DNA of 64,000 nucleotides from Microbacterium sp. Marseille-Q6648 (GTDB taxonomy: Bacteria > Actinomycetota > Actinomycetes > Actinomycetales > Microbacteriaceae): positions 1,544,347 through 1,608,346 of the forward strand of contig NZ_CALPBZ010000001.1 in NCBI RefSeq assembly GCF_943181415.1. The letters are read 5' to 3'. The stretch's first letter is position 1. The number at the start of each line of letters is the position of its first letter. Under the pieces are notes generated by a model. It saw only the letters and a list, made by a program, of their open reading frames with translations, made no database searches and had not been told where the DNA came from. This document shows, in pieces, positions 1 to 64,000 of the stretch. Made by a program: the position numbers and the translations under genes.

Positions 1-648
1 GTTCACGATGATGCGTCCCTCGTGGAGGATCGCGATGCGATCGGCGAGCTGCTCGGCCTCGTCGAGGTACTGCGTCGTGAGGAGAACGGTCGTGCCCCCA
101 TCGGCGAGCGCGCGAACGGTGCGCCACACCTCGGCGCGCGACTGCGGATCCAGCCCGGTGGTCGGCTCGTCGAGGAGGATCACGGGAGGATCGGCGACCA
201 GGCTCATCGCGATGTCGAGTCTGCGACGCATCCCGCCTGAGTACGTGCCGGCCCGCCGCGTGGCGGCATCCGTGAGATCGAAGCGCTCGAGGAGGTCATC
301 GGCGACCCGCCCCGGGTCGGGCACATGACGCAGCCGAGCGATGAGGACGAGGTTCTCCCGACCGGTGAGGACCTCGTCGACGGCGGCGAACTGCCCCGTC
401 AGACTGATCGACTCGCGCACCTTACCCGGCTGCGAGGCGACGTCGAACCCCGCCACACGGGCCGACCCGGCGTCGAGGCGGAGCAGCGTCGAGAGGATGT
501 TCACGAGCGTGGTCTTGCCCGCGCCGTTCGACCCGAGGAGGGCGAGGACGCTGCCGCGCTCGACGTCGAGGTCCACGCCGCGGAGCACCGCCAGATCCCC
601 GAAGGACTTCTCGACAGCGGAGACGTCGATCACGGACGGAACGGTCAC
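1..648 (-). CDS. ABC transporter ATP-binding protein, DrrA-like (C-terminus cut off)
   Basis: This is the first 216 codons of a drug-export type ABC ATPase that runs off the left end of the window. The Walker A motif reads GSNGAGKTT near residue 38, the signature is YSGGMRRRLDIA, and the Walker B is ILLDEPTTGLDP, followed by the switch region LLTTQYLDEAEQLADRIAIL. These match the daunorubicin-resistance (DrrA/CcmA) family, which energises a separate membrane permease presumably encoded beyond the edge. The GTG start at 648 overlaps the stop of the DUF1048 gene by four bases (GTGA), so the two are translationally coupled. The PadR gene upstream probably controls the operon. The substrate cannot be read from the sequence. 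Confidence 0.92.
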   Translation of the reverse strand, partial: MTVPSVIDVSAVEKSFGDLAVLRGVDLDVERGSVLALLGSNGAGKTTLVNILSTLLRLDAGSARVAGFDVASQPGKVRESISLTGQFAAVDEVLTGRENLVLIARLRHVPDPGRVADDLLERFDLTDAATRRAGTYSGGMRRRLDIAMSLVADPPVILLDEPTTGLDPQSRAEVWRTVRALADGGTTVLLTTQYLDEAEQLADRIAILHEGRIIVN

Positions 649-1013
649 GTCGACTCACCTCGTTCCGCGGCCTCGACGGCGCTGGTGAGGCGGGCACGCT
701 CCTTGTCGATCCACTGCGTGCCCGAGTAGGCGCGGGCGAAGGACTCGGCGAACTCCACCGGGTCGTCGCCAACGATGTCGCGGATCGGCGTACGGTCCAC
801 CGCCGCTCGTTCCCACAGGTCGGCGAGGTCTCCGAACATCGTGATGAGCGTGTCACCGTCGGTGATGCCGCCGAACATCATGAAGTACCGGTGCATCGCC
901 TTGGCGACGCCCGCGTACGGCTCGGGGAGGGCGTCGATCCGGGCTTTGTCCCGCTTGTACTGCTTCTTCTGCTCGAGCGGCCCGGTGAGGGTCTCGATCC
1001 ATCTGGCGACCAT
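645..1013 (-). CDS. DUF1048 family protein
   Basis: A 122-residue soluble, mostly helical protein whose central stretch (MFGDLADLWERAA..., a DIVGDDP segment and a SFARAYSGTQW segment) is typical of DUF1048. Members usually lie between a PadR regulator and a DrrA-type ABC ATPase, as here. The ATG at 1013 is chosen over an in-frame start further upstream because a strong Shine-Dalgarno (GAGGAGG) lies seven bases before it. That site falls inside the end of the PadR gene, and only one base separates the PadR stop from this start (TGACATG). The function of the family is not established. Confidence 0.9.
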   Translation of the reverse strand: MVARWIETLTGPLEQKKQYKRDKARIDALPEPYAGVAKAMHRYFMMFGGITDGDTLITMFGDLADLWERAAVDRTPIRDIVGDDPVEFAESFARAYSGTQWIDKERARLTSAVEAAERGEST

Positions 1014-1014
1014 G

Positions 1015-1377
1015 TCAGTGTCCTCCTCGGTGTTCGTGTTCGTGTTCGTGTTCGTGTGTGGTGCGAAGTTCTTCGATGCGTGCGGCCAAGAATCCCCATG
1101 TGCCCCAGAACTCGGCGAGCTGAGCACGCCCTCGGGAGTTGAGGGAGTACACCTTGCGGGGCGGCCCCTTCTCTGACGGGACCTTCTCGACGTCGACGAA
1201 GCCGCGCTGCTCGACGCGGATGAGAAGCGCGTACACCGTGCCCTCGACCAGGTCGGTGAATCCGCGCTCGCGGAGGTCGGCCGTGATCTCGTACCCGTAT
1301 GCGGGGCGTTCCTCGAGAATCGCCAGCACGATCCCCTCGAGCGTTCCCTTGAGCATCTCGGTCAGTTGACTGGCCAT
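1015..1377 (-). CDS. PadR family transcriptional regulator with His-Glu tail
   Basis: A 120-residue winged-helix repressor. The N-terminal half (LKGTLEGIVLAILEERPAYGYEI) and the wing (VEGTVYALLIRVEQRGFV...GPPRKVYSL) are standard PadR features. PadR proteins sense small molecules and repress neighbouring exporters. The protein ends in four alternating Glu-His pairs encoded by four copies of a hexanucleotide, which could bind metal or simply be a slippage product. It is the first gene of the PadR-DUF1048-ABC operon. Inverted repeats immediately upstream are candidate autoregulatory operators. Confidence 0.92.
   Translation of the reverse strand: MASQLTEMLKGTLEGIVLAILEERPAYGYEITADLRERGFTDLVEGTVYALLIRVEQRGFVDVEKVPSEKGPPRKVYSLNSRGRAQLAEFWGTWGFLAARIEELRTTHEHEHEHEHRGGH
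1031..1054 (+). repeat. Hexanucleotide tandem repeat (TGTTCG x4)
   Basis: Four perfect copies of TGTTCG lie inside the 3' end of the PadR gene, where the complementary strand encodes alternating Glu and His. Gain or loss of a unit would not shift the reading frame but would lengthen or shorten the tail by two residues. Confidence 0.9.
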
Positions 1378-1392
1378 CGCCCGGCTCTTCTC

Positions 1393-1458
1393 TACTCAGC
1401 AACACTTGCTACCACTAGACGGTAACACTGAGTACCAGTACCTGGCAACACCAGGTAC
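1393..1458. promoter_or_regulatory. Candidate PadR operator/promoter region
   Basis: Upstream of the PadR gene there is a perfect inverted repeat GTACCTGG-CAACA-CCAGGTAC at 1438-1458. A wider pair, TACTCAG at 1393-1399 and CTGAGTA at 1428-1434, flanks the likely core promoter. PadR proteins bind such symmetric sites and often repress their own operon. The assignment to this regulator is an inference from position. Confidence 0.55.
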
Positions 1459-1509
1459 TCCGAGGATCGGGCCTGGTGGCGCGGCGGACTCCGGGCCAGA
1501 ATGTGCCCC

Positions 1510-2220
1510 ATGACCCTGGACCCGACCAGCGGTGACGACGACCGCCGTCCGAGCGACGCCGCCCTCGGCCGCCGCGCGCAGATCCTGGCCACGGAGCATT
1601 GGGGGCTCCTGGCCGCCCGCGGCACCGCGCAGAGCGAGGTGCTCACCCGCATCACGATCTACCTGACGCTCGTCTCGGCCGGCCTCGTGACGATCAGCAT
1701 CCTGGGCCAGGCCTCGCGGTTCGGCGAGTGGTTCGCGCCGTCCGCCCTCGGCATCCTGGCGTTCCTCGTGATCGTGGGCTTCATGACGCAGACACGCGTC
1801 GCCAACGTCGCCGAAGAGGACATGATGTACGTCGTCGCGATGAATCGCCTGCGCGGAGCGTACGTCGACCTCGACCCGGCCGTGCAGGATGTCTTCCTCT
1901 CGTCGATCACCGACGACCAGACCGGGCTCGAGCGCACCTACTCGTTCCTGCGCACACGCTCCTTCAGCCACCTGTTCGGCAGCTCGGCGATGCTGATCGT
2001 CTTCGTCAACGCCACCGTGACCGGCCTCTTCTGCGGGTCGCTGGTCTACGCCCCCTCGGGCGTCATGCCGCTGGCCATCGCCGTCGGCGTGCTCGTCGCC
2101 CTGCTCGTCTTCGCCGCGAGCATCACCTACGGGTACTGGACCTTCCGCACCGCCTGGCGCAATTACCGCCCCCGGCGGCGCAGCACCGAGCGGCCCGTGT
2201 TCTGGCGCGCGCGACGCTGA
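1510..2220 (+). CDS. Conserved membrane protein, four predicted TM helices
   Basis: A 236-residue protein of unknown function. Two hydrophobic helices near residues 45-90 and two near 160-215 (LIVFVNATVTGLFCGSLVY and an ALLVFAASITYGYW-containing helix) suggest an integral membrane protein with a long middle soluble segment and a basic C-terminus. I choose the ATG at 1510 rather than the one at 1501 because a -10-like CAGAAT sits at 1497-1502, seven bases before it, matching the leaderless pattern seen across the window. No domain is recognised with confidence. Confidence 0.8.
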   Translation: MTLDPTSGDDDRRPSDAALGRRAQILATEHWGLLAARGTAQSEVLTRITIYLTLVSAGLVTISILGQASRFGEWFAPSALGILAFLVIVGFMTQTRVANVAEEDMMYVVAMNRLRGAYVDLDPAVQDVFLSSITDDQTGLERTYSFLRTRSFSHLFGSSAMLIVFVNATVTGLFCGSLVYAPSGVMPLAIAVGVLVALLVFAASITYGYWTFRTAWRNYRPRRRSTERPVFWRARR

Positions 2221-2250
2221 GCGGATGCCGCGACCGACGCGTCGGGCCGA

Positions 2251-3219
2251 TCACGCGAGTGCGTACCGCACCCAGCGCTCGGTCACCGCATAGGCGTTCG
2301 CGCGCGGCACCGTGCGCGACAGGAACACATCGTGGATCGCCCCGTCGATGCGGGCGACGGTGACCATCGCTCCGATGCGCACGGCGCTGCGGGCGATCTC
2401 GTCGACGGCGAGCACCGAATCGCTCGCCGTCATCGACTCGGACCAGTTCAGCGGCGGTGTCGAACGCGCAGAGAGGAGCACGAGCGCGGGGCAGCCGACC
2501 TCGACGCCGCCAGCGACGCGACGGTGTCCCTCGAGGATGGCCGCGAGCCAGCCGGGGTGGGTCGGAAACCCCATGTCGGGGCGCCAGCGCACTCGCTCCT
2601 CCCCCACCGGCAGCACCTCGAGTTCGCGCTGCGCGCGTGAGTAGAAGCCGAGGTCGACCGCGGGATGCGGACCGAGCGGGTCGAAGCGCGCACGCACGCC
2701 GACGAGCGGAGCGATGGCCTGACGCGCGACGGCGCCGAGCTGCAGCTCGAGCCAAGGACTGTTCAGCACCACGGCCGCCGCCCGCCCCGGATGCCTCGCC
2801 GCCCACAGCGTCAGGGTGAGCCCACCCGTCGAGTGGCCCAGCAGCACGAGCCGGCGCGACCCCGGCCTCATCGCGGCGATCGCCGCCTCGATGTCGTCGT
2901 CGTACTCGTCGAGCGACGACACGTAGCCCGGTTCCTGACCGTCGCGCAGGCTCCGCCCGTAGCGACGCAGGTCCAGCGCATAGAACCGCGCGCCCAGCCG
3001 ATTCCAGAAGCGGGCCAGCTCGACCTGGAAGAAGTAGTCGCTCCAGCCGTGCACGTACAAGACGTCGACGTCCGAGAGCGGTCGCCCGAGGGCGGCGATC
3101 CACGACGGGATGCTGCGCACGAGCGTCGCGGTGAGCGGGCCGCGCTCGTCTTCGCCAAGGGCGAGTTCGAGCTGCTCGAAGGGCTCGCCGAGCAGATCGG
3201 GTGTCCATTCGTCGGACAT
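2251..3219 (-). CDS. Alpha/beta hydrolase (lysophospholipase/monoacylglycerol-lipase-like)
   Basis: A 322-residue soluble hydrolase. The nucleophile elbow GHSTGG places the catalytic Ser near residue 130. An oxyanion-hole motif YVHGWSDYF lies near residue 57, and a C-terminal GAIHDVFLSR segment supplies a candidate His. The organisation resembles serine aminopeptidase S33/lysophospholipase proteins. A TAGGCT -10 hexamer on the coding strand (3232-3227) is seven bases from the ATG, predicting a leaderless transcript. It is divergent from the PhoD-like gene. It should not be taken as MenH merely because menaquinone genes lie nearby; the fold is shared but the substrate is unknown. Confidence 0.85.
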   Translation of the reverse strand: MSDEWTPDLLGEPFEQLELALGEDERGPLTATLVRSIPSWIAALGRPLSDVDVLYVHGWSDYFFQVELARFWNRLGARFYALDLRRYGRSLRDGQEPGYVSSLDEYDDDIEAAIAAMRPGSRRLVLLGHSTGGLTLTLWAARHPGRAAAVVLNSPWLELQLGAVARQAIAPLVGVRARFDPLGPHPAVDLGFYSRAQRELEVLPVGEERVRWRPDMGFPTHPGWLAAILEGHRRVAGGVEVGCPALVLLSARSTPPLNWSESMTASDSVLAVDEIARSAVRIGAMVTVARIDGAIHDVFLSRTVPRANAYAVTERWVRYALA

Positions 3220-3306
3220 GGCGCCCAGCCTATCCAGGTGGCGAGGCGATTCCGGCGGCGGGCGCAAGCCGTGCGCGCACCGCCGCCCGAGGGGGACAAT
3301 GGGCCC

Positions 3307-4989
3307 ATGGCATCCTCTCCCCTCGTCCTCGGACCGATGCTGCGCTACACCGATGAGACGTGCGCGGCGGTGTGGGTCGAGACCGCGACGGACGCCGAGG
3401 TGAGCGTGCACGCCGACGGGCGCGTCTGGCGGACGCGGACCTTCACGGTGCACGGCCACCACTACGCCCTGGTGGAACTCGACGAGCTCACCCCCGGCGC
3501 GGTCCTGCCCTACGAGGTCCGCGTGGGCGGAACCCTCGTGTGGCCCGAGGCCGACGCCACCCTCCCCGCACCGGTCATCGCCACACCCGCGCCGGAGCGC
3601 CGGCTGCGGATGGCCTGGGGATCGTGTCGCACCAGCGTCGACCACGACGCAGCGGGAAACCGCAGGCACGGCGTGGATGCGATGCGCACCTTCGCCCTCG
3701 CCCTCGGCGAGGACTCCTCGCTGCGCCCCGACCTCATCCTGCTCCTCGGCGACCAGGTGTACGCCGACGTCACGACGCAGCCCATGCAGGACTTCATCGC
3801 GCAGCGCCGCGACATCGAACAGCCGCCGGGCGAGGAGCTCAAGGACTACGAGGAATACGCCCACCTCTACCGTCTGGCCTGGTCGGACGACGCCAACCGC
3901 TGGCTGCTCTCGACCGTCCCGAGCGCCATGATCTTCGACGACCACGACGTGCGCGACGACTGGAACGCGTCGCTGGACTGGAAGAAGCAGATGGAGGCCA
4001 CCTCGTGGTGGCACGGCCGCATCGTCGCGGGCCTGGCGTCCTACTGGGTGTACCAGCACCTGGGGAACCTCTCACCCGCGGAACGCGCAGAAGACGAGAT
4101 CTGGCAGCGGGTGCTGGCCCACACGGGCCCGGACGAGCTGGACCTGAGCACGGTCCTCGACGACTTCGCCGATCGTGTCGATAGGGAGCCCACCACCTAC
4201 CGTTTCAGCTACCGTCGTGACTTCGGCGACATCCGCCTGGTCGTCGTCGACTCCCGCGCCGCCCGCGACCTCACCCCCACCGCGCGCGCCCTGGTCGACG
4301 CGACCGAATGGGCCTGGCTCGACGCGCAGCTGCAGGGCGGCGTGCGACACCTGCTGGTTGCCACCTCGCTGCCGTACCTCCTCCCGATCGGACTCCACCA
4401 CGTCGAGTCGTGGGACGAAGCGATCTCGCAGGGCGCGTGGGGGCGCCGCGCCGCGCGGGTCGGCGAGCGTCTGCGTCAGATGGTCGACCTCGAGCATTGG
4501 GCGGCGTGGCAGAACAGCTTCCAAGCCCTCGCCCGCGTGATCACCGAGATCGCCGACGGCGGGCGGGGCACCGCGCCCGATACGCTCATGTTCCTGTCCG
4601 GCGACGTGCACTTCTCGTACATCGCCGAGGTCGACAGGTCCCGGGGCTCGCGAATTCTGCAGGCGGTGTGCTCGCCGGTTCGCAATCCGCTCCCGCGCGT
4701 GATGCGGTGGTTCTCGGTGGTGATGTCGTACGGCGTCGCGCGCCCGATCGGCGCCTTGGTCGCGCGGTCGGCGAAGGTGCCCGACCCGCCCTTCGAGTGG
4801 TCGACGGTGAAGGGCCCGTGGTTCGACAACAACCTCTCGGTGCTGCAGGACACCGCGGGCGGCCTGCAGCTGACATGGCACACGGGCGTCGTCGAGGACG
4901 GCGAGGAGCGGCATCCGCGCATCGACGAGGTGTCGCGGATCGTCGTGGGGCCGCGCACCGCGGTGGAGTCGCGGACGTCAGCGCGCTGA
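3307..4989 (+). CDS. PhoD-like alkaline phosphatase family protein
   Basis: A 560-residue metallophosphatase. An N-terminal beta-sandwich segment (residues 1-100) precedes a catalytic domain with the metal-binding blocks LLGDQVYAD, IFDDHDVRDDWN and FLSGDVHFSY, which correspond to the PhoD family. No clear signal peptide or Tat motif is visible, so it may act in the cytoplasm, unlike classical secreted PhoD. Family members hydrolyse phosphodiesters or monoesters with Ca/Fe cofactors. GACAAT at 3295-3300 lies six bases before the ATG and is a plausible -10 for a leaderless mRNA. Confidence 0.88.
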   Translation: MASSPLVLGPMLRYTDETCAAVWVETATDAEVSVHADGRVWRTRTFTVHGHHYALVELDELTPGAVLPYEVRVGGTLVWPEADATLPAPVIATPAPERRLRMAWGSCRTSVDHDAAGNRRHGVDAMRTFALALGEDSSLRPDLILLLGDQVYADVTTQPMQDFIAQRRDIEQPPGEELKDYEEYAHLYRLAWSDDANRWLLSTVPSAMIFDDHDVRDDWNASLDWKKQMEATSWWHGRIVAGLASYWVYQHLGNLSPAERAEDEIWQRVLAHTGPDELDLSTVLDDFADRVDREPTTYRFSYRRDFGDIRLVVVDSRAARDLTPTARALVDATEWAWLDAQLQGGVRHLLVATSLPYLLPIGLHHVESWDEAISQGAWGRRAARVGERLRQMVDLEHWAAWQNSFQALARVITEIADGGRGTAPDTLMFLSGDVHFSYIAEVDRSRGSRILQAVCSPVRNPLPRVMRWFSVVMSYGVARPIGALVARSAKVPDPPFEWSTVKGPWFDNNLSVLQDTAGGLQLTWHTGVVEDGEERHPRIDEVSRIVVGPRTAVESRTSAR

Positions 4990-5003
4990 GCCCGCGCGCG
5001 ACC

Positions 5004-6377
5004 TCACTCGCCGCGTGAGATCGCGACCATCTCGTCGCGGGGGACCACCTTGACGCGCGCACGCTCGTGCGGTGCGCCGAGGGCGACTTCGTGCTGGTCC
5101 AACCGGTGCCAGCCCTCGAGGTCGGTCCAGCGCACGCCGCGCGAAGCCAGCAGCTCGGGGATCGCCTCTTCGGACGGGTCGACAGGCTGCCACCACGAGC
5201 CCTGGTCGTTGATGATGTGACGCACCGTCTCCATGGCGTCGGACTTGGTGTGACCGATGAGCCCGACGGGTCCGCGCTTGATCCATCCCGTCGCGTAGAC
5301 GCCGGGGACGCGCTCGTTGGAGTCCTTGCGCAGCACCTGGCCCTCGTGGTTGGGGATCACGCCGTGCCGCTTGTCGAAGGGGACGCCGGGGAGGGGCGAG
5401 CCGAAGTAGCCGACAGCCCGGTAGATCGCCTGAACGGCGACCTCGCGGATCTCACCGGTGCCGACCACGCCGCCCTCGCCGTCGGGACGCGTGCGCTCCC
5501 ACCGGAAGCCCGAGACCCGCCCGGCGTCGTCGGTGAGGACCTGGAGCGGCTTGGCATAGAAGTGCAGGTGCAGCCGGCGCGACGCCGTGCCGCCGGCGTT
5601 GTTCACCGAGTCCCGCCTGCGCCACGACTGCAGCACGCGGTCGATGACCATGACCTGCTTGTTGGACGCGATCGCCGCCTTGGAGGCGTCGTCGTAGTCG
5701 AAGTCCTCGTCGTAGACCACCATGTCGACGTCGTGGAGCTCGCCGAGCTCCCGCAGCTCGAGCGGCGTGAACTTCACCTGCGCGGGACCGCGGCGTCCGA
5801 ACACGTGGACGTCGGTGACGGGGGAAGCCTTGAGCCCCCGGTAGACGTTGTCGGGCACCTCGGTGGGCAGCAGGTCGTCGGCGTGCTTGGCGAGCATGCG
5901 CGAGACGTCGAGCGCGACGTTGCCGTTGCCGATGACGGCGACCGACTCCGCCTCGAGCGGCCACTCCCGCGGCACGTCGGGGTGACCGTCGAACCAGCTG
6001 ACGAAGTCGGCGGCGCCGTACGATCCCTCGGCCTCGATGCCGGGGATCGCCAGGTTCGTGTCGCGGATCGCGCCGGTGGCGAAGATGACGGCGTGGTAGT
6101 GGCGCTTGAGGTCCTCGAGGGTGACGTCCTCACCGAAGCGGACGTTTCCGAAGATGCGGATGTCGCCGCGGTCGAGGACTTCCCGCAGGGCCGTGATGAT
6201 GCCCTTGATGCGCGGATGGTCGGGCGCGACGCCGTAGCGGACGAGGCCGTACGGTGCGGGGAGCTGCTCGAACAGGTCGATCGACACGTCGAACTTGCGC
6301 TCCGCCTTCAGCAGGATGTCGGCGGCGTAGATGCCCGCGGGTCCCGCTCCGACGATCGCCAGGCGCAGCTTGGTCAT
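5004..6377 (-). CDS. fprA: Ferredoxin--NADP(+) reductase, FprA/adrenodoxin-reductase type
   Basis: A 457-residue FAD enzyme that passes electrons between NADPH and ferredoxin. The FAD-binding Rossmann motif GAGPAGIYAAD is at residues 10-20. PYGLVRYGVAPDHP follows, the NADP-binding motif is GNGNVALDVSRML, and the C-terminal block GVYATGWIKRGPVGLIGHTKSDA is diagnostic of the FprA group. The ATG is preceded by GAGAGGA. It starts ten bases after the polyprenyl synthase stop and is probably co-transcribed with it. Partners may be the ferredoxins of cytochrome P450 or other iron-sulfur enzymes elsewhere in the genome. Confidence 0.95.
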   Translation of the reverse strand: MTKLRLAIVGAGPAGIYAADILLKAERKFDVSIDLFEQLPAPYGLVRYGVAPDHPRIKGIITALREVLDRGDIRIFGNVRFGEDVTLEDLKRHYHAVIFATGAIRDTNLAIPGIEAEGSYGAADFVSWFDGHPDVPREWPLEAESVAVIGNGNVALDVSRMLAKHADDLLPTEVPDNVYRGLKASPVTDVHVFGRRGPAQVKFTPLELRELGELHDVDMVVYDEDFDYDDASKAAIASNKQVMVIDRVLQSWRRRDSVNNAGGTASRRLHLHFYAKPLQVLTDDAGRVSGFRWERTRPDGEGGVVGTGEIREVAVQAIYRAVGYFGSPLPGVPFDKRHGVIPNHEGQVLRKDSNERVPGVYATGWIKRGPVGLIGHTKSDAMETVRHIINDQGSWWQPVDPSEEAIPELLASRGVRWTDLEGWHRLDQHEVALGAPHERARVKVVPRDEMVAISRGE

Positions 6378-6387
6378 GGGGGTCCTC

Positions 6388-7443
6388 TCAGCTGGAGCGG
6401 TCGGCGACGGCTTCGGCGAAGCGGGTCAGCGCCTCGCGGACCGGTCCGTCGGGCAGCGGCGCGAGGGCGTCGACCGCTTCGCGCGACCACGAGTGGGCGA
6501 GGGCGAGCGTGGCGTCCGTGGCCTCGTGAGTGCGCAGCTCGTTGAGGGCGTCGTCGAGGACGGCGGGATCGGCGCCGTCGGCGATGAGGGCGACCCCCTC
6601 GTCGATGCGGTCCCGCAGCGCGCGGGATGCGGCATCCGCTCGCTCGCTCAAGACGAGGTAGGGCATGGTGGGCACGCCGGCGCGCAGGTCGGTGCCGGGC
6701 ACCTTGCCGGTCTCTCCCGGATCGGCGGACAGGTCGATGACGTCGTCGAGCAGCTGGAAGGCGACGCCCGCCTTCTCGCCGAAGACGACCATGGCCTCTT
6801 CGTACTCGGCGGGGCCGTTCGAGAAGATGATTCCGGCCTGAGCGGCCGCGGCGATGAGCGATCCGGTCTTGTCCGACAGGACGTCGAGCGAGAACGCGAC
6901 GCGGTCCTGGCCCTCCTGCGGGCCGACGGTCTCGTGGAACTGCCCGAGCACGAGGCGCTCGAAGGTGTCCGCCTGCAGCCGGATGGCGCGATCGCCGTGG
7001 CGCGCCATGATCTGGCTGGCGCGCGAGAACAGCAGGTCGCCGGTGAGGATCGCGACGCTGTTGCCCCACACCTCGTGAGCGCTCGGGACCCCGCGGCGCT
7101 TGTCGGCGTCGTCCATGACGTCGTCGTGGTAGAGCGAGCCGAGGTGGGTGAGCTCGAGAGCGGCGGCCGCCTCGATGACCTCGTCGGTGGTGCCGTCGCC
7201 CAGCTGGGCGGTCAGGAGCGCGAGCATGGGGCGCACGCGCTTGCCACCCGCCTCGAAGAGGTAGCGACTGGCCGAGTCCGCGATCGCGTCGGTCATGCGC
7301 AACTCGGCCTCGATGCGACGGTCCACACGCTCGAGTCCCGCTTCGACCGTCGAGAGGAGGCGTCGAGAACGCGGACCGGCGAAGATGCGGTCGCCGAGTC
7401 CGAGTTTGCCTGCGATGCGCGGGCCCGACGCGGGAGGAGTCAC
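6388..7443 (-). CDS. Polyprenyl diphosphate synthase (menaquinone side chain)
   Basis: A 351-residue trans-isoprenyl diphosphate synthase. The first aspartate-rich motif DDVMDDADKRRG and the second DDVIDLSADPGETGK bind Mg-diphosphate and define the family, and a GKRVRP block lies upstream. Located next to MenG and within the menaquinone cluster, it most likely makes the long isoprenoid tail that MenA attaches; the chain length is not determinable here. The GTG start has a TAGGCT -10 six bases upstream on the coding strand (7455-7450). It corresponds to the GrcC/IdsA/HepT group in other actinobacteria. Confidence 0.93.
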   Translation of the reverse strand: MTPPASGPRIAGKLGLGDRIFAGPRSRRLLSTVEAGLERVDRRIEAELRMTDAIADSASRYLFEAGGKRVRPMLALLTAQLGDGTTDEVIEAAAALELTHLGSLYHDDVMDDADKRRGVPSAHEVWGNSVAILTGDLLFSRASQIMARHGDRAIRLQADTFERLVLGQFHETVGPQEGQDRVAFSLDVLSDKTGSLIAAAAQAGIIFSNGPAEYEEAMVVFGEKAGVAFQLLDDVIDLSADPGETGKVPGTDLRAGVPTMPYLVLSERADAASRALRDRIDEGVALIADGADPAVLDDALNELRTHEATDATLALAHSWSREAVDALAPLPDGPVREALTRFAEAVADRSS

Positions 7444-7486
7444 GCGACCAGCCTACCGGCGCGGGACACCCCCGGTCCCCGCCCGG

Positions 7487-8230
7487 TCAGGGGTGCGGGG
7501 ACGCCGGAGGCTTCATCGCACGGTGCAGCGCGACGATCCCCATGGACAGGTTGCGATGGGCCACGCCGATCCACCCCGCCTCGCGGATCCACTGCGCCAG
7601 ACGCTCCTGGCCCGGCCAGTCCTTGATCGACTCGTTGAGGTAGTCGTACGCCGCGGCGTTCGAGCTCACGGCCTTGGCCACCACCGGCAGGATGCGGTCG
7701 TTGTAGAAGCGGTAGAGGCCGTTGAACGACGCCGACGGCGGGTGCGAGAACTCGCAGATCACCAGGCGTCCGCCCGGACGCGTGACGCGCAGCAGCTCTG
7801 CCAGCGCGGTCCGCGGCTCATTCACGTTGCGCAGGCCGAACGACATCGTCACGGTGTCGAAGGAGTCGTCGTCGAACGGCAGCGCCGTCGCGTCGGCTTC
7901 GACGAAGGACAGATTCGGGATGCCGCTGTGCCGACGTCTGCCCTCGGCGATCATCCCGGGCGAGAAGTCCGCGGCGACGACCTCGGCGCCGCTGCGTGCG
8001 AGGGCGACGCTGGACGCGCCCGTGCCGGCCGCGAGGTCCAGGATCCGCTGGCCGGGACGCGGCTCGACCGCCCGCGTCGTGGCGACCCGCCACAGGCGGT
8101 CGTTGCCCATGCTCAGCACGGTGTTGGTGCGGTCGTAGCCCTCGGCGACCTCATCGAACATGCCGCTCACGCGGGCCGGATCCTTCTGCAGGTCGGCGCG
8201 GTGCGGCTGCTTGTCGTCCGGGGAGTCCAC
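7487..8230 (-). CDS. menG: Demethylmenaquinone methyltransferase
   Basis: A 247-residue class I SAM methyltransferase that performs the last step of menaquinone synthesis. It carries the UbiE/MenG signatures: [11 protein letters not shown] at the N-terminus, the SAM motif [15 protein letters not shown], and [26 protein letters not shown] plus [10 protein letters not shown] downstream. The GTG start is six bases from TAGACT on the coding strand (8242-8237). The polyprenyl synthase and FprA genes follow in the same direction, each with its own start signals. Confidence 0.96.
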
Positions 8231-8282
8231 ACCCCGAGTCTAGGCCGCGCAGGCCGGCCTGGATCTGAGGAGCGGGGGGCGC

Positions 8283-8843
8283 TCAGTGGTGGGACGGCCC
8301 GAGGCCCAGTGCTGCGAGGCGGTCGAGCCACACATCGGCGGTCACCGGATCGAACGGCGCCTCCTGAGCGGTCACCCGTCGCTCCAGATCGGTCGCGAGC
8401 GCGTCGAGGGTCGCCACCACGTCGGCCGGGTAACCGTAGGCGAGCCGGTGCTCGTCCCACTCGTCGCGGTCGTCGATGTAGACGCCCTGACCCTCGCGGT
8501 CCACGACGTCGAGGTCCATGTCGATGCCGGTGGGCTCTCCGTCGCGCCACGTGACGTCCCACGCGATGTCGATGTAGACCCGCGTCCGGTGCGGGGCCGC
8601 GTTGTGGGTGTACGCGTAGTCGCCGGTCGGCGGGACCAGCGTGACGTTGGGATGCTGCGGCACGAACTCGCGGCCGGGTCGCGAACTGTGCCATCCGGGG
8701 AGCTGGCCGAACCAGTCGCCCCACCGGTCGGTCCCGAGGTAGACGCACTCGTGGACCCAGTGCGGGCCCCCGTCCCACTTGCGCCAGCGGAACAGCAGTC
8801 GGGTGCCCGGCTCGGGGCGCGGGGAGGTCGCGGTCTCGCTCAT
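8283..8843 (-). CDS. DUF402 domain protein
   Basis: A 186-residue protein with the DUF402 fold; recognisable parts are the central RVYIDIAWDVTW strand block, GIDMDLDVV and GVYIDDRDEWDEHRLAYGYP. Related proteins include nucleotide phosphatases, and the conserved Asp/Glu residues could bind a divalent metal, but the substrate is unknown. The ATG at 8843 is chosen over an upstream in-frame start because it lies seven bases after a TAGGCT -10. That hexamer is part of a perfect 11-bp inverted repeat shared with the divergent menF promoter. Confidence 0.85.
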   Translation of the reverse strand: MSETATSPRPEPGTRLLFRWRKWDGGPHWVHECVYLGTDRWGDWFGQLPGWHSSRPGREFVPQHPNVTLVPPTGDYAYTHNAAPHRTRVYIDIAWDVTWRDGEPTGIDMDLDVVDREGQGVYIDDRDEWDEHRLAYGYPADVVATLDALATDLERRVTAQEAPFDPVTADVWLDRLAALGLGPSHH

Positions 8844-8850
8844 CCCCGCC

Positions 8851-8890
8851 AGCCTAGGGCCGGCCGGGTCTCTCGGCACGGCCCTAGGCT
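8851..8890. promoter_or_regulatory. Symmetric divergent promoter: perfect 11-bp inverted repeat
   Basis: AGCCTAGGGCC at 8851-8861 and its exact complement GGCCCTAGGCT at 8880-8890 are separated by 18 bases. Each arm contains a TAGGCT -10 hexamer reading outward, one six bases from the menF GTG (8897) and one seven bases from the DUF402 ATG (8843). The block therefore reads as a mirror-image divergent promoter and could also be an operator or, in read-through RNA, a hairpin. Confidence 0.7.
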
Positions 8891-8896
8891 GGGAGG

Positions 8897-10210
8897 GTGA
8901 CCGACCCGGCTCTTCCGCCCGCACCCCGGCTGATCGCCAGGACTCGCGAGATCGACCCGGTCGAAGACCTGCTGGAGTACACCTCCCCCGACGCGCCGAT
9001 GGTGTGGCTGCGGCGCGGTGACGGCATCGTCGGATCAGGCGAGACGCTCCGCCTCGGCTTCGGCGGCGAAGACGCGTACTCGGCGCCGTCCACCGGTGAG
9101 CCCGCGGTGGCCGAACTGTGGCGGACGCTCGTCGCCGTCGCCGACGTCGACGATCCGCTGGACCTGCCCGGCACGGGCCTTGTCGCGTTCGGATCCTTCG
9201 CGTTCGACCGGCGTTCGTCGACGTCGAGCCGACTCATCGTCCCGACCACCGTCGTGGGCCGTCACGGCTCGCGCTTCTGGACGACCCGCATCAGCCTCGC
9301 CGGTGATGACGGCACGTCTTCCGACGACGAGCCCCCCACCGCCGTGCCGTACGGACCGTACTGGTCGGCCACGCTCGGTCCGGGCGCCCTCGATCCGGCG
9401 GCCTATCAGGAGGCGGTTCGCGGCGGACTCGACGCCATCGACCACGGCACCGTCAGCAAGGTGGTGCTCGCCCGCGACCTCGCCGGCACGATTCCCGCCG
9501 GCTCCGATCTCCGCCGCCTCGCCCGCGCGCTGGCATCCGGGTACCCCGACACGTGGGCGTACGCGGTCGACGGGCTGATCGGCGCGAGCCCCGAGACGCT
9601 CGTGACGGTCTCGCGCGGCGTCGCGACAGCCCGTGTCCTCGCCGGAACCACCCCGCGCGGTGCCGATGCCGACGCCGACGTCGCGGCATCCCTCGCCCTG
9701 TCGACATCGGCGAAGGATCTGGACGAGCACCAGTACGCGGTGCAGAGCGTCCTGGCCGCGCTGCGCCCGCACACCACGGCACTGTGCGCGAGCGAGCAGC
9801 CGTTCGCCCTGAAGCTGCCGAACGTCTGGCACCTGGCCACCGACGTCGAGGGCGACATTGCGGGCGCCGCGTCTGCCCTCGACCTCATCCGCGTGCTGCA
9901 CCCGACGGCCGCGGTGGCGGGCACGCCGACCGACGCCGCCCTGGACGTCATCCGCCACCTCGAGCCGTTCGACCGCGGTCGGTTCGCGGGCCCGGTCGGC
10001 TGGGTGAACGCGAAGGGCGACGGAGAGTGGGCGATCGCGCTGCGGTGCGCTCAGGTCGACCTCGACCCGGTGCGCGGCGTCGCCGCCTACCGCGACACGA
10101 TCCGGGTGACCGCGTTCGCGGGCGCGGGAATCGTCGCGGGCAGCGACCCCGAGTCCGAGCTCGTCGAGACGCGCGTGAAGTTCCGCCCGATCGTCGACGC
10201 CCTCGCCTGA
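8897..10210 (+). CDS. menF: Isochorismate synthase
   Basis: A 437-residue chorismate-binding enzyme converting chorismate to isochorismate, the first committed step to menaquinone. The conserved core includes SKVVLARDLAGT, GASPETLV, LAGTTPRGAD, ALHPTAAVAGTPTDAALDVI-type blocks and the end GRFAGPVGWVNAKGDGEWAI...VTAFAGAGIVAGSDPESE. It could in principle be an EntC-type siderophore enzyme, but its position beside MenD, MenA, MenE and MenB favours MenF. The GTG lies six bases after TAGGCT (8885-8890). Confidence 0.93.
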   Translation: MTDPALPPAPRLIARTREIDPVEDLLEYTSPDAPMVWLRRGDGIVGSGETLRLGFGGEDAYSAPSTGEPAVAELWRTLVAVADVDDPLDLPGTGLVAFGSFAFDRRSSTSSRLIVPTTVVGRHGSRFWTTRISLAGDDGTSSDDEPPTAVPYGPYWSATLGPGALDPAAYQEAVRGGLDAIDHGTVSKVVLARDLAGTIPAGSDLRRLARALASGYPDTWAYAVDGLIGASPETLVTVSRGVATARVLAGTTPRGADADADVAASLALSTSAKDLDEHQYAVQSVLAALRPHTTALCASEQPFALKLPNVWHLATDVEGDIAGAASALDLIRVLHPTAAVAGTPTDAALDVIRHLEPFDRGRFAGPVGWVNAKGDGEWAIALRCAQVDLDPVRGVAAYRDTIRVTAFAGAGIVAGSDPESELVETRVKFRPIVDALA

Positions 10211-10222
10211 GGTCTCACCCCG

Positions 10223-11086
10223 TCACGTGGCCGCGAGCTTGCGCTTCTCCTCGGCGACGTCGTAGTCGGCGGCCGGCCAGCGCGGATCGATGTCCTCCAG
10301 CGCCTCGAGCAGCAGCCCCTGCACCGCCAGCCGCGCGTACCACTTGTGATTGGCCGGCACGACGTACCACGGTGCCGCGTCGGTCGATGTGCGGTCGAAG
10401 ACCGTCTGGAACGCCGACATGTAGTGGGGCCAGAGCTTGCGCTCCTCGGTGTCGCCGGGGTTGTACTTCCAGTGCTTGTCGGGGCGGTCCAGCCGCTTCA
10501 TGAGGCGGTCGCGCTGCTCTTCGTACGATATGTGCAGCATGACCTTCACGATGCGGGTGCCCGATTCGACGAGCTTCTTCTCGAAGTCGTTGATGGCGTC
10601 GTAGCGGCGCTCGATCTCCTTCGGGGTGGCGAACTCGCGCACCTTGCCGACGAGCACGTCCTCGTAGTGGGAGCGGTCGAACACCCCGATGACCCCGGGC
10701 TCGGGGATGCGCTTCTTGATGCGCCACAGGAAGTCGTGTTCGAGCTCCTCCTCCGTCGGCTTCTTGAAGGCCGAGATCTGGATGCCCTGCGGGTCGACCG
10801 CACCCACGACGTGGCGGATGATGCCGCTCTTTCCGGCACCGTCCATCGCCTGGAGCACCAGGAGCACCGCGGCGTGGGTGGTCTCGGCCTGACTCGCGGC
10901 GTAAAGGCGGTCCTGGTACTCCTCCAGCTCGCCCGCGACGCGCTCGAGGTCGGCGACGGCATCCGCTTTGGCGCCCTCGTATCCGGGACTGCCGCTCGGA
11001 TCCACACCCGACAGGATGAAGTCCTCACCCACCCGGAGGAGTCTCGAGACGTCCGCTGTCCAGCGCTTCTGCTCTTTGGTGCCCAT
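10223..11086 (-). CDS. ppk2: Polyphosphate kinase 2 family protein
   Basis: A 287-residue PPK2-type kinase that uses polyphosphate to phosphorylate nucleotides (or the reverse). It carries the Walker A block LQAMDGAGKSGIIRHV, the Walker B block GVFDRSHYEDVLV, and the lid and C-terminal segments RLDRPDKHWKYNPGDTEER and WYVVPANHKWYARL. The sequence type resembles the single-domain class III or class I enzymes; which nucleotide is used cannot be decided by eye. A CATGAT hexamer lies six bases from the ATG. It is convergent with menF. Confidence 0.92.
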   Translation of the reverse strand: MGTKEQKRWTADVSRLLRVGEDFILSGVDPSGSPGYEGAKADAVADLERVAGELEEYQDRLYAASQAETTHAAVLLVLQAMDGAGKSGIIRHVVGAVDPQGIQISAFKKPTEEELEHDFLWRIKKRIPEPGVIGVFDRSHYEDVLVGKVREFATPKEIERRYDAINDFEKKLVESGTRIVKVMLHISYEEQRDRLMKRLDRPDKHWKYNPGDTEERKLWPHYMSAFQTVFDRTSTDAAPWYVVPANHKWYARLAVQGLLLEALEDIDPRWPAADYDVAEEKRKLAAT

Positions 11087-11110
11087 CGGGCCATCATGGC
11101 CCCCCGCGGG

Positions 11111-12910
11111 TCAGCGGTCGAGGGGTACCTCGACCAGTTGACGTCCGCCCACCGGAGCGGTAAGGGCCTGATCCAGCGCGGCCCGCGTCGTCACCCGCCG
11201 GTACTCCCACCCGTAGGCGAGAGCCAGCTGCTCCAGGCGCACGTCCTGGGGTGTGAACAGCACGCGATCCATCGCGTCCTCACCCGCGACCCCGGCGACC
11301 TCGAGCCCGTCGAAGATCGTGCCGCCGCGGTCATTGCCGACGATGACCTGCAGGCGCGGCTCGGTCTCGGAAGGCGGCAGCAGGAGCGCGCCGACATCGT
11401 GCAGCATCGCGAGGTCGCCCAGCAGCACGCGGGTCACGCCCGGCCCGGCATTCCCCTGACTCGCGAGGGCGATGCCGGTGGCGGTGGCGACCGTGCCGTC
11501 GATGCCGGCGAGGCCGCGATTGGCGTGCACCGGCACCTTCTTGCCGGCGAGCACCGCATCGGCCACCCGGACGAGACGCGACGAGCCGAACACGAGCCGG
11601 TCGTGCGGCCACGTCGCCCGCCACACCGCGTCGACGAGCGCGGCGCGATCGAGGGGCGCGCGGATGACGGCGAGCTCGTCGGCGATCGCGCCCAGCCTCT
11701 CCCCGGGCACGGCCGACGCCAGGGCGTCGGCATCGGGCGCCGGCGGCGACAGATCCACGGATGCCGCGCGCGACGCCTCGAGCCAGGCTCGCAGCCACTC
11801 GCGATCGGGCTCGCCGGTGGCGACGGTCACGGCGTCGACGGCGACGGTGGCGCCGTTGAGGTTCAGGGGCTCGCCGGGTCCGCGCACGGCGACCACCTCG
11901 ACGTCGGGCCGGGCCAGGAGCCCGGCGACCTCCCGGCTGAGGGTCGGATGCCCGAGCACGAGCGCACGCTCCACCCGCCCGCCGAGCGCGGGATCGGCGA
12001 GGACGCGCCGGTACCCGTGGACGAGGAGCCGGCCGTAGCGGGCCCCGCTGACGATCTCGGCCACGAGCGGCCACCCGCCGGCGTGGGCCAGAACCTCGGC
12101 ATCCGGACCGGCGTCCGCGCCGGCGATCACGACGGTGCGGGGTCCGCGCTCGATGACGAACGGATCGTCCTCGGGGTCTCGGGGCACGTCGGACTCGCCG
12201 ATGCCGCCGCCGCCCTGGTACAGGGCGCCCGAGCCGTCGTCGTCCGCGGCACCGTCCTCGCCCGGCGCCTCGTCGGGGTCCTGCCCCGGCGCGGCGGACA
12301 GCTCGGCGGTCGGCACGCACAGCCAGTCCGGGAGCGGGCCGGCCAGGGGTTCGCGGTAGGGCAGGTTCAGGTGGACCGGTCCGGGCGAGCGAAGGCCCAC
12401 CCCGAGCGCAGCGGCGAAGGCCCGGTCGGCGACGTCGCGGAGCATCACGCTCTGCTCGCCGTCACCGGTGGCGTCCGTCAGGTCGGGCACCGGCAGATCG
12501 GTCTCCCACCGCGTCGCCGCGGTGAACATCCCGGGCTGCCGGGTGGTCTGGTTCGCCCCGACGCCGCGCAGCTCGGGTGGCCGGTCCGCTGTCAGGAGGA
12601 TCAGCGGCACGCCGGCGTGGTGGGCTTCCAGCGCCGCCGGCAGCAGGTTGGCCACCGCGGTGCCCGAGGTGCAGATCACCACGGCGGGAACGCGGGCCTC
12701 ACGGCCGATCCCGAGTGCGGTGAACCCGGCGACACGCTCGTCGATGCGGACGTGGAGCGTCACGACGCCGCGCTGTTCCAGTTCGGCCGCCACGAGCGCC
12801 GGCGCCTGCGAGCGGGATCCGGGGCTGAGCACGATGTGCTCGACACCGAGCTCGACCAGGCGGCAGAGCAGAGCCGCGGCGGCGTCGGTCGCCGGCGAGC
12901 GATCGGGCAC
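11111..12910 (-). CDS. menD: 2-succinyl-5-enolpyruvyl-6-hydroxy-3-cyclohexene-1-carboxylate synthase
   Basis: A 599-residue thiamine-diphosphate enzyme combining isochorismate and 2-oxoglutarate. Clear MenD blocks are HIVLSPGSRSQAPAL, RIDERVAGFTALGIG, CTSGTAVANLLPAALEAH, LTADRPPELRGVGANQTT and, near the C-terminus, VHANRGLAGIDGTVATATG with GDLAMLHD. The reading frame is open well upstream. The GTG at 12910 is chosen because it lies two bases after the stop of the preceding PLDc_N gene and begins at the usual MenD N-terminus. An acidic insertion (about residues 205-235, rich in Asp/Glu/Ala/Gly) between two domains looks like a linker. Confidence 0.95.
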   Translation of the reverse strand: MPDRSPATDAAAALLCRLVELGVEHIVLSPGSRSQAPALVAAELEQRGVVTLHVRIDERVAGFTALGIGREARVPAVVICTSGTAVANLLPAALEAHHAGVPLILLTADRPPELRGVGANQTTRQPGMFTAATRWETDLPVPDLTDATGDGEQSVMLRDVADRAFAAALGVGLRSPGPVHLNLPYREPLAGPLPDWLCVPTAELSAAPGQDPDEAPGEDGAADDDGSGALYQGGGGIGESDVPRDPEDDPFVIERGPRTVVIAGADAGPDAEVLAHAGGWPLVAEIVSGARYGRLLVHGYRRVLADPALGGRVERALVLGHPTLSREVAGLLARPDVEVVAVRGPGEPLNLNGATVAVDAVTVATGEPDREWLRAWLEASRAASVDLSPPAPDADALASAVPGERLGAIADELAVIRAPLDRAALVDAVWRATWPHDRLVFGSSRLVRVADAVLAGKKVPVHANRGLAGIDGTVATATGIALASQGNAGPGVTRVLLGDLAMLHDVGALLLPPSETEPRLQVIVGNDRGGTIFDGLEVAGVAGEDAMDRVLFTPQDVRLEQLALAYGWEYRRVTTRAALDQALTAPVGGRQLVEVPLDR

Positions 12911-12912
12911 GG

Positions 12913-13353
12913 TCAGCCGAGGGCGCCGCGCTGACCGCGGGTGTCGTCGTCGGGGTCGGTCGAGCGCGTGGGCGGCTCGGTCGTGCCGGTTCCCGAGGCG
13001 GACGCGGTCGTGCCCGGGGTGGTCCACTTCGGGTCGTCGTCCTCGGCGTCCAGCTGCGCGAGTTCTTCCTCGAGGCGGCGGATGCGCTCGTCCTGGTCGC
13101 TGATCGTCCCGATCTGGCCGAGGAACTCGGGATCGTCGTCGGGGGCACGGCGTCGCGCCTGCACCGACGCGCGGGTGCGCCCGACGAGGAACCACAGGAT
13201 GCCGCCGAGCACGGGAAGCAGGATGACGATCAGCAGCCAGATCGGCTTGCTGACGCCGCGGTGACGGGTGGCGGGCTGGACGGCGCAGTCGACGATGGTG
13301 AAGACCCAGAACGCGGTCGCCACCAAGGCCAGTATCAACAGCACCCGAGGCAC
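12913..13353 (-). CDS. PLDc_N domain membrane protein
   Basis: A 146-residue protein with two TM helices (residues 4-24 and about 37-57), matching the phospholipase D N-terminal 'PLDc_N' module VFTIVDCAVQP...KPIWLLIVILLPVLGGILWFLVGR. This module also occurs as a stand-alone membrane protein. The cytoplasmic tail has a short coiled coil (ERIRRLEEELAQLDAE) and ends in a disordered Thr/Asp-rich region. The GTG start has TAGGAT six bases upstream. It overlaps nothing and directly precedes menD, so the two are probably one operon. The role is unknown. Confidence 0.85.
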   Translation of the reverse strand: MPRVLLILALVATAFWVFTIVDCAVQPATRHRGVSKPIWLLIVILLPVLGGILWFLVGRTRASVQARRRAPDDDPEFLGQIGTISDQDERIRRLEEELAQLDAEDDDPKWTTPGTTASASGTGTTEPPTRSTDPDDDTRGQRGALG

Positions 13354-13433
13354 ATCACCATCCTAGGCGCGTGGGCGCCGCTTCGGTCCGGTCGTGACCG
13401 AACCGTCGCCGGGACGCCGTTTACGATGGACGG

Positions 13434-13751
13434 GTGAAAGCCCGCCCCGTCCTGCTCTATTCGGCGCTGCGGCTGCTGGCGTTCCTCGTGCCGTTCGGCA
13501 TCATGATGCTGTTCGAGATCGGCCGTCAGTTCTACTGGCTGTCGGCGATCTTCGCGGCCCTGATCGGCCTCAGCCTGTCTCTGCTGTTCCTGCGCCGCCC
13601 GCTCGACGAGGTGTCGATGGGCATCGCCGAGCGCCGGGCGGCGGCGAGGGCCGCCGCGAGCGACGAAGCCGCCGAGGATGCCGCAGCCGACGCCCTGCCC
13701 GGCCCGGCCGAAGCCGGGACGGAATCGCCGCAGGACGAGCGCCGGGCCTGA
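13434..13751 (+). CDS. DUF4229 family membrane protein
   Basis: A 105-residue protein with two TM helices (about residues 8-27 and 37-57) ending in FLRRPLDEVS, the hallmark of DUF4229, followed by an Ala/Glu-rich tail. It is a conserved actinobacterial neighbour of menaquinone genes with no known function. The GTG lies six bases after TACGAT (13422-13427). Its stop codon directly abuts the end of menA on the other strand. Confidence 0.87.
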   Translation: MKARPVLLYSALRLLAFLVPFGIMMLFEIGRQFYWLSAIFAALIGLSLSLLFLRRPLDEVSMGIAERRAAARAAASDEAAEDAAADALPGPAEAGTESPQDERRA

Positions 13752-14729
13752 TCAGCCCACGAACGCCCAGCACAGGAACGCGCCGTACGCGACCGAGGTC
13801 AGCGACGTGAGCGCCAGGGCGACCACGAGTTCGCGCGGAAGTCGGTACGTCCACACGATGAGGATGGCGGGCAGCGCCGCCAGCAGGGCCAGCAGCGACA
13901 GCCAGGCGATCGGGTAGAACAGCGCCAGGTAGGCCGCGATCGCGAATGGCAGCAGCACGAACGCGGTGAACAGCCACCGGGTCGCGGTCTTGCCGATGAC
14001 GACCGTGAGTGTGCGCTTGCCCGCGGCGCGGTCCTGGTCGATGTCGCGCAGGTTGTTCGCCAGCAGCACCGCGCAGGCCAGCAGTCCGGCCCCGACCCCG
14101 CCGAACCACGCCTCCTGCGGCAGTGCGAAGGCCTGCACCCACGTGGTGCCGAGGGTGGCCACGAGACCGAAGAACACGAAGACGACGACCTCGCCGAGTC
14201 CCGCGTACCCGTAGGGCCGCTTGCCCCCGGTGTAGAACCACGCCGCGATGATGCACACCGCGCCGACGGCGATCAGCCACCACTGCTGCGTCCGGATCGT
14301 GATCGCCAGCCCCGCGACCGCCGCGATGCCGAAGAAGACGAGCGCGACGATGAGGACCGTGCGCGGCCGCGCCTTGCCGGCGCCGGTGAGGCGGGCGGGC
14401 CCGACGCGGTGGTCATCGGTGCCCCGGATGCCGTCGCTGTAGTCGTTGGCGTAGTTGACGCCGACCTGCAGCGAGACCGCCACCACGAGACACGCCAGAG
14501 CGATCACCCAGTGGAAGACGTCCGAGACGAGGATGGCGGCGCCCGTTCCGATCAGGATCGGGGTGACCGCCAGCGGCAGCGTGCGCAGCCGTGCGGCGCC
14601 GATCCAGTCGCGGGCCGTCGCCGGCTCCACCCGCCGGGGCGCGGGCTGATCCTTGCGCTGCGGGTTGCCGCGGGAGCCGCGGGAGCCGGATGCCGGACGC
14701 TTGCGCTTCTTGCTGGAGGTGCCTGCCAC
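13752..14729 (-). CDS. menA: 1,4-dihydroxy-2-naphthoate polyprenyltransferase
   Basis: A 325-residue integral membrane UbiA-superfamily enzyme that attaches the polyprenyl tail to DHNA. The first Asp motif is NDYSDGIRGTDDHR and the second NNLRDIDQDRAAGKRTL; about eight TM helices follow the pattern of MenA. The first 40 residues are a basic, Ser/Arg/Pro-rich cytoplasmic extension not needed for the fold. The GTG start is eight bases after TAGGAT, which lies in the 15-base gap after menE, so menA may be transcribed both from menE and from its own promoter. Confidence 0.94.
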   Translation of the reverse strand: MAGTSSKKRKRPASGSRGSRGNPQRKDQPAPRRVEPATARDWIGAARLRTLPLAVTPILIGTGAAILVSDVFHWVIALACLVVAVSLQVGVNYANDYSDGIRGTDDHRVGPARLTGAGKARPRTVLIVALVFFGIAAVAGLAITIRTQQWWLIAVGAVCIIAAWFYTGGKRPYGYAGLGEVVVFVFFGLVATLGTTWVQAFALPQEAWFGGVGAGLLACAVLLANNLRDIDQDRAAGKRTLTVVIGKTATRWLFTAFVLLPFAIAAYLALFYPIAWLSLLALLAALPAILIVWTYRLPRELVVALALTSLTSVAYGAFLCWAFVG

Positions 14730-14744
14730 GACTGGCCATCCTAA

Positions 14745-15899
14745 TCAGTGCAGGGCGAGCACCGCCCGGCGGATCGCCTCGCGGTCGGGCTTTCCCGACG
14801 GCAGGGTGTCGAGGTGGTCGACGAGGATGAGCCGCGCCGGACGCGCGTGCGGGCCGATCTCGGCCGCGACCGCCCGCCGGGCCTCCTCGAGCTGCACCGC
14901 TTCACTCCGCCGCAGCGCCTCGCCGCGCGCTGCGACGACGACCGAGGCCTCGCCCCAGCGGTCGTCGGGAACGCCGATGACGACCGCCTCGCCCAGACCG
15001 GGCACATCGCGGACGATCCGCTCGACGCGATCGAGCGAGATGTTCACCCCACCCGAGACGATGACGTTGTCGAGCCGGCCGCGCACCCGCAGCACGCCGT
15101 CCTCGTCGAGGATGCCGGCGTCGCCGGTGCGATACCAGCGGGTGCCGTCGCGATCGCGCACGAAGGCATGGGCGGTGAGTTCCGGAGCGCCGAGGTACCC
15201 CGTCGCCAGCGTGGGCCCGGCCACCTGCACCTCGCCGCGGTGGATGCGCACCGACACGGGGTCCAGGGGGATGCCGTCGTAGATGCAGCCGCCGCTGGTC
15301 TCGGTGGAGCCGTAGGTGCGGACGATCCGCGCGCCCGCCGCCTCCGCCCGCTCGAGCACGGCCGGTGCGAGGGCCTGCCCGCCCACCAGGATCCGGGCGA
15401 ACGAGCGGAGCGCGTCGGCCACGGCCTCGTCGCGCTCTGCGGCATCCAGCAGCCGTGTCAGCTGAGCGGGCACGAGAGAGGTGAACGTGGGCGTTCCCGC
15501 CCCGGCGTCGGACGACAGGGCTGATGCCGCATCGGCGAACCCTCGGGGGGTGAACGACCCGTCGATGAAGCCGGGCTCGTGGCCGGCGACCACCGACCGG
15601 ACCAGCACCTGCAGACCTGCGACGTAGGCGGCGGGGAGGGCGAGCAGCCACGCGCCCGACCCGATGCGGTCGGCGGTGGCGCGGGCGCTGGCGGCGAGGG
15701 CGTCGCCGCCGAGGATGACGCTCTTGGGCACGCCGGTGGAGCCGGACGTCGTGACGACGACGGCGGTGCCGTCGGGCACGTCCCCGGCGACACCCGGGAC
15801 GACGCCGAGACCCAGCGCCGGACCCGCGCCGTCCAGCGCCCAGCGGAGGGCGCGCAGGATCTCGCGGGGGTCGTCGCCGGTGACGGGCTGGACTCTCAT
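14745..15899 (-). CDS. menE: o-succinylbenzoate--CoA ligase
   Basis: A 384-residue adenylate-forming enzyme that activates o-succinylbenzoate for MenB. The P-loop is VVTTSGSTGVPKSVIL (residues 48-63), followed by VRTYGSTETSGGCIYDG, YRTGDAGILDEDGVLRVRGRLD and the C-terminal catalytic lysine region LDTLPSGKPDREA. The protein is shorter than typical acyl-CoA synthetases because the N-terminal region is reduced, as in actinobacterial MenE. It lies 13 bases downstream of menB and just upstream of menA. Confidence 0.94.
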   Translation of the reverse strand: MRVQPVTGDDPREILRALRWALDGAGPALGLGVVPGVAGDVPDGTAVVVTTSGSTGVPKSVILGGDALAASARATADRIGSGAWLLALPAAYVAGLQVLVRSVVAGHEPGFIDGSFTPRGFADAASALSSDAGAGTPTFTSLVPAQLTRLLDAAERDEAVADALRSFARILVGGQALAPAVLERAEAAGARIVRTYGSTETSGGCIYDGIPLDPVSVRIHRGEVQVAGPTLATGYLGAPELTAHAFVRDRDGTRWYRTGDAGILDEDGVLRVRGRLDNVIVSGGVNISLDRVERIVRDVPGLGEAVVIGVPDDRWGEASVVVAARGEALRRSEAVQLEEARRAVAAEIGPHARPARLILVDHLDTLPSGKPDREAIRRAVLALH

Positions 15900-15912
15900 G
15901 CGCGCAGCCCGG

Positions 15913-16812
15913 TCAGTAGTGCCAGGGGTAGGGCGACCAGTCCGGGTCGCGTTTGCCGAGGAACGCGTCGCGACCCTCGACGGCCTCGTCGGTCCCGTAG
16001 GCCAGGCGCGTGGCCTCGCCGGCGAAGACCTGCTGCCCGACGAGCCCGTCGTCGACGGCGTTGAAGGCGAACTTCAGCATGCGGATCGCGGTCGGCGACT
16101 TCGTCAGGATGGTGCGGGCCATCGCGACGGCCTCGCGCTCGAGGTCGGCGTGCGGCACGACGCGATTGACCGCGCCCATCTCGCGGGCGCGCTCGGCGGA
16201 GTACTCCTCGGCGAGGAAGAACACCTCGCGGGCGAGCTTCTGGCCCACCTGCCGGGCCATGTAGGCGGAGCCGTACCCGGCATCGAAGGACCCGACGTCG
16301 GCGTCGGTCTGCTTGAACCGTCCGTGCTCGGCGCTCGCGATCGACAGGTCGCACACCACGTGCAGCGAGTGCCCGCCCCCCGCCGCCCAGCCGGGGATGA
16401 CGGCGATGACCACCTTGGGCATGAACCGGATGAGCCGCTGCACTTCGAGGATGTGGAGCCGGCCGCCACGCGCCGGATCCGTCACGACGTCGCTGTCGGA
16501 GTACTTGTAGCCATCCCGTCCGCGGATGCGCTGGTCGCCGCCGGAGCAGAACGCCCAGCCGCCGTCCTTCGGGCTCGGTCCGTTGCCGGTGAGCAGCACG
16601 ACGCCGATGCGGGGGTTCTGCCGAGCGTCGTCGAGGGCGCGGTACAGCTCGTCCACGGTGTGCGGACGGAAGGCGTTGCGCACCTCGGGCCGGTCGAACG
16701 CGATGCGGGCGATGCGCCCGTCCCGGGAGTAGTGGGCCGTGATGTCGGTGTAGCCCTCGGCGCCGGGCGCGGGCATCCATTCCTCGGGGTCGAACAGCTC
16801 GGAGACGCTCAC
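15913..16812 (-). CDS. menB: 1,4-dihydroxy-2-naphthoyl-CoA synthase
   Basis: A 299-residue crotonase-fold enzyme that closes the naphthoate ring. Typical MenB features are FCSGGDQRIRG, an IAVIPGWAAGGGHSLH oxyanion-hole block, QTDADVGSFDAGYGSAYMAR around the catalytic residues, and the C-terminal SPYPWHY signature. The GTG at 16812 lies six bases after TAGGCT (16824-16819 on the coding strand). It is the first gene of menB-menE-menA. Confidence 0.96.
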   Translation of the reverse strand: MSVSELFDPEEWMPAPGAEGYTDITAHYSRDGRIARIAFDRPEVRNAFRPHTVDELYRALDDARQNPRIGVVLLTGNGPSPKDGGWAFCSGGDQRIRGRDGYKYSDSDVVTDPARGGRLHILEVQRLIRFMPKVVIAVIPGWAAGGGHSLHVVCDLSIASAEHGRFKQTDADVGSFDAGYGSAYMARQVGQKLAREVFFLAEEYSAERAREMGAVNRVVPHADLEREAVAMARTILTKSPTAIRMLKFAFNAVDDGLVGQQVFAGEATRLAYGTDEAVEGRDAFLGKRDPDWSPYPWHY

Positions 16813-16840
16813 CCGCCCAGCCTACGGCGCGGGCCCCGCC

Positions 16841-16896
16841 CGCGGAGCGTCCGATGACGCTGGCGCGGAGCGTTCGAGAACGCTGACGCGGAGCGT
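16841..16896. repeat. 23-bp tandem repeat of small hairpins
   Basis: Two adjacent 23-bp units (16841-16863 and 16864-16886) match at about 19 positions, and a third copy is cut after its first ten bases (CGCGGAGCGT at 16887-16896). Each full unit folds on itself: AGCGT...ACGCT in unit 1 and AGCGTT-CGAG-AACGCT in unit 2. They fill the gap between the divergent menB and lipoprotein promoters. The function is unknown. Confidence 0.75.
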
Positions 16897-16939
16897 CATG
16901 CGGACGGAGGCTCACGAGCGCTCGCCCTACCCTGGATCG

Positions 16940-17491
16940 GTGACTTCGACTCTGCGCATCTTCGCGGCCGCCTCGGCCGCCGCCGCCCTGCTCGCTCTGA
17001 CCGCCTGTTCGACCTCGACCACCGCGGCGCCCACGACCGCGACCACGTCTCCGACTCCCTCCGCCTCGGCGACGGCGCCCGCCGAGTGCACCGGTGTGAC
17101 CGTGATCGTCGAGACCGGCGACCTCGCCGTCGACGACTCGCCCGCCGGTCAGTCGTGCATCGAGACCTCCTCCCCCATCGCCGCCGCCGACGCGTTCGAG
17201 GCCGCCGGCATCACCACCGAGGGAACCGACGAGTACGGCGACCAGGTCGTCTGCCGGGTGAACGGCGTCCCCGCCGAGGACGAGGCCATCGAGGCCGAAG
17301 ACGGATCGGACTACTTCGAGACGTGCGAATCGATGCCCGCGGCGTTCGCGTACTGGTCGCTGTGGGTCAAGCCCGCCGAGGGCGTGTGGGACTACGCGCA
17401 GGAGGGCCTGTCGACGCTGCAGCTCGAGCCGGGCGACGCGGTGGAGCTGCTGTTCACCCTGAACGGCGAACCCGCCGCGCCCACCTCGTGA
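16940..17491 (+). CDS. Lipoprotein, SCO2322-like, partner of ECF transporter
   Basis: A 183-residue secreted lipoprotein. A signal helix leads to the lipobox LTAC with Cys at about residue 23, followed by a Thr/Ser/Pro-rich linker. The mature domain contains the block FAYWSLWVKPAEGVWDY followed by QEGLSTLQLEPGDAVELLF, which resembles SCO2322/DUF4430-like secreted domains that accompany ECF transporters in actinobacteria. The GTG start is preceded six bases upstream by TACCCT (16928-16933), which decides it over an earlier in-frame ATG at 16898. The ECF gene begins four bases after the stop. The four Cys residues of the mature domain may form disulfides. A substrate-capture role is inference. 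Confidence 0.78.
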   Translation: MTSTLRIFAAASAAAALLALTACSTSTTAAPTTATTSPTPSASATAPAECTGVTVIVETGDLAVDDSPAGQSCIETSSPIAAADAFEAAGITTEGTDEYGDQVVCRVNGVPAEDEAIEAEDGSDYFETCESMPAAFAYWSLWVKPAEGVWDYAQEGLSTLQLEPGDAVELLFTLNGEPAAPTS

Positions 17492-17495
17492 TCCG

Positions 17496-20369
17496 ATGAC
17501 CTCCCGGCTCGGACCGCTTCGCGCCGCGGTGGCTCTGGCCGCCGGGTTCGTGGCGGTCCGTGTCGTCTACCGGGTGGTCTTCCACGGCGCAGACGGCTCG
17601 GGGACCCCCCTGTGGACGCTGCCGGAGCTGCGCCTGCCCGCCCCGTTCGCGCACGTCGTGCTCTTCGGTCGGGTCACCGCCGACGGTCTTGCGGATGCCG
17701 CGACGAGCGCTGTGCCGATCGCCGCGACCATCCTCGTGTTCGGACTGCTGAACGTCGTCGTCGACCTGCCCAGGCTGTTGGCTCGCGGCGGCAGGCGCGG
17801 ACCGCTTCGCGGAGCGGCGCGGACGCTCGCCGTCGCGTGGGCGGCGCTGCCCGCCCTCGCCGATGCGGTGCGCGCGGTGCGGCGAGCGCAGCGGCTGCGC
17901 GGCGAGCGCGGCTCGGCACGGCTGCTGTCGCCCGTGCTGGAGCGCACGCTCGAGAAGGCGACCGCCCTCGCCGCGGCGCTCGAGCTGCGGGGCATGGGCG
18001 GCCGCCCCGTGGACGGGGCGTGCCTGTCGCCGGTCGAGCTGCGGGGCGTCGCGCTGCAGCACGCCCACCGGGCGCCGCCCACGCTGCGCGTGGCGGACCT
18101 CGTTCTGGCTCCCGGCACGCTCACGGTCGTCGCCGGCGCGACCGGCTCGGGCAAGTCGACGCTGCTGCGCGCGCTCGCGGGCCTCCACCAGCACCTCGAC
18201 GGCGGAACGGCGACCGGCACGCTCCGCGTGGTGGGCCACGACCGGGACGCGGTCCCGCCGCGCGACACCGCTCGGCTGGTGGGGGTGGTGCTGCAGCATC
18301 CGCGGGACGGGTTCGCCGCCGCGCGCGTCGGCGACGAGATCGGGCTGACGCTCGAGCTGCGGGGCGTCGCCCCGCTGATCGTCGCCGCGCGCGTGGCGGA
18401 GGTCGCGGAGCGCGTGGGCATCCGACATCTGCTGGAGCGCGGCACCGCGACGCTGTCGGCGGGCGAGGCGCTCCTCGTGGCCGTCGCCGCGGCGGTCGTG
18501 GACCATCCGATCCTGCTGTTGGTCGACGAGCCGCTGGCCGACCTCGATCCCGACATGCGGGCGCGGATCGTGGGCCTGCTGGACGCGCTCGCCCATGACG
18601 CCGGCGTAAGCGTGGTCGCGGCCGAGCACCGCGTCGCCGAGCTGGCGGCGGTCGCCGACCGCGTCGTCGAGATCGGCGACGGGGTGCTCCGTGACGGCAC
18701 GCTCACGCACGCCTCCGACACCGGGCCCGCCGACCCCGGGCAGGCCGTCGAGCCGGAGCCCGAGGTGCGGCCGGTCGCAGACCCGCCCGCCCTGCACGTC
18801 ACCGCCCTCTCGGTTTCGCACGGGTCGCACCCCGCCGTCCGCGGGGCCTCGCTCTCGGTCGCTCGCGGCGAGGTCGTGGCGGTGGTCGGGCCGAACGGAG
18901 CTGGCAAGTCGAGCCTGCTGACGGCGATGGCGCTCCCGGCGAAGGGGGCGGCGGTCGTGGTCGGCGGATCGTCGCGGCGGAAGCCCCGACGCATCGCCCT
19001 CGTTCCCGACGCGTCGGACGACCTGTTCGTGTGCGACACCGTCGCGGCCGAGTGCGCCCGCGCCGACCGGCGGCACGGACTCGTCCGCGGAACGACCGCG
19101 CGCCGCTGGCGGGAGTTCCTCGGCGGATCGGGCGAGCACCCGGCGACAGCCACGGAGCGGCATCCGCGCGACCTCTCGGTCGGCGAGCGACGGTGCCTCG
19201 CGATCGCCCTGCAGCTGGCGGGCGGGCCCCGCGTGCTGATGATCGACGAGCCCACGCGCGGTCTCGACCCCGCCGCACGGGCGCTAATGGCGGACACCCT
19301 CCGCGGGCTCGCGGCGGAGGGGGTGGCGGTGGTGCTCGCCACTCACGACCGGGATTTCGCCGCCGGTCTCGGCGCCCGCGTGCTGACGATGGTCGCGGGC
19401 GTGCTGGCACAGGAGGCCCCCGGGCCACGGCCAGAGGCCGCACCCGCCGCGACCGCCCGCCGGCCCGCGATCTCTTCCCGGCCCGCGACCGCGGCTCCGC
19501 ATCACGAACGACTGCGGCGCGGGCATCCGCTCACCCGGGCAGGGGCAACCCAGCTCGGTCGCACGACCCTCCTTGCGCTCGCCGCAGCCAACCTCGTGGC
19601 GCTGGCGGCGTTCGCGTGGCCACTGGTGGCCACCGCAGTCCCGGATCAGGCGCAGGCCGCCGTCCCCGCCGCCTCGCTCGCGCTCGCACCGCTCGCGGCG
19701 CTGGTCGTGCTCGCCGCCCTCGACGGCAGCGTCCGGTCCGCCCACACCCTCGCGCTGCTGGGCACCCTCGCCGCGATCGGCGCCGCCGTCCGCATCGTCG
19801 GCACGGGGGTCGGCGGGGTGGAGGCCGTGTTCATCCTGCTGATCCTCGCCGGCCGGGCCTTCGGCGCCCGTTTCGGCCTGCTGCTCGGGCTCCTGACGAT
19901 CGCCCTGTCGTCGATGGTGTGGGGCGGAATCGGCCCCTGGACGCCCTTCCAGATGTTCGCGTGCGCGTGGGTGGGCGCCGGCGCCGGACTCCTCCCCCGA
20001 CGGGTGACGGGCCGCGGCGAGGTCGCGATGCTCGCCGGGTACGGCCTGGTCGCCGCGTTCGCCTTCGGCCTGGTGATGAACCTCTGGTTCTGGCCGTTCG
20101 CGGTCGGGAGCGGAACCGCCATCTCGTACGAGCCGGGCGCTCCGCTCGGGCAGAACCTCGCGAGCTTCCTGATCTACTCCCTCGTCACATCGACGGCGTC
20201 GTGGGACGCCTTGCGGGCGCTCACGACGATCATCGGGCTCGCTCTGGTCGGTCGCGCCGTGCTCGCCGCCCTGCGCCGTGCGAAGCCCGTCCTCCCCGCG
20301 CCCCCGGGAGCGGATGCCGCCACCGCCGCCTCCGCCCACGGTGCGGTGCCGCACGCGACCAGGACGTGA
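17496..20369 (+). CDS. Single-chain ECF transporter: EcfT-EcfA-EcfA'-S fusion
   Basis: A 957-residue membrane protein fusing all ECF parts. Residues 1-170 carry TM helices and an EcfT-like coupling segment (ALELRGMGGRP). Residues 180-425 form one ATPase: Walker A GATGSGKST near 214, signature LSAGE, Walker B LLLVDEPLADLD. Residues 430-650 form the second: GPNGAGKSS near 465, LSVGERRCLAIAL, LMIDEPTRGLD, switch ATHD. After a Pro/Ala linker, residues 686-940 have about six TM helices like SCO2325-type S components (GRAFGARFG..., WTPFQMFACAWVGAGAGLLPRR). The modules are usually separate genes. The substrate is unknown; no vitamin riboswitch or biosynthetic neighbour reveals it. Confidence 0.88.
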   Translation: MTSRLGPLRAAVALAAGFVAVRVVYRVVFHGADGSGTPLWTLPELRLPAPFAHVVLFGRVTADGLADAATSAVPIAATILVFGLLNVVVDLPRLLARGGRRGPLRGAARTLAVAWAALPALADAVRAVRRAQRLRGERGSARLLSPVLERTLEKATALAAALELRGMGGRPVDGACLSPVELRGVALQHAHRAPPTLRVADLVLAPGTLTVVAGATGSGKSTLLRALAGLHQHLDGGTATGTLRVVGHDRDAVPPRDTARLVGVVLQHPRDGFAAARVGDEIGLTLELRGVAPLIVAARVAEVAERVGIRHLLERGTATLSAGEALLVAVAAAVVDHPILLLVDEPLADLDPDMRARIVGLLDALAHDAGVSVVAAEHRVAELAAVADRVVEIGDGVLRDGTLTHASDTGPADPGQAVEPEPEVRPVADPPALHVTALSVSHGSHPAVRGASLSVARGEVVAVVGPNGAGKSSLLTAMALPAKGAAVVVGGSSRRKPRRIALVPDASDDLFVCDTVAAECARADRRHGLVRGTTARRWREFLGGSGEHPATATERHPRDLSVGERRCLAIALQLAGGPRVLMIDEPTRGLDPAARALMADTLRGLAAEGVAVVLATHDRDFAAGLGARVLTMVAGVLAQEAPGPRPEAAPAATARRPAISSRPATAAPHHERLRRGHPLTRAGATQLGRTTLLALAAANLVALAAFAWPLVATAVPDQAQAAVPAASLALAPLAALVVLAALDGSVRSAHTLALLGTLAAIGAAVRIVGTGVGGVEAVFILLILAGRAFGARFGLLLGLLTIALSSMVWGGIGPWTPFQMFACAWVGAGAGLLPRRVTGRGEVAMLAGYGLVAAFAFGLVMNLWFWPFAVGSGTAISYEPGAPLGQNLASFLIYSLVTSTASWDALRALTTIIGLALVGRAVLAALRRAKPVLPAPPGADAATAASAHGAVPHATRT

Positions 20370-20382
20370 CAAGCTTGAGGGG

Positions 20383-20796
20383 ATGAAGATCACCACGTCC
20401 TCGGACTGGCGCGACGGACTGCCCTTCGGCACCCCGGTGCTGGTGTCCGAGGTGATGCCGGGTGAGCCGACGCGCTGCGCCTCGTGCCCGTCCGACGCAC
20501 CCGTGCTGGAGCGCACCGACCTGTGGGCGGTCAAGCATCCGCACCCGAAGAATCCCGCGGGTTTCGTGCGGTTCTACTGCCTGGAGCATCGGCCCGAGCC
20601 CGCCCGCGAGCCCGAGTCCGTCGCACGCCCCGGTGACGCACCCCGCGCTCGACGTGCCCCGGCGGCGCGCGCCGCCACGGCCCGGACGCCGCGGCCCACT
20701 CCCTCCGCAGACCGCCCCCGGGCGGTGTGCCCCACGTGCTTCGTCGAGGTGCCCTCCACCGGCATCTGCGGCATGTGCGGCGAGCGCGTCGGCTGA
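20383..20796 (+). CDS. Small zinc-ribbon protein
   Basis: A 137-residue protein with a cysteine-rich N-terminal part (RCASCPSDAP ... FYCLEH), a basic Pro/Ala/Arg-rich linker, and a C-terminal four-cysteine ribbon (CPTC ... CGMC). It is probably a structural zinc-binding protein. Similar short proteins are sometimes mislabelled as glucose-6-phosphate dehydrogenase, but no enzyme domain is present here. It follows the ECF gene by 13 bases and is convergent with metH. Confidence 0.75.
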   Translation: MKITTSSDWRDGLPFGTPVLVSEVMPGEPTRCASCPSDAPVLERTDLWAVKHPHPKNPAGFVRFYCLEHRPEPAREPESVARPGDAPRARRAPAARAATARTPRPTPSADRPRAVCPTCFVEVPSTGICGMCGERVG

Positions 20797-20806
20797 CGCT
20801 CCCGTC

Positions 20807-23800
20807 TCAGACCGAGAAGTACTTCGCCTCGGGGTGGTGGAACACGAACGCGTCGGTGGACTGCTCCGGGTGCAGCTGCAGCTCGTCGCTGAGCTCGACG
20901 CCCATCCGCTCCGGGCGCAGCAGTTCGACGACCTTGCGACGGTCCTCCATGTCGGGGCATGCCGGGTAGCCGAGGGAGAACCTCGCGCCCCGGTACTCGA
21001 GCTTGAACAGCCCGGCGACATCGCGCGGGTCCTCGTCGGCGAAGCCGAGCTCGGCGCGGATGCGGGCGTGCCAGAACTCGGCGAGAGCCTCGGTCAGCTG
21101 CATCACGAGCCCGTTGAGCTCGTAGTAGTCGCGGTAGCGGTCCTCCGCGAAGAGCTTCGCGGTGACGCCGTCGATGCGGGCACCCGCGGTGACCAGCTGC
21201 ACCGGCATCACATCGACCTGTCCGGATCCGCGGGAGCGTACGAAGTCCGCCAGGCACAGGTGACGGTCGCGTCGCTGCCGCGGGAAGTGGAAGCGCAGCC
21301 GGTCCGATCCGACGGCTCCGCCGGATCCGCCGTCGGGGGCGAGGAGGCCCGCCGTGCCCAGCGCACCGGCCGGGTCGTCGCCGTGGTGCAGCACCACGAC
21401 GTCGTCGCCCTCGCTCACCACCGGGAAGTAGCCGTACGCGACGGATGCGTCCAGCATCCCTTCGGACAGGATGCGGTCGAGCCAGTACCGCAGCCGCGGC
21501 CGGCCCTCGCGCTCGACGAGCTGCTCGTAGGTGGCGCCGTCCTCGCCGCGTCCGGGCTTGAGTCCCCACTGCCCCATGAACGTCGCACGCTCGTCGAGGA
21601 AGGCGGCGTAGTCCGCCAGGGCGATCCCCCTCACGATCCGGGTGCCCCAGAACGGGGGCGCCGGAACCGGGTTGTCGGATGCCGCGTCCGAGCGTGCGGG
21701 CATCGCCTCGGGTTCGGTGAGGGTCAGCTTGGAGCCCGTCGCATGCCGACGCTTCTTCAGTTCGGGCAGTCCCACCGAGACCGGATCGGCGCCGCGGGCG
21801 ATCTTGACCAGCGGCTCCATGAGCGCGAGTCCCTCGAAAGCGTCGCGGGCGTAGCGCACCTCGCCGTCGAACAGGCTCGCGAGGTCGTCCTCGACGTAGG
21901 CGCGGGTGAGGGCCGCGCCTCCGAGGATCACCGGCCAGCGCGTGCCGAGGCCCCGTGAGGTGAGCTCCTGCAGATTCTCCTTCATCACGACGGTCGACTT
22001 CACCAGCAGCCCCGACATGCCGATCACGTCGGCATCGTGCTCCTCCGCGGCGGCGATGATGTCGGTGATCGGCTGCTTGATCCCGAGGTTGATCACGTCG
22101 TAGCCGTTGTTGGTGAGGATGATGTCGACCAGGTTCTTGCCGATGTCGTGCACGTCGCCGCGCACGGTGGCCAGCACGATCGTGCCCTTGCCGGACGCAC
22201 TCGTCTTCTCCATGTACGGCTCGAGCAGGGCGACGGCGGTCTTCATGACCTCGGCGGACTGCAGCACGAACGGCAGCTGCATCTGTCCCGATCCGAACCG
22301 CTCGCCGACGACCTTCATGCCCTCGAGCAGATGGTCGTTGATGATCGCGAGCGCCGTGAGACCGCCCTCGCGGGCGAGGTCGAGATCGGCCTCGAGACCT
22401 TTGGACTCGCCGTCGATGATGCGCCGCTCGAGTCGCTCGCCGACAGGAAGGGCCGCGAGCTCGGCGGCGCGCTGGTCGCGCAGGGCCGCGGTGTCGACGC
22501 CGGCGAAGATGTCCAGCATCCGGGCCAGCGGGTCGTAGGTGAGGTTGCCTTCATCGTCGTAGGCGCGTCGATCCCACACGAGATCGAGGGCGACCTGACG
22601 CTGTTCATCGGGGATCGAGGCCAGCGGCACGATCTTGGCTGCGTCGATGATGCCGGAATCCAGTCCCGCCTGGGTCGCCTCGTGCAGGAAGACCGAGTTC
22701 AGCACGCTCCGGGCTGCGGGGTTGAGCCCGAACGAGACGTTCGAGACGCCGAGGGTGGTGTGGATGCCCGGGTACTTCTCGTTGAGACGCCGGATCGCAT
22801 CAATCGTCTCGATGGCGTCGCGGCGGGTCTCCTCCTGGCCGGTCGCGATGGGGAAGGTGAGCGCGTCGACGATGATGTCCTCGACCCGCATGCCCCAGTC
22901 CCCCACGAGCGCATCCACGAGCCGCGAGGCGATCCGCACCTTGTCGTCACCGGTGCGGGCCTGCCCCTGTTCGTCGATCGTCAGAGCGATGACGGCGGCA
23001 CCGTGCTCCTTCACCAGGGGCATGATGCGGCCGTACCGGCTGTCGGGGCCGTCGCCGTCCTCGAAGTTGACGGAGTTGACCACCGGGCGCCCGCCGATGA
23101 GCTCGAGCCCGGCCTGGATGACGGCCGGCTCGGTGGAGTCGATCACCAGCGGCAGTGTCGACGCGCTCGCGAAACGCGAGACGACCTCGCGGATGTCGGC
23201 CACGCCGTCCCGCCCGACGTAGTCGACGCACACGTCGAGCAGGTGCGCGCCGACGCGGATCTGGCCCCGGGCGATCTCGACGCAGTCGTCCCAGCGCCCC
23301 TCGAGCATGGCCTCGCGGAACGCCTTCGACCCGTTCGCGTTGGTGCGCTCCCCGATCGCGAGGTAGGCGGTGTCCTGATCGAACGGCACGTGCTGGTAGA
23401 GACTCGCGACGCCCGGCTCGGTGACCGGATGCCGGGGCGTGCCCGTCCGGGCGCTGCCGCCGAGTCGCTCGACCACGGCCGCCAGGTGCTCGGGCGTGGT
23501 GCCGCAGCATCCGCCGATGAGTCCCAGCCCGAACTCGCGGACGAACTGCTCGTGCGCGGTGGCGAGCTCGGCCGGCGACAGCGGATAGTGTGCGCCGTCG
23601 GCGGTCAGAACGGGCAGCCCCGCGTTGGGCATGCAGGCGATCGCGACCGAGGAGTGCTTCGAGAGGTGCCGCAGGTGCTCGCTCATCTCGGCCGGTCCGG
23701 TGGCGCAGTTGAGCCCGATCGCGTCGACGCCGAGGGGCTCCAGCGTCGTGAGGGCGGCGCCGATCTCGCTTCCCATGAGCATCGTGCCGGTGGTCTCGAC

Positions 23801-24439
23801 GGTGACCTCGACGAAGATGGGCAGCCGGATGCCGCGGGCCACGATCGCCTGCTTGCAGCCGTTGACGGCGGCCTTGGTCTGCAGCAGATCCTGCGAGGTC
23901 TCGACCAGGAACGCATCGGCGCCCCCGTCGATGAGGCCCTCGGCCTGCAGCGCGAAGGTCTGCTTGAGGTGGTCGTAGGTGGTGTGGCCGAGGCTCGGGA
24001 GCTTCGTACCGGGGCCCATCGAGCCGAGCACCCACCGCATGCGCCCGTCGGCGGCTTCGGCCGCCTCGACCCGCTCGCGGGCGATGCGGGCACCGGCGGC
24101 GGCGAGCTCGTGGATGCGACCGTCGATGTCGTAGTCCGACAGGTTCGACCAGTTGGCGCCGAACGTGTTCGTCTCGACGGCGTCGATCCCCACCTCGAGG
24201 TAGGCGTCGTGGATCGCCGCGATCATGTCGGGGCGGCTGACGTTGAGGATCTCGTTGCAGCCCTCGAGCTGCTGGTAGTCCTCCAGCGTCGGCTCATGGC
24301 GCTGCAGCATCGTGCCCATGGCGCCGTCGGCGATGACGACGCGCGTGTTGACGGCGTCCAGCAGCGCCTGCGAGCGCGCAGGGCGCGGAACGCCCTCGAT
24401 GTCGAGGGCGAACCGGGGGGCGGAGACAGGGCCGGACAC
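20807..24439 (-). CDS. metH: Methionine synthase, cobalamin-dependent
   Basis: A 1210-residue four-module enzyme that methylates homocysteine. The homocysteine domain (about residues 25-330) has zinc ligands Cys245 (GLNCATGP) and Cys311-Cys312 (GGCCGTT). The pterin domain (350-620) contains GERTNANGSKAF and VIDSTEPAV. The cobalamin domain has GDVHDIGKNL with the axial His near 764. The C-terminal activation domain contains RFHFPRQRRDRHLCLADF and GYPACPDMEDR. It is full length. The GTG start lies seven bases after TAGAAT, inside a long inverted repeat. No cobalamin riboswitch fits in the short upstream gap. Confidence 0.97.
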   Translation of the reverse strand: MSGPVSAPRFALDIEGVPRPARSQALLDAVNTRVVIADGAMGTMLQRHEPTLEDYQQLEGCNEILNVSRPDMIAAIHDAYLEVGIDAVETNTFGANWSNLSDYDIDGRIHELAAAGARIARERVEAAEAADGRMRWVLGSMGPGTKLPSLGHTTYDHLKQTFALQAEGLIDGGADAFLVETSQDLLQTKAAVNGCKQAIVARGIRLPIFVEVTVETTGTMLMGSEIGAALTTLEPLGVDAIGLNCATGPAEMSEHLRHLSKHSSVAIACMPNAGLPVLTADGAHYPLSPAELATAHEQFVREFGLGLIGGCCGTTPEHLAAVVERLGGSARTGTPRHPVTEPGVASLYQHVPFDQDTAYLAIGERTNANGSKAFREAMLEGRWDDCVEIARGQIRVGAHLLDVCVDYVGRDGVADIREVVSRFASASTLPLVIDSTEPAVIQAGLELIGGRPVVNSVNFEDGDGPDSRYGRIMPLVKEHGAAVIALTIDEQGQARTGDDKVRIASRLVDALVGDWGMRVEDIIVDALTFPIATGQEETRRDAIETIDAIRRLNEKYPGIHTTLGVSNVSFGLNPAARSVLNSVFLHEATQAGLDSGIIDAAKIVPLASIPDEQRQVALDLVWDRRAYDDEGNLTYDPLARMLDIFAGVDTAALRDQRAAELAALPVGERLERRIIDGESKGLEADLDLAREGGLTALAIINDHLLEGMKVVGERFGSGQMQLPFVLQSAEVMKTAVALLEPYMEKTSASGKGTIVLATVRGDVHDIGKNLVDIILTNNGYDVINLGIKQPITDIIAAAEEHDADVIGMSGLLVKSTVVMKENLQELTSRGLGTRWPVILGGAALTRAYVEDDLASLFDGEVRYARDAFEGLALMEPLVKIARGADPVSVGLPELKKRRHATGSKLTLTEPEAMPARSDAASDNPVPAPPFWGTRIVRGIALADYAAFLDERATFMGQWGLKPGRGEDGATYEQLVEREGRPRLRYWLDRILSEGMLDASVAYGYFPVVSEGDDVVVLHHGDDPAGALGTAGLLAPDGGSGGAVGSDRLRFHFPRQRRDRHLCLADFVRSRGSGQVDVMPVQLVTAGARIDGVTAKLFAEDRYRDYYELNGLVMQLTEALAEFWHARIRAELGFADEDPRDVAGLFKLEYRGARFSLGYPACPDMEDRRKVVELLRPERMGVELSDELQLHPEQSTDAFVFHHPEAKYFSV

Positions 24440-24473
24440 CTGCGCGATTCTAGTCGCGCGGGTGTCCGGCCCT
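24428..24473. promoter_or_regulatory. Inverted repeat enclosing the metH promoter and start codon
   Basis: AGGGCCGGACACC (24428-24440) pairs perfectly with GGTGTCCGGCCCT (24461-24473). The 20-base centre is itself nearly self-complementary (CGCGA...TCGCG) and holds the metH -10 TAGAAT. The inner arm covers the GTG start. For RNA coming from the upstream oxidoreductase gene this would be a strong hairpin and possible terminator; for metH it may be a DNA operator. Confidence 0.65.
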
Positions 24474-24501
24474 GACGGGCGCCGTCATGCGGCGACGCGG
24501 T

Positions 24502-25302
24502 TCACGATCCGTTCTTGGCGTCCCGCCAGGCCAGCCAGCGGCGCACGAGGTCGTAGTCGAAGTCGGGCCCCGGGAAGCCGAGGGTGAACATCCGCGTCCC
24601 GCCGGCGTAGAGACCGTCGGCGATCTCCTCGTCCCGGCGGTGCAGCTCGTTCGAGATCACGAGGTTCGCGGTGTCGCGCTGCTCCGTCTCGGCCCACCGC
24701 TGGATGACCTCGAGCTTGGCGGGCAGCTCGTCGGGCATGACGAAGCTGTGCCAGATGTCGGCGTGCCGGGCGACCAGGCGGAGCGTCTTCTTCTCGCCCT
24801 TGCCGCCGATCATGACGGGGATGCGCCGGGTCGGCGCGGGGTTGAGCGCCTCCCATCGCGCCTCGATGCGCTTGAGGCCCTCGGCCAGGTCGTCCAGCCG
24901 CGAGCCGGCGGTGCCGAACTCGTAGCCGTACGCGTCGTAGTCGCGCTCGAACCAGCCCGAGCCGGTGCCGAAGATGAACCGGCCCGTGTCGCCGCCGCGC
25001 GCCGAGATGTGGTCGATGGTGCGGGCCATGTCGGCCTGCAGGTCGGCGTTGCGGTAGCTGTTGCAGTTGACCAGAGCGCCGAACTCCACCCGCTCGGTCT
25101 GCTCCGCCCAGGCCCCGAGCATCGTCCACGACTCGAAGTGCAGGCCCTCGGGGTCGCCGGTGAGGGGGAAGAAGTGGTCCCAGTTGAAGAGGATGTCCAC
25201 ACCGAGGTCTTCGAGGGTCCGCACCGCGTCGCGGATCTGGGGGTAGGTCACGTGCTGGGGCTGGATCTGCACGCCGAGGCGTACGGGAGTGTCGAGAAGC
25301 AT
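24502..25302 (-). CDS. LLM class F420-dependent oxidoreductase
   Basis: A 266-residue luciferase-like TIM-barrel oxidoreductase. Family blocks are LGVQIQPQHVTYPQIRDAV at the start, NWDHFFPLTGDP, and RFIFGTGSGWFERDYDAYGYEF, followed by PVMIGGKGEKKTLRLVARHAD. These fit the F420-dependent branch; substrate unknown. The ATG is six bases after TAGGCT (25314-25309). The transcript would read toward the hairpin at 24428-24473. Confidence 0.9.
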   Translation of the reverse strand: MLLDTPVRLGVQIQPQHVTYPQIRDAVRTLEDLGVDILFNWDHFFPLTGDPEGLHFESWTMLGAWAEQTERVEFGALVNCNSYRNADLQADMARTIDHISARGGDTGRFIFGTGSGWFERDYDAYGYEFGTAGSRLDDLAEGLKRIEARWEALNPAPTRRIPVMIGGKGEKKTLRLVARHADIWHSFVMPDELPAKLEVIQRWAETEQRDTANLVISNELHRRDEEIADGLYAGGTRMFTLGFPGPDFDYDLVRRWLAWRDAKNGS

Positions 25303-25340
25303 GGCACCAGCCTAGAGAGGAGCCGGAGGGGCGAGGGTCG

Positions 25341-26315
25341 TCACCGCCGGGCCCCGTGTCGCGCCTTGCGGATCGCGTCGACGATCTCCCACACCGCGAT
25401 CGCGGCGAAGACGAACCCGAACGCCACGGTGACGATCTGGGTGATGTCCTCGCCCCCGGAAGGGAGCACGGCGGGGAAGAACGCGGTGTTGATCAGGCGG
25501 CCCTGCGACAGCAGCACGAGCGCGGGGACGGCGAGCGCGAGGGTGAGGATCACGTCCGTCACGGCGAGCGCCACCGTCCAGCGACGCATCACGTGGACGA
25601 TCACGAGCAGGACGGCGTCGATCGCGAGCACGATGAGGGCGTAGGCCACCCCCGCCGGCCAGATGCCGGGGTCGAAGAACGAGACGGGGATGCCGGGGGC
25701 GAACCCGACGAAACGGTCCCACAGCAGCACGGCGGCCGCGGCGAAGACGGCGAGGACACCGCCGACGACCTCAGAGACCCCCGTGCCCTGCTGGCGGGGC
25801 TCGGGCAGCTGATCGGGGGTCCACCCGGAGCGCAGCTTCAGCCCGCGGGTCTTCCCGTCCGCCGTCGCGGCGCCGGCGCGCTCGACGATCGCGAAGACGA
25901 GCGTGACCCAGAAGACGATGTTCACCGCGACGCCGAAGGCGCCGGCGACGGCGGATCCGATGATGCCGCCGAGGTCGGCTCCCGACAGCGCCTGGCCGAG
26001 CGCGATCGCGAAGGCGGCCAGCGGCACGACGATGCCGAGCAGCAGCGTCACCAGCCGCCACCAGTCCAGGTAGTGCTGCGGGCCGACGAGGTAGAGGGGG
26101 CGCCCGGTGTACTGCGCCGCCAGGGCGTCGGGGTCGCCCAGCTCGGTGAGCACCGCGCGCTCCGCCGCGGAGCGGTCCTCCCCGGCGGCGACGCGTGCGT
26201 CGATCTGATCGTCGATGGAACCCCGCAGCTCGGCGGCGAGATCGGGCCGCTGGGATTCGGGCACGGTCCGCATGGCGGCGTCGACGTAGCGATCGGTGAG
26301 GGTGGTGGAGGTCAT
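25341..26315 (-). CDS. Multi-pass membrane protein with 'permease prefix' domain
   Basis: A 324-residue protein. Residues 1-80 form the soluble 'permease prefix'/DUF1700-like helical domain (YVDAAMRTVPESQRPDLAAELRGS... ERAVLTELGDPDALAAQY), and the rest has about seven TM helices. Such proteins sit next to PadR regulators and are thought to be controlled by them, but their activity is unknown. The ATG at 26315 is chosen because it starts one base after the PadR stop (TGACATG), the same junction used in the first PadR operon. Confidence 0.85.
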   Translation of the reverse strand: MTSTTLTDRYVDAAMRTVPESQRPDLAAELRGSIDDQIDARVAAGEDRSAAERAVLTELGDPDALAAQYTGRPLYLVGPQHYLDWWRLVTLLLGIVVPLAAFAIALGQALSGADLGGIIGSAVAGAFGVAVNIVFWVTLVFAIVERAGAATADGKTRGLKLRSGWTPDQLPEPRQQGTGVSEVVGGVLAVFAAAAVLLWDRFVGFAPGIPVSFFDPGIWPAGVAYALIVLAIDAVLLVIVHVMRRWTVALAVTDVILTLALAVPALVLLSQGRLINTAFFPAVLPSGGEDITQIVTVAFGFVFAAIAVWEIVDAIRKARHGARR

Positions 26316-26316
26316 G

Positions 26317-26652
26317 TCAGCTCCCGTCGGGAAGGTCGGCGACCGCTGCCGCGATCGCCTGGAAGTCGGTGGTGAGGGCGGCCGCCAGCCGTCGTCCGGC
26401 GGCACTCGTGCGGTAGAACTTGCGAGGTCGCGCCTCGTCGGTGTTCCACTCGCTCGTGAGGTGTCCCTGCTTCTCGAGGCGCCGCAGCAGGGGATACAGC
26501 GTGTTGGCGTCGGTGTCGAAGCCGCGGGACTGCAGGTCTTCCAGCAGCCCGTACCCGTAGCCGGGCGCCTCGAGCAGGCGCAGGCAGGCCAGGACGACGG
26601 TCCCCCGCCTCAGCTCCTGGAGGTGCGTGTCCAGCGCTTCCGTCTCGCTCAT
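26317..26652 (-). CDS. PadR family transcriptional regulator
   Basis: A 111-residue winged-helix regulator: LQELRRGTVVLACLRLLEAPGYGYGLLE, then DANTLYPLLRRLEKQGHLTSEW and ARPRKFYRTSAAGRRL. I choose the ATG at 26652; an earlier GTG at 26676 would fall inside the operator. TACAGT (26665-26660) is seven bases before the ATG, giving a leaderless promoter. It is the first gene of a two-gene operon with the membrane protein downstream and is divergent from menC. Confidence 0.92.
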   Translation of the reverse strand: MSETEALDTHLQELRRGTVVLACLRLLEAPGYGYGLLEDLQSRGFDTDANTLYPLLRRLEKQGHLTSEWNTDEARPRKFYRTSAAGRRLAAALTTDFQAIAAAVADLPDGS

Positions 26653-26654
26653 GC

Positions 26655-26676
26655 GTGACACTGTACTGTGTGTCAC
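26655..26676. promoter_or_regulatory. PadR operator overlapping the padR -10 element
   Basis: A perfect inverted repeat GTGACAC (26655-26661) and GTGTCAC (26670-26676) with an 8-base spacer overlaps the TACAGT -10 of the padR gene. TTGCCA lies further upstream at a -35-like distance. This is a textbook geometry for autorepression. The site is close enough to affect the divergent menC promoter at 26724-26729 as well. Confidence 0.7.
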
Positions 26677-26735
26677 ACACTATTGGCAACCACACATCGA
26701 TGGTGCGGTCACACTCCACGCGACAGGATGGAGCC

Positions 26736-27746
26736 GTGCACACCGACACGTCCGTCCCGCTCCCCTCCTTCGACGACCTGCGCGACCGCGTCCACGTGGT
26801 CTCGCTCCCGCTGGCGACCCGGTTCCGCGGGATCGAGGTGCGAGAGGCCGCGATCATCGAGGGCCCGGCCGGCTGGACGGAGTTCTCGCCCTTCTTCGAG
26901 TACGACGACCCCGAGGCGGCCACGTGGCTGGCCGCGGCCCTCGACTACGGGTGGATGCCGCAGCCGGCGCCGCTGCGCGACACGGTGGGGGTCAACGCGA
27001 CGGTGCCCGCGGTGCCCGCCTCGGCGGTCGCCGACGTCCTCGCCCGGTTCGACGGCTGCCGCACGGCGAAGGTGAAGGTCGCCGAGCCCGGGCAGACGCT
27101 CGCGGACGACGTCGCGCGCGTCCGGGCGGTGCGGGAGGCCATGGGCGCCGAAGGTCGGGTGCGCATCGACGCGAACGGCGCGTGGAACCTCGATGAGGCC
27201 GAGCACGCCGTCCGCGCGATGGAGGAGTACGACCTCGAGTACGTGGAGCAGCCCTGCGCCGACATCGACGAGATGGCCCAGCTGCGATCGCGGATCGCGC
27301 GCCTGGGCATCCCCATCGCCGCCGACGAGAGCATCCGCAAGGCCGCCGACCCGCTCGCGGTGGCGCGCGCGGGCGCGGCGGACCTCATCGTCGTCAAGGT
27401 CCAGCCGCTCGGCGGCGTGCGCCGCGCACTCGAGATCGTCGCGGCCAGCGGCCTGCCCGCCGTGGTCTCGAGCGCCCTCGACACCTCGGTCGGCCTCGCC
27501 ATGGGTGTCGCGCTCGCCGCGGCGCTGCCCGATCTCGACTACGACTGCGGGCTGGGCACGGCCGCCCTCTTCACCGCCGACGTCGCGGCATCACCCCTCG
27601 CCCCTCGCGGCGGCACGCTCACCGTCGGGCGCGTGGACGCCGATCCCTCGCTGCTGCGCGCTCATGCGGCGGGCGCGGAGCGCCGGGACTGGTGGCTGGC
27701 ACGCATCCGGCGCTGCCTGGCCCACCTCGAGCACACGCGCCCATAG
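26736..27746 (+). CDS. menC: o-succinylbenzoate synthase
   Basis: A 336-residue enolase-superfamily dehydratase of the menaquinone pathway. Catalytic landmarks are the KxK motif in CRTAKVKVAEPG, the metal ligands RIDANGAW, EYVEQP and AADESIR, and the second-side lysine in LIVVKVQPLGGVRRAL. The GTG at 26736 is six bases after CAGGAT (26724-26729), so earlier in-frame starts that run through the PadR operator are rejected. It is separated from the other men genes by about 10 kb. Confidence 0.93.
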   Translation: MHTDTSVPLPSFDDLRDRVHVVSLPLATRFRGIEVREAAIIEGPAGWTEFSPFFEYDDPEAATWLAAALDYGWMPQPAPLRDTVGVNATVPAVPASAVADVLARFDGCRTAKVKVAEPGQTLADDVARVRAVREAMGAEGRVRIDANGAWNLDEAEHAVRAMEEYDLEYVEQPCADIDEMAQLRSRIARLGIPIAADESIRKAADPLAVARAGAADLIVVKVQPLGGVRRALEIVAASGLPAVVSSALDTSVGLAMGVALAAALPDLDYDCGLGTAALFTADVAASPLAPRGGTLTVGRVDADPSLLRAHAAGAERRDWWLARIRRCLAHLEHTRP

Positions 27747-27807
27747 GCCACCCCCCAGCAGCGCGCAAGTGCTTGCCGCGGGCGCACGGGCGAACCACAC
27801 TCGGGGC

Positions 27808-28773
27808 ATGGTCTTCATCGGATACCACGCCTCGCACGAGCAACTTCCTCCCAGCACGCTGCTGCGCTGCGTCACCGGCGCCGAGCGCGCCGGCTTCGAC
27901 GGCGCCATGTGCTCCGACCACCTGGCCCCGTGGGGGGTGCGCCAGGGCGAGTCCGGCTTCGCCTGGTCGTGGCTCGGCGCCGCCCTCGCCCGCACGTCGT
28001 TCCCGATCGGCGTCGTCAACGCGCCCGGGCAGCGATATCACCCCGTGATCATCGCCCAGGCGATCGCGACGCTCGAGGAGATGTTCCCGGGACGATTCTG
28101 GGCGGCGCTCGGCAGCGGCGAGGCGATGAACGAGCACATCACCGGCGACCCCTGGCCGCCCAAGAGCGAGCGCAACGCCCGACTCGAGGACTCGCTGACG
28201 ATCATCCGCCGGCTCCTGGACGGGGAAGAGGTCGACTTCGACGGGACCGTGCGGGTCCACCGCGCTCGCGTGTGGTCGCGCCCCGAGACGCCGCCGCCCC
28301 TGCTGGGCACGGCGGTCAGCTCCGAGACCGCGGGATGGCTCGCCGGCAAGGTCGACGGCCTGGCCACGGTCGCCCAGCCGGTCGAGGCGCTGCGCAAGGT
28401 GGTCGGCGCCTACCGCGACGCCGGTGGTACCGGACCCTGCGTCCTGCAGGTGCACGTCAGCCTCGGCGAGACGGACGCCGAGGCCTTCGCCGTCACGCGC
28501 GATCAGTGGCGCAACGGCCTCATCGGCCCGCCGCGCGCGTGGGACTTCGAGCAGCCCGAGGACTTCGACGCCGCCACCGCCGACCCCAACGAGAAGCAGC
28601 TGCGCGAGGCGGTCCTGGTCGACCACGACCCGACGGCGCTCGCGGAGCGGATCGCCGAAAGGGTCGCGCTCGGGTTCGACCGCGTGTTCCTGCACCACGT
28701 CGGCAAGGAGCAGCAGCCCTTCCTGGATGCCTCCGAATCCGCGCTGCTGCCCGCGCTGAGGGCCGCGCTGTGA
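27808..28773 (+). CDS. LLM class oxidoreductase, TIGR03885-like
   Basis: A 321-residue luciferase-like flavoprotein. The N-terminus GYHASHEQLPPSTLLRCV, the FDGAMCSDHLAPWG block and RFWAALGSGEAMNEHITGD-type loop resemble the 'non-F420 flavinoid' TIGR03885 group, which is repeatedly found beside trehalose-synthase-like genes; that association is from memory. CACACT six bases before the ATG is a weak -10. Its stop overlaps the GH13 start by four bases (GTGA), so both products are made from one mRNA. Confidence 0.87.
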   Translation: MVFIGYHASHEQLPPSTLLRCVTGAERAGFDGAMCSDHLAPWGVRQGESGFAWSWLGAALARTSFPIGVVNAPGQRYHPVIIAQAIATLEEMFPGRFWAALGSGEAMNEHITGDPWPPKSERNARLEDSLTIIRRLLDGEEVDFDGTVRVHRARVWSRPETPPPLLGTAVSSETAGWLAGKVDGLATVAQPVEALRKVVGAYRDAGGTGPCVLQVHVSLGETDAEAFAVTRDQWRNGLIGPPRAWDFEQPEDFDAATADPNEKQLREAVLVDHDPTALAERIAERVALGFDRVFLHHVGKEQQPFLDASESALLPALRAAL

Positions 28774-30431
28774 AGATCACCGACACCAGCGACCTGTGGT
28801 GGAAGACCGCCGTCGTCTACTGCCTCGACGTCGAGACGTACCTCGACTCCGACGGCGACGGCACCGGTGATCTCGCCGGGCTCGCCAAACGCATCGACTA
28901 CCTCGCCGACCTCGGCGTGACCTGCCTGTGGCTCATGCCGTTCTATCCGACGATGGACCGCGACGACGGGTACGACGTCACGGACTTCTACGGCGTGGAC
29001 CCGCGCCTGGGCACCCACGGCGATCTGGTGGAGGTGATCCGCACCGCGAAGGACCGCGGTATGCGCGTGATCGTCGACCTCGTGGTGAACCACACTTCCG
29101 ACAAGCATCCGTGGTTCGTCTCGGCGACCCGTTCCCGCACCTCGCCCTACCGGGACTTCTACGTCTGGCGGGACGAGCCGCCGGCGAACAACGTCAACGC
29201 CGTCTTCCCCGGCGAAGAGGCGACGCTGTGGGAGAAGGACGAGAAGAGCGGGCAGTACTACCTGCACAGCTTCTACTCGCACCAGCCCGACCTCAACATC
29301 GTCAACCCGCGCGTGCGCGACGAGATCGCCAAGACGATCGGGTTCTGGCTTCAGCTGGGCATCTCGGGCTTCCGGGTGGATGCGGTCCCCTTCCTGCTCG
29401 AGGTGCAGGAAGGGGAGGACATCGGTGACCCGCACGAGTTCCTTCGGGACCTCCGCAGGTTCCTCCAGCGCCGCTCCAGCGAGGCCGTCCTCCTGGGCGA
29501 GGTGAATCTTCCCTACCGAGAGCAGCTGGAGTACTTCGGGACCGGGGCGGGCTACGAGTTGACCATGCAGTTCGACTTCGTCGGGATGCAGTCGCTGTAC
29601 CTCTCGCTCGCGCGCTCCGATCCGGCCCCGCTCGCCAAGGCGCTCACCTCACGGCCCGACATCCCCGACGAGGCCCAGTGGGCGAACTTCGTGCGCAACC
29701 ACGACGAGCTCACCCTCGACAAGCTGAGCGACGCCGAGCGCGACGAGGTCTTCGAGGCATTCGCCCCCGAAGAGAGCCAGCGCGTCTACGGCCGGGGAAT
29801 CGTCCGCAGGCTCCCCCCGATGCTCGGCGGAGACCCCCGGCGCATCCGCATGGTCTACAGCCTGCTGTTCTCGCTCCCCGGGGTGCCCGTGCTGTTCTAC
29901 GGCGAAGAGATCGGCATGGGCGAGAACGGCGACCTCCACGCACGCATGGCGGTCCGCACTCCCATGCAGTGGAGCGACGAGCGCAACGGCGGATTCTCGG
30001 ATGCCGCCCCCTCGCGCCTGGCCGCGGCCCCGCCCGGCGACGGCTACGCCCCCAAGCACGTCAACGTCGCCGCCCAGCTCGAGGACGACGATTCGCTCCT
30101 CCAGTTCATCCGGACCCTCTCGGCGCGCTACCGCATCTCGCCCGAGATCGGATGGGGCCGGTTCTCGCTGCTCGAGCACGAGGCACCCGGAGTCCTCACC
30201 CACTCACTGAGCGCCGATGTCGGGCGGTTCGTCGCGGTGCACAACTTCACCGACGTCCCCACGACCATCACGCTCACGCTGGACGACGAGCCCGAGGGTG
30301 CGGTGCTCTCCGATCTGCTCAGCACAGGCAGCTTCGACCTGGACGCCAAGGGCCGGGTCTCGTTCGACGTGCCCGCCTACGGCTACCTGTGGCTGCGGGT
30401 GCGGCGCCCGGGCGACGGACGCGTCGGCTGA
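28770..30431 (+). CDS. GH13 alpha-amylase family protein (trehalose-synthase-like)
   Basis: A 553-residue (beta/alpha)8 enzyme with the four GH13 regions: DLVVNHTS, GFRVDAVPF (nucleophile Asp), LLGEVNLP (acid/base Glu) and FVRNHDEL (stabilising Asp), followed by a C-terminal beta domain. The N-terminus WWKTAVVYCLDVETYLDSDGDG resembles trehalose synthase and related glucosyltransferases of subfamily 16. No signal peptide is seen, so it is cytoplasmic. Whether it interconverts maltose and trehalose or acts on another alpha-glucoside is open. Confidence 0.9.
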   Translation: MKITDTSDLWWKTAVVYCLDVETYLDSDGDGTGDLAGLAKRIDYLADLGVTCLWLMPFYPTMDRDDGYDVTDFYGVDPRLGTHGDLVEVIRTAKDRGMRVIVDLVVNHTSDKHPWFVSATRSRTSPYRDFYVWRDEPPANNVNAVFPGEEATLWEKDEKSGQYYLHSFYSHQPDLNIVNPRVRDEIAKTIGFWLQLGISGFRVDAVPFLLEVQEGEDIGDPHEFLRDLRRFLQRRSSEAVLLGEVNLPYREQLEYFGTGAGYELTMQFDFVGMQSLYLSLARSDPAPLAKALTSRPDIPDEAQWANFVRNHDELTLDKLSDAERDEVFEAFAPEESQRVYGRGIVRRLPPMLGGDPRRIRMVYSLLFSLPGVPVLFYGEEIGMGENGDLHARMAVRTPMQWSDERNGGFSDAAPSRLAAAPPGDGYAPKHVNVAAQLEDDDSLLQFIRTLSARYRISPEIGWGRFSLLEHEAPGVLTHSLSADVGRFVAVHNFTDVPTTITLTLDDEPEGAVLSDLLSTGSFDLDAKGRVSFDVPAYGYLWLRVRRPGDGRVG

Positions 30432-30435
30432 GGAC

Positions 30436-31080
30436 TCACGCAGACGGGGCATCGATGAGGAGCTCGGCGACGCGCGCCAGCTCCTCATCGGTGCGCTGAC
30501 GCAGTTCGGCGTCGTCGAGTCCCGCCATTACGCCGCGCACGGACGCCCCCTCCCAGACGGTGAGCATGAGGGCGGCGGCCTCGGCGGCCGGCATGCGGAA
30601 CGAGATGACCTTCGCCCGGGCGATGTCGTCGATGATCTGCGCGACGCTGTGCCGCATCTCCTCATCCTGGGCGAGGAAGGCGGCGGCGACAGCGGGAGTG
30701 CGCAGCGCGTGGATGCGGATCTCGCTCATGAGCAGGACGCCCAGCCGATCGTCCGCGGAGACGTCGATCGCCTGCTGGATGATCTCGAGCGGATGCGGGG
30801 GAACACGGCTGAACGCGCCGTCGCGCTCGAGACCGGCGACCCGCTGCCGCACCGTCGCTACTCGGGAGCGGGCGACCTGGGCGGCGAGCTCGAGGAACAG
30901 CTCCTCCTTCGTCTCGAAGTTGGAGTAGAAGGCACCGCGCGTGAACCCCGCGCGCTCGCACACCGCCTCGACCGACGCGGCGGCCAGGCCGACCTCGGCG
31001 AAGACGAGGGCGGCGGCGTCCAGCAGCTTCTGCCGCGTCGCCTCGCGTCGTCTCGACGGGGTCGCCGACGAATCCGCCAT
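30436..31080 (-). CDS. TetR/AcrR family transcriptional regulator
   Basis: A 214-residue TetR repressor. The N-terminal HTH reads ATRQKLLDAAALVFAEVG ... VEAVCERAGFTRGAFYSNFETKEELF, and the C-terminal ligand domain is helical. It is divergent from the MMPL/YhgE operon, and two palindromes in the shared region are likely its operators. The ATG has a strong GGAGGTGA Shine-Dalgarno. Confidence 0.94.
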   Translation of the reverse strand: MADSSATPSRRREATRQKLLDAAALVFAEVGLAAASVEAVCERAGFTRGAFYSNFETKEELFLELAAQVARSRVATVRQRVAGLERDGAFSRVPPHPLEIIQQAIDVSADDRLGVLLMSEIRIHALRTPAVAAAFLAQDEEMRHSVAQIIDDIARAKVISFRMPAAEAAALMLTVWEGASVRGVMAGLDDAELRQRTDEELARVAELLIDAPSA

Positions 31081-31143
31081 GCAATCACCTCCGGGCTCAT
31101 CTTCACACGCAGCACTCAGTCTTCGATGCGCGATCCGGCCTAC

Positions 31144-31176
31144 GATACACAGGTGTATCCGATACAGCGCTGTATC
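31144..31176. promoter_or_regulatory. Two tandem TetR-type operators
   Basis: GATACAC-AG-GTGTATC (31144-31159) and the perfect 16-bp palindrome GATACAGCGCTGTATC (31161-31176) are side by side, 17 bases centre to centre. They lie between the TetR start (31080) and the MMPL start (31210). The near-identical half-sites (GATACA) point to one regulator binding both. Confidence 0.8.
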
Positions 31177-31209
31177 GATTTCTCGTAGCCGCGGATCCCG
31201 GAGGCGCTG

Positions 31210-33990
31210 TTGTCCACCCTGCTGTACTCACTCGGACGCTGGGCGTACCACCGTCCGTGGCGCGTCCTGCTCGCCTGGCTGCTGCTGCTGGCCCTCGCCG
31301 GCGGCGGCGCCGCGGTGTTCATGAAGGGCACCGACAACTCCTTCTCGATCCCCGGCACCGAGGCGCAGGAGGGCATCCAGATGCTCGACCGCACCTTCCC
31401 CCAGGCCAGCGGCACGAGTGCGCAGCTCGTCGTCGTCGCCGCCGACGACGACCGGGTGGCGGACGAGCCGTACGCCGGCGCGATCGGCGACACGCTGCAG
31501 GACCTCGAGGACCTCGACGGCGTCCTGGCCGTGACCGATCCCTTCGACGAGATGGTGAGCGGCCTGGTCTCCGAGGACGACACCGCCGCGATCATCCGGC
31601 TGCAGTTCGACGGTCAGGCCACCGACATCTCGGACGAGACCAAGGCGACCCTCGAGGGCGTGGCCGACGACCTCCACTCGACCCTCCCCGCGGGGTCGCA
31701 GGCGGCCATGGGCGGAGACCTGTTCTCGACCTCCGTCCCCGCGCTGTCGCTGATCGAAGCGGTCGGCGTGCTCATCGCGCTGTTCGTGCTCATCGTGACC
31801 TTCCGCTCGATCGCCGGGGCGTGGTTCCCGCTCATCAGCGCCATCATCGGCGTCGGCCTGGCGATCGCGCTCATCTACGTCTCGACGGCCTTCGCCTCGA
31901 TCTCGTCGACCACCCCGATGCTCGCGATCATGCTGGGCCTGGCGGTCGGGATCGACTACGCCCTCTTCATCGTCGCCCGCCACCAGGATCAGGTCCGCGC
32001 GGGCATGGCCCCCGACGAATCCGCCGCGCGCGCGACGGGAACGGCGGGTTCGGCCGTCGTGTTCGCCGGCGTCACCGTGCTCATCGCCCTCATCGGACTG
32101 TCGTTCGCGAACATCCCCTTCCTCACCACCATGGGGATCGCCGCCGCGGTGGCCGTGGCGATCGCGGTCGTCGTCGCCCTCACGCTCACCCCCGCCCTCC
32201 TCGGCTTCGCGAAGGGCCGCGTCGCGGGCTGGCAGCCCCGCGCACGACGCGACCGGCCGGTGCGGACCCCCCGGCCCAACCGCTGGGTGATGCTCGTGAC
32301 GCGGCATCCGCTCATCACGACCGTCGCCGTCGTCGTCGGCCTCGGAATCGCGGCCGTCCCGGCCGCCAGCCTCACCCTCGCCCTGCCGAACGCGGGCGTG
32401 CAGCCCCCGTCGAGCCAGGCGCGTCAGGCCTACGACCTCACCGCGGAGCGCTTCGGTCCGGGCTCCAACGGACCGCTCATCCTGGCCGGGACGATCGTCA
32501 CCTCGACCGACCCGCTCGGCCTCATGGCCGATCTCGCCGACGAGATCGAGCAGATCCCCGGCGTGAAGGAGGTGGCGCTGTCCACCCCCAACGAGACCGC
32601 CGACACCGGCCTCATCCAGGTCGTCCCCGAGACCGCGCCCGACGATCCGGCCACCGCCGAGCTCGTGCGCGACCTCCGCGCACAGCACGACCGGCTGCTC
32701 GAGGAGTACGGCGTCGACCTGAAGGTCACCGGCTTCACCGCCGTCGGGATCGACATCTCCGACCGGCTCGGAGCAGCCCTCATCCCGTTCGGCATCTTCG
32801 TCGTCGGGCTCTCGCTCATCCTGCTGACGATCGTCTTCCGCTCCATCTGGGTGCCCCTGAAAGCCGCCGCCGGCTATCTGCTCTCGGTCGCCGCATCGTT
32901 CGGCGTGGTCGCCGCGGTGTTCGAGTGGGGCTGGTTCGCCGACGCCCTGCACGTCACCCGCACCGGCCCGGTCATCAGCTTCATGCCCATCATCCTCATG
33001 GGCGTCCTGTTCGGGCTCGCGATGGACTACGAGGTGTTCCTGGTCTCGCGGATGCGCGAGGACTACGTTCACGCCCGGCGGGCCCGGGGCGGCCGGGCCG
33101 ACCGCGCCACCGCGATCGCCGCCGTGCGGTCGGGCTTCACCGCCTCGGCCCGGGTCGTCACCGCCGCCGCCGTGATCATGTTCGCCGTCTTCGCCGCGTT
33201 CGTCCCCGAGGGCGACTCCTCGATCAAGCCGATCGCCCTGGGGCTCGCCGTCGGCATCGCCGTCGACGCCTTCGTCGTGCGGATGACCCTCGTGCCGGCC
33301 GTGATGGCCCTGCTGGGTGAGAAGGCGTGGTGGATGCCGCGCTGGCTCGACCGGGTCCTCCCCCACTTCGACATCGAGGGCGAAGCCGTCGAACGCGAGA
33401 TCGCGCTGCGGGACTGGCCGACGCCGGGCTCTATGTCGGCCATCGTCGCCGAGGACCTCGCCGTGACCGCCGACACCGGCCGCGGCGGGGCGGTGACGAT
33501 CTTCGACGGCGCCCGCACGAGCGTCGAGCCCGGCGGCACGCTGGTGGTGACGGGCGACGCGCGTGCGACGCGCGCCTTCGCGCTCGTCGTGGGCGGCCGG
33601 CTCGCCCCCGACGAGGGCCGGATCCGTGTGGCAGGGCACCTGCTGCCGGGTCGCGCCGCCTGGGTGCGCGGCCACGTCGGCCTGGCTCTGCTCGGCGACG
33701 CCGACGACCCCGTCCGCGAGATCCGCAGCGCGCTGGACGGCCGCCCGTCGCTCATCGTGATCGACGGCGTCGACGCGCTGGACGCTCCCCGCCGGGATCA
33801 GGCAGCCGCGCTCCTGCGCGACGCCTCGGCGCGCCTGGCCGCCACCGACGACACGCTCACGATCGTCGCGACCGCCCGCAGCGAGGGCGCGGCCCTCGCC
33901 CTCCTCGCCGAGGCGCACCGCCCCCGCATCGACGCACTCGCCCTGCGGGTGCACTCCGCTTCCTCCCCCGCCCCCGAGGTGAACGCATGA
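31210..33990 (+). CDS. MMPL family transporter with C-terminal degenerate ABC ATPase domain
   Basis: A 926-residue RND-type exporter of the MMPL family. Two sets of TM helices surround periplasmic loops; hallmark blocks are GLAVGIDYALFIVARHQDQVRAGM, LAMDYEVFLVSRMREDYVHARRA and LGLAVGIAVDAFVVRMTLVPAVMALLG. Past residue 745 the chain continues into an ABC-ATPase-like domain whose Walker A has decayed to TGDARATRAF (no GK[ST]) and which lacks an LSGGQ signature, although a Walker-B-like LIVIDGVD remains. The TTG start has GGAGG five bases upstream. The stop overlaps the YhgE start (ATGA). Likely controlled by the divergent TetR. Confidence 0.9.
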   Translation: MSTLLYSLGRWAYHRPWRVLLAWLLLLALAGGGAAVFMKGTDNSFSIPGTEAQEGIQMLDRTFPQASGTSAQLVVVAADDDRVADEPYAGAIGDTLQDLEDLDGVLAVTDPFDEMVSGLVSEDDTAAIIRLQFDGQATDISDETKATLEGVADDLHSTLPAGSQAAMGGDLFSTSVPALSLIEAVGVLIALFVLIVTFRSIAGAWFPLISAIIGVGLAIALIYVSTAFASISSTTPMLAIMLGLAVGIDYALFIVARHQDQVRAGMAPDESAARATGTAGSAVVFAGVTVLIALIGLSFANIPFLTTMGIAAAVAVAIAVVVALTLTPALLGFAKGRVAGWQPRARRDRPVRTPRPNRWVMLVTRHPLITTVAVVVGLGIAAVPAASLTLALPNAGVQPPSSQARQAYDLTAERFGPGSNGPLILAGTIVTSTDPLGLMADLADEIEQIPGVKEVALSTPNETADTGLIQVVPETAPDDPATAELVRDLRAQHDRLLEEYGVDLKVTGFTAVGIDISDRLGAALIPFGIFVVGLSLILLTIVFRSIWVPLKAAAGYLLSVAASFGVVAAVFEWGWFADALHVTRTGPVISFMPIILMGVLFGLAMDYEVFLVSRMREDYVHARRARGGRADRATAIAAVRSGFTASARVVTAAAVIMFAVFAAFVPEGDSSIKPIALGLAVGIAVDAFVVRMTLVPAVMALLGEKAWWMPRWLDRVLPHFDIEGEAVEREIALRDWPTPGSMSAIVAEDLAVTADTGRGGAVTIFDGARTSVEPGGTLVVTGDARATRAFALVVGGRLAPDEGRIRVAGHLLPGRAAWVRGHVGLALLGDADDPVREIRSALDGRPSLIVIDGVDALDAPRRDQAAALLRDASARLAATDDTLTIVATARSEGAALALLAEAHRPRIDALALRVHSASSPAPEVNA

Positions 33991-36200
33991 CCCTTCCCAT
34001 CGAACGCTCGCGCCCGCGCCGACCCGTCACGTGGCTCACCCTGGTCGGGATCGTGCTGCTGCCCGTCATCATCGGCGGCATCCTCATCGCCGCGCTCTAC
34101 AACCCCACCGAGCGCCTCGAGAACATCAGCGCCGCGATCGTGAACGAGGACGAGCCCGTCACGATCGGCGACCAGCTCGTGCCCCTCGGGCGTCAGCTGA
34201 CCGCAGGGCTGGTCGAGGGCTCGGACGAGCTCGACAGCAACCTCACGTGGACGATCTCGAACGCCGACGACGCTGCGGACGGCCTCGCCGAGGGCACCTA
34301 CAACGCCGTCATCACGATTCCGGCGGACTTCTCGGCCGCCGCGACCTCGACCCAGCCCGGGGGGACCCCCGAGAAGGCCGTCATCGACGTCACCACACCC
34401 CCCGACAGCCTGATCGTCGACGACGCCATCACCGCCCAGGTCGCGCAGGCTGCGGCATCCCTCATGGGCGACGAGCTGTCGAGCCTCTATCTCGAGAACG
34501 TTCTACTGGGCTTCACCACGCTCGGCGACCAGCTCGGCGACGCCGCCGACGGAGCGGGCGAGCTCGCCGACGGGACGAGCGAGGCCGCCGGCGGCACGGT
34601 GAGCCTCGCCGACGGCGTCGCGCAGCTCTCGGGAGGCGCCGACCAGCTCGCGGGCGGTGCCGGAGGCATCGCGTCGGGCGTGGGCGAACTCGCCGGCGGC
34701 GCACGGGAGCTCGCCGCGGGCGCGGACGGCATCGCCGGCGGCGCCGCCGAGATCGCCGAGGGTGCCGGGCAGCTCGCCGCCGGCACCGCGGCTGCTGCGG
34801 ACGGACTCGACACGTGGGCGGGTGGGGCCCGCGACATCGCCGCCGGTGGCGGCGAACTGGCCGGCGGCCTGACGCTCATGGCCGACGAGGTCTCGCAGCT
34901 GCCCGACGTGCCCGTGGAGGTCGTCGACGCCGCCGGCGCACTCGCTGCCGACAGCGAGCAGATCAGGACCGCGGTGACGGATGCCGCGGCGGAGCTCGCG
35001 GCGCTGTCGGCGGACTGTCTCGCCCAGGGCGGCTCGGCCGAGCTGTGCGCGACGCTCACCGACATCTCGGCGCGGGTCGACGACGCCCTCCCGACCGTCA
35101 CCGCCACCCTCGGGGACGCCGACACGATCGCCGCCGGTGTCGCCGACCTGGCCGAATTCGAGCCTCGCCTGGTGGCCGCGCTGCGCGAAGCCGCCGGTGG
35201 TGCGTCGGCGCTGGCGGGCGGGATGGACGAACTCGCCGACGGTGCCGCCGACGCCGCGGGCGGCCTGGACGAGCTCTCGGGCGGCATGTCCTCGCTCGCC
35301 AGCGGTGCCGATGAACTCGCCGGCGGCACCTCGACGTGGGCGTCGGGTGCGCGCACGTGGGCTGCGGGCGCCGATCAGGCCGCGAGCGGTGCGAGCACGT
35401 GGGCCGGCGGCGCCTCGACGTGGGCGACCGGAGCGACGGATGCCGCCGCCGGCGCCGACGACCTCGCCGACGGCCTCGGACTCATCGCCGACGGGACGGG
35501 CGAGCTGGCCGCGGGGCTGCAGACCGCGACCGACGAGATCCCCTCGTACAGCGATGCCGAAGCCGCCGAGCTCGCCGGGGTCGTGGCCGACCCGGTGTCG
35601 GCGCAGGGTGTCGGCTCGGAGCTGTTCGGCGCCTCGGCCGTTCCGCTGCTGACGACGCTCGCGCTGTGGTTCGGCGGACTCGGCAGCTTCGTCGCCCTGC
35701 AGGCCGTCACGCGGCGTTCTCTCGCGGCGCGGGCGTCGTCGCCGGTGCTCGCACTGCGGGCGCTCGCGCCTGCCGCCGGCCTGGGCGCGGTGCAGGGCCT
35801 GCTCGTCGCAGGCGTCGTGCAGCTCGCGGCATCCTACGATCCGGGAGCGTGGACGGTGTTCGCGCTGGTGTGCGTGGTGGCAGGAGTGGCCTTCGCGGCG
35901 GTGAACCAGGCGCTGGTGGCGGTCTTCGGCGGCGCGGGCCGCTGGGTGTCGGCCATGATCGGCGTGCTGGCGGTCGCCACGGGCGTGGTCTCGACCGTGC
36001 CGGGCGCCCTGTCCGCCGTGGCCGCGCTCGTGCCGACCTCGCCCGCGTACAACGGCATGGTCGCCGCGCTGACGTCTGCGGACGGCGTCGCGGCCGGGCT
36101 CGTCGGACTCACCGTGTGGGCGCTGCTCGCGCTCGCCGCGACCGTGGTGGCCGTCACCCGCCGCCGCACCGTCACCGCCCGGTCGCTCCTCGCCGTCTGA
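33987..36200 (+). CDS. YhgE/Pip family membrane protein
   Basis: A 737-residue protein with one N-terminal TM helix (residues 14-36), a very long extracytoplasmic region and about five C-terminal TM helices. The middle (residues 185-510) is a run of short Ala/Gly/Asp/Leu repeats of the form ADGAGELADG and GGADQLAGG, interrupted by a helical segment containing two Cys, as usual for YhgE/Pip proteins. Members are linked to type VII secretion, phage infection or surface assembly. It is co-transcribed with the MMPL gene. Confidence 0.9.
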   Translation: MTLPIERSRPRRPVTWLTLVGIVLLPVIIGGILIAALYNPTERLENISAAIVNEDEPVTIGDQLVPLGRQLTAGLVEGSDELDSNLTWTISNADDAADGLAEGTYNAVITIPADFSAAATSTQPGGTPEKAVIDVTTPPDSLIVDDAITAQVAQAAASLMGDELSSLYLENVLLGFTTLGDQLGDAADGAGELADGTSEAAGGTVSLADGVAQLSGGADQLAGGAGGIASGVGELAGGARELAAGADGIAGGAAEIAEGAGQLAAGTAAAADGLDTWAGGARDIAAGGGELAGGLTLMADEVSQLPDVPVEVVDAAGALAADSEQIRTAVTDAAAELAALSADCLAQGGSAELCATLTDISARVDDALPTVTATLGDADTIAAGVADLAEFEPRLVAALREAAGGASALAGGMDELADGAADAAGGLDELSGGMSSLASGADELAGGTSTWASGARTWAAGADQAASGASTWAGGASTWATGATDAAAGADDLADGLGLIADGTGELAAGLQTATDEIPSYSDAEAAELAGVVADPVSAQGVGSELFGASAVPLLTTLALWFGGLGSFVALQAVTRRSLAARASSPVLALRALAPAAGLGAVQGLLVAGVVQLAASYDPGAWTVFALVCVVAGVAFAAVNQALVAVFGGAGRWVSAMIGVLAVATGVVSTVPGALSAVAALVPTSPAYNGMVAALTSADGVAAGLVGLTVWALLALAATVVAVTRRRTVTARSLLAV

Positions 36201-36225
36201 CCTCCCTAGCCCGTCGCCCACGCAT

Positions 36226-36369
36226 CGTCCAGATCACGTGATCTCGCCGAGCGCACACGTCACGCGCGGGCGTGACGGGTGCACTCGGTCACATCACGTG
36301 ATCTCGCCGAGCGCACACGTCACGCGCGGGCGTGACGGGTGCACTCGGTCACATCACGTGATCTGGACG
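36226..36369. repeat. Interrupted palindrome carrying two identical 60-bp units
   Basis: Terminal 17-bp inverted repeats CGTCCAGATCACGTGAT (36226-36242) and ATCACGTGATCTGGACG (36353-36369) enclose two exact 60-bp direct repeats (36241-36300, 36301-36360). Each unit ends in ATCACGTG and has an internal hairpin CGTCACGC-GCGG-GCGTGACG inside a longer imperfect stem. Removing both units would restore a perfect 24-bp palindrome, which would suit a bidirectional terminator between the convergent YhgE and 51-residue genes. It resembles a REP/MITE-like insertion with 8-bp target duplication; that is inference. Confidence 0.85.
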
Positions 36370-36379
36370 GGAGTTGAGG

Positions 36380-36535
36380 TCACCTGGGGTCGGGTTCGGC
36401 GTCGGATCCGGGGGCGGGGTTCGTCCCGGCCTCGGCGGCGTCCTCGCGGACCTCGTCGGTGAGCGCGTCGGTGGGCGGGCCGTCGTCGGGGCGCGCGTCG
36501 TCGGAATGACGGGAGTGGGGCGTGGTGTCGCTCAT
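36380..36535 (-). CDS. Small acidic hypothetical protein
   Basis: A 51-residue, strongly acidic, Asp/Pro-rich protein (SDDARPDDGPPTDALTDEVRED...) predicted to be disordered. The ATG at 36535 is chosen because AAAGGAG lies five bases upstream. The promoter region contains TGTCAACCCCG (36597-36587 on the coding strand) and a weak -10 AAGAGT 27 bases after TGTCAAC, a layout repeated at 56279. Function unknown. Confidence 0.65.
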   Translation of the reverse strand: MSDTTPHSRHSDDARPDDGPPTDALTDEVREDAAEAGTNPAPGSDAEPDPR

Positions 36536-36563
36536 GGGAGCTCCTTTCGACACCGCCACTCTT

Positions 36564-36597
36564 CCGGCGACCGGCCCTCCCGCCAACGGGGTTGACA
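36564..36597 (-). promoter_or_regulatory. TGTCAACCCCG element with downstream -10
   Basis: TGTCAACCCCG (36597-36587, minus strand) is followed, 27 bases after TGTCAAC, by the -10-like hexamer AAGAGT. An 11-base identical element with the same spacing precedes the membrane protein gene at 56120. The spacing is too long for a plain -35, so this may be an activator site. Confidence 0.45.
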
Positions 36598-36602
36598 GCG
36601 CG

Positions 36603-37637
36603 TCAGCTGAGCCCGGAGTAGGCGTGCAGGCCCTTGAAGAACATGTTCACGATCGTGAAGTTGAACAGGACCGCGGTGAACCCGATGATCGACAGCCACG
36701 CCGAACGCGCGCCGCGCCAGCCGCGTGTCGCGCGCGCGTGGATGTACCCGGCGTACAGCACCCAGATGACGAAGGTCCAGACTTCCTTGGTGTCGAAGCC
36801 CCAGTAGCGGCCCCAGGCGTCGTTGGCCCAGATGGACCCGGCGATGAGGGTGAAGGTCCAGAAGATGAAGCCGATGATCGCGAAGCGGTACGCCAGCGAC
36901 TCGAGGGCGTCGGCGTCCGGCAGGGTGCGCAGGAAGCGCGGCCCGGTCGAGGTGCGCCCGGTCGGCGTGGGGTCGGATGCCGCTTCAGCGAGCATCCGGC
37001 GCTCACGGCGCGCCTGCATCAACTGAAGCACGGAAAGCCCGAACGCCAGCGCGAACAGCGCCGTGGCGAGCGAGGCGACGAAGACGTGGATGACCAGCCA
37101 CACGCTCTTGAGCGGATCGGCGAGCGGCACCACCTCGACGTAGAACCCCAGCGTCGCGCCGCCGAGGAGCAGCACCGTCAGGCCGGTGATGAAGGAGCCG
37201 AGGAAGCGCAGGTCGGAGCGGAAGAGCACCGCCAGGTAGACCGCGACGATGAGCATCGTGCCGGTGAGGGCGAACTCGTACATGTTCGACCACGGCACGC
37301 GCTCGGCGGCGATGCCGCGGGTGACGTCGCCGGCCACGTGGAAGCCGAAGCCCAGCACCGTCAGCGCGGTGCCGATGCGCGCCCACACCAGTCGCGGGCG
37401 GTCGTCGCGCGGCGAGGTGGTCCCGACGCCGGCGTCGCGCCCGCCCGCCGCAGCGGATGAGCCCACCGTCGCGCCGACGAGCTCGCGCTCGCGGACCACC
37501 CGCTGGTCGGCTGCGACGGCACCCCGACGGGCGAGGTCGACGGCGTACGCGACGAACGCGAGCGCGTAGATCGCGATCGCCGTCCACACGAGCAGCACCG
37601 ACACGGTGTCGAGGGTCATCGGAGCGGTTTCGGGCAT
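36603..37637 (-). CDS. ccsB: Cytochrome c biogenesis protein CcsB/ResC
   Basis: A 344-residue integral membrane protein of cytochrome c maturation system II, which with ResB carries heme to the outside and joins it to apocytochrome c. The heme-handling WWD-type block reads GSIWANDAWGRYWGFDTKEVW, with flanking His residues and about eight TM helices. The ATG is six bases after TAAACT, which overlaps the resB stop, so it may have its own promoter within the operon. Confidence 0.94.
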   Translation of the reverse strand: MPETAPMTLDTVSVLLVWTAIAIYALAFVAYAVDLARRGAVAADQRVVRERELVGATVGSSAAAGGRDAGVGTTSPRDDRPRLVWARIGTALTVLGFGFHVAGDVTRGIAAERVPWSNMYEFALTGTMLIVAVYLAVLFRSDLRFLGSFITGLTVLLLGGATLGFYVEVVPLADPLKSVWLVIHVFVASLATALFALAFGLSVLQLMQARRERRMLAEAASDPTPTGRTSTGPRFLRTLPDADALESLAYRFAIIGFIFWTFTLIAGSIWANDAWGRYWGFDTKEVWTFVIWVLYAGYIHARATRGWRGARSAWLSIIGFTAVLFNFTIVNMFFKGLHAYSGLS

Positions 37638-37641
37638 GGGT

Positions 37642-39435
37642 TCAGTTTACGTCGCGGCCCTGCGGCCGGTCCTCGTCGCCGACGCCCGCGTGACCCTCGC
37701 CCGCGCCCGCGTGACCCTCGCCGGCGCCCTCGCCGTGGCGACGCGCGAACTGCTCGACGGCGTCATCCAGCGTCGGGTCCTCGCCGCGGGCGAGCCCCGC
37801 GTACTCGATCCGCACGGCGTTCCCGTCGGCGGTCGCCTTGACCCACATGCGACGGCGCGGCACGAACAGCGCCGCGAGCAGCCCCGCCGTCGCCAGCATC
37901 GCGAACACGAGCACCCAGACGGCGGCCGCGTCGCGGTGGATGGACAGCGACACATACCGCTTCACGGCATCCTCGTAGCCCTGCGCGCCCTCGGGCGACT
38001 CGTCCTCGAAGGTGATGGTGCCGAAACCGCCCGGAAGGTCGAGCGTGTCCCCTGGGGCCAGCTGCAGGGAGTCGACGTCGGTGTCGCCTCCGCTCAGTCG
38101 CGTCATTCCCGTGGGGTCGAGCGTGTACACCGACCGGGGGGTGCCGTCGTCGATGCCGAGATCGCCGGAGTACACGTCGAGCGAGAGCACCGGCAGGATC
38201 AGGTCGGGGTAGGACGAGGTGAAGGCGCCGGTGGTCAGCTGCGCCTGCGTGGGATAGAAGAACCCGACGATCCCGAGCTGGTCCGCGAGCCCGTCGGGCA
38301 CCTTGACCACACCGAGCGAGGTCATGTTGCTGTCCTGGGGCAGGAACGGCACCGACTCCGAGAACACGACCTCGCCCTCGGGGTCGCGGATGGTGATGGT
38401 CGGCGCGTAGCCGTTGCCCATGAGGTAGATCCGGTCTCCGGCGAGCTCGAGCGGGTGGTTGACCCGCACCTCTCCCTGCTGCGGCTGCTCACCCGCACGC
38501 TGCGTGGTGAGGTGCGCGACGAAGTCGCCGGCCTGACCGGCCCCCTGTTCCCCCAGCGGCACGTAGCTGACCGAGAACTCGTCGAGGGTGAGCGCATAGG
38601 GCTCGAGCTCTTCCTCGTCGACGAAGCGGCCGGGATTGAACGAGGAATAGTCGAGCATCGCGTTGACGAACGTGCGCCCCTCGATGATGACGCTCTGGCC
38701 GGTGTAGGTCAGTCCCCCGCCGATGCCGACCGCCAGCAGCACGCCGACGAGCGCGCCGTGGAAGACGAGGTTCCCGGTCTCGCGCAGGTAGCCGCGCTCG
38801 GCCGACACCGAGAAAGCGCCGCGGCCGTCGTAGCGCTCCACGCGGTAGCCGGCTCTTCGCAGCTGCGCCTGCGCCCGATCCACGGCGGCGGCTGCGGCAT
38901 CCGTCGCGTCGTCTTCGGATGCCGCGACCACGGTCGTCGTCCGGTAGGCGGACAGGCGCTCCAGACGTGCGGGTGTGCGGGGCGGCCGCGCGCGCAGCGC
39001 CTTGTAGTGGTGGGTGGTGCGCGGGATCACGCATCCGATGAGCGAGATGAACAGCAGGATGTAGATCGCCGAGAACCACGGGGACGTGTACACGTCGAAC
39101 AGGCTCAGCCCGTCGAGCACCGGGGCGAGGTCGGGGTTGTCGGCGTAGTACTGCGTGACGCCGTTGGGGTCGGCGCTGCGCTGCGGCACGAGCGAGCCGG
39201 GCACCGCGGCGATCGCCAGCAGCAGCAGGAGGACGAGCGCGGTGCGCATCGAGGTCAGCTGACGCCACCCCCACCGCAGCCACCCCACGACCCCGAGCGC
39301 GGGCTGGACGATGTCGGCCTGGGCGTCGGCGTGGTCGGACGGGCGCAGCGGCTCGGCGGCGCGCTCGGCGGCGTTGTCGGCGGCCCTGTCGACGGCCCTG
39401 TCGGCGGCCGTGGCGTCAGAGCGGGAGCGGGACAC
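37642..39435 (-). CDS. resB: Cytochrome c biogenesis protein ResB
   Basis: A 597-residue protein with three N-terminal TM helices, a large extracytoplasmic domain and a C-terminal TM helix (AAVWVLVFAMLATAGLLAALF), the ResB/Ccs1 layout. Recognisable blocks are MRTALVLLLLLAIAAVPGSLVPQR, an NLVFHGALVGVLLAVGIGG-like helix and SYVPLGEQG. The first 60 residues are an Ala/Asp/Arg-rich cytoplasmic extension. The GTG at 39435 overlaps ccdA by 20 bases and has AGGGGG upstream. Confidence 0.92.
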   Translation of the reverse strand: MSRSRSDATAADRAVDRAADNAAERAAEPLRPSDHADAQADIVQPALGVVGWLRWGWRQLTSMRTALVLLLLLAIAAVPGSLVPQRSADPNGVTQYYADNPDLAPVLDGLSLFDVYTSPWFSAIYILLFISLIGCVIPRTTHHYKALRARPPRTPARLERLSAYRTTTVVAASEDDATDAAAAAVDRAQAQLRRAGYRVERYDGRGAFSVSAERGYLRETGNLVFHGALVGVLLAVGIGGGLTYTGQSVIIEGRTFVNAMLDYSSFNPGRFVDEEELEPYALTLDEFSVSYVPLGEQGAGQAGDFVAHLTTQRAGEQPQQGEVRVNHPLELAGDRIYLMGNGYAPTITIRDPEGEVVFSESVPFLPQDSNMTSLGVVKVPDGLADQLGIVGFFYPTQAQLTTGAFTSSYPDLILPVLSLDVYSGDLGIDDGTPRSVYTLDPTGMTRLSGGDTDVDSLQLAPGDTLDLPGGFGTITFEDESPEGAQGYEDAVKRYVSLSIHRDAAAVWVLVFAMLATAGLLAALFVPRRRMWVKATADGNAVRIEYAGLARGEDPTLDDAVEQFARRHGEGAGEGHAGAGEGHAGVGDEDRPQGRDVN

Positions 39436-40171
39436 TGGCGAACACCCCCTGCAGCTGGGACATGATCGCGGTCCAGACACCGGTCACCATGAGCAGGCCG
39501 AGAAGGATCAGCACGACGCCTCCGACGATGTTGACGACACGGATATGCCGCCGGAGGAATCCGACCGAGCGGGTTGCCCAGCCGAATCCGAGCGTGAGCA
39601 GCACGAACGGGATCCCGAGGCCCAGCGAGTACGCCAGACCGAGGAGTGCGCCGCGGCCGGCCGAGCCCTGATCGAACGACATGCCCAGGATCACCGCGAG
39701 CGTGGGACCGATGCAGGGCGTCCACCCGATGCCGAGCGCGACGCCGAGCAGCGGTGCGCCGACGAGGCCCAGGTTGCCGCGCACCTGTGGGCGCATCGTG
39801 CGCTGCGCCAGACCGAACACGCCGATGAAGACGAGCCCCATGATGATGATCACGACGCCCAGCACCCGGGTGATCGGGTCGGCGTACTCGATCAGGAAGC
39901 GCCCCAGGGTTCCGCCGAGCATCGCCACGCTCATGAAGACGAGTGTGAAGCCGGCGATGAACAGCAGCACGCCCAGCAGCAGACGCGTCCGCCCCGGGTT
40001 CGCGCGCGCGGCACGGGAGGATCCGCCGCCGACGGCTCCGCCGATGAACCCGAGATAGCCGGGCACCAGCGGCAGGACGCATGGCGACAGGAACGAGATG
40101 AGCCCGGCGAGAACGGCGATCGGGACGGCGATCAGCAGCGAACCGCCGGCGACGGCATCCGCGGGATTCAC
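39416..40171 (-). CDS. ccdA: Cytochrome c biogenesis protein CcdA
   Basis: A 251-residue six-TM thiol-disulfide carrier that moves reducing power across the membrane to ResA. The two redox Cys are in the blocks FLSPCVLPLVPGYLGFIGG and GWTPCIGPTLAVIL. The GTG at 40171 overlaps the ResA stop by four bases (GTGA), so translation is coupled. Confidence 0.94.
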   Translation of the reverse strand: MNPADAVAGGSLLIAVPIAVLAGLISFLSPCVLPLVPGYLGFIGGAVGGGSSRAARANPGRTRLLLGVLLFIAGFTLVFMSVAMLGGTLGRFLIEYADPITRVLGVVIIIMGLVFIGVFGLAQRTMRPQVRGNLGLVGAPLLGVALGIGWTPCIGPTLAVILGMSFDQGSAGRGALLGLAYSLGLGIPFVLLTLGFGWATRSVGFLRRHIRVVNIVGGVVLILLGLLMVTGVWTAIMSQLQGVFASVPLPL

Positions 40172-40794
40172 GAGCCGTCCAGGGCGTCGTCCACGAGCGT
40201 CGTGAGGATCGACGCCTCGCTCAGCTGGCCGATCACGCGAGCGGCGACCCGTCCCTCGGCGTCGAGCACGAGCGTGGTGGGCACGGCGTTGAGGGGCGTC
40301 TGCTCGGCGAAGGCGAGCTTGATCGACCCGTCCTCGGTCGCGAGGGCACTCGGGTAGGTCACGCCGTACGTGTCGGCGAAAGCGAGCGAGGCGTCGGCGC
40401 CGTCGTACAGGTTGACCCCGAAGAAGGTGACGTCCTCGCCCTCGTACTCGGCGTGGGCGGCTTCGAGCTCGGGCGCCTCGACGCGGCACGGAGCGCACGC
40501 GGCGTACCAGAAGTTGACCACGACGACGTCGCCGGCGACATCGTCGCTGGTGATCGTGCCGCCGCTGTCGAGGACTCCCTCGAACTCGACCGGCTCGCCG
40601 CGCTCGGCCTCGGGGATCTCGACGACGCGGAACCCGTCCGCGGCGATGAATCCCTTGTTGTCGCCGGCGCGGTACTGCTCGGCGAGGGGGTCGTTGGTGC
40701 AGGCCGCGAGCGCCGCGGTGAGCCCGAGCGCCACGACGGCGGATGCCGCGGCCCGCAGTCCGGCGCGTCGCGGTCGGTCGTGGGTGGTGGTCAT
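40168..40794 (-). CDS. resA: Thioredoxin-like lipoprotein, ResA/TlpA family
   Basis: A 208-residue extracytoplasmic thiol reductase. A signal helix ends in the lipobox LAAC, anchoring it to the membrane. The thioredoxin active site is FWYAACAPCRVEAPEL (CAPC), and a cis-Pro loop VPTTLVLD follows. It reduces apocytochrome c cysteines before heme attachment. The ATG overlaps the upstream phosphatase stop (ATGA). Confidence 0.93.
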   Translation of the reverse strand: MTTTHDRPRRAGLRAAASAVVALGLTAALAACTNDPLAEQYRAGDNKGFIAADGFRVVEIPEAERGEPVEFEGVLDSGGTITSDDVAGDVVVVNFWYAACAPCRVEAPELEAAHAEYEGEDVTFFGVNLYDGADASLAFADTYGVTYPSALATEDGSIKLAFAEQTPLNAVPTTLVLDAEGRVAARVIGQLSEASILTTLVDDALDGS

Positions 40795-41420
40795 ACTGCT
40801 CCGACGTCGACGGAGCCGGAGGTCGAGGCCGGCTCGGCGTAGCTGCGCTCGGCCCAGGTGCCGTCGCGCATCTCGAAGGTGGTCACGCTCGAGAGCGCAC
40901 AGCGGCGCTCCCGCGGGTCGTGGCGGGAGGGCAGACCGGCGACGGCGAGATGGGTGACCCAGATCGGCAGCTGGTGCGAGACGATCACGACGTCGCCGGA
41001 ATCCGCGGACTCCCAGGCGTCCGTCATCGCGTGGTTCATCCGGCCGATGACGTCCGCGTACGCCTCGCCCCAGCTGGGGAGGGCCGGCTTGCGCAGATGG
41101 CGCCAGTTCCACGGATTGGCGAGGGCCCGCACCATCCGGCGTCCCTCGAAGACGTTCGTCGGCTCGATCACGCGGTCATCGATGACCGGCGTCAGGCCGA
41201 AGATCTCGGCGAACGGCTCGGCCGACTCCTGGGCGCGTTCGAGCGGAGAGCACACCAGCGCGGTGACGGGGCGATCGAGCCCCTTCACGTACTCGGCGGC
41301 CTCACGTGCCATCCGGCGTCCGGCGTCGCTCAGCGAGAAGCCGGGAAGTCGCCCGTAGAGAACGCGGTGGGGATTGTGGACCTCCCCATGGCGCACGAGA
41401 TGGAGGCGTTCGGCGGGCAC
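40791..41420 (-). CDS. Histidine phosphatase family protein
   Basis: A 209-residue phosphoglycerate-mutase-like phosphatase. The catalytic block LHLVRHGEVHNP has the nucleophile His at residue 11; the second block VIVSHQLPIWV supplies the other His. It opens the cytochrome c maturation operon, as a homologue does in mycobacteria (from memory, Rv0525), but no role in that process is proven. The GTG is six bases after TAGACT (41432-41427). Confidence 0.9.
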   Translation of the reverse strand: MPAERLHLVRHGEVHNPHRVLYGRLPGFSLSDAGRRMAREAAEYVKGLDRPVTALVCSPLERAQESAEPFAEIFGLTPVIDDRVIEPTNVFEGRRMVRALANPWNWRHLRKPALPSWGEAYADVIGRMNHAMTDAWESADSGDVVIVSHQLPIWVTHLAVAGLPSRHDPRERRCALSSVTTFEMRDGTWAERSYAEPASTSGSVDVGAV

Positions 41421-41462
41421 GCCACCAGTCTATGGCGGGCGGTTCTGTGGACAGGCTGAGCG

Positions 41463-42170
41463 TCAGTCCGCGCGCGTGGGAGCGAGCTCGCGGTCGTCCT
41501 CGTCCTCGCCCGCGCCGCTGCGGCGATCGCGGGCGGTTGCGACGAGGGTGCGGGTGCGGGCCCACACGAACCAGGCGACGCCGATCACGACGGCGGCGAT
41601 GACGGCGTACTGCAGGGCGTCTGCGTACGGCTCCACCATCGGCCACGCTTCGCCGAGCAGGAACCCGGCCATCACGAAGATCGTGTTCCAGATGAGGCTG
41701 CCGGCGGTGGTGAGGAGTCCGAAACGCCACAGCGGCATGCGCGTCACGCCCGCGGGGATCGAGATGAGGCTGCGGAAGATCGGGATCATGCGGCCGAAGA
41801 ACACCGCCTTGCCGCCGTGCTTGACGAACCAGTCCACGGTGCGGTCGATGTCTTCGGGATGCAGCAGCGGCACGACGGAGGCGATGCGGCGCAACCGCTC
41901 GACACCGAACCAGGCGCCGATCGCGTAGAGCAGGAACGCCCCGACGACCGATCCGGCCGTCGTCCACGCCAGCGCCTCGAACAGCGTGAACGAGCCGCGG
42001 CTGGCGGCGAGCCCGGCCATCGGCAGCACGACTTCGCTGGGAAGCGGGGGGAAGAGGTTCTCGAGCGCGATGGCGATGCCGGCCCCGGGGGCGCCGACGA
42101 CGTCCATGAGGGACACCGTCCAGTCCATGATGGCGCCGAGCCAGGAGCTGTCGTTCGCGTGAGCAGTCAT
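41463..42170 (-). CDS. DedA family membrane protein
   Basis: A 235-residue DedA/SNARE-associated protein with about five TM helices. Family blocks are ENLFPPLPSEVVLPMAG, GSVVGAFLLYAIGAWFG and FFGRMIPIFRSLISIPAGVTRMP, the last with the conserved Arg pair and Gly-Val. DedA proteins are phospholipid scramblase-like transporters. The ATG at 42170 is preferred over the GTG at 42179 because TATCGT lies seven bases upstream of it. Confidence 0.93.
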   Translation of the reverse strand: MTAHANDSSWLGAIMDWTVSLMDVVGAPGAGIAIALENLFPPLPSEVVLPMAGLAASRGSFTLFEALAWTTAGSVVGAFLLYAIGAWFGVERLRRIASVVPLLHPEDIDRTVDWFVKHGGKAVFFGRMIPIFRSLISIPAGVTRMPLWRFGLLTTAGSLIWNTIFVMAGFLLGEAWPMVEPYADALQYAVIAAVVIGVAWFVWARTRTLVATARDRRSGAGEDEDDRELAPTRAD

Positions 42171-42268
42171 CGCGGCCACGATAGGGCAGGCAGGTTACAG
42201 AAACCTGTGCCGCCACGTTGCGGGCGCCTGTGAATCGCCTCCGAGGCGCACACGTAGACTTGGGCCCC

Positions 42269-43609
42269 GTGAGTGAACGCGTTCTCGTCAAGCAGCTTCA
42301 GGACCTCGCCGACGGCCCGGTCTCCGTCTCGGGATGGGTCGAAACGGTCCGCGACCAGAAGAAGGTGCAGTTCGTCATCCTGCGGGACGAGTCCGGTGCG
42401 GTGCAGCTGGTCAATCCGGCAACCCGGCCGTCCGAGGACGGCGCCGAGCAGGACACCGCGGCCCTCGCCCTCACCGAGACCATCTCGGGCCTCACCCACG
42501 GCACGTTCCTGACGGTGACCGGTGTGCTCAAGCACGACGAGCGGGTGAAGCTGGGCGGCGTCGAGGTCAAGATCGCGTCGCTCGACATCGCCGCCGTCGC
42601 CCTCCCCGAGACCCCCATCGCCGCAGACAGCGGCATGGACAAGCGCATGGACTGGCGCTTCCTCGACCTGCGGCAGCGCCGGAACAACCTGATCTTCCGC
42701 GTGCAGACGACGCTCGAGCACGCCATGCGCACGTACTGGATCGAGCGCGACTACATCGAGGTGCACTCCCCCAAGCTCATGGCCTCGGCATCCGAATCGA
42801 ACGCCGAGCTGTTCTCGCTGGAGTACTTCGACGACCAGACCGCCTACCTGGCGCAGAGCCCGCAGTTCTTCAAGCAGATGGCCCAGGTCGCGGGATTCGG
42901 CAAGATCTTCGAGATCGCCCCCGCCTTCCGCGCCGACCCCTCGTTCACGAGCCGGCACGCCACTGAGTTCACCTCGATCGACGCCGAGATCAGCTGGATC
43001 GACTCCCACGAGGACGTCGCCTCGATGCAGGAGGAACTGCTCGCGACGGCGATCCAGGCGGTCAAGGACAAGCACGGCGCCGAGATCGAGGAGCTGTTCG
43101 GCTTCGAGGTCGTCGTCCCCGCGGTGCCGTTCCCGCGCATCCCCCTGGCCGAGGCTCGCGAGATCGTCGCGGCCCGCGGCTATGACATCCCCCGCACCGA
43201 CGGCGACCTCGATCCCGAGGGCGAGCGGCAGATCGCGGCCCACGTGGAGGAGACCTACGGGCACCAGTTCGTCTTCATCACCGACTATCACCCGGAGATC
43301 CGGGCGTTCTACCACATGCGCGACGAGCAGACCGGGCTCACCAAGAGCTACGACCTGCTGTTCAAGGGCGTCGAGATCACCACGGGCGCGCAGCGCGAGC
43401 ACCGGGTGGATGTGCTCATCGAGCAGGCGAAGGAGAAGGGCCTCGAGCCGGAGCACCTCGACTTCTACTTCGACTTCTTCCGCTACGGCGCCCCGCCTCA
43501 CGGCGGCTTCGGCATGGGCCTCGCCCGGGTGCTGATGCTGCTGCTCGGCGAGTCGTCGATCCGCGAGGTCACCTACCTCTTCCGCGGGCCCACGCGCCTG
43601 GCGCCCTGA
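42269..43609 (+). CDS. aspS: Aspartate--tRNA ligase, archaeal/non-discriminating type
   Basis: A 446-residue class II aminoacyl-tRNA synthetase. The OB-fold (residues 15-110) has VSGWVETVRDQKKVQFVILRD. Motif 2 is FEIAPAFRADPSFTSRHATEFTSID and motif 3 GFGMGLARVLMLLLGESSIREV, ending LFRGPTRLAP. The overall length and QSPQFFKQM loop match the short archaeal-type AspRS rather than the 590-residue bacterial AspRS or LysRS, suggesting that tRNA-Asn may be charged with Asp for amidation. The GTG is eight bases after TAGACT. Confidence 0.88.
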   Translation: MSERVLVKQLQDLADGPVSVSGWVETVRDQKKVQFVILRDESGAVQLVNPATRPSEDGAEQDTAALALTETISGLTHGTFLTVTGVLKHDERVKLGGVEVKIASLDIAAVALPETPIAADSGMDKRMDWRFLDLRQRRNNLIFRVQTTLEHAMRTYWIERDYIEVHSPKLMASASESNAELFSLEYFDDQTAYLAQSPQFFKQMAQVAGFGKIFEIAPAFRADPSFTSRHATEFTSIDAEISWIDSHEDVASMQEELLATAIQAVKDKHGAEIEELFGFEVVVPAVPFPRIPLAEAREIVAARGYDIPRTDGDLDPEGERQIAAHVEETYGHQFVFITDYHPEIRAFYHMRDEQTGLTKSYDLLFKGVEITTGAQREHRVDVLIEQAKEKGLEPEHLDFYFDFFRYGAPPHGGFGMGLARVLMLLLGESSIREVTYLFRGPTRLAP

Positions 43610-43613
43610 CGGG

Positions 43614-43868
43614 TCAGCGCGCGGCCTGCAGGGCTTCGCGCAGGCGGTCGGCCGACACGCGCCAGTGCGCGTGCAGGTCGCCGTCGATGAGGACCACCGG
43701 GATCTTCTCCCACCACCGCGCGTAGAGCTCCGGGTCGTCGAGGATCGACCGCTCCTGCACATCGACGGCGTCCTCGGGGAGATCGGCGACCACGGTCTCG
43801 ACGATCTCGCGAGCGACGTCGCAGAGGTGGCAGCCGTCCTTGCCGATGAGGGTGATGGTCGTGCTCAC
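43614..43868 (-). CDS. Glutaredoxin-like (DUF836) protein
   Basis: An 84-residue thioredoxin-fold protein with the redox motif GCHLC at residues 13-17 and a cis-Pro segment KIPVVLIDGD. It is likely a small thiol-disulfide oxidoreductase; partners unknown. The GTG lies six bases after TAGGAT (43880-43875). It is convergent with aspS, four bases away. Confidence 0.88.
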   Translation of the reverse strand: MSTTITLIGKDGCHLCDVAREIVETVVADLPEDAVDVQERSILDDPELYARWWEKIPVVLIDGDLHAHWRVSADRLREALQAAR

Positions 43869-43920
43869 CCCTGCATCCTAGATCGGGGTGCGCCGGGGCG
43901 GATCCGCCCCGGAAACACGA

Positions 43921-43956
43921 AGCGCCCCCGTCGACCGTTATTCGGTCGGGGGCGCT
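43921..43956 (-). terminator. Hairpin terminator after the bS22 gene
   Basis: AGCGCCCCC pairs with GGGGGCGCT across an inner GACCG/CGGTC stem and a TTATT loop, with a three-base bulge. It begins 17 bases past the bS22 stop in the direction of transcription and would also stop weak opposite transcripts. Confidence 0.75.
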
Positions 43957-43972
43957 AGGTGTCGTTCGCCGC

Positions 43973-44071
43973 TTACTTCTTGTTGCGGCGCTGGTGGCGA
44001 GTCTTGCGAAGCAGCTTGCGGTGCTTCTTCTTCGCCATGCGCTTGCGGCGCTTCTTGATGACTGAACCCAC
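43973..44071 (-). CDS. Small ribosomal protein bS22 (AURKAIP1/COX24 domain)
   Basis: A 32-residue, extremely basic protein starting MGSVIKKRRKRMAKKKHRK and ending in RRNKK. It matches the tiny actinobacterial 30S protein bS22, which binds rRNA near the decoding region. A GTGAGG Shine-Dalgarno precedes the GTG, and a TAGACT -10 (44158-44153) lies upstream, overlapping the end of the HTH gene. Short genes like this are often missed. Confidence 0.93.
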   Translation of the reverse strand: MGSVIKKRRKRMAKKKHRKLLRKTRHQRRNKK

Positions 44072-44155
44072 GGAAAACCTCACTACTGTCAGGGGTCTGG
44101 ACGCGTCTCGTGCGCGACCGGGATCGGGCAGATGCGAAAAATGCCTCGGGACAGT

Positions 44156-44347
44156 CTAGCCGACGTCGGCGATGGGCCGTTGCAGGGCCTCGGTGACGGC
44201 GGATTCGGGCACACGGTAGCTCCGTCCGAAACGGACGGCGGGCAGCTCGCCGGAGTGCACCAGTCGATAGACCGTCATCTTCGACACGCGCATCAGCTCC
44301 GCGACTTCGGCGACGGTCAGGAAGCGCACGTCAGGCAGCTCCGCCAT
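44156..44347 (-). CDS. BldC/excisionase-type helix-turn-helix protein
   Basis: A 63-residue MerR-like HTH protein: RFLTVAEVAELMRVSKMTVYRLVHSGELPAVRFGRSYRVPESAV. In actinobacteria a homologue of this size sits beside bS22 (from memory, Rv0500A next to Rv0500B), so it is a backbone DNA-binding protein rather than a phage excisionase. The ATG at 44347 has GAAGGGA upstream, and a good promoter (TTTACA-18-TAGAGT) lies at 44407-44378. Confidence 0.92.
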   Translation of the reverse strand: MAELPDVRFLTVAEVAELMRVSKMTVYRLVHSGELPAVRFGRSYRVPESAVTEALQRPIADVG

Positions 44348-44377
44348 GTCAATCCCTTCCCCAGAGGTAGTGAGCAC

Positions 44378-44407
44378 ACTCTAGGGGTTCCGGGCGACGC
44401 GTGTAAA
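44378..44407 (-). promoter_or_regulatory. Sigma-70-type promoter of the BldC-type gene
   Basis: On the minus strand TTTACA (44407-44402) and TAGAGT (44383-44378) are separated by 18 bases, with a leader of about 25-30 bases to the ATG at 44347. Direct copies of GTGTGAC lie just upstream (about 44411-44426), possibly a regulator site. Confidence 0.65.
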
Positions 44408-44454
44408 CCCGTGTGACAGGTGTGACGAATGGGGTAGATCCCGTGCGCGGCGAT

Positions 44455-44862
44455 TCAGCGACCGGGAAGCTTCTTCAGCGCGCTCTCGAGCGCGTGCTTC
44501 GCGGATGCCGCGGCCCGGCCGACCACGTCGGCGGCGTGCGCCGCCGACTCCGGAAGCGTGACCGCCGCGGGGTCGAGCTCGTCCGCGCCCTCACCCAGGA
44601 ACGGCACCAGCCAGTCGTCCACCTCGTCAAGAGGTCCGGCGGACAGGCTGTAGTAGCGGTGCTGCCCTTCTTCTCGCACCGAGACGAGGTGCGCCTCGCG
44701 CAGCACCTTGAGATGCTTCGAGACCGTCGGCTGGCTCGTGCCCAGCTCGTGGACGATCTGCGAGACGCTCGTGCCTCTCTCTCCGGCGGATGCGCGGTCG
44801 AGCAGCAGTCGAAGGATGTCGCGCCGCGTGCCGTCTGCAATCACGTCGAAGATGTCCGCCAT
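44455..44862 (-). CDS. ArsR family winged-helix regulator
   Basis: A 135-residue ArsR-type repressor: FDVIADGTRRDILRLLLDR, then the recognition region VSQIVHELGTSQPTVSKHLKVLREAHLVSVREEGQHRYYSL. No metal-binding Cys motif is visible, so it may sense another signal. The ATG is six bases after TACTCT (44874-44869). It is divergent from trkH and could regulate potassium uptake; two GCCGGAGT repeats in the intergenic gap are possible sites. Confidence 0.9.
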   Translation of the reverse strand: MADIFDVIADGTRRDILRLLLDRASAGERGTSVSQIVHELGTSQPTVSKHLKVLREAHLVSVREEGQHRYYSLSAGPLDEVDDWLVPFLGEGADELDPAAVTLPESAAHAADVVGRAAASAKHALESALKKLPGR

Positions 44863-44931
44863 GTGCTCAGAGTAGTCGGGCTCCCGCCGGAGTACCATGA
44901 TGGCCGGAGTCCGGCGACAAGGGAGCGGTGA

Positions 44932-46371
44932 ATGGCGACGAGCAGATCGTCGACGAGTCCCCGCCATTGGCGAACAGTCGTCCGATCGACCGGAGAGTTC
45001 TTCCGGGACTTCGCCACCTCCTCCCCCGCGCGCTTCGCGATCCTGATCTTCTCGACGCTGATCCTGATCTTCACCGCGCTGCTGTCGCTGCCGGCGGCCG
45101 CTGCCAGCGGACGGCAGACACCCCTCGCCGACGCCCTGTTCACCGCCGTCTCGACGATCTGCGTCACCGGCCTCGTCACCGTCGACACCGCCACCCACTG
45201 GTCGCCCGTCGGCAAGACGATCATCTACATCGGTGTGAACATCGGCGGCATGGGCGTGCTGACGCTCGCCTCGATCCTCGGTCTGGTGATCTCCAAGCGC
45301 CTCGGGCTGCGGGCCAAGCTCATCGCGGCCGGCGACTCCAATCCGCTGCGCGTCCACGGCGGGCCCGTCAACGAGGGGCAGACGGTCCGGCTCGGCGAGG
45401 TCGGCCAGCTGCTGCGGACGGTGGCCCTCTCGACCCTCGTCATCGAGGCCGTCATCGCGCTGCTGCTCTACCCGTCGCTGGTGTGGGCGGGGATCTCGCC
45501 GCTGGACGCGCTATGGGAGGCGCCCTTCTACGCGGCGATGGCGTTCACCAACACGGGCTTCACCCCGAACCCGGGCGGGCTCGAGCCGTTCGCCGACGAC
45601 TACTTCCTGCTGACCGTGCTGATGGCGGGCGTGTTCCTCGGCAGCATCGGCTTCCCCGTCATCTACTCGCTGTCGCGGCACGTGTGGCACGTCGGCCGGT
45701 GGTCGCTGCACACCAAGCTCACCCTCATCGCCACCGTCATCCTGTTCTTCGCGGGCGCGGGCGCCTTCCTCGGTCTGGAGTACAACAACCCCGGCACCTT
45801 CGGCTCGATGGATGCGTGGGACACCACGTTCCAGGCCTTCTTCCTCTCGGCGATGACCCGGTCGGGAGGCTTCTCGGTCGTCGACATCGGCGAGCTCTAC
45901 GGCTCGTCGCTCGTCGTGGGGTCGATGCTCATGTTCGTGGGGGGCGGCTCGGCGTCCACCGCCGGCGGCATCAAGGTCACGACGCTCGCCGTCCTCGCCC
46001 TGGCCGTCTGGTCCGAGGCGAAGGGCCGCACGTCGGTCGAGGCGTTCGGCCGCCGCATCCCGAGCGACGTCCAGCGCGTCGCCCTCTCGGTCGTCGCGTG
46101 GGGCGCCACCATCGTCGCCCTGTCGACGATCACGATCGCGCAGCTGACGAAGGCTCCGATCGCCGACGTGCTCTTCGACGTCATCTCGGCCTTCGGGACC
46201 GTGGGGCTCTCGACCGGTCTCACCGAGGCGCTTCCGGACCACGCCGTCTACGTCATGGCCGCGACGATCTTCATGGGTCGCATTGGTACAGTGACACTCG
46301 CCGCGGCCGTGGCCGCGACGTCCCGTTCGCAGCACTACTCGCTGCCCGTCGAGAGGCCCATCGTTGGTTGA
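44932..46371 (+). CDS. TrkH/KtrB family potassium channel subunit (copy 1)
   Basis: A 479-residue K+ translocating subunit with four pore loops; selectivity-filter blocks include STICVTGLVTVDTATHWS, AFTNTGFTPNPGG, AMTRSGGFSVVDIG and ISAFGTVGLSTGL. The ATG has GGGAG seven bases upstream. Its stop overlaps the following trkA by eight bases. It is in tail-to-tail opposition to a second TrkH/TrkA pair. Confidence 0.94.
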   Translation: MATSRSSTSPRHWRTVVRSTGEFFRDFATSSPARFAILIFSTLILIFTALLSLPAAAASGRQTPLADALFTAVSTICVTGLVTVDTATHWSPVGKTIIYIGVNIGGMGVLTLASILGLVISKRLGLRAKLIAAGDSNPLRVHGGPVNEGQTVRLGEVGQLLRTVALSTLVIEAVIALLLYPSLVWAGISPLDALWEAPFYAAMAFTNTGFTPNPGGLEPFADDYFLLTVLMAGVFLGSIGFPVIYSLSRHVWHVGRWSLHTKLTLIATVILFFAGAGAFLGLEYNNPGTFGSMDAWDTTFQAFFLSAMTRSGGFSVVDIGELYGSSLVVGSMLMFVGGGSASTAGGIKVTTLAVLALAVWSEAKGRTSVEAFGRRIPSDVQRVALSVVAWGATIVALSTITIAQLTKAPIADVLFDVISAFGTVGLSTGLTEALPDHAVYVMAATIFMGRIGTVTLAAAVAATSRSQHYSLPVERPIVG

Positions 46372-47035
46372 GCGGATCCGCAGCGACGCACCCGTCCTGG
46401 TCATCGGGCTGGGGCGCTTCGGCGCCGCCTGCGCCGGCGAGCTCGACCGACTCGATCGCGAGGTCCTCGCGATCGACGAGAGCCTGGACCTGGTGCAGAA
46501 GTGGTCGGAGCGGGTCACGCACACCGTGCAGGCCGATGCGAAGAACATCGAGGCCCTCAAGCAGGTCGGGGCCCAGGACTTCCAGGTCGCCGTGGTCGCC
46601 GTCGGCTCGTCGATCGAGGCGTCGGTGCTCATCACCGCCAACCTCGTCGACCTGAAGGTCCCGCAGATCTGGGCGAAGGCGGTCTCGCAGTCGCACGGCA
46701 AGATCCTCGCGCGGGTGGGCGCCAACCACGTCATCTACCCCGAGCGCGAGGCCGGCGAACGCGTCGCCCACCTCGTGAGCGGGCGCATGCTGGACTTCAT
46801 CCGCTTCGACGACGACTTCGTGCTGGCCAAGATGTATCCGCCGAAGTTCATCCGTGGCGTGGGTCTGAACGAGTCGGGCGTGCGGTCGAAGTACAACGTC
46901 ACCGTGGTGGGCGTGAAGAGTCCCGGCAAGCCGTTCCGCTACGCCGAGGCGGCGACCGTCGTCACCAACCACGACCTCATCATCGTGTCGGGCACGAATT
47001 CCGACATCGAGCGCTTCGCCGCCCTCGACCGCTGA
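46364..47035 (+). CDS. TrkA family potassium uptake regulator (copy 1)
   Basis: A 223-residue KtrA/TrkA protein. The RCK-N Rossmann motif VLVIGLGRFGAACAGEL (residues 11-27) binds NAD(H) or ATP/ADP, and an RCK-C domain follows from about residue 135. It gates the TrkH pore. The TTG start overlaps trkH by eight bases, with GAGAGG upstream. It ends two bases from the end of the opposite trkA. Confidence 0.94.
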   Translation: MVERIRSDAPVLVIGLGRFGAACAGELDRLDREVLAIDESLDLVQKWSERVTHTVQADAKNIEALKQVGAQDFQVAVVAVGSSIEASVLITANLVDLKVPQIWAKAVSQSHGKILARVGANHVIYPEREAGERVAHLVSGRMLDFIRFDDDFVLAKMYPPKFIRGVGLNESGVRSKYNVTVVGVKSPGKPFRYAEAATVVTNHDLIIVSGTNSDIERFAALDR

Positions 47036-47037
47036 GC

Positions 47038-47733
47038 TCAGCGCAGCTGCGCGAACGCCTCGACACTCACGGTCGGACCGACGATCAGGATCCTGTCGCC
47101 TTCCGAGAGGACGGTGCTGTTGTCGGCGTTGTGCCAGCCGGCCCGCCCCGAGGCGACCGCCGCGACCGTGATCCCGTGCTTCTGGCGGATGGCGGTCTGA
47201 CCGAGCGGGATGCCGCGCACCGAGCTCGGCGCCGTGATCTTCGCCAGTGAGTACCCCCGCTCGATCTCGAGGTAGTCCAGCGCGGCACCGCGGACGAGAT
47301 GGGCGACCCTCCGGCCCATCGTGCGCTCGGGATAGATGACGTGGTGGACACCCAGCTGCTCGAGGATGCGCCCGTGCTGCTCGTTCTCGGCCTTGGCCCA
47401 GATGATCGGCACCTTCAGCTGCAGCAGGAGGGACGCGGTGAGGATCGAGGCCTGGACGTCGTGTCCGATGGCCACGACCACCCGATCGAACTGGTCCACC
47501 GCCAGTTGGCGCAGGACCTCCTCCTTCGTCGAATCGCCGCGGACGACCTGGGTCAGCACGCCGTTGAAGGACTGCACCAGGTCCTCGTCGCGATCGATGC
47601 CGAGGACCTCGGTCCCCGAGGACATGAGCTCCTCCGCCAACGCGCTTCCGAAGCGCCCGAGGCCGATGACCGCCACCGAGTCCGCCTCGGCGATGCGGCG
47701 GGACGTGTCGGAGAAGAGCGAGAACTTAGCCAA
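47038..47733 (-). CDS. TrkA family potassium uptake regulator (copy 2)
   Basis: A 231-residue RCK protein with VAVIGLGRFGSALAEELM at residues 21-38, the acidic residue GIDRDEDLV at the end of beta-2, and an RCK-C domain (SVRGIPLGQTAIRQKHGITV). It is the partner of the trkH gene upstream, whose end it overlaps by eight bases. It is similar in organisation to copy 1 but clearly diverged in sequence. Confidence 0.94.
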   Translation of the reverse strand: MAKFSLFSDTSRRIAEADSVAVIGLGRFGSALAEELMSSGTEVLGIDRDEDLVQSFNGVLTQVVRGDSTKEEVLRQLAVDQFDRVVVAIGHDVQASILTASLLLQLKVPIIWAKAENEQHGRILEQLGVHHVIYPERTMGRRVAHLVRGAALDYLEIERGYSLAKITAPSSVRGIPLGQTAIRQKHGITVAAVASGRAGWHNADNSTVLSEGDRILIVGPTVSVEAFAQLR

Positions 47734-49090
47734 TGGCGGGCCTTTCTTTCGGGAGTTCGTAGAGCACGCGGCGCTCGCGCAGCGCGAGCGCCGACCCCAG
47801 GGTCAGCGGCCCGATGCGGCCGAGGAACATCAACAGCGACAGGATCACCTTCGCCGCCGGGGGCAGGTCGTAGGTGATGCCCGTCGACAGCCCGACGGTG
47901 CCGAACGCCGACACCGCCTCGAACAGCACGCGGTCCAGCGCATGGCCGGTGATGAGCATGAGCGCGACCGCCGCGACCATCACGGCCGCGATGGCCATCA
48001 GCACCACGGCGATCGCCTGGCGGTGCACCGCCCGCGAGAGCCGCTTGCCGAAGACATTGACCGCCCCCTCGCCGCGCAGCTCGGTCACGAGGATGAAGTA
48101 CAGCACGGCGAAGGTGGTGACCTTGATGCCGCCCGCGGTGCCGGCCGGCCCGCCGCCGATGAACATCAGCACGTCCATGCCGACCCAGGTCTCGTCGCGC
48201 ATCAGCCCGATGTCCACCGAGTTGAAGCCCGCCGTGCGGGTCTGCACCGAATGGAAGAACCCGATCAGCAGCCGCGCCATGGGGTCGTAGGCGCCCAGGG
48301 TGTCCGGGTTGGACCACTCCAGCGCCGTGATGTAGACGGTGCCCAGCACCAGCAGCGCAGCGGTCACCGTCAGGACCAGCCGGGTGTTCATCGTCCAGTG
48401 GAGCGGGCGGCGCAGCTCTCGACGCAGCTGCATGAGCACCGGGAACCCCAGTCCGCCGAGCACGATCGCCGCGCAGATGGGAAGGCAGATCCAGGGGTCG
48501 GCGGCGAATCCCATGAGGTTGTCGCTGTACAGCGCGAACCCCGCATTGTTGAAGGACGACACCGCGTGGAAGAGCGCGTGCCAGGCCGCCTCGCCGACGG
48601 AGTATCCGTACGCCCAGACGAAGCGCGGGAAGATCGCGACGAAGACGCCGGCTTCGACCACGAGCGAGATGGTCAGGATGGCGCGAACCACACGGCGCAC
48701 GTCGGCCGCACCGACGGCATCCGTCTCGGCCGCCGTGTTCAGGCGCGACCGCACACTCACCCGGCGGGCCAGCACCAGACCGATGAGCGTGGCGAAGACC
48801 ATGATGCCGAGACCGCCGAGCTGGATGAGCAGCATGATCACCACCAGGCCCAACGGGCTCCAGTGCGTGGCGGTGTCCACCGAGGTCAGCCCGGTCACGC
48901 ACACCGCCGAGACCGCGGTGAACAGCGCATCGTAGAAATCGGTGACCTCACCGGAGCGGCGCGCGATGGGCAGGGCCAGCAGCGTGGTTCCGGCGAGGAT
49001 CGCGCCGGCGAAGCCGGTGACGACCGCCTGGGCGGGATGGAGCCGCAACACGCGGCGCCGCCGCGTGCGCGCGACGACGCGTGTGAGCAC
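47726..49090 (-). CDS. TrkH/KtrB family potassium channel subunit (copy 2)
   Basis: A 454-residue TrkH subunit: SAVCVTGLTSVDTATHWSPLG, SSFNNAGFALYSDNLMG, FFHSVQTRTAGFNSVDIG and VSAFGTVGLSTGITYDL pore-loop blocks, ending LRERRVLYELPKERPAIG like copy 1. The reading frame is open to 49198, but the first usable start with a signal is GTG 49090, eight bases after TAACAT (49104-49099). Confidence 0.93.
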   Translation of the reverse strand: MLTRVVARTRRRRVLRLHPAQAVVTGFAGAILAGTTLLALPIARRSGEVTDFYDALFTAVSAVCVTGLTSVDTATHWSPLGLVVIMLLIQLGGLGIMVFATLIGLVLARRVSVRSRLNTAAETDAVGAADVRRVVRAILTISLVVEAGVFVAIFPRFVWAYGYSVGEAAWHALFHAVSSFNNAGFALYSDNLMGFAADPWICLPICAAIVLGGLGFPVLMQLRRELRRPLHWTMNTRLVLTVTAALLVLGTVYITALEWSNPDTLGAYDPMARLLIGFFHSVQTRTAGFNSVDIGLMRDETWVGMDVLMFIGGGPAGTAGGIKVTTFAVLYFILVTELRGEGAVNVFGKRLSRAVHRQAIAVVLMAIAAVMVAAVALMLITGHALDRVLFEAVSAFGTVGLSTGITYDLPPAAKVILSLLMFLGRIGPLTLGSALALRERRVLYELPKERPAIG

Positions 49091-49148
49091 GATCGAGAAT
49101 GTTACGCCTCCGGCGCCGCCGCGCAAGAGCGGGTGCCGTCGGGTGCCG

Positions 49149-49988
49149 TCAGCCGGCCGCGAGCTCCCTCGCGCGTGCCAGCGCGGCATCCGTCGCACGA
49201 CCGAAGACCTCGTCGAGGTGCGCCTCCTCCAGCACGGCGATCGCCCGCTCGGTGGTGCCCTTGGGGCTCGTCACGCGGCGGCGCAGCTCGGCCGGGTCCT
49301 CTCCGGATGCCGCCAGCAGCGCCGCAGCCCCGATGAAGGTGTGCTCCGCCATGAGACGGGCGTCGTCCGGCGCGAATCCCTTCGCGCTCGCCGCGCGCGT
49401 CAGCTGCTCGATCAGCAGGAAGACGTACGCCGGACCGGATCCCGAGATGGTCGACAGCGCATCGATCTGCGACTCGGGAACCTCGATGACGGCGCCCACG
49501 GTCTCGAACAGCTGCCGCACGAGCGCCATCGCGGCCGTGTCGGCGCGGCTGCCGGCGGCGATGCCGGTGACCGCCTGGCGCACGACGGCGGGGGTGTTCG
49601 GCATCGAGCGGACGACGACGGCATCCGGCCCGAGGATCCGCTCGAACGTGGCGATGGTCACCCCGGCGGCCAGACTCACCACGACCGCTCCCGGCCGCAG
49701 GGCCGGAGTGATCTCGCGAAGAAGATCCGGCACCATGGCGGGCTTCACGCCGATGAGAACGATGCCGGCGTCGGCCACGGCGTCGACGTTCCCCGACGGA
49801 TGCCGCTCGAGCGCGACGCTCGTCACCCCGTCCAGGGCGGCGAGCTCGTCGGCCTTCGCCGCCGTGCGGTTGGTGACCGTGACGCCTGCCGGCGCAGCCC
49901 CCGAGGCGACGAGTCCCTGCAGGATCGCGCCTCCCATCGAGCCGGCGCCGAGGATCGCGATGCGGGGAAGTGTGGTGTCGTCGGGCAT
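49149..49988 (-). CDS. proC: Pyrroline-5-carboxylate reductase
   Basis: A 279-residue NAD(P)H enzyme for the last step of proline synthesis. The Rossmann motif IAILGAGSMGGAILQGL is at residues 9-25, and the conserved end reads SGSGPAYVFLLIEQLTRAA with MAEHTFIGAAALL and RRRVTSPKGTTERAI. The ATG at 49988 lies seven bases after TAGGAT. In mycobacteria the proC homologue neighbours the bldC-like and bS22 genes, consistent with this region. Confidence 0.96.
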   Translation of the reverse strand: MPDDTTLPRIAILGAGSMGGAILQGLVASGAAPAGVTVTNRTAAKADELAALDGVTSVALERHPSGNVDAVADAGIVLIGVKPAMVPDLLREITPALRPGAVVVSLAAGVTIATFERILGPDAVVVRSMPNTPAVVRQAVTGIAAGSRADTAAMALVRQLFETVGAVIEVPESQIDALSTISGSGPAYVFLLIEQLTRAASAKGFAPDDARLMAEHTFIGAAALLAASGEDPAELRRRVTSPKGTTERAIAVLEEAHLDEVFGRATDAALARARELAAG

Positions 49989-50103
49989 GGCCACCATCCT
50001 ACGAAGCCGGGCGCCTGAGCCTCGGTTCGGCGCCATTGCCCGGGTCTATAGTCGAGTCATCACCGGCGCCGTTGCCCTGGCGCGGAACCTGGAGGATGTG
50101 GCC

Positions 50104-51216
50104 ATGACCCTGTTCGACGGCATCACGCAGCGAGTGATCGACACGCCCCGTCTCGGCGTGAACGTCCTCGAGCGCGAGGGCGATGACACCGCCACGCCGC
50201 CCGAGCGGACGGTCGTGTTCATCCACGGCAACGTCTCGTCGTCGCTGTTCTGGCAGGAGGTCATGCAGGATCTCCCCTCGGACCTCCGCGTCCTGGCGAT
50301 CGACCTGAGGGGCTTCGGCGGCACCGAGCACGCCCCGATCGACGCCACCCGGGGCGTGCGCGACTTCAGCGACGACGTCTTCGCCACCCTCGAGGCGCTC
50401 GGCATCCCCGCGGCGCACCTGGTCGGCTGGTCGATGGGTGGCGGCGTCGTGATGCAGTACGCCCTCGACCACCCCGTGCTGAGCATGACGCTGCAGGCTC
50501 CGGTCTCGCCCTACGGATTCGGCGGGACGCGGCGGGACGGCACGCGCCTCACCGACGACGACGCCGGGTGCGGCGGCGGCGGCGCCAACCCCGACTTCGT
50601 CGAGCGGCTCAACGCCGGCGACACCACCGATGAGGCGCCGACCTCCCCCCGGAGCGTCTTCCGCTCGGGATACGTCTCATCCGGTTACACGACCGAGCAC
50701 GAGGACGTCTGGGTCGCTTCGATGCTCTCCACCTCGACCGCCACCGGCAACTACCCCGGAGACGCGGTGTCATCGAAGAACTGGCCGGGCTTCGGCGCGG
50801 GCGGCATCGGCGTCCTCAACACGATGGCGCCCCGCTACTTCGACGTGTCGGGGATCGTCGACCTCGATGACAAGCCCCCGGTGCTGTGGATCCACGGCAC
50901 CGCCGACGCGATCGTCTCGGACGCGTCGTTCTTCGACCTCAACCACCTCGGGGCCCTGCAGATCGTGCCCGGCTGGCCCGGCGCCGACATCGCGCCCGCT
51001 CAGGAGATGGTGTCGCAGACCCGCGACGTGCTCGAGGCGTACCGGGCAGCGGGCGGGAGTGTCACCGAGGTGGCGCTGGAAGGCGTCGGGCACTCGCCGC
51101 ACCTCGAGCGTCCCGCCGAGTTCCGGCACGCCCTGCTCGAGCTCATCGGCTACATCGGCCACGCTCAGAACCCCGCGCCCCCGACCGAGGCCATCATTCT
51201 GCGCTCCGCCGACTGA
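50104..51216 (+). CDS. Alpha/beta hydrolase fold protein
   Basis: A 370-residue hydrolase. The oxyanion block VVFIHGNVSSSLFWQEVM, the nucleophile elbow VGWSMGGGVVMQYAL and a late GVGHSPHLERPAEF His give a full catalytic triad. The central cap contains a glycine-rich loop (GCGGGGANPD). It has a separate -10 (TATAGT at 50046-50051) and a 5' leader with GGAGG eight bases before the ATG, unlike the leaderless neighbours. Substrate unknown; esterase or haloalkane-type chemistry is possible. Confidence 0.87.
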   Translation: MTLFDGITQRVIDTPRLGVNVLEREGDDTATPPERTVVFIHGNVSSSLFWQEVMQDLPSDLRVLAIDLRGFGGTEHAPIDATRGVRDFSDDVFATLEALGIPAAHLVGWSMGGGVVMQYALDHPVLSMTLQAPVSPYGFGGTRRDGTRLTDDDAGCGGGGANPDFVERLNAGDTTDEAPTSPRSVFRSGYVSSGYTTEHEDVWVASMLSTSTATGNYPGDAVSSKNWPGFGAGGIGVLNTMAPRYFDVSGIVDLDDKPPVLWIHGTADAIVSDASFFDLNHLGALQIVPGWPGADIAPAQEMVSQTRDVLEAYRAAGGSVTEVALEGVGHSPHLERPAEFRHALLELIGYIGHAQNPAPPTEAIILRSAD

Positions 51217-51264
51217 CCGTCAAGCCCCGCGTGCGCGGGAGGCGGCATCCCTAGACTCGACCGC

Positions 51265-52230
51265 ATGAGTGCAACGGGCGGCGGCAAGGCGATCATCGCG
51301 GCGTTCCTGGCGAACCTGGGCATCGCTCTGGCGAAGTTCGTCGCGTGGTTCCTTTCGGGATCGGCGTCGATGCTGGCCGAGGCGATCCACTCCGTCGCCG
51401 ACGCGGGCAACCAGCTGCTTCTGCTGCTGGGCGGACGCCGCGCGAAGCAGAAGGCCGACCGCGATCACCCGTTCGGCTACGGCCGGGAGCGCTATGTGTA
51501 CGCGTTCGTCGTCGCGATCATCCTCTTCTCGGTCGGCGGGCTGTTCTCGATCTACGAGGGCATCGACAAGCTCACCCACCCGCACGAGATCACGAACGCG
51601 TGGGTGCCGATCGGGGTGCTGGTCGTGGCCATCGTCCTGGAGTCGTTCTCGCTGCGGACGGCGGTGCGAGAGAGCAATCTCGTGCGGGAGAAGGGCCAGT
51701 CCTGGGTGTCGTTCGTGCGCCGTGCCAAGGCACCGGAACTGCCGGTCGTCCTCCTCGAGGACATCGCCGCCCTCACCGGCCTCGTCTTCGCGCTCCTCGG
51801 CGTCGGACTCGCCGTCCTCACCGGCGATCCGCTCTTCGACGCGATCGGCACGCTCATGATCGGCACCCTGCTGATCCTCGTCGCCATCGCCCTGGGCATC
51901 GAGACCAAGAGCCTCCTCGTCGGCGAGGGCGCCACCGAGGGCGATCATCGACGCATCGTGGCCGCCATCGAGGACGGCCCGGAGGTGAGCCGCATCATCC
52001 ACATCAAGACGCTGTACCTCGGTCCGGACGAGCTGATGGTCGCCGCGAAGGTCGCCTTCCCCCCGGACGCGGCGTTCGCCGAGGTCGCCGCCTGGATCGA
52101 CGCCGTCGAGCGCCGCGTCCGCTCCGCCGTCCCCGCGGCCCGGGTCATCTACCTCGAGCCGGATGTGCACCGCGCCGGCGACGACCCCCGCCCCTCCACC
52201 GAGCAGTTCGTCATCCGGTCGGCGGACTGA
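51265..52230 (+). CDS. Cation diffusion facilitator family transporter
   Basis: A 321-residue CDF metal exporter with about five or six TM helices and a C-terminal cytoplasmic domain. Metal-site residues occur in EAIHSVADAGNQ and VVLLEDIAALTG, and the loop GGRRAKQKADRDHPFGYGRERYVYAF is typical of the subgroup annotated as Zn or Mn/Fe carriers. The ATG is seven bases after TAGACT (51252-51257). Confidence 0.92.
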   Translation: MSATGGGKAIIAAFLANLGIALAKFVAWFLSGSASMLAEAIHSVADAGNQLLLLLGGRRAKQKADRDHPFGYGRERYVYAFVVAIILFSVGGLFSIYEGIDKLTHPHEITNAWVPIGVLVVAIVLESFSLRTAVRESNLVREKGQSWVSFVRRAKAPELPVVLLEDIAALTGLVFALLGVGLAVLTGDPLFDAIGTLMIGTLLILVAIALGIETKSLLVGEGATEGDHRRIVAAIEDGPEVSRIIHIKTLYLGPDELMVAAKVAFPPDAAFAEVAAWIDAVERRVRSAVPAARVIYLEPDVHRAGDDPRPSTEQFVIRSAD

Positions 52231-52265
52231 GCGGCGAGCACGGACCACCACGGAAGACGAGCGCG

Positions 52266-53195
52266 ATGGAATACTGCATCTTCACCGAGCCCCAGCAGGG
52301 CGCGAGCTACGACGACCAGCTGGAGTTCGCCCGCACGGCGGAGCGCACCGGCTTCACCGGATTCTTCCGCTCCGACCACTACCTGCGCATGGGCGACGGG
52401 GATCCGCTGCCCGGGCCCACGGATGCCTGGACCACCCTCGCCGGGCTGGCACGCGAGACCTCGCGCATCCGTCTCGGGACGCTGGTGTCGTCGGTGACGT
52501 ACCGCGTGCCCGGGATCCTCGCCATCCAGGTCGCGCAGGTCGACGCCATGTCGAACGGGCGCGTCGAGCTCGGGTTGGGCACGGGGTGGTTCGAGCGCGA
52601 GCATCTCGCGTACGGCATACCCTTCCCCTCCCGCCGGTTCGACCTCCTCGAGGAGCAGCTGCAGCTCATCACGGGACTGTGGTCGACGCCGCCGGATGAC
52701 ACGTACAGCTTCGAGGGTGCGCATTACCGACTGGATGCCGCTCCAGCGCTCCCGCAGCCCGTGCAGTCCCGCATCCCGGTCATCGTGGGCGGCGCCGGGC
52801 CACGACGCACCCCCGAGCTGGCCGCCCGGTTCGCCACCGAGTTCAACATCGGCTTCCAGCCCGAGCACGTCATCGCCGAGAAGTTCGCCGGCGTACGACG
52901 GGCGTGCGAGGAGGCGGGCCGCGATCCCTCGACGCTCAAGCTGTCGGTCGCCCTTCCCACGCTCGCCGGCGCGACGGCGGCCGAGCTCGACCGGCGTGCG
53001 GCCGCGATCGGACGCGAGGTCGGCGACCTCCGCAACGAGGTGAACATCGTCGGCGGCGCGGACCAGATCCGCGACAAGGTGGAGCGCCTGCGCGCTCTCG
53101 GCGCCGACCGCGTCTACCTGCAGCTCATGGATCTGCGGGATCCCGGTCAGGTGGCCTTCCTCGGCGAGGACGTTCTGGGCCTGACCGCCCGGTGA
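52266..53195 (+). CDS. LLM class F420-dependent oxidoreductase
   Basis: A 309-residue luciferase-like barrel similar to the TIGR03560 group: EYCIFTEPQQGASYDDQLEFAR, GFFRSDHYLRMGDGDPLPGPTDAW, RVELGLGTGWFEREH and PVIVGGAGPRRTPELAARFA. A GGAAGA site precedes the ATG. It follows the CDF gene by 35 bases and may be co-transcribed. Substrate unknown. Confidence 0.91.
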   Translation: MEYCIFTEPQQGASYDDQLEFARTAERTGFTGFFRSDHYLRMGDGDPLPGPTDAWTTLAGLARETSRIRLGTLVSSVTYRVPGILAIQVAQVDAMSNGRVELGLGTGWFEREHLAYGIPFPSRRFDLLEEQLQLITGLWSTPPDDTYSFEGAHYRLDAAPALPQPVQSRIPVIVGGAGPRRTPELAARFATEFNIGFQPEHVIAEKFAGVRRACEEAGRDPSTLKLSVALPTLAGATAAELDRRAAAIGREVGDLRNEVNIVGGADQIRDKVERLRALGADRVYLQLMDLRDPGQVAFLGEDVLGLTAR

Positions 53196-53201
53196 CGGCG
53201 G

Positions 53202-53663
53202 TCAGCGGCGGTCAGCGAAGAAGTCCTTCAGCAGCTGGGTCGCCGCCTCGGCGCGCACCCCGCCGATCACCTCGGCGCGAACCGGCAGCCGGCGGTCGCG
53301 GACCACGTCGTACATCGACCCGACCGCCCCTGCCTTGTCGTCCCAGGCGCCGAAGACCACGCGCGAGATCCGGGCCTGCAGCAGCGCTCCCGCGCACATG
53401 AGGCACGGCTCCAGCGTCACCACGAGGGTGCATCCCTCGAGGTTCCACGAACCTGTCGCGGCGGCAGCCGCCCGGAGCGCGATGACCTCGGCGTGCGCCG
53501 TCGGGTCGTGGTGCGCCTCACGGAGGTTCCGTCCCTCGCCGATCGGCCGGCCCGCGGCATCCGCGACCACGGCGCCCACGGGCACGTCGCCGTCGGCACC
53601 CGCTTCGGCGGCGAGCTGCAGAGCGCGCTCCATCGCGCGCGCGTCCGCCGGGTCGATGCTCAC
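53202..53663 (-). CDS. tadA: tRNA adenosine(34) deaminase
   Basis: A 153-residue zinc deaminase that converts A34 of tRNA-Arg(ACG) to inosine. The HAE motif [11 protein letters not shown] and the PCxxC motif [16 protein letters not shown] bind zinc and hold the catalytic Glu. The GTG is six bases after TACGCT (53675-53670). It is divergent from upp. Confidence 0.93.
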
Positions 53664-53701
53664 CTCACGAGCGTAGGACGCCAGCGACTACTCTGGGACC
53701 T

Positions 53702-54334
53702 ATGCGCCTGCACGTCGCCGACCACCCCCTCATCACCCACAAGCTGACGGTGCTGCGCGACCAGCGCACCACCTCGCCGGTCTTCCGCCAGCTCACCGAG
53801 GAGCTCGTCACGCTCCTCGCCTACGAGGCCACGCGCTCGGTGCGGGTATCGCCGATCCGGATCCAGACCCCGGTGACCGAGACCACGGGGGTCAAGATCA
53901 GCGAGCCGAGGCCCCTCGTCGTCCCCATCCTGCGGGCGGGGCTCGGCATGCTCGAGGGCATGGTCAAGCTGATCCCCACCGCCGAGGTCGGATTCCTCGG
54001 GATGGTGCGCAACGAAGAGACGCTCGAACCGTCGACCTATGCCGAGCGTCTCCCCGACGACCTGAGCGACCGGCAGTGCTTCGTGCTCGACCCGATGCTC
54101 GCCACCGGCGGATCGCTCGGGGCGGCGATCGACTTCCTGTTCGCCCGCGGCGCGCAGGACGTCACCGCCATCTGCCTGCTCGGCGCACCCGAGGGCGTCG
54201 CCGCCATCGAGAAGCAGATCGGCGACCGCGACGTCACCCTCGTCCTCGGCGCGATGGACGAGCGCCTGAACGAGAAGGGCTACATCGTGCCCGGTCTCGG
54301 CGACGCCGGCGACCGGCTCTACGGCACCGTCTGA
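53702..54334 (+). CDS. upp: Uracil phosphoribosyltransferase
   Basis: A 210-residue pyrimidine-salvage enzyme making UMP from uracil and PRPP. The blocks [29 protein letters not shown], the PRPP loop [19 protein letters not shown] and the uracil-binding end [19 protein letters not shown] are diagnostic. The ATG is seven bases after TACTCT. Its last 16 bases overlap the end of the PLP decarboxylase gene on the other strand. Confidence 0.96.
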
Positions 54335-55590
54335 GGCTGCGGCCCGCCGACGCCGGACGTCGCCGCGGGGATCGCGACCTCGCCGGTGGCGGGCGCCTGC
54401 GACAGTACGGCGATCGATGTCAGCGGGCGTCCGTTGAAACGGGTCGACGTGACGGCGGTGTAGGCCCCCATCGCCGGGCTCGCCAGCAGATCGCCGACGC
54501 GCAGGTCCGGCAGCAGCATCTCGCGGGCGATCACGTCGGCCGAATCGCACGTGGGCCCCGCCAGCGTCGCCCATCGGTGGGTGGCCTGCTCGGCGTCGCC
54601 GTCGAGCTCAGCCACGGCGAAGACCAGCGGGTGCACGTCCTCGGCGACCACGTTCGAGTACGCGCCGTACACGCCGTCGTCAAGGTAGTACCAGCGCCCG
54701 TCGGCCCGTTCGGCGATGCCCATCACGCTGGTCACGAGCGTCGCGGCCTCGGCGACGAGGATGCGTCCGGGCTCGGCCAGGATCGTGTAGCGCCCGCGCA
54801 CGCGTTCGAGTGAGGGGCGGATGCGGGCGGCGATGTCTTCGATGCCGGCGACATCGCGGTCGTATCCGACCGGAAACCCGCCGCCGATGTCGAGGGTGTC
54901 GAAGCTGACGCGGAGCTGGTGCTCGAGGCGCGACATGAACGCGATCGTCTCGTCGACCGCGTGGACGAAGCGGTCCGGATCGTCGAGCTGACTGCCCACA
55001 TGGAAGCTGAATCCGCCGACGCGGATGCCGCGACGACGCGCCTCGCGGACGAGCCGTTCGGCTTCGTGGAAACCCACGCCGAACTTGCTGGACAGGTCGC
55101 TCTTCGCGTGCGGATTGCGGTAGGCCAGGCGCACCAGAAGCCGGACGTCGCGGGGCGCGCGAGAGAACTTCGCCAGTTCCGCGTCGTTGTCGACGACGAA
55201 CGTGCGCACCCCGACGGCGAGCGCGTGCTCGATCTCGGCGGGCTTCTTGATCGGATGGGTGTGGATGATGCGCGCGGTGTCGACCGACCCGTCGACCAGC
55301 AGCGCGAGCTCCTCGCTCGTCGCGACGTCGAATCCGCACCCCGCCCGGTCGAGGACGGCGAGGGCGGCGGGATGATCGAGCGCCTTGACGGCGTAGTGGA
55401 AGCGGACGAAAGGAAGCGCGTCACGCAGCCGGCGGAACTGCCGCTCGACCCGCGCGGTGTCCAGCAGCAGCAGCGGCGTCCCGTGGATGGCCAGAGCCGC
55501 CTGTGCGGCATCGGTCGCCAGCAGCTCGGCGACCTCGGCGCGGCGCCGTGCGATCAGGTCGGACGGGCGCGGCAGCGGCGACGCGCTCAT
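54319..55590 (-). CDS. Fold-III PLP-dependent decarboxylase (ornithine/diaminopimelate type)
   Basis: A 423-residue alanine-racemase-fold decarboxylase. The PLP lysine is in HYAVKAL (Lys69). The glycine loop is DIGGGFPVG and the active-site block is [10 protein letters not shown], whose Cys-Asp pair is typical of ornithine/lysine decarboxylases rather than DapDC. It probably makes a diamine such as putrescine or cadaverine, but substrate choice is not settled. The ATG overlaps the upstream membrane gene (ATGA), so the two are a functional pair under one structured leader. Confidence 0.85.
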
Positions 55591-56120
55591 GATGCGTCCT
55601 CCCGCAGCGTGACGGGGACGGCGGCGCGGAGAGCGCGCAGTCCGGTGCGTTCGGTGAGGGTGAAGGCGCCCGCGGCGGTGGCGTAGAAGACGGCGTCGGC
55701 GACGACTTTGCCCGCCAGCAGCCCCCAGACCGGGTCGGGGAGCAGCCAGACGCCGAGGGCCAGCGCGACGGGACGCACGAGGAAGGTGTCGAGGATCTCG
55801 GCCACTCCGCATTCCGCCGCCAGCAGCAGCCCGGTGCGGGCGACTGCGGCGCGCACCGAGGGCGCTGTCCGTGCCTGCTCCGCGTAGACGGTGACGGCGA
55901 GCACCAGATAGAACCCGAGGATCTCGCCGACGAGTGCCGCAAGGGCGATGAGCGGGGCCGAGGGGGTGAGGCCGGTCACCGCGACGCCGGCGACGATCAT
56001 GCCGACGGTCCCGGCGATCTCTGCCGGCAGGTAGCGGCGGACCCAGAAGCCGATCCCCCGGCGGGGCCGGGACGGAGCAGCGATACCGCCGGCGTCCATG
56101 AGGTGGTCGATGCTGCTCAT
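55587..56120 (-). CDS. Four-TM membrane protein paired with PLP decarboxylase
   Basis: A 177-residue integral membrane protein with helices near residues 35-55, 58-80, 95-115 and 120-165. No family is recognised. Translational coupling to the decarboxylase suggests it moves or senses the substrate or product amine; this is inference. The ATG has GGGAGAG upstream, sequestered in a perfect hairpin. Confidence 0.75.
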   Translation of the reverse strand: MSSIDHLMDAGGIAAPSRPRRGIGFWVRRYLPAEIAGTVGMIVAGVAVTGLTPSAPLIALAALVGEILGFYLVLAVTVYAEQARTAPSVRAAVARTGLLLAAECGVAEILDTFLVRPVALALGVWLLPDPVWGLLAGKVVADAVFYATAAGAFTLTERTGLRALRAAVPVTLREDAS

Positions 56121-56126
56121 CGCGCA

Positions 56127-56146
56127 CTCTCCCTTCCCTGGGAGAG
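56127..56146 (-). promoter_or_regulatory. Hairpin sequestering the Shine-Dalgarno
   Basis: On the mRNA strand CTCTCCC-AGGGAA-GGGAGAG folds into a 7-bp stem whose 3' arm is the ribosome binding site of the gene starting at 56120. Opening of this stem would be needed for translation. Confidence 0.7.
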
Positions 56147-56179
56147 AGGCGGGAAGGCGGGCGCAGATACACGGGAAAC

Positions 56180-56279
56180 GGTGCGGCGCCCGCCCCTCGC
56201 CGAACGAGCACCGCACCCGCGTCGGTACGACGCTCGGCAAGATTACGTGCGGCCGTTCCCACCGCACACGGGGTTGACA
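56180..56279 (-). promoter_or_regulatory. Promoter and structured 5' leader of the 56120 operon
   Basis: TGTCAACCCCG (56279-56269) is followed 27 bases after TGTCAAC by the -10 TAATCT (56245-56240). The predicted leader then contains stems GCGTCG/CGACGC (56219-56233) and GGTGCGG/CCGCACC (56180-56186 with 56211-56217), before the Shine-Dalgarno hairpin. It could be a riboswitch or attenuator, but I could not match a known class. Confidence 0.5.
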
Positions 56280-56295
56280 CAGCCTGAGGAGGGGA

Positions 56296-56619
56296 CTACT
56301 CCTCGTCGAGCGGCGTGCTCGGCGGAGTGCGACGGCCCGTCTCGCGCTCCCAGAACTCCAGCTGCTGGGTGAGTGCCTTGGCGAGCTCGAACACCTGCTC
56401 GGGCGGGATGCGGATACGGCTGACCACGCGTGCGGGGACGAGCGTGCGGTGCTCACCCGTTTCGGGATCGATGTGCTCGGATGGCGGCTTCGCGAGGGTG
56501 AGGAAGTCCATCACGAACACGGTCGGGGTGTGCCACACGTTCGCGAAGTCCGCGTACGCCCCGCCGATGAGCTCGGGCGGCAGGTCGATCTCGAACTGGC
56601 GTGGCGCCTCGTCGGCCAT
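56296..56619 (-). CDS. DUF3467 domain protein
   Basis: A 107-residue protein with the DUF3467 pattern: FEIDLPPELIGGAYADFANVWHTPTVFVMDFLT ... VSRIRIPPEQVFELAKAL. The family is of unknown function, though such proteins are small and probably multimeric. The ATG at 56619 has GAGGAGG five bases upstream and is preferred over an earlier in-frame start. Confidence 0.88.
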   Translation of the reverse strand: MADEAPRQFEIDLPPELIGGAYADFANVWHTPTVFVMDFLTLAKPPSEHIDPETGEHRTLVPARVVSRIRIPPEQVFELAKALTQQLEFWERETGRRTPPSTPLDEE

Positions 56620-56644
56620 TGTTCCTCCTCGGTTGTGCGGGAGT

Positions 56645-59600
56645 CTACGCACCGACCAGGCGTGCGAAGGCGCTGAGCCTGGCGACACCCTCAGGGGTGC
56701 GGGGCAGATCGTCGAGCAGCCCCGGCGAGTAGATCAGGTAGGCGGTGTGCTCTGCCCGCGAGATCGCGACGTTGAGCCGGTTGCGCAGCAGCAGGAACTC
56801 GAGCCCGCGTGGTGCGTCCCTGCCGGACGATGCGGCGAGGGACACGATCGCCACCGCCGCCTCCTGTCCCTGGAACCGGTCGACGGTGCCGACGCGCACG
56901 TCGCCGTATCCGGCCTCGGTGAGCGCGGCTTCCACCTCCATCTGCTGCGCGTTGTACGGCGTGACGACGATGAGGTCGTCCTGGGCGAGGGGGCGGGGTG
57001 CGACGGGGAGCGGTGAGCCGGATTCGTCGACCTCGACGTCATGCCACGGACGCCCGAGAAGGTCCCGGACCAGCGAGACCACCGCGGCGGCCTCCTCCGG
57101 CGCGTGCGTCGAACGCCCGCGGTGACGGACCGGGACCGGGTGCAGTCCCGCGGTCGCGCCCTCGATCCGGCGCAGGGCCGTGACGGGGTGGGCGCGCAGC
57201 TCTCCGCCGTACGACAGCCTCGACACCGGACGAGCGACGTCGGGGTGCATACGCCACGTGCGCGCGAGGAAATGGCCGCGCTCGGGCGGGATGACGTCCT
57301 CGCCGTCCATCACCCACGCGAGAGCCGAGGTGTCCACGGGCTCGGGATGGGTTCCCTGACTGACCTGCGGCAGCTGCTGGGGATCGCCCAGCAGCAGCAG
57401 GCGCGTCGCGGACAGCGACACCGCCACCGTCGAGGCGAGCGAGAACTGCCCGGCCTCGTCGATGACGAGCAGGTCCAGGCTTCCGCGCGGGATGCGCGCC
57501 TCGTGGCTGAAGTCCCACGCCGTGCCTCCCACGACGAAGCCCTCGGGGTGCTCGGCGGTGAAAGCGGCCACCCCGTTCTTGGGGATGGCCGTGAACGCCA
57601 CCGCGGCGGCGGTCGCGGCATCCTTGGGCGCCTTGGCGACCTGCTGCGGGGAGACGCCGGCGGCGACGATGCGGTCGAGCATGTGCTCCACGACCGCGTG
57701 CGACTGCGCGACCACGCCCACTTTGAAACCGTGCTCGTTGACCAGGCGGGCGACCACGTGCGAGCCGACGAACGTCTTGCCGGTGCCGGGCGGGCCCTGC
57801 ACCGCCAGGTAGCTGCGGTCGAGGTCGCGCACTGCCTCGACGATCGCCGCGACGTCGTCACCGGCGGCGGCGACCACGGGACCGCCCGGGGCCAGACCGG
57901 TCCGTCGCGGCGTGCGACGGCACAGGATGTCGGTCGCGGGGTCTTCGGGGAGGGTGTCGCCGCCCGCGATCACGGCGTCCGCCCACGCGTCGATGGCGGC
58001 CTGCTGATTGCCTGCGCGCGGCGGTGCCGCCGGGGTGAGGGCGAGGGGAAGATCGGTCCACGTCATGCCGTCGACGGCCGTCTCCTCGATCACCGCGCCG
58101 TCGTCGAGAACCTCGCGGACGGCCACCGACCGGTAGGCGTGGATCCACCGCGGGTCGGCCTCGAACGGGAACGGGGCGGGGAGCTCGTACAGCGCGAACG
58201 GCGATGCGCCCTCGCTCAGACGGGTGCCGGGCGCGAGCTCGCCGCGGATCTCGACGATGCGCCGCATCCCCCCGCGCCCGCTCTCGGGCAGGTGCCAGTC
58301 CTCGACGACACGCGATCGCGCGGCCTCGACCGTCACGACGTCGCGGGTCTCCTCCCACAGCGACAGGGGCTCGCGCAGCCGCAGGAAATGCGTCGCCCAG
58401 AACGACTTGGCCTCGCGCGGGTAGTAGTCGATCGCCGCCGCACCCAGGCGCAGGCAGCGCGCCTCGGGCGCGTCGTCGGGATGCCCGGTCGCGAGCCCCG
58501 CGAGCTGAAGCGCTCGCGGCGACGGCTCGTACGACGCATCGTCGGGAACGGGGTTCGGCGAGGGCCGGAGCCCCGCCTCGCGGGCGCGGTCGACCAGCCA
58601 ATCCCGCAGCCGCCGCGTCGAGACGCAGTCGTAGCGGTTGTAGTCGGCCAGGTCGTCGAAGATGCGCTGCGCGTCGTCGGCGCGGCCGTCCTCGGCCAGC
58701 GCACGGGCCTCGACGTAGCGCACGATGGAGTCGTCGCCCTTCTGCACGTCGCTCGTACGCACCTCGGCGCCCATGTAGAGGGGCTCGAGCTTCTTGATCG
58801 AGTAGGACCGCGAGCCGACCCGCAGCGCGCGACGCACGATCGGATACAGGTCGACGAAGACGCCGTCCCGCAGCAGGCGGTCCACATCGGCTTCGCGGAC
58901 GCCGTAGCGGGCAGCCATCGCCAGCAGGTGCGTCGGCTCGTACGGCGCGTAGTGGTAGATGTGCATTCCCGGATGCTGCTCCCGACGCAGCGCGACGATG
59001 TCGAGGAAGGCCTCGAGGGCCGCCTTCTCATCGGCGAAGGAATGAGCCCACAGGGCGCTGTACTGCTCACGGCTGTCGACCCAGCCGAACAGATAGTCGA
59101 TCCCCCACCGGGTCTCGGCACCGGCGGCCGGCGGCTCGGTGTACAGCGGATCGCCCTCGAAGTCGAAGAAGAGGTCGCCGTGATCCGGCCGGGGAAGAGC
59201 GCCCAGCGCGGTCGGAGCGACGACGTCGAACGTCGGCACCGGCGGCTCGGCCGCGTCGTCGGCGCCGGGATCGGGAGGCACGGGGATGCCCGCCGGACTC
59301 TCGAGCTGCAGCCGGGCCTGGGTGCGCAGCATCGCGAACGTGTCGTGGTTCATGCCCGCGGGGCCCGTCGTCGCGGCTGCCAGGTCGTCGATGGTCTCGA
59401 CTCCGGCGCGGCGCAGCCGCTCGCGCTGCGTGGGGCGGATGCCGGCGACCAGCAGCAGGTCGCGGTGCGCGGCGACCTCGAGGTCGCACGTGGCGCAGCG
59501 ACCGCAGGCGACGACGGCGAGATCGCCGCGATCGTCACCCCACGCGATCGCCGGGCCGCCGGCGCGCAGGTCCAGCCGCCGATCCGCGATGAGCGCGTGC

Positions 59601-60190
59601 AGGCGGGCGCGACGCAGCGCGAACACGGGCATGAGGTCGTCGACGCGATGGGTGCTCAGACTGCCGTCCCCGAGGAGGAGCTCGACGCGATCGGAGCGGG
59701 GGACGCCGGACACGTCGAGCTGATCGACGTATGCCGCGAGCTGCATGAGGGCGGTCACCCGGGCGTGCCGGGCGAGCTTGGTGTCCTGCACGATCCAGCG
59801 ACCGGACTCGTCACGCACGAGGAAATCAGCGAAGCCGACGAACCCCTCGGTGGCGAATGCCGCCTGGTAGACGACGTCGGCGTCCGAGTCGAGCGCCTCG
59901 CGAGTGAGCTCCACGGCGCGGGTCATGCCCGCGGCATCCGATGAACGCGTCTCGGGCACCTCGACGACGCCGCCGCCGTAGCGCCGCACATAGTCGGCGA
60001 GCACGCGGCGCTCGTGGACCAGGCCGAGACGACCGGCGCGCTCCAGCGTGGCGTCCTCGGGCTCCTCCACGGCCGCGACCCGGTCGAGCTTGGCGTCGAT
60101 CGCGCGCAGCCACGCGAACTCGCATTCCGCGGCGGCTTTGAGGTCGCTGGCGCTCCAGACGAGCCGGCCCTCTTCAGGTATGTAGCGCAT
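56645..60190 (-). CDS. TM0106-family RecB-like nuclease fused to SF1 helicase
   Basis: An 1181-residue fusion. Residues 1-310 form a RecB/Cas4-like nuclease (VQDTKLARHARVTALMQLAAY, with Cys residues CGRCATC near 230). Residues 340-560 resemble an RNase-H-like/YprB exonuclease (LFFDFEGDPLY, IYHYAPYEPTHL, YNRYDCVSTRRL). The rest is a DNA2/NAM7-type helicase: Walker A GPPGTGKT near 800, LLVIDEAGQFSL, LLLLGDPQQLPQVSQG, GTVDRFQGQEA, RNRLNVAISRA. Likely roles are nucleic-acid end processing or defence, unproven. No Cas genes are nearby. Confidence 0.9.
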   Translation of the reverse strand: MRYIPEEGRLVWSASDLKAAAECEFAWLRAIDAKLDRVAAVEEPEDATLERAGRLGLVHERRVLADYVRRYGGGVVEVPETRSSDAAGMTRAVELTREALDSDADVVYQAAFATEGFVGFADFLVRDESGRWIVQDTKLARHARVTALMQLAAYVDQLDVSGVPRSDRVELLLGDGSLSTHRVDDLMPVFALRRARLHALIADRRLDLRAGGPAIAWGDDRGDLAVVACGRCATCDLEVAAHRDLLLVAGIRPTQRERLRRAGVETIDDLAAATTGPAGMNHDTFAMLRTQARLQLESPAGIPVPPDPGADDAAEPPVPTFDVVAPTALGALPRPDHGDLFFDFEGDPLYTEPPAAGAETRWGIDYLFGWVDSREQYSALWAHSFADEKAALEAFLDIVALRREQHPGMHIYHYAPYEPTHLLAMAARYGVREADVDRLLRDGVFVDLYPIVRRALRVGSRSYSIKKLEPLYMGAEVRTSDVQKGDDSIVRYVEARALAEDGRADDAQRIFDDLADYNRYDCVSTRRLRDWLVDRAREAGLRPSPNPVPDDASYEPSPRALQLAGLATGHPDDAPEARCLRLGAAAIDYYPREAKSFWATHFLRLREPLSLWEETRDVVTVEAARSRVVEDWHLPESGRGGMRRIVEIRGELAPGTRLSEGASPFALYELPAPFPFEADPRWIHAYRSVAVREVLDDGAVIEETAVDGMTWTDLPLALTPAAPPRAGNQQAAIDAWADAVIAGGDTLPEDPATDILCRRTPRRTGLAPGGPVVAAAGDDVAAIVEAVRDLDRSYLAVQGPPGTGKTFVGSHVVARLVNEHGFKVGVVAQSHAVVEHMLDRIVAAGVSPQQVAKAPKDAATAAAVAFTAIPKNGVAAFTAEHPEGFVVGGTAWDFSHEARIPRGSLDLLVIDEAGQFSLASTVAVSLSATRLLLLGDPQQLPQVSQGTHPEPVDTSALAWVMDGEDVIPPERGHFLARTWRMHPDVARPVSRLSYGGELRAHPVTALRRIEGATAGLHPVPVRHRGRSTHAPEEAAAVVSLVRDLLGRPWHDVEVDESGSPLPVAPRPLAQDDLIVVTPYNAQQMEVEAALTEAGYGDVRVGTVDRFQGQEAAVAIVSLAASSGRDAPRGLEFLLLRNRLNVAISRAEHTAYLIYSPGLLDDLPRTPEGVARLSAFARLVGA

Positions 60191-60261
60191 GCCTCCCCTT
60201 CCTCAACGACAGTAGCCGCCGCATCCGACACCGCCCGGCCGGCACCTGACAGACTGGGCGC

Positions 60262-62340
60262 ATGAGGACGACCCCGGAGTTCGACAACGTCTACCGGCAC
60301 GGATTCGCGCGGATCGCCGCGTGCACTCTGCCCGTGACCATCGCCGACCCGGCCGCGAACGCGGACGCCGTGCTCGCCGCCGCGCGGGTGTGCCACGACG
60401 ACGCGGTCGCCGTCGCGGTCTTCCCGGAGCTGTGCCTGACCGGGTACGCGATCGAGGACCTCGTGCTGCAGGATCCGGTGCTCGACGCGGTCGAGTCGGC
60501 CGTCGAGAGGCTGGTCGCGGCGTCCGAGGACCTGCTGCCGATGCTCGTGGTGGGAGCCCCCCTCCGCCATCGCAACCGTCTCTACAACTGCGCCGTCGTC
60601 ATCCATCGCGGCGAACTGCTGGGCGTCGCCCCGAAGTCCTATCTCCCCACCTATCGGGAGTTCTACGAGCGCCGCTGGTACGCACCCGGCGACGACCGGT
60701 CCGGTGAGGACATCCGCGTCGGCGATCTCGAGGCGCCGTTCGGGCCCGACCTGCTCTTCGAAGCGCTCGACGTGCCGGGCCTGATCGTCCACGCCGAGGT
60801 GTGCGAGGACATGTGGGTCCCCATCCCACCGTCCTCCCGCGCGGCTCTGGCCGGAGCCACCGTGCTGCTGAACCTCAGCGGCAGCCCCATCACCATCGCG
60901 CGGGCGGACGACCGGACGCACCTGTGCCATGCGCAATCGCTGCGCTGCCTCGCCGCCTACGCCTACGCGGCCGCCGGCGCGGGCGAGTCCACCAACGACG
61001 TGTCGTGGGACGGTCAGACGATGATCTACGAGGCGGGCAACCTGCTGGCCTCGACCGAACGCTTCCCCGAGCACCCCCTGATGTCGGTCGCCGATGTCGA
61101 CCTGGATCGCCTGCGCCAGGACCGGCTGCGGCAGGGGACCTTCGACGACAACCGGCGCACCGACCCGAGCGGCTTCCGCACCGTGCACTTCGCGGTGGAG
61201 CCGCCCACGTCCGACGTCGGACTGCGCCGCAGCCTCGACCGCTTCCCGTTCGTGCCGGACGACCCCGCCCGGCTGGCGCAGGACTGCTACGAGGCGTTCA
61301 ACATCCAGGTGTCGGGGCTCGTGCAGCGACTGCGCGCCATCGGCGGCCCGAAGCCCGTGATCGGAGTGAGCGGGGGCCTCGATTCGACCCACGCCCTGCT
61401 CGTCATCGCCCGTGCGATGGACCGGCTGGGGCGTCCGCGCAGCGACATCCTCGCGTACACGATGCCGGGGTTCGCCACCAGCGACCATACGAAGTCCAAC
61501 GCGATCGCGATCGCGGAGGCGGTAGGGGCGACGATCGAGACGATCGACATCCGCCCCGCCGCCACCGAGATCCTCCGCGGCATCGACCATCCGTTCTCGG
61601 ACGGCGAGCCGGTGCACGACATCACCTTCGAGAACGTGCAGGCCGGGATCCGCACCGATTTCCTGTTCCGTCTCGCCAATCACAACGGCGGCCTGGTGAT
61701 CGGCACCTCCGACATGTCCGAGCTCGCCCTCGGCTGGGCGACGTACGGCGTGGGCGACCACATGAGCCACTACGCCGTCAACACCGGCGTGCCCAAGACC
61801 CTCATCCAGCACCTGATCCGGTGGGTCATCAGCCATCGGGAGGGCGGCGAGGGTTCGACCCAGCTGTCCGAGCGCGCGCGCGAGGTGCTGCAATCGGTGC
61901 TCGACACCGAGATCTCGCCCGAACTGGTGCCCGTCGGCGAGGACGGCGAGATCCAGTCCACCGAGGACCGCCTCGGCCCGTACGCCCTGCACGACTTCAC
62001 TCTCTTCCACGTGCTGCGCTACGGGATGCGGCCGTCGAAGATCGCTTTCCTCGCCGCCCATGCGTGGCGTGACCAGGATGCCGGCGCGTGGCCGCCCGGA
62101 TTCCCCGCCGACGACCGCTACGCGTACGACCTGCCGACCGTCGTCCGCTGGCTGCAGGTCTTCCTGAGACGCTATTTCGCCTTCGCCCAGTTCAAGCGCT
62201 CCGCGATACCGAACGGCCCGAAGGTGACGGCCGCGGGCTCGCTGTCGCCGCGCGGCGATTGGCGCGCGCCGTCGGACGGCAATGCCAACGCGTGGCTGGC
62301 CGAGCTGAAGGCCGCCCTCCCCGAGCTCGTCGAGGACTGA
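60262..62340 (+). CDS. nadE: NAD(+) synthetase, glutamine-dependent
   Basis: A 692-residue enzyme joining a carbon-nitrogen hydrolase (glutaminase) domain to an NAD synthetase domain. The triad blocks are FPELCLTGYAIEDL (Glu), GVAPKSYLPTYREFYERRWY (Lys) and HAEVCEDMWVP (Cys). The synthetase P-loop is GVSGGLDSTHALL, with a late GTSDMSELALGWATYGVGDHMSHY block. CAGACT six bases before the ATG fits the leaderless pattern. It completes NAD synthesis from the deamido form. Confidence 0.95.
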   Translation: MRTTPEFDNVYRHGFARIAACTLPVTIADPAANADAVLAAARVCHDDAVAVAVFPELCLTGYAIEDLVLQDPVLDAVESAVERLVAASEDLLPMLVVGAPLRHRNRLYNCAVVIHRGELLGVAPKSYLPTYREFYERRWYAPGDDRSGEDIRVGDLEAPFGPDLLFEALDVPGLIVHAEVCEDMWVPIPPSSRAALAGATVLLNLSGSPITIARADDRTHLCHAQSLRCLAAYAYAAAGAGESTNDVSWDGQTMIYEAGNLLASTERFPEHPLMSVADVDLDRLRQDRLRQGTFDDNRRTDPSGFRTVHFAVEPPTSDVGLRRSLDRFPFVPDDPARLAQDCYEAFNIQVSGLVQRLRAIGGPKPVIGVSGGLDSTHALLVIARAMDRLGRPRSDILAYTMPGFATSDHTKSNAIAIAEAVGATIETIDIRPAATEILRGIDHPFSDGEPVHDITFENVQAGIRTDFLFRLANHNGGLVIGTSDMSELALGWATYGVGDHMSHYAVNTGVPKTLIQHLIRWVISHREGGEGSTQLSERAREVLQSVLDTEISPELVPVGEDGEIQSTEDRLGPYALHDFTLFHVLRYGMRPSKIAFLAAHAWRDQDAGAWPPGFPADDRYAYDLPTVVRWLQVFLRRYFAFAQFKRSAIPNGPKVTAAGSLSPRGDWRAPSDGNANAWLAELKAALPELVED

Positions 62341-62343
62341 GCC

Positions 62344-62946
62344 TCAGCCCGTCGAAGCGGCTCCGCGCGGTCGCGCAGCGGTGTCGCGCACGCCGACGCG
62401 GTCGGGGATCTCGAACGCCAGACCCGGCAGCCACGTCCCCGGATCGGGCCAGGGGCGCGACGACGGCAGGCTGGTCAGCAGCCGCCGGATCGCCGTCGCG
62501 GTGCCGCTCGCGGGCGCGTCGACGGGCAGCACCCGACGCGGAGCGCGATAGCCGAGGGCTCCGCACCACCAGTGGCGCCACGTCTCGTCGGCCGAGGACG
62601 CGTCCAGCACGACGTAGTAGTCGGGCATGATGGCCTCACCTGCGCCGAAGCGCGACAGCGCCGTCTCGATCTCGACATCGAGGGCGCCGAGCGTCGAGCG
62701 CTCCTCATACAGCTCCACCCACGCCGCAGCGACGTGGATCAGGGGATCCGCGTCGTGCACGACCCACGGCGAGAGCGATGCCGCGATGCGGCGGGCGCCG
62801 AGTGCCGGCTCGTCGTCGTGCAGGGCGAGGGTCTCGACGCCCGGTATGCCCGAGAGTGCGTCGAGGGCGTCCGCGGCTCCGTCGCCGACGATCGCGACGA
62901 CGGTTCCCGCGGGAGTGAACGGTGCTGCGGCTGCGGTGTACTCCAT
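62344..62946 (-). CDS. Hypothetical protein
   Basis: A 200-residue soluble protein I do not recognise. A GIPGVETLAL-type start is followed by an Ala/Asp-rich central part, a tryptophan-rich stretch WRHWWCGALGYRAPRRVLPVD and a Pro/Ser-rich end. TACGCT lies five bases before the ATG. It is convergent with nadE (three bases apart). The reading frame and start signals look real, but no function can be given. Confidence 0.65.
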   Translation of the reverse strand: MEYTAAAAPFTPAGTVVAIVGDGAADALDALSGIPGVETLALHDDEPALGARRIAASLSPWVVHDADPLIHVAAAWVELYEERSTLGALDVEIETALSRFGAGEAIMPDYYVVLDASSADETWRHWWCGALGYRAPRRVLPVDAPASGTATAIRRLLTSLPSSRPWPDPGTWLPGLAFEIPDRVGVRDTAARPRGAASTG

Positions 62947-62997
62947 GCTCCAGCGTACGACCGCAGCCGTTTCGGGCGCATGACGTTCGACGGGGTG

Positions 62998-63576
62998 TCA
63001 GGCCGGGATCGCGCCGTACGCGAGGGTGATGATCCAGCCGTCCCGGGACAGGTCGGCCAGCCGGTACGAGACGCGACGATCGGGCACCCAGCCCTTCTTC
63101 AGCGGCGCGTCCAGGCGCACGTGGTCGGGCTTCACGCGGGCGCCGCGCCCGTCCGCCTCGAGCACCGCCTGCACCCGCGTCCAGTGCGCCAGCAGGGTCG
63201 GCACATCTGCTTCGTCGAGCAGGTGCGAGTGCCGCCGCATCTCGCGCAGCTGCCCGTCGTCCGGCGACGCGTCGCGCAGGTCGATCCCCAGTGGGACGGC
63301 CGGGTCGGCGATCGCGACGACCGTGGCGCCGCGGAAGCTGGTGTTCTTGATCCGCACCGGCACCTCGGCCCCGTCGACCTCGGCGAACAGCTCGGTGTGG
63401 AATCCGAACTGCGCCGGCGATTCGCGCTCCACACGCACCGCCGCAGGCTCGACCCCGAGGTGGGAGGCCACGAGCTGCTTCGCCAGCATCCGCTTGCGAT
63501 CGTGCTCGCTCATACGGGGGTCCCAGCCCAGCCGCGCAGCGATTCCCGCCGGGGTGTCCAGCAGCACGGATTCCAT
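62998..63576 (-). CDS. Degenerate 4'-phosphopantetheinyl-transferase-like protein
   Basis: A 192-residue protein whose C-terminal half follows Sfp-type transferases: PLGIDLRDASPDD (residues 95-107), then HWTRVQAVLEADGRGARVKP and a final strand WIITLAYGAI. The three acid residues that hold Mg in Sfp (Asp, Glu, Glu) read Asp99, Arg101 and Gln136, and the usual Lys is Glu140. It may have lost catalysis. The ATG at 63576 has GGAAGAGGT upstream. Confidence 0.55.
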   Translation of the reverse strand: MESVLLDTPAGIAARLGWDPRMSEHDRKRMLAKQLVASHLGVEPAAVRVERESPAQFGFHTELFAEVDGAEVPVRIKNTSFRGATVVAIADPAVPLGIDLRDASPDDGQLREMRRHSHLLDEADVPTLLAHWTRVQAVLEADGRGARVKPDHVRLDAPLKKGWVPDRRVSYRLADLSRDGWIITLAYGAIPA

Positions 63577-63913
63577 GACGACCTCTTCCTGAACGCGGTT
63601 CCCGGATGCGGGGCGGTGCCCTCTCATCATGGCGAACCGCGCAGGTGCCCGGAACCACCCCGCCCGCGTCCCCGGGCGGACGCGCGAGCGCGGGGCTCCG
63701 GGTGGGGGAATCCGGAGCCCCGCGCAGGGGCGCGTCAGTCCGAGCCGGCCGGCTCGGTCGCGGCCGCCGGCCCGGAATGCCGCGCCCCCGCGCGGGGCCC
63801 GCGCCGCGGCACCCGGGCCGCCGCCCGCCTGAGCCGCCCGCGCGCGGCCCCCCGACCCGTGCAGCACACCGGCCCGCCCGCCGCGACCTCACGCGCCGTG
63901 CCGGTGCCCGGGC
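63577..63913. other. Non-coding, extremely GC-rich gap
   Basis: About 340 bases with no convincing gene on either strand. The right part (63730-63890) is almost pure G/C with Arg/Gly/Pro-coding shadows. A minus-strand frame ending at 63735 (ending TEPAGSD) could be a short tail but has no good start. The only clear object is the hairpin at 63692-63721. Confidence 0.5.
63692..63721. terminator. Perfect 10-bp stem hairpin
   Basis: GGGGCTCCGG (63692-63701) pairs with CCGGAGCCCC (63712-63721) around a 10-base loop. No T-tract follows, as is common for high-GC actinobacterial terminators. It lies downstream of the partial minus-strand gene at the right edge. Confidence 0.6.
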
Positions 63914-64000
63914 TCAGGCCCAGCCGGGGAGCCAGATGTGCGCGTGCCAGAAGTCGTAGGGCACGGTCATCGCCGTCACGACCGGGTACCAGAACGCGGA
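63914..64000 (-). CDS. Unidentified protein, C-terminal 28 residues only
   Basis: The last 28 codons and stop of a minus-strand gene entering from the right edge, ending YDFWHAHIWLPGWA. The aromatic-rich end suggests a membrane or secreted protein. Too little is present to name it. Confidence 0.55.
   Translation of the reverse strand, partial: SAFWYPVVTAMTVPYDFWHAHIWLPGWA

Follow-up and report, generated by a model that had tools for sequence, protein, structure and literature searches.

A probable REP-like repeat family in Microbacterium and its candidate AbiEi-like/DUF559-like partner protein

A palindromic element between two convergent genes of Microbacterium sp. Marseille-Q6648 is, on balance, a two-unit copy of a dispersed REP/REPIN-like repeat with a dedicated protein other than a RAYT, one that putatively recognises a sequence word, cuts at it and leaves it to repair to spread the repeat. 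REP elements are common, and to our knowledge the dedicated enzymes known for them are the RAYTs and their close kin. Neither these repeats nor their pairing with such a gene is described in the open-licence literature among the matches listed. Positions below are those of the window, the whole 64,000-nucleotide stretch of DNA that was analysed, unless a locus or contig is named.

Results

The window element is a tandem pair of units

The left outer end of the element is a 17-bp inverted repeat (CGTCCAGATCACGTGAT; 36226..36242, + strand) and its right end the reverse complement of CGTCCAGATCACGTGAT (36353..36369, − strand), both read directly from the sequence. Two identical 60-bp units, each with an imperfect stem, follow one another at 36238..36297 and 36298..36357 (both + strand), as established by Tandem Repeats Finder, folding and direct reading; Tandem Repeats Finder delimits the array as 36233-36364, with a period of 60, 2.2 copies and 100% matches. 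Three palindromic boxes that centre around ATCACGTGAT match the word CAGATCACGTGATCTG with one mismatch at 36230..36245, with two at 36290..36305, where the box is common to both units, and with one at 36350..36365. When up to three mismatches are allowed this word occurs four times in the window, three of them at the element, against an expectation of 0.32. The whole of 36226-36369 forms a dyad that is 83% complementary, and folding gives −109.1 kcal/mol for the 144-nt element (z −10.8 against shuffles) and −38.6 for a single unit (z −5.9 against shuffles). The initial annotation had described identical 60-bp units with matching palindromic boxes between convergent genes, an 8-mer copied at each junction and a 24-bp palindrome that deletion of 120 bp would leave behind. 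Direct reading of the sequence bore out this structure, with ATCACGTG as the 8-mer at 36233, 36293 and 36353, and CGTCCAGATCACGTGATCTGGACG as the palindrome that would remain. The two-unit repeat number at 36226-36369 may be an assembly error; a tandem pair is also found elsewhere, in Microbacterium sp. 5K110 (L076), with 57 of 60 bases identical between its units.

The upstream gene (33987..36200, + strand; start from the codon-usage gene finder), which we take to be YhgE-like following the initial annotation, has its stop at 36200 and is followed by the element after 25 bp. Imperfect 21-bp tandem repeats within this gene, at 34544-34784, are probably a repetitive coding stretch. From the other side a small ORF of 51 aa (36380..36535, − strand), regarded as a gene by position only, converges on the element, its stop at 36380 lying 10 bp beyond it. 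The gene at 36603..37619 (− strand), presumably CcsB-like, was used to locate the corresponding junctions in relatives. All gene calls were made with an in-house codon-usage finder trained on the window.

The initial annotation went on to propose that a small non-autonomous element had inserted into an ideal bidirectional terminator and had then been duplicated. A dispersed non-coding element with a tandemly duplicated unit is retained from this proposal; an intrinsic terminator is not supported, as there is no T run at the element and there are 0 terminator-like sites in 35900-36700. Insertion into a terminator is likewise unsupported, because the 24-bp palindrome belongs to the element itself, being formed by its two end boxes, and is present at other copies. 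The junction was compared across the 30 ccsB loci, this genome's included, that matched best in a set of 99 genomes; a YhgE-like match lay within the fetched stretch at 19 of the 29 others, one of which was cut by a contig end. Using the box with up to three mismatches, the lone 24-bp palindrome was not found at the 29 other ccsB loci of the genus, the sole box match there being one 3-mismatch site in L186, and a terminator broken by insertion was rejected both on this ground and for want of a T run. The covariance model described below gave a strong match at this genome's locus only, the best of the other loci reaching E 0.0015 and 23 bits, and several of the other junctions are short and plain while others carry hairpins of different types. 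The presence of the element at the junction therefore varies between species. The presence/absence pattern expected by the initial annotation was thus recovered in part: the element is absent from the 29 other loci, and no exact empty site was seen because the intergenic sequence at these loci is too divergent to give a clean junction.

Two further observations concern these junctions. At L181 and L184, downstream of ccsB, a different repeated hairpin (CACCTGTCGCGA ... GTGACAGGTGAGC) occupies the corresponding position. At L201 (2598-3500, −), L203 (970-1338, +), L206 (2742-3509, −) and L207 (395-1288, +), DUF559-type genes and GTCCAAGACACGCC-type hairpins lie side by side downstream of ccsB; these form a second group of nuclease-like genes adjoining palindromes, in other genomes of the genus.

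The unit belongs to a dispersed family of dyad elements

Blastn against the same genome (3.49 Mb, 8 contigs) found many further sites for the window's unit, and the stronger matches are 73-84% identical to it, so that there is no sign of recent transposition. The 16-mer box with up to three mismatches occurs 45 times in the genome (reversed control, 0), clustered at spacings of 42, 51-53 or 60 bp. Where the spacing is 60 bp the intervening sequence is an imperfect stem that contains CCGAG-nnCACnCG together with the inverse of this motif, giving a unit of about 84 bp with the architecture box-stem-box. A covariance model, R1, was built from 22 units of this genome and a few others, leaving out, of the stretches returned by the strict pattern described below, L068, L069 and L073 (shorter spacing), L070 and L071 (other boxes) and L075 (the same as a G009 copy). 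In this genome 14 units pass E<1e-12 with R1, and the family lies on contigs C1, C5 and C6 with one short copy on C2. Across the genus, R1 matches (E≤0.01) were found in at least 82 of 149 genomes in a survey that scored at most 30 candidates in each genome, reported both strands and hence is neither complete nor a count of units. A strict pattern run against 84,980 species returned 10 stretches, every one titled Microbacterium.

The elements are extragenic for the most part. Of 89 units, 33 lie between convergent genes, 34 between tandem and 15 between divergent ones, 5 at a contig edge and 2 inside predicted genes; for comparison, 25% of the window's intergenic bases are convergent and 31% divergent. 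Where a unit adjoins a gene end (67 units), the stop codon is within 60 bp in 44 cases, a distance stated without a baseline. Blastn matches in G011 and G021 fall in sequence that looks coding and were not counted as copies. A known RNA family was also rejected: all 10 Rfam matches were to microRNA models, below gathering scores, and were taken as chance hairpin matches.

A partner gene is flanked by the repeat

The initial annotation had suggested a search for a partner transposase or RAYT gene. The RAYT is missing: the PF01797 search, which gives matches in 5 of 14 control genomes, gave 0 in this genome (G000). The genome does have a partner gene, though of a different kind. It encodes 329 aa and lies on the same contig, about 134 kb before the window (G000:C1:1409116-1410102). 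Pairs of elements 1.2-1.4 kb apart enclose the same kind of gene in this genome, G080, G077 and G059. G083 is a counter-case, in which similar elements 1.3 kb apart enclose other genes and the partner homolog is elsewhere.

Flanks were compared by aligning 500 bases from each side of the gene in both orientations, with flanks swapped between loci as the control. Within the genus the left and right flanks of the partner gene match (score ≥40) at 23 of 32 loci as against 82 of 992 swapped pairs, some of which have a common word because the species are related; the 32 loci were drawn from 33, L171 being omitted for its 139-base flank. In other genera the flanks match at the same score at 20 of 29 loci as against 10 of 812 swapped pairs, bringing the overall figure to 43 of 61 loci, whereas ordinary genes of the window gave 1 match in 52 and neighbours of the partner gene 0 in 63. 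Against the pairing, nine of the 32 genus loci and nine of the 29 loci of other genera are without matching flanks. The shared flank repeats are more stable as folds than their shuffled versions (z≤−3) at 18 of 23 genus loci and 16 of 20 loci of other genera, with medians of −5.2 and −5.5, and the copy behind the partner gene starts 7-196 bp after it (within 103 bp in 22 of 23 cases).

For dispersed units the similarity to partner-gene flanks is greater within a genome (mean score 65.6, n=56) than across genomes (mean 30.1, n=1050), and for 34 of the 56 units the best-scoring gene is that of the same genome, where 1.9 would be expected. The units in this comparison were top model hits, 79 of 89 being kept after 10 at the gene itself or duplicates had been dropped. 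The same-genome match reaches p<0.05 in 10 of 14 genomes and falls at p 0.0504 in G068; in the remaining three, G009, G016 and G006, the retrieved gene has flanks that show no match to the dispersed units. Five or more model hits were found in 21 of 27 genomes with a close homolog of the partner (E≤1e-75), in 10 of 36 with an intermediate one and in 2 of 35 with a distant one or none (close against distant, p 3e-9), a link to which relatedness contributes since the model was built from this lineage. G057 and G092, with many model hits and no partner homolog, count against the pairing.

Four paralogs of the partner are found in this genome by protein query, and five matches by profile. The flank repeat differs at each of the four, 0-1 of 62 swapped scores being equally high. 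It is clearly a dyad at the first two paralogs and moderately so at the third, the fourth (L150) being no better than background, and only at L148 does the common flank repeat fold with z≤−3 (L147, −1.8; L149, −0.7; L150, −0.8). Dispersal was assessed for the flank repeats of the first two paralogs. Among the 40 of 70 candidates scored, the repeat of the second has at least 63 matches, which lie on C2, C3 and C6, with one short match on C7; C5 and C1, the latter making up 46% of the genome, have none. The contigs that carry the two families are thus largely different, a split for which local spreading around the parent gene, or a domain structure of the chromosome, could account. The second family includes a tandem array with a 50-bp period at G000:C2:584310-584526 (starts at 584310, 584360, 584410 and 584460). 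Repeats of the third paralog, in L149 (G000 C3) around 1047-1318 and 2600-2690, contain GGCATCC/GGATGCC, a 7-mer present 71 times on both strands of the window where base composition predicts 15.1, other 7-mers being over-represented too.

Within the genus, 78 of 99 genomes have a partner homolog; across the taxonomic family, Microbacteriaceae, homologs were found in 112 of 150 genomes and 66 of 85 genera. The homologs at G079:C22:25546, G055:C1:1184981 and G080:C1:376229 have an in-frame stop and are possibly decaying copies. G297 has three copies (L240, L241 and L242), one of them on a 60-kb contig; they sit in a block whose copies, 7.3 kb long or more, are 99.97-100% identical, and since they are part of this larger duplicated block they provide no evidence that the gene moves as a unit. 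A plasmid or phage origin was considered and rejected: the plasmid search gave no match for the element and none for the partner protein, viral contigs had no match for the element pattern, and the peptide patterns of the partner matched 175 viral stretches, none of them by tblastn; a single weak phage match had 32.9% identity.

The partner combines an AbiEi-like and a nuclease-like part

Residues ~11-170 of the partner match the AbiEi models of PADLOC in 23 of 23 members (best 2.7e-18) and Pfam AbiEi_4 in 10 of 23 (best 5.6e-6), with P0001 itself at only 0.071. The C-terminal part is invariant at E218, D250, E261-x-D263-G264, K267-Y268, E286-K287 and R289, which we take to be the look of a DUF559-type PD-(D/E)XK nuclease; DUF559 (REase_MTES_1575) we assume to belong to the Vsr-like endonuclease superfamily. 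Using hhalign, the partner profile matches a second gene set, A4, with a probability of 98.9, over both the AbiEi-like and the C-terminal parts. The A4 genes are those that adjoin GTCCAAGACACGCC-type hairpins downstream of ccsB in other genomes, and as two of the three scanned pass the DUF559 cut-off, the link to DUF559 runs indirectly through A4. The members of the partner alignment (A3) had no direct DUF559 match in Pfam and no nuclease family among the 8 Pfam families listed for them, two partner members had no NCBIfam match, and no solved structure was matched by the partner sequence. We read the partner as an AbiEi-like winged-helix part joined to a DUF559/restriction-endonuclease-like part, with putative nuclease activity. 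None of the 8 predicted neighbours of the four paralogs is an AbiEii-like gene; they comprise L10, an oxidoreductase, GNAT, PTS/PRD, CNNM, IMPDH, PFK and peptidase S9.

The repeat-gene-repeat architecture, which recurs in many genera, could also belong to a transposon-like unit in which the protein is a true transposase, the gene with its two flanking repeats being the mobile unit and the dispersed hairpins its MITE-like remnants. Small copies without a gene and tandem doublets would suit such a unit; however, the analysis turned up no clean-ended unit in several copies and the Pfam lists for the partner hold no transposase family, and we regard this explanation as very improbable.

The dyad is kept as a genome-level sequence word

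Other genomes of the genus mostly keep the architecture and the linking CTCGCCGAG, but their box varies: its word is ATCATGTGCTC in G080 and G083, ACGCACGT in G043, AACCACCCC in G121 and TGCACGG in G044, G092 and G158. The word is mostly common to the copies of one genome. When arms were exchanged between units of the same genome, pairing remained at 0.745 of positions (0.749 for the real arms), whereas exchange between genomes reduced it to 0.653, or to 0.682 if orientation was chosen freely (53 units, 8 genomes). In the window's word family the columns covary no more than their make-up predicts (85.9% paired, 85.4% when shuffled), and sliding the partner arm drops pairing to 25-44%. The dyad is kept as a genome-level sequence word, and the results of arm exchange and covariation fit a trans-acting reader of the word better than selection on single RNA stems.

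These results bear on two further explanations. Were the elements to act as RNA, as bidirectional terminators or stabilisers of mRNA 3' ends, with the link to a nuclease-like gene only secondary, their strong hairpins and the orientation of their neighbours, convergent more often and divergent less often than in the window's intergenic sequence, would be accounted for. This we consider improbable: the T run is lacking, covariation beyond sequence conservation is not seen, only one of the 30 ccsB loci, that of this genome, has a strong model match, and the match to the flanks of one particular gene would be left unexplained. The second explanation, unlikely though less so, is that the repeats are operator arrays only, with which an AbiEi-like regulator controls its own gene, and that the dispersed copies are immobile sites of a regulon or of chromosome organisation. 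According to the available text of PMC7319586, AbiEi binds two 23-bp inverted repeats in its promoter and Rv2827c binds four; the boxes here are often 42, 51-53 or 60 bp apart, and a dyad that acts as a sequence word rather than a covarying stem would be in keeping with binding of this kind. Operators would not account for the copy that also lies behind the gene, for the position of dispersed copies near stop codons or for the nuclease-like part of the protein.

Discussion

The reading that we prefer is that of a dispersed repeat served by a dedicated protein. It is likely that the protein recognises the sequence word, which each element would offer as inverted half-sites to be bound by the AbiEi-like part. 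Cutting at the element and mobilisation are less certain. The nuclease-like part would cut the DNA at the element or close to it, and elements would then spread and become homogenised within a genome as the break is repaired, or the sequence converted, from another copy; cutting and copy-directed repair of this kind would explain the spread, the uniform word throughout a genome and the tandem doubling. Doubling, as in the window, may arise incidentally, either through slippage or in the course of cutting and repair. Lying mostly behind stop codons, the elements would be tolerated there and may affect mRNA 3' ends.

More tentatively, and as a proposal on which we would not yet lean, the arrangement may be a second, independent kind of REP across the taxonomic family. 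Each AbiEi-like/DUF559-like gene would drive its own palindromes by cutting and copy-directed repair, not by HUH transposition, and protein and repeat would change together so that each lineage or paralog has its own word. If true, the repeat-plus-partner arrangement would have arisen more than once, and dozens of natural protein-word pairs would be available for direct tests of binding specificity and repeat spread.

Several known systems share features with the element and its partner. Like MITEs, the element is small, carries no gene and has dyad ends; the Pfam families listed for the partner include no transposase. It differs from an intrinsic terminator, in which a hairpin is followed by a T run, since the window element is without one. 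The partner resembles proteins of the AbiE type IV toxin-antitoxin systems (AbiEi of S. agalactiae, Rv2827c of M. tuberculosis) in its AbiEi-like N-terminal part and in the inverted repeats upstream of its gene. In contrast to AbiE, no gene for an AbiEii (nucleotidyltransferase-like) toxin stands beside the four paralogs of this genome, the protein has an additional DUF559-like C-terminal part, and the repeats are also found downstream and dispersed. To the DUF559 (REase_MTES_1575) proteins it is possibly related, through the conserved E, D, E-x-D-G and R positions and the hhalign match to the set with DUF559 matches; among the matches listed from the open-licence literature, genes of this type paired with hairpin repeats are not reported.

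The CGTC-tagged REPs described in PMC3733652 are likewise palindromic and extragenic, and the element here starts with CGTC as they do. In those REPs an unpaired CGTC precedes a stem of 8-9 bp and a CCA tail (PMC3733652), whereas here CGTC pairs with GACG. In its available text, that paper names five phyla for the CGTC-tagged REPs, Actinobacteria not being among them, and reports that no dedicated transposase was found; the word Actinobacteria is absent from this text, which does mention untagged REP-like sequences of M. tuberculosis.

The closest parallel is with REP/REPIN elements and RAYTs. As presented in the available text of PMC3733652, PMC8266576 and PMC3116915, REPs are short extragenic palindromes of genome-specific types, often in inverted pairs or clusters, and in REPtrons a dedicated gene is flanked by its own repeats, with several gene-repeat pairs in a genome. 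The RAYT is an HUH tyrosine enzyme; the partner here is AbiEi-like and DUF559-like in a genome without PF01797. There is no GTAG, which REPs carry at the foot of the palindrome, in the consensus of the 22 units, and the unit of about 84 bp, a stem framed by two boxes, departs from REPs and REPINs in its build. The element nevertheless resembles them in being an extragenic palindrome with a genome-specific word, in its clusters and in the presence of several gene-repeat pairs, and, as with REPs and RAYTs, a gene is flanked by its own type of repeat while further repeats are dispersed between genes, only 2 of 89 units lying inside predicted ones.
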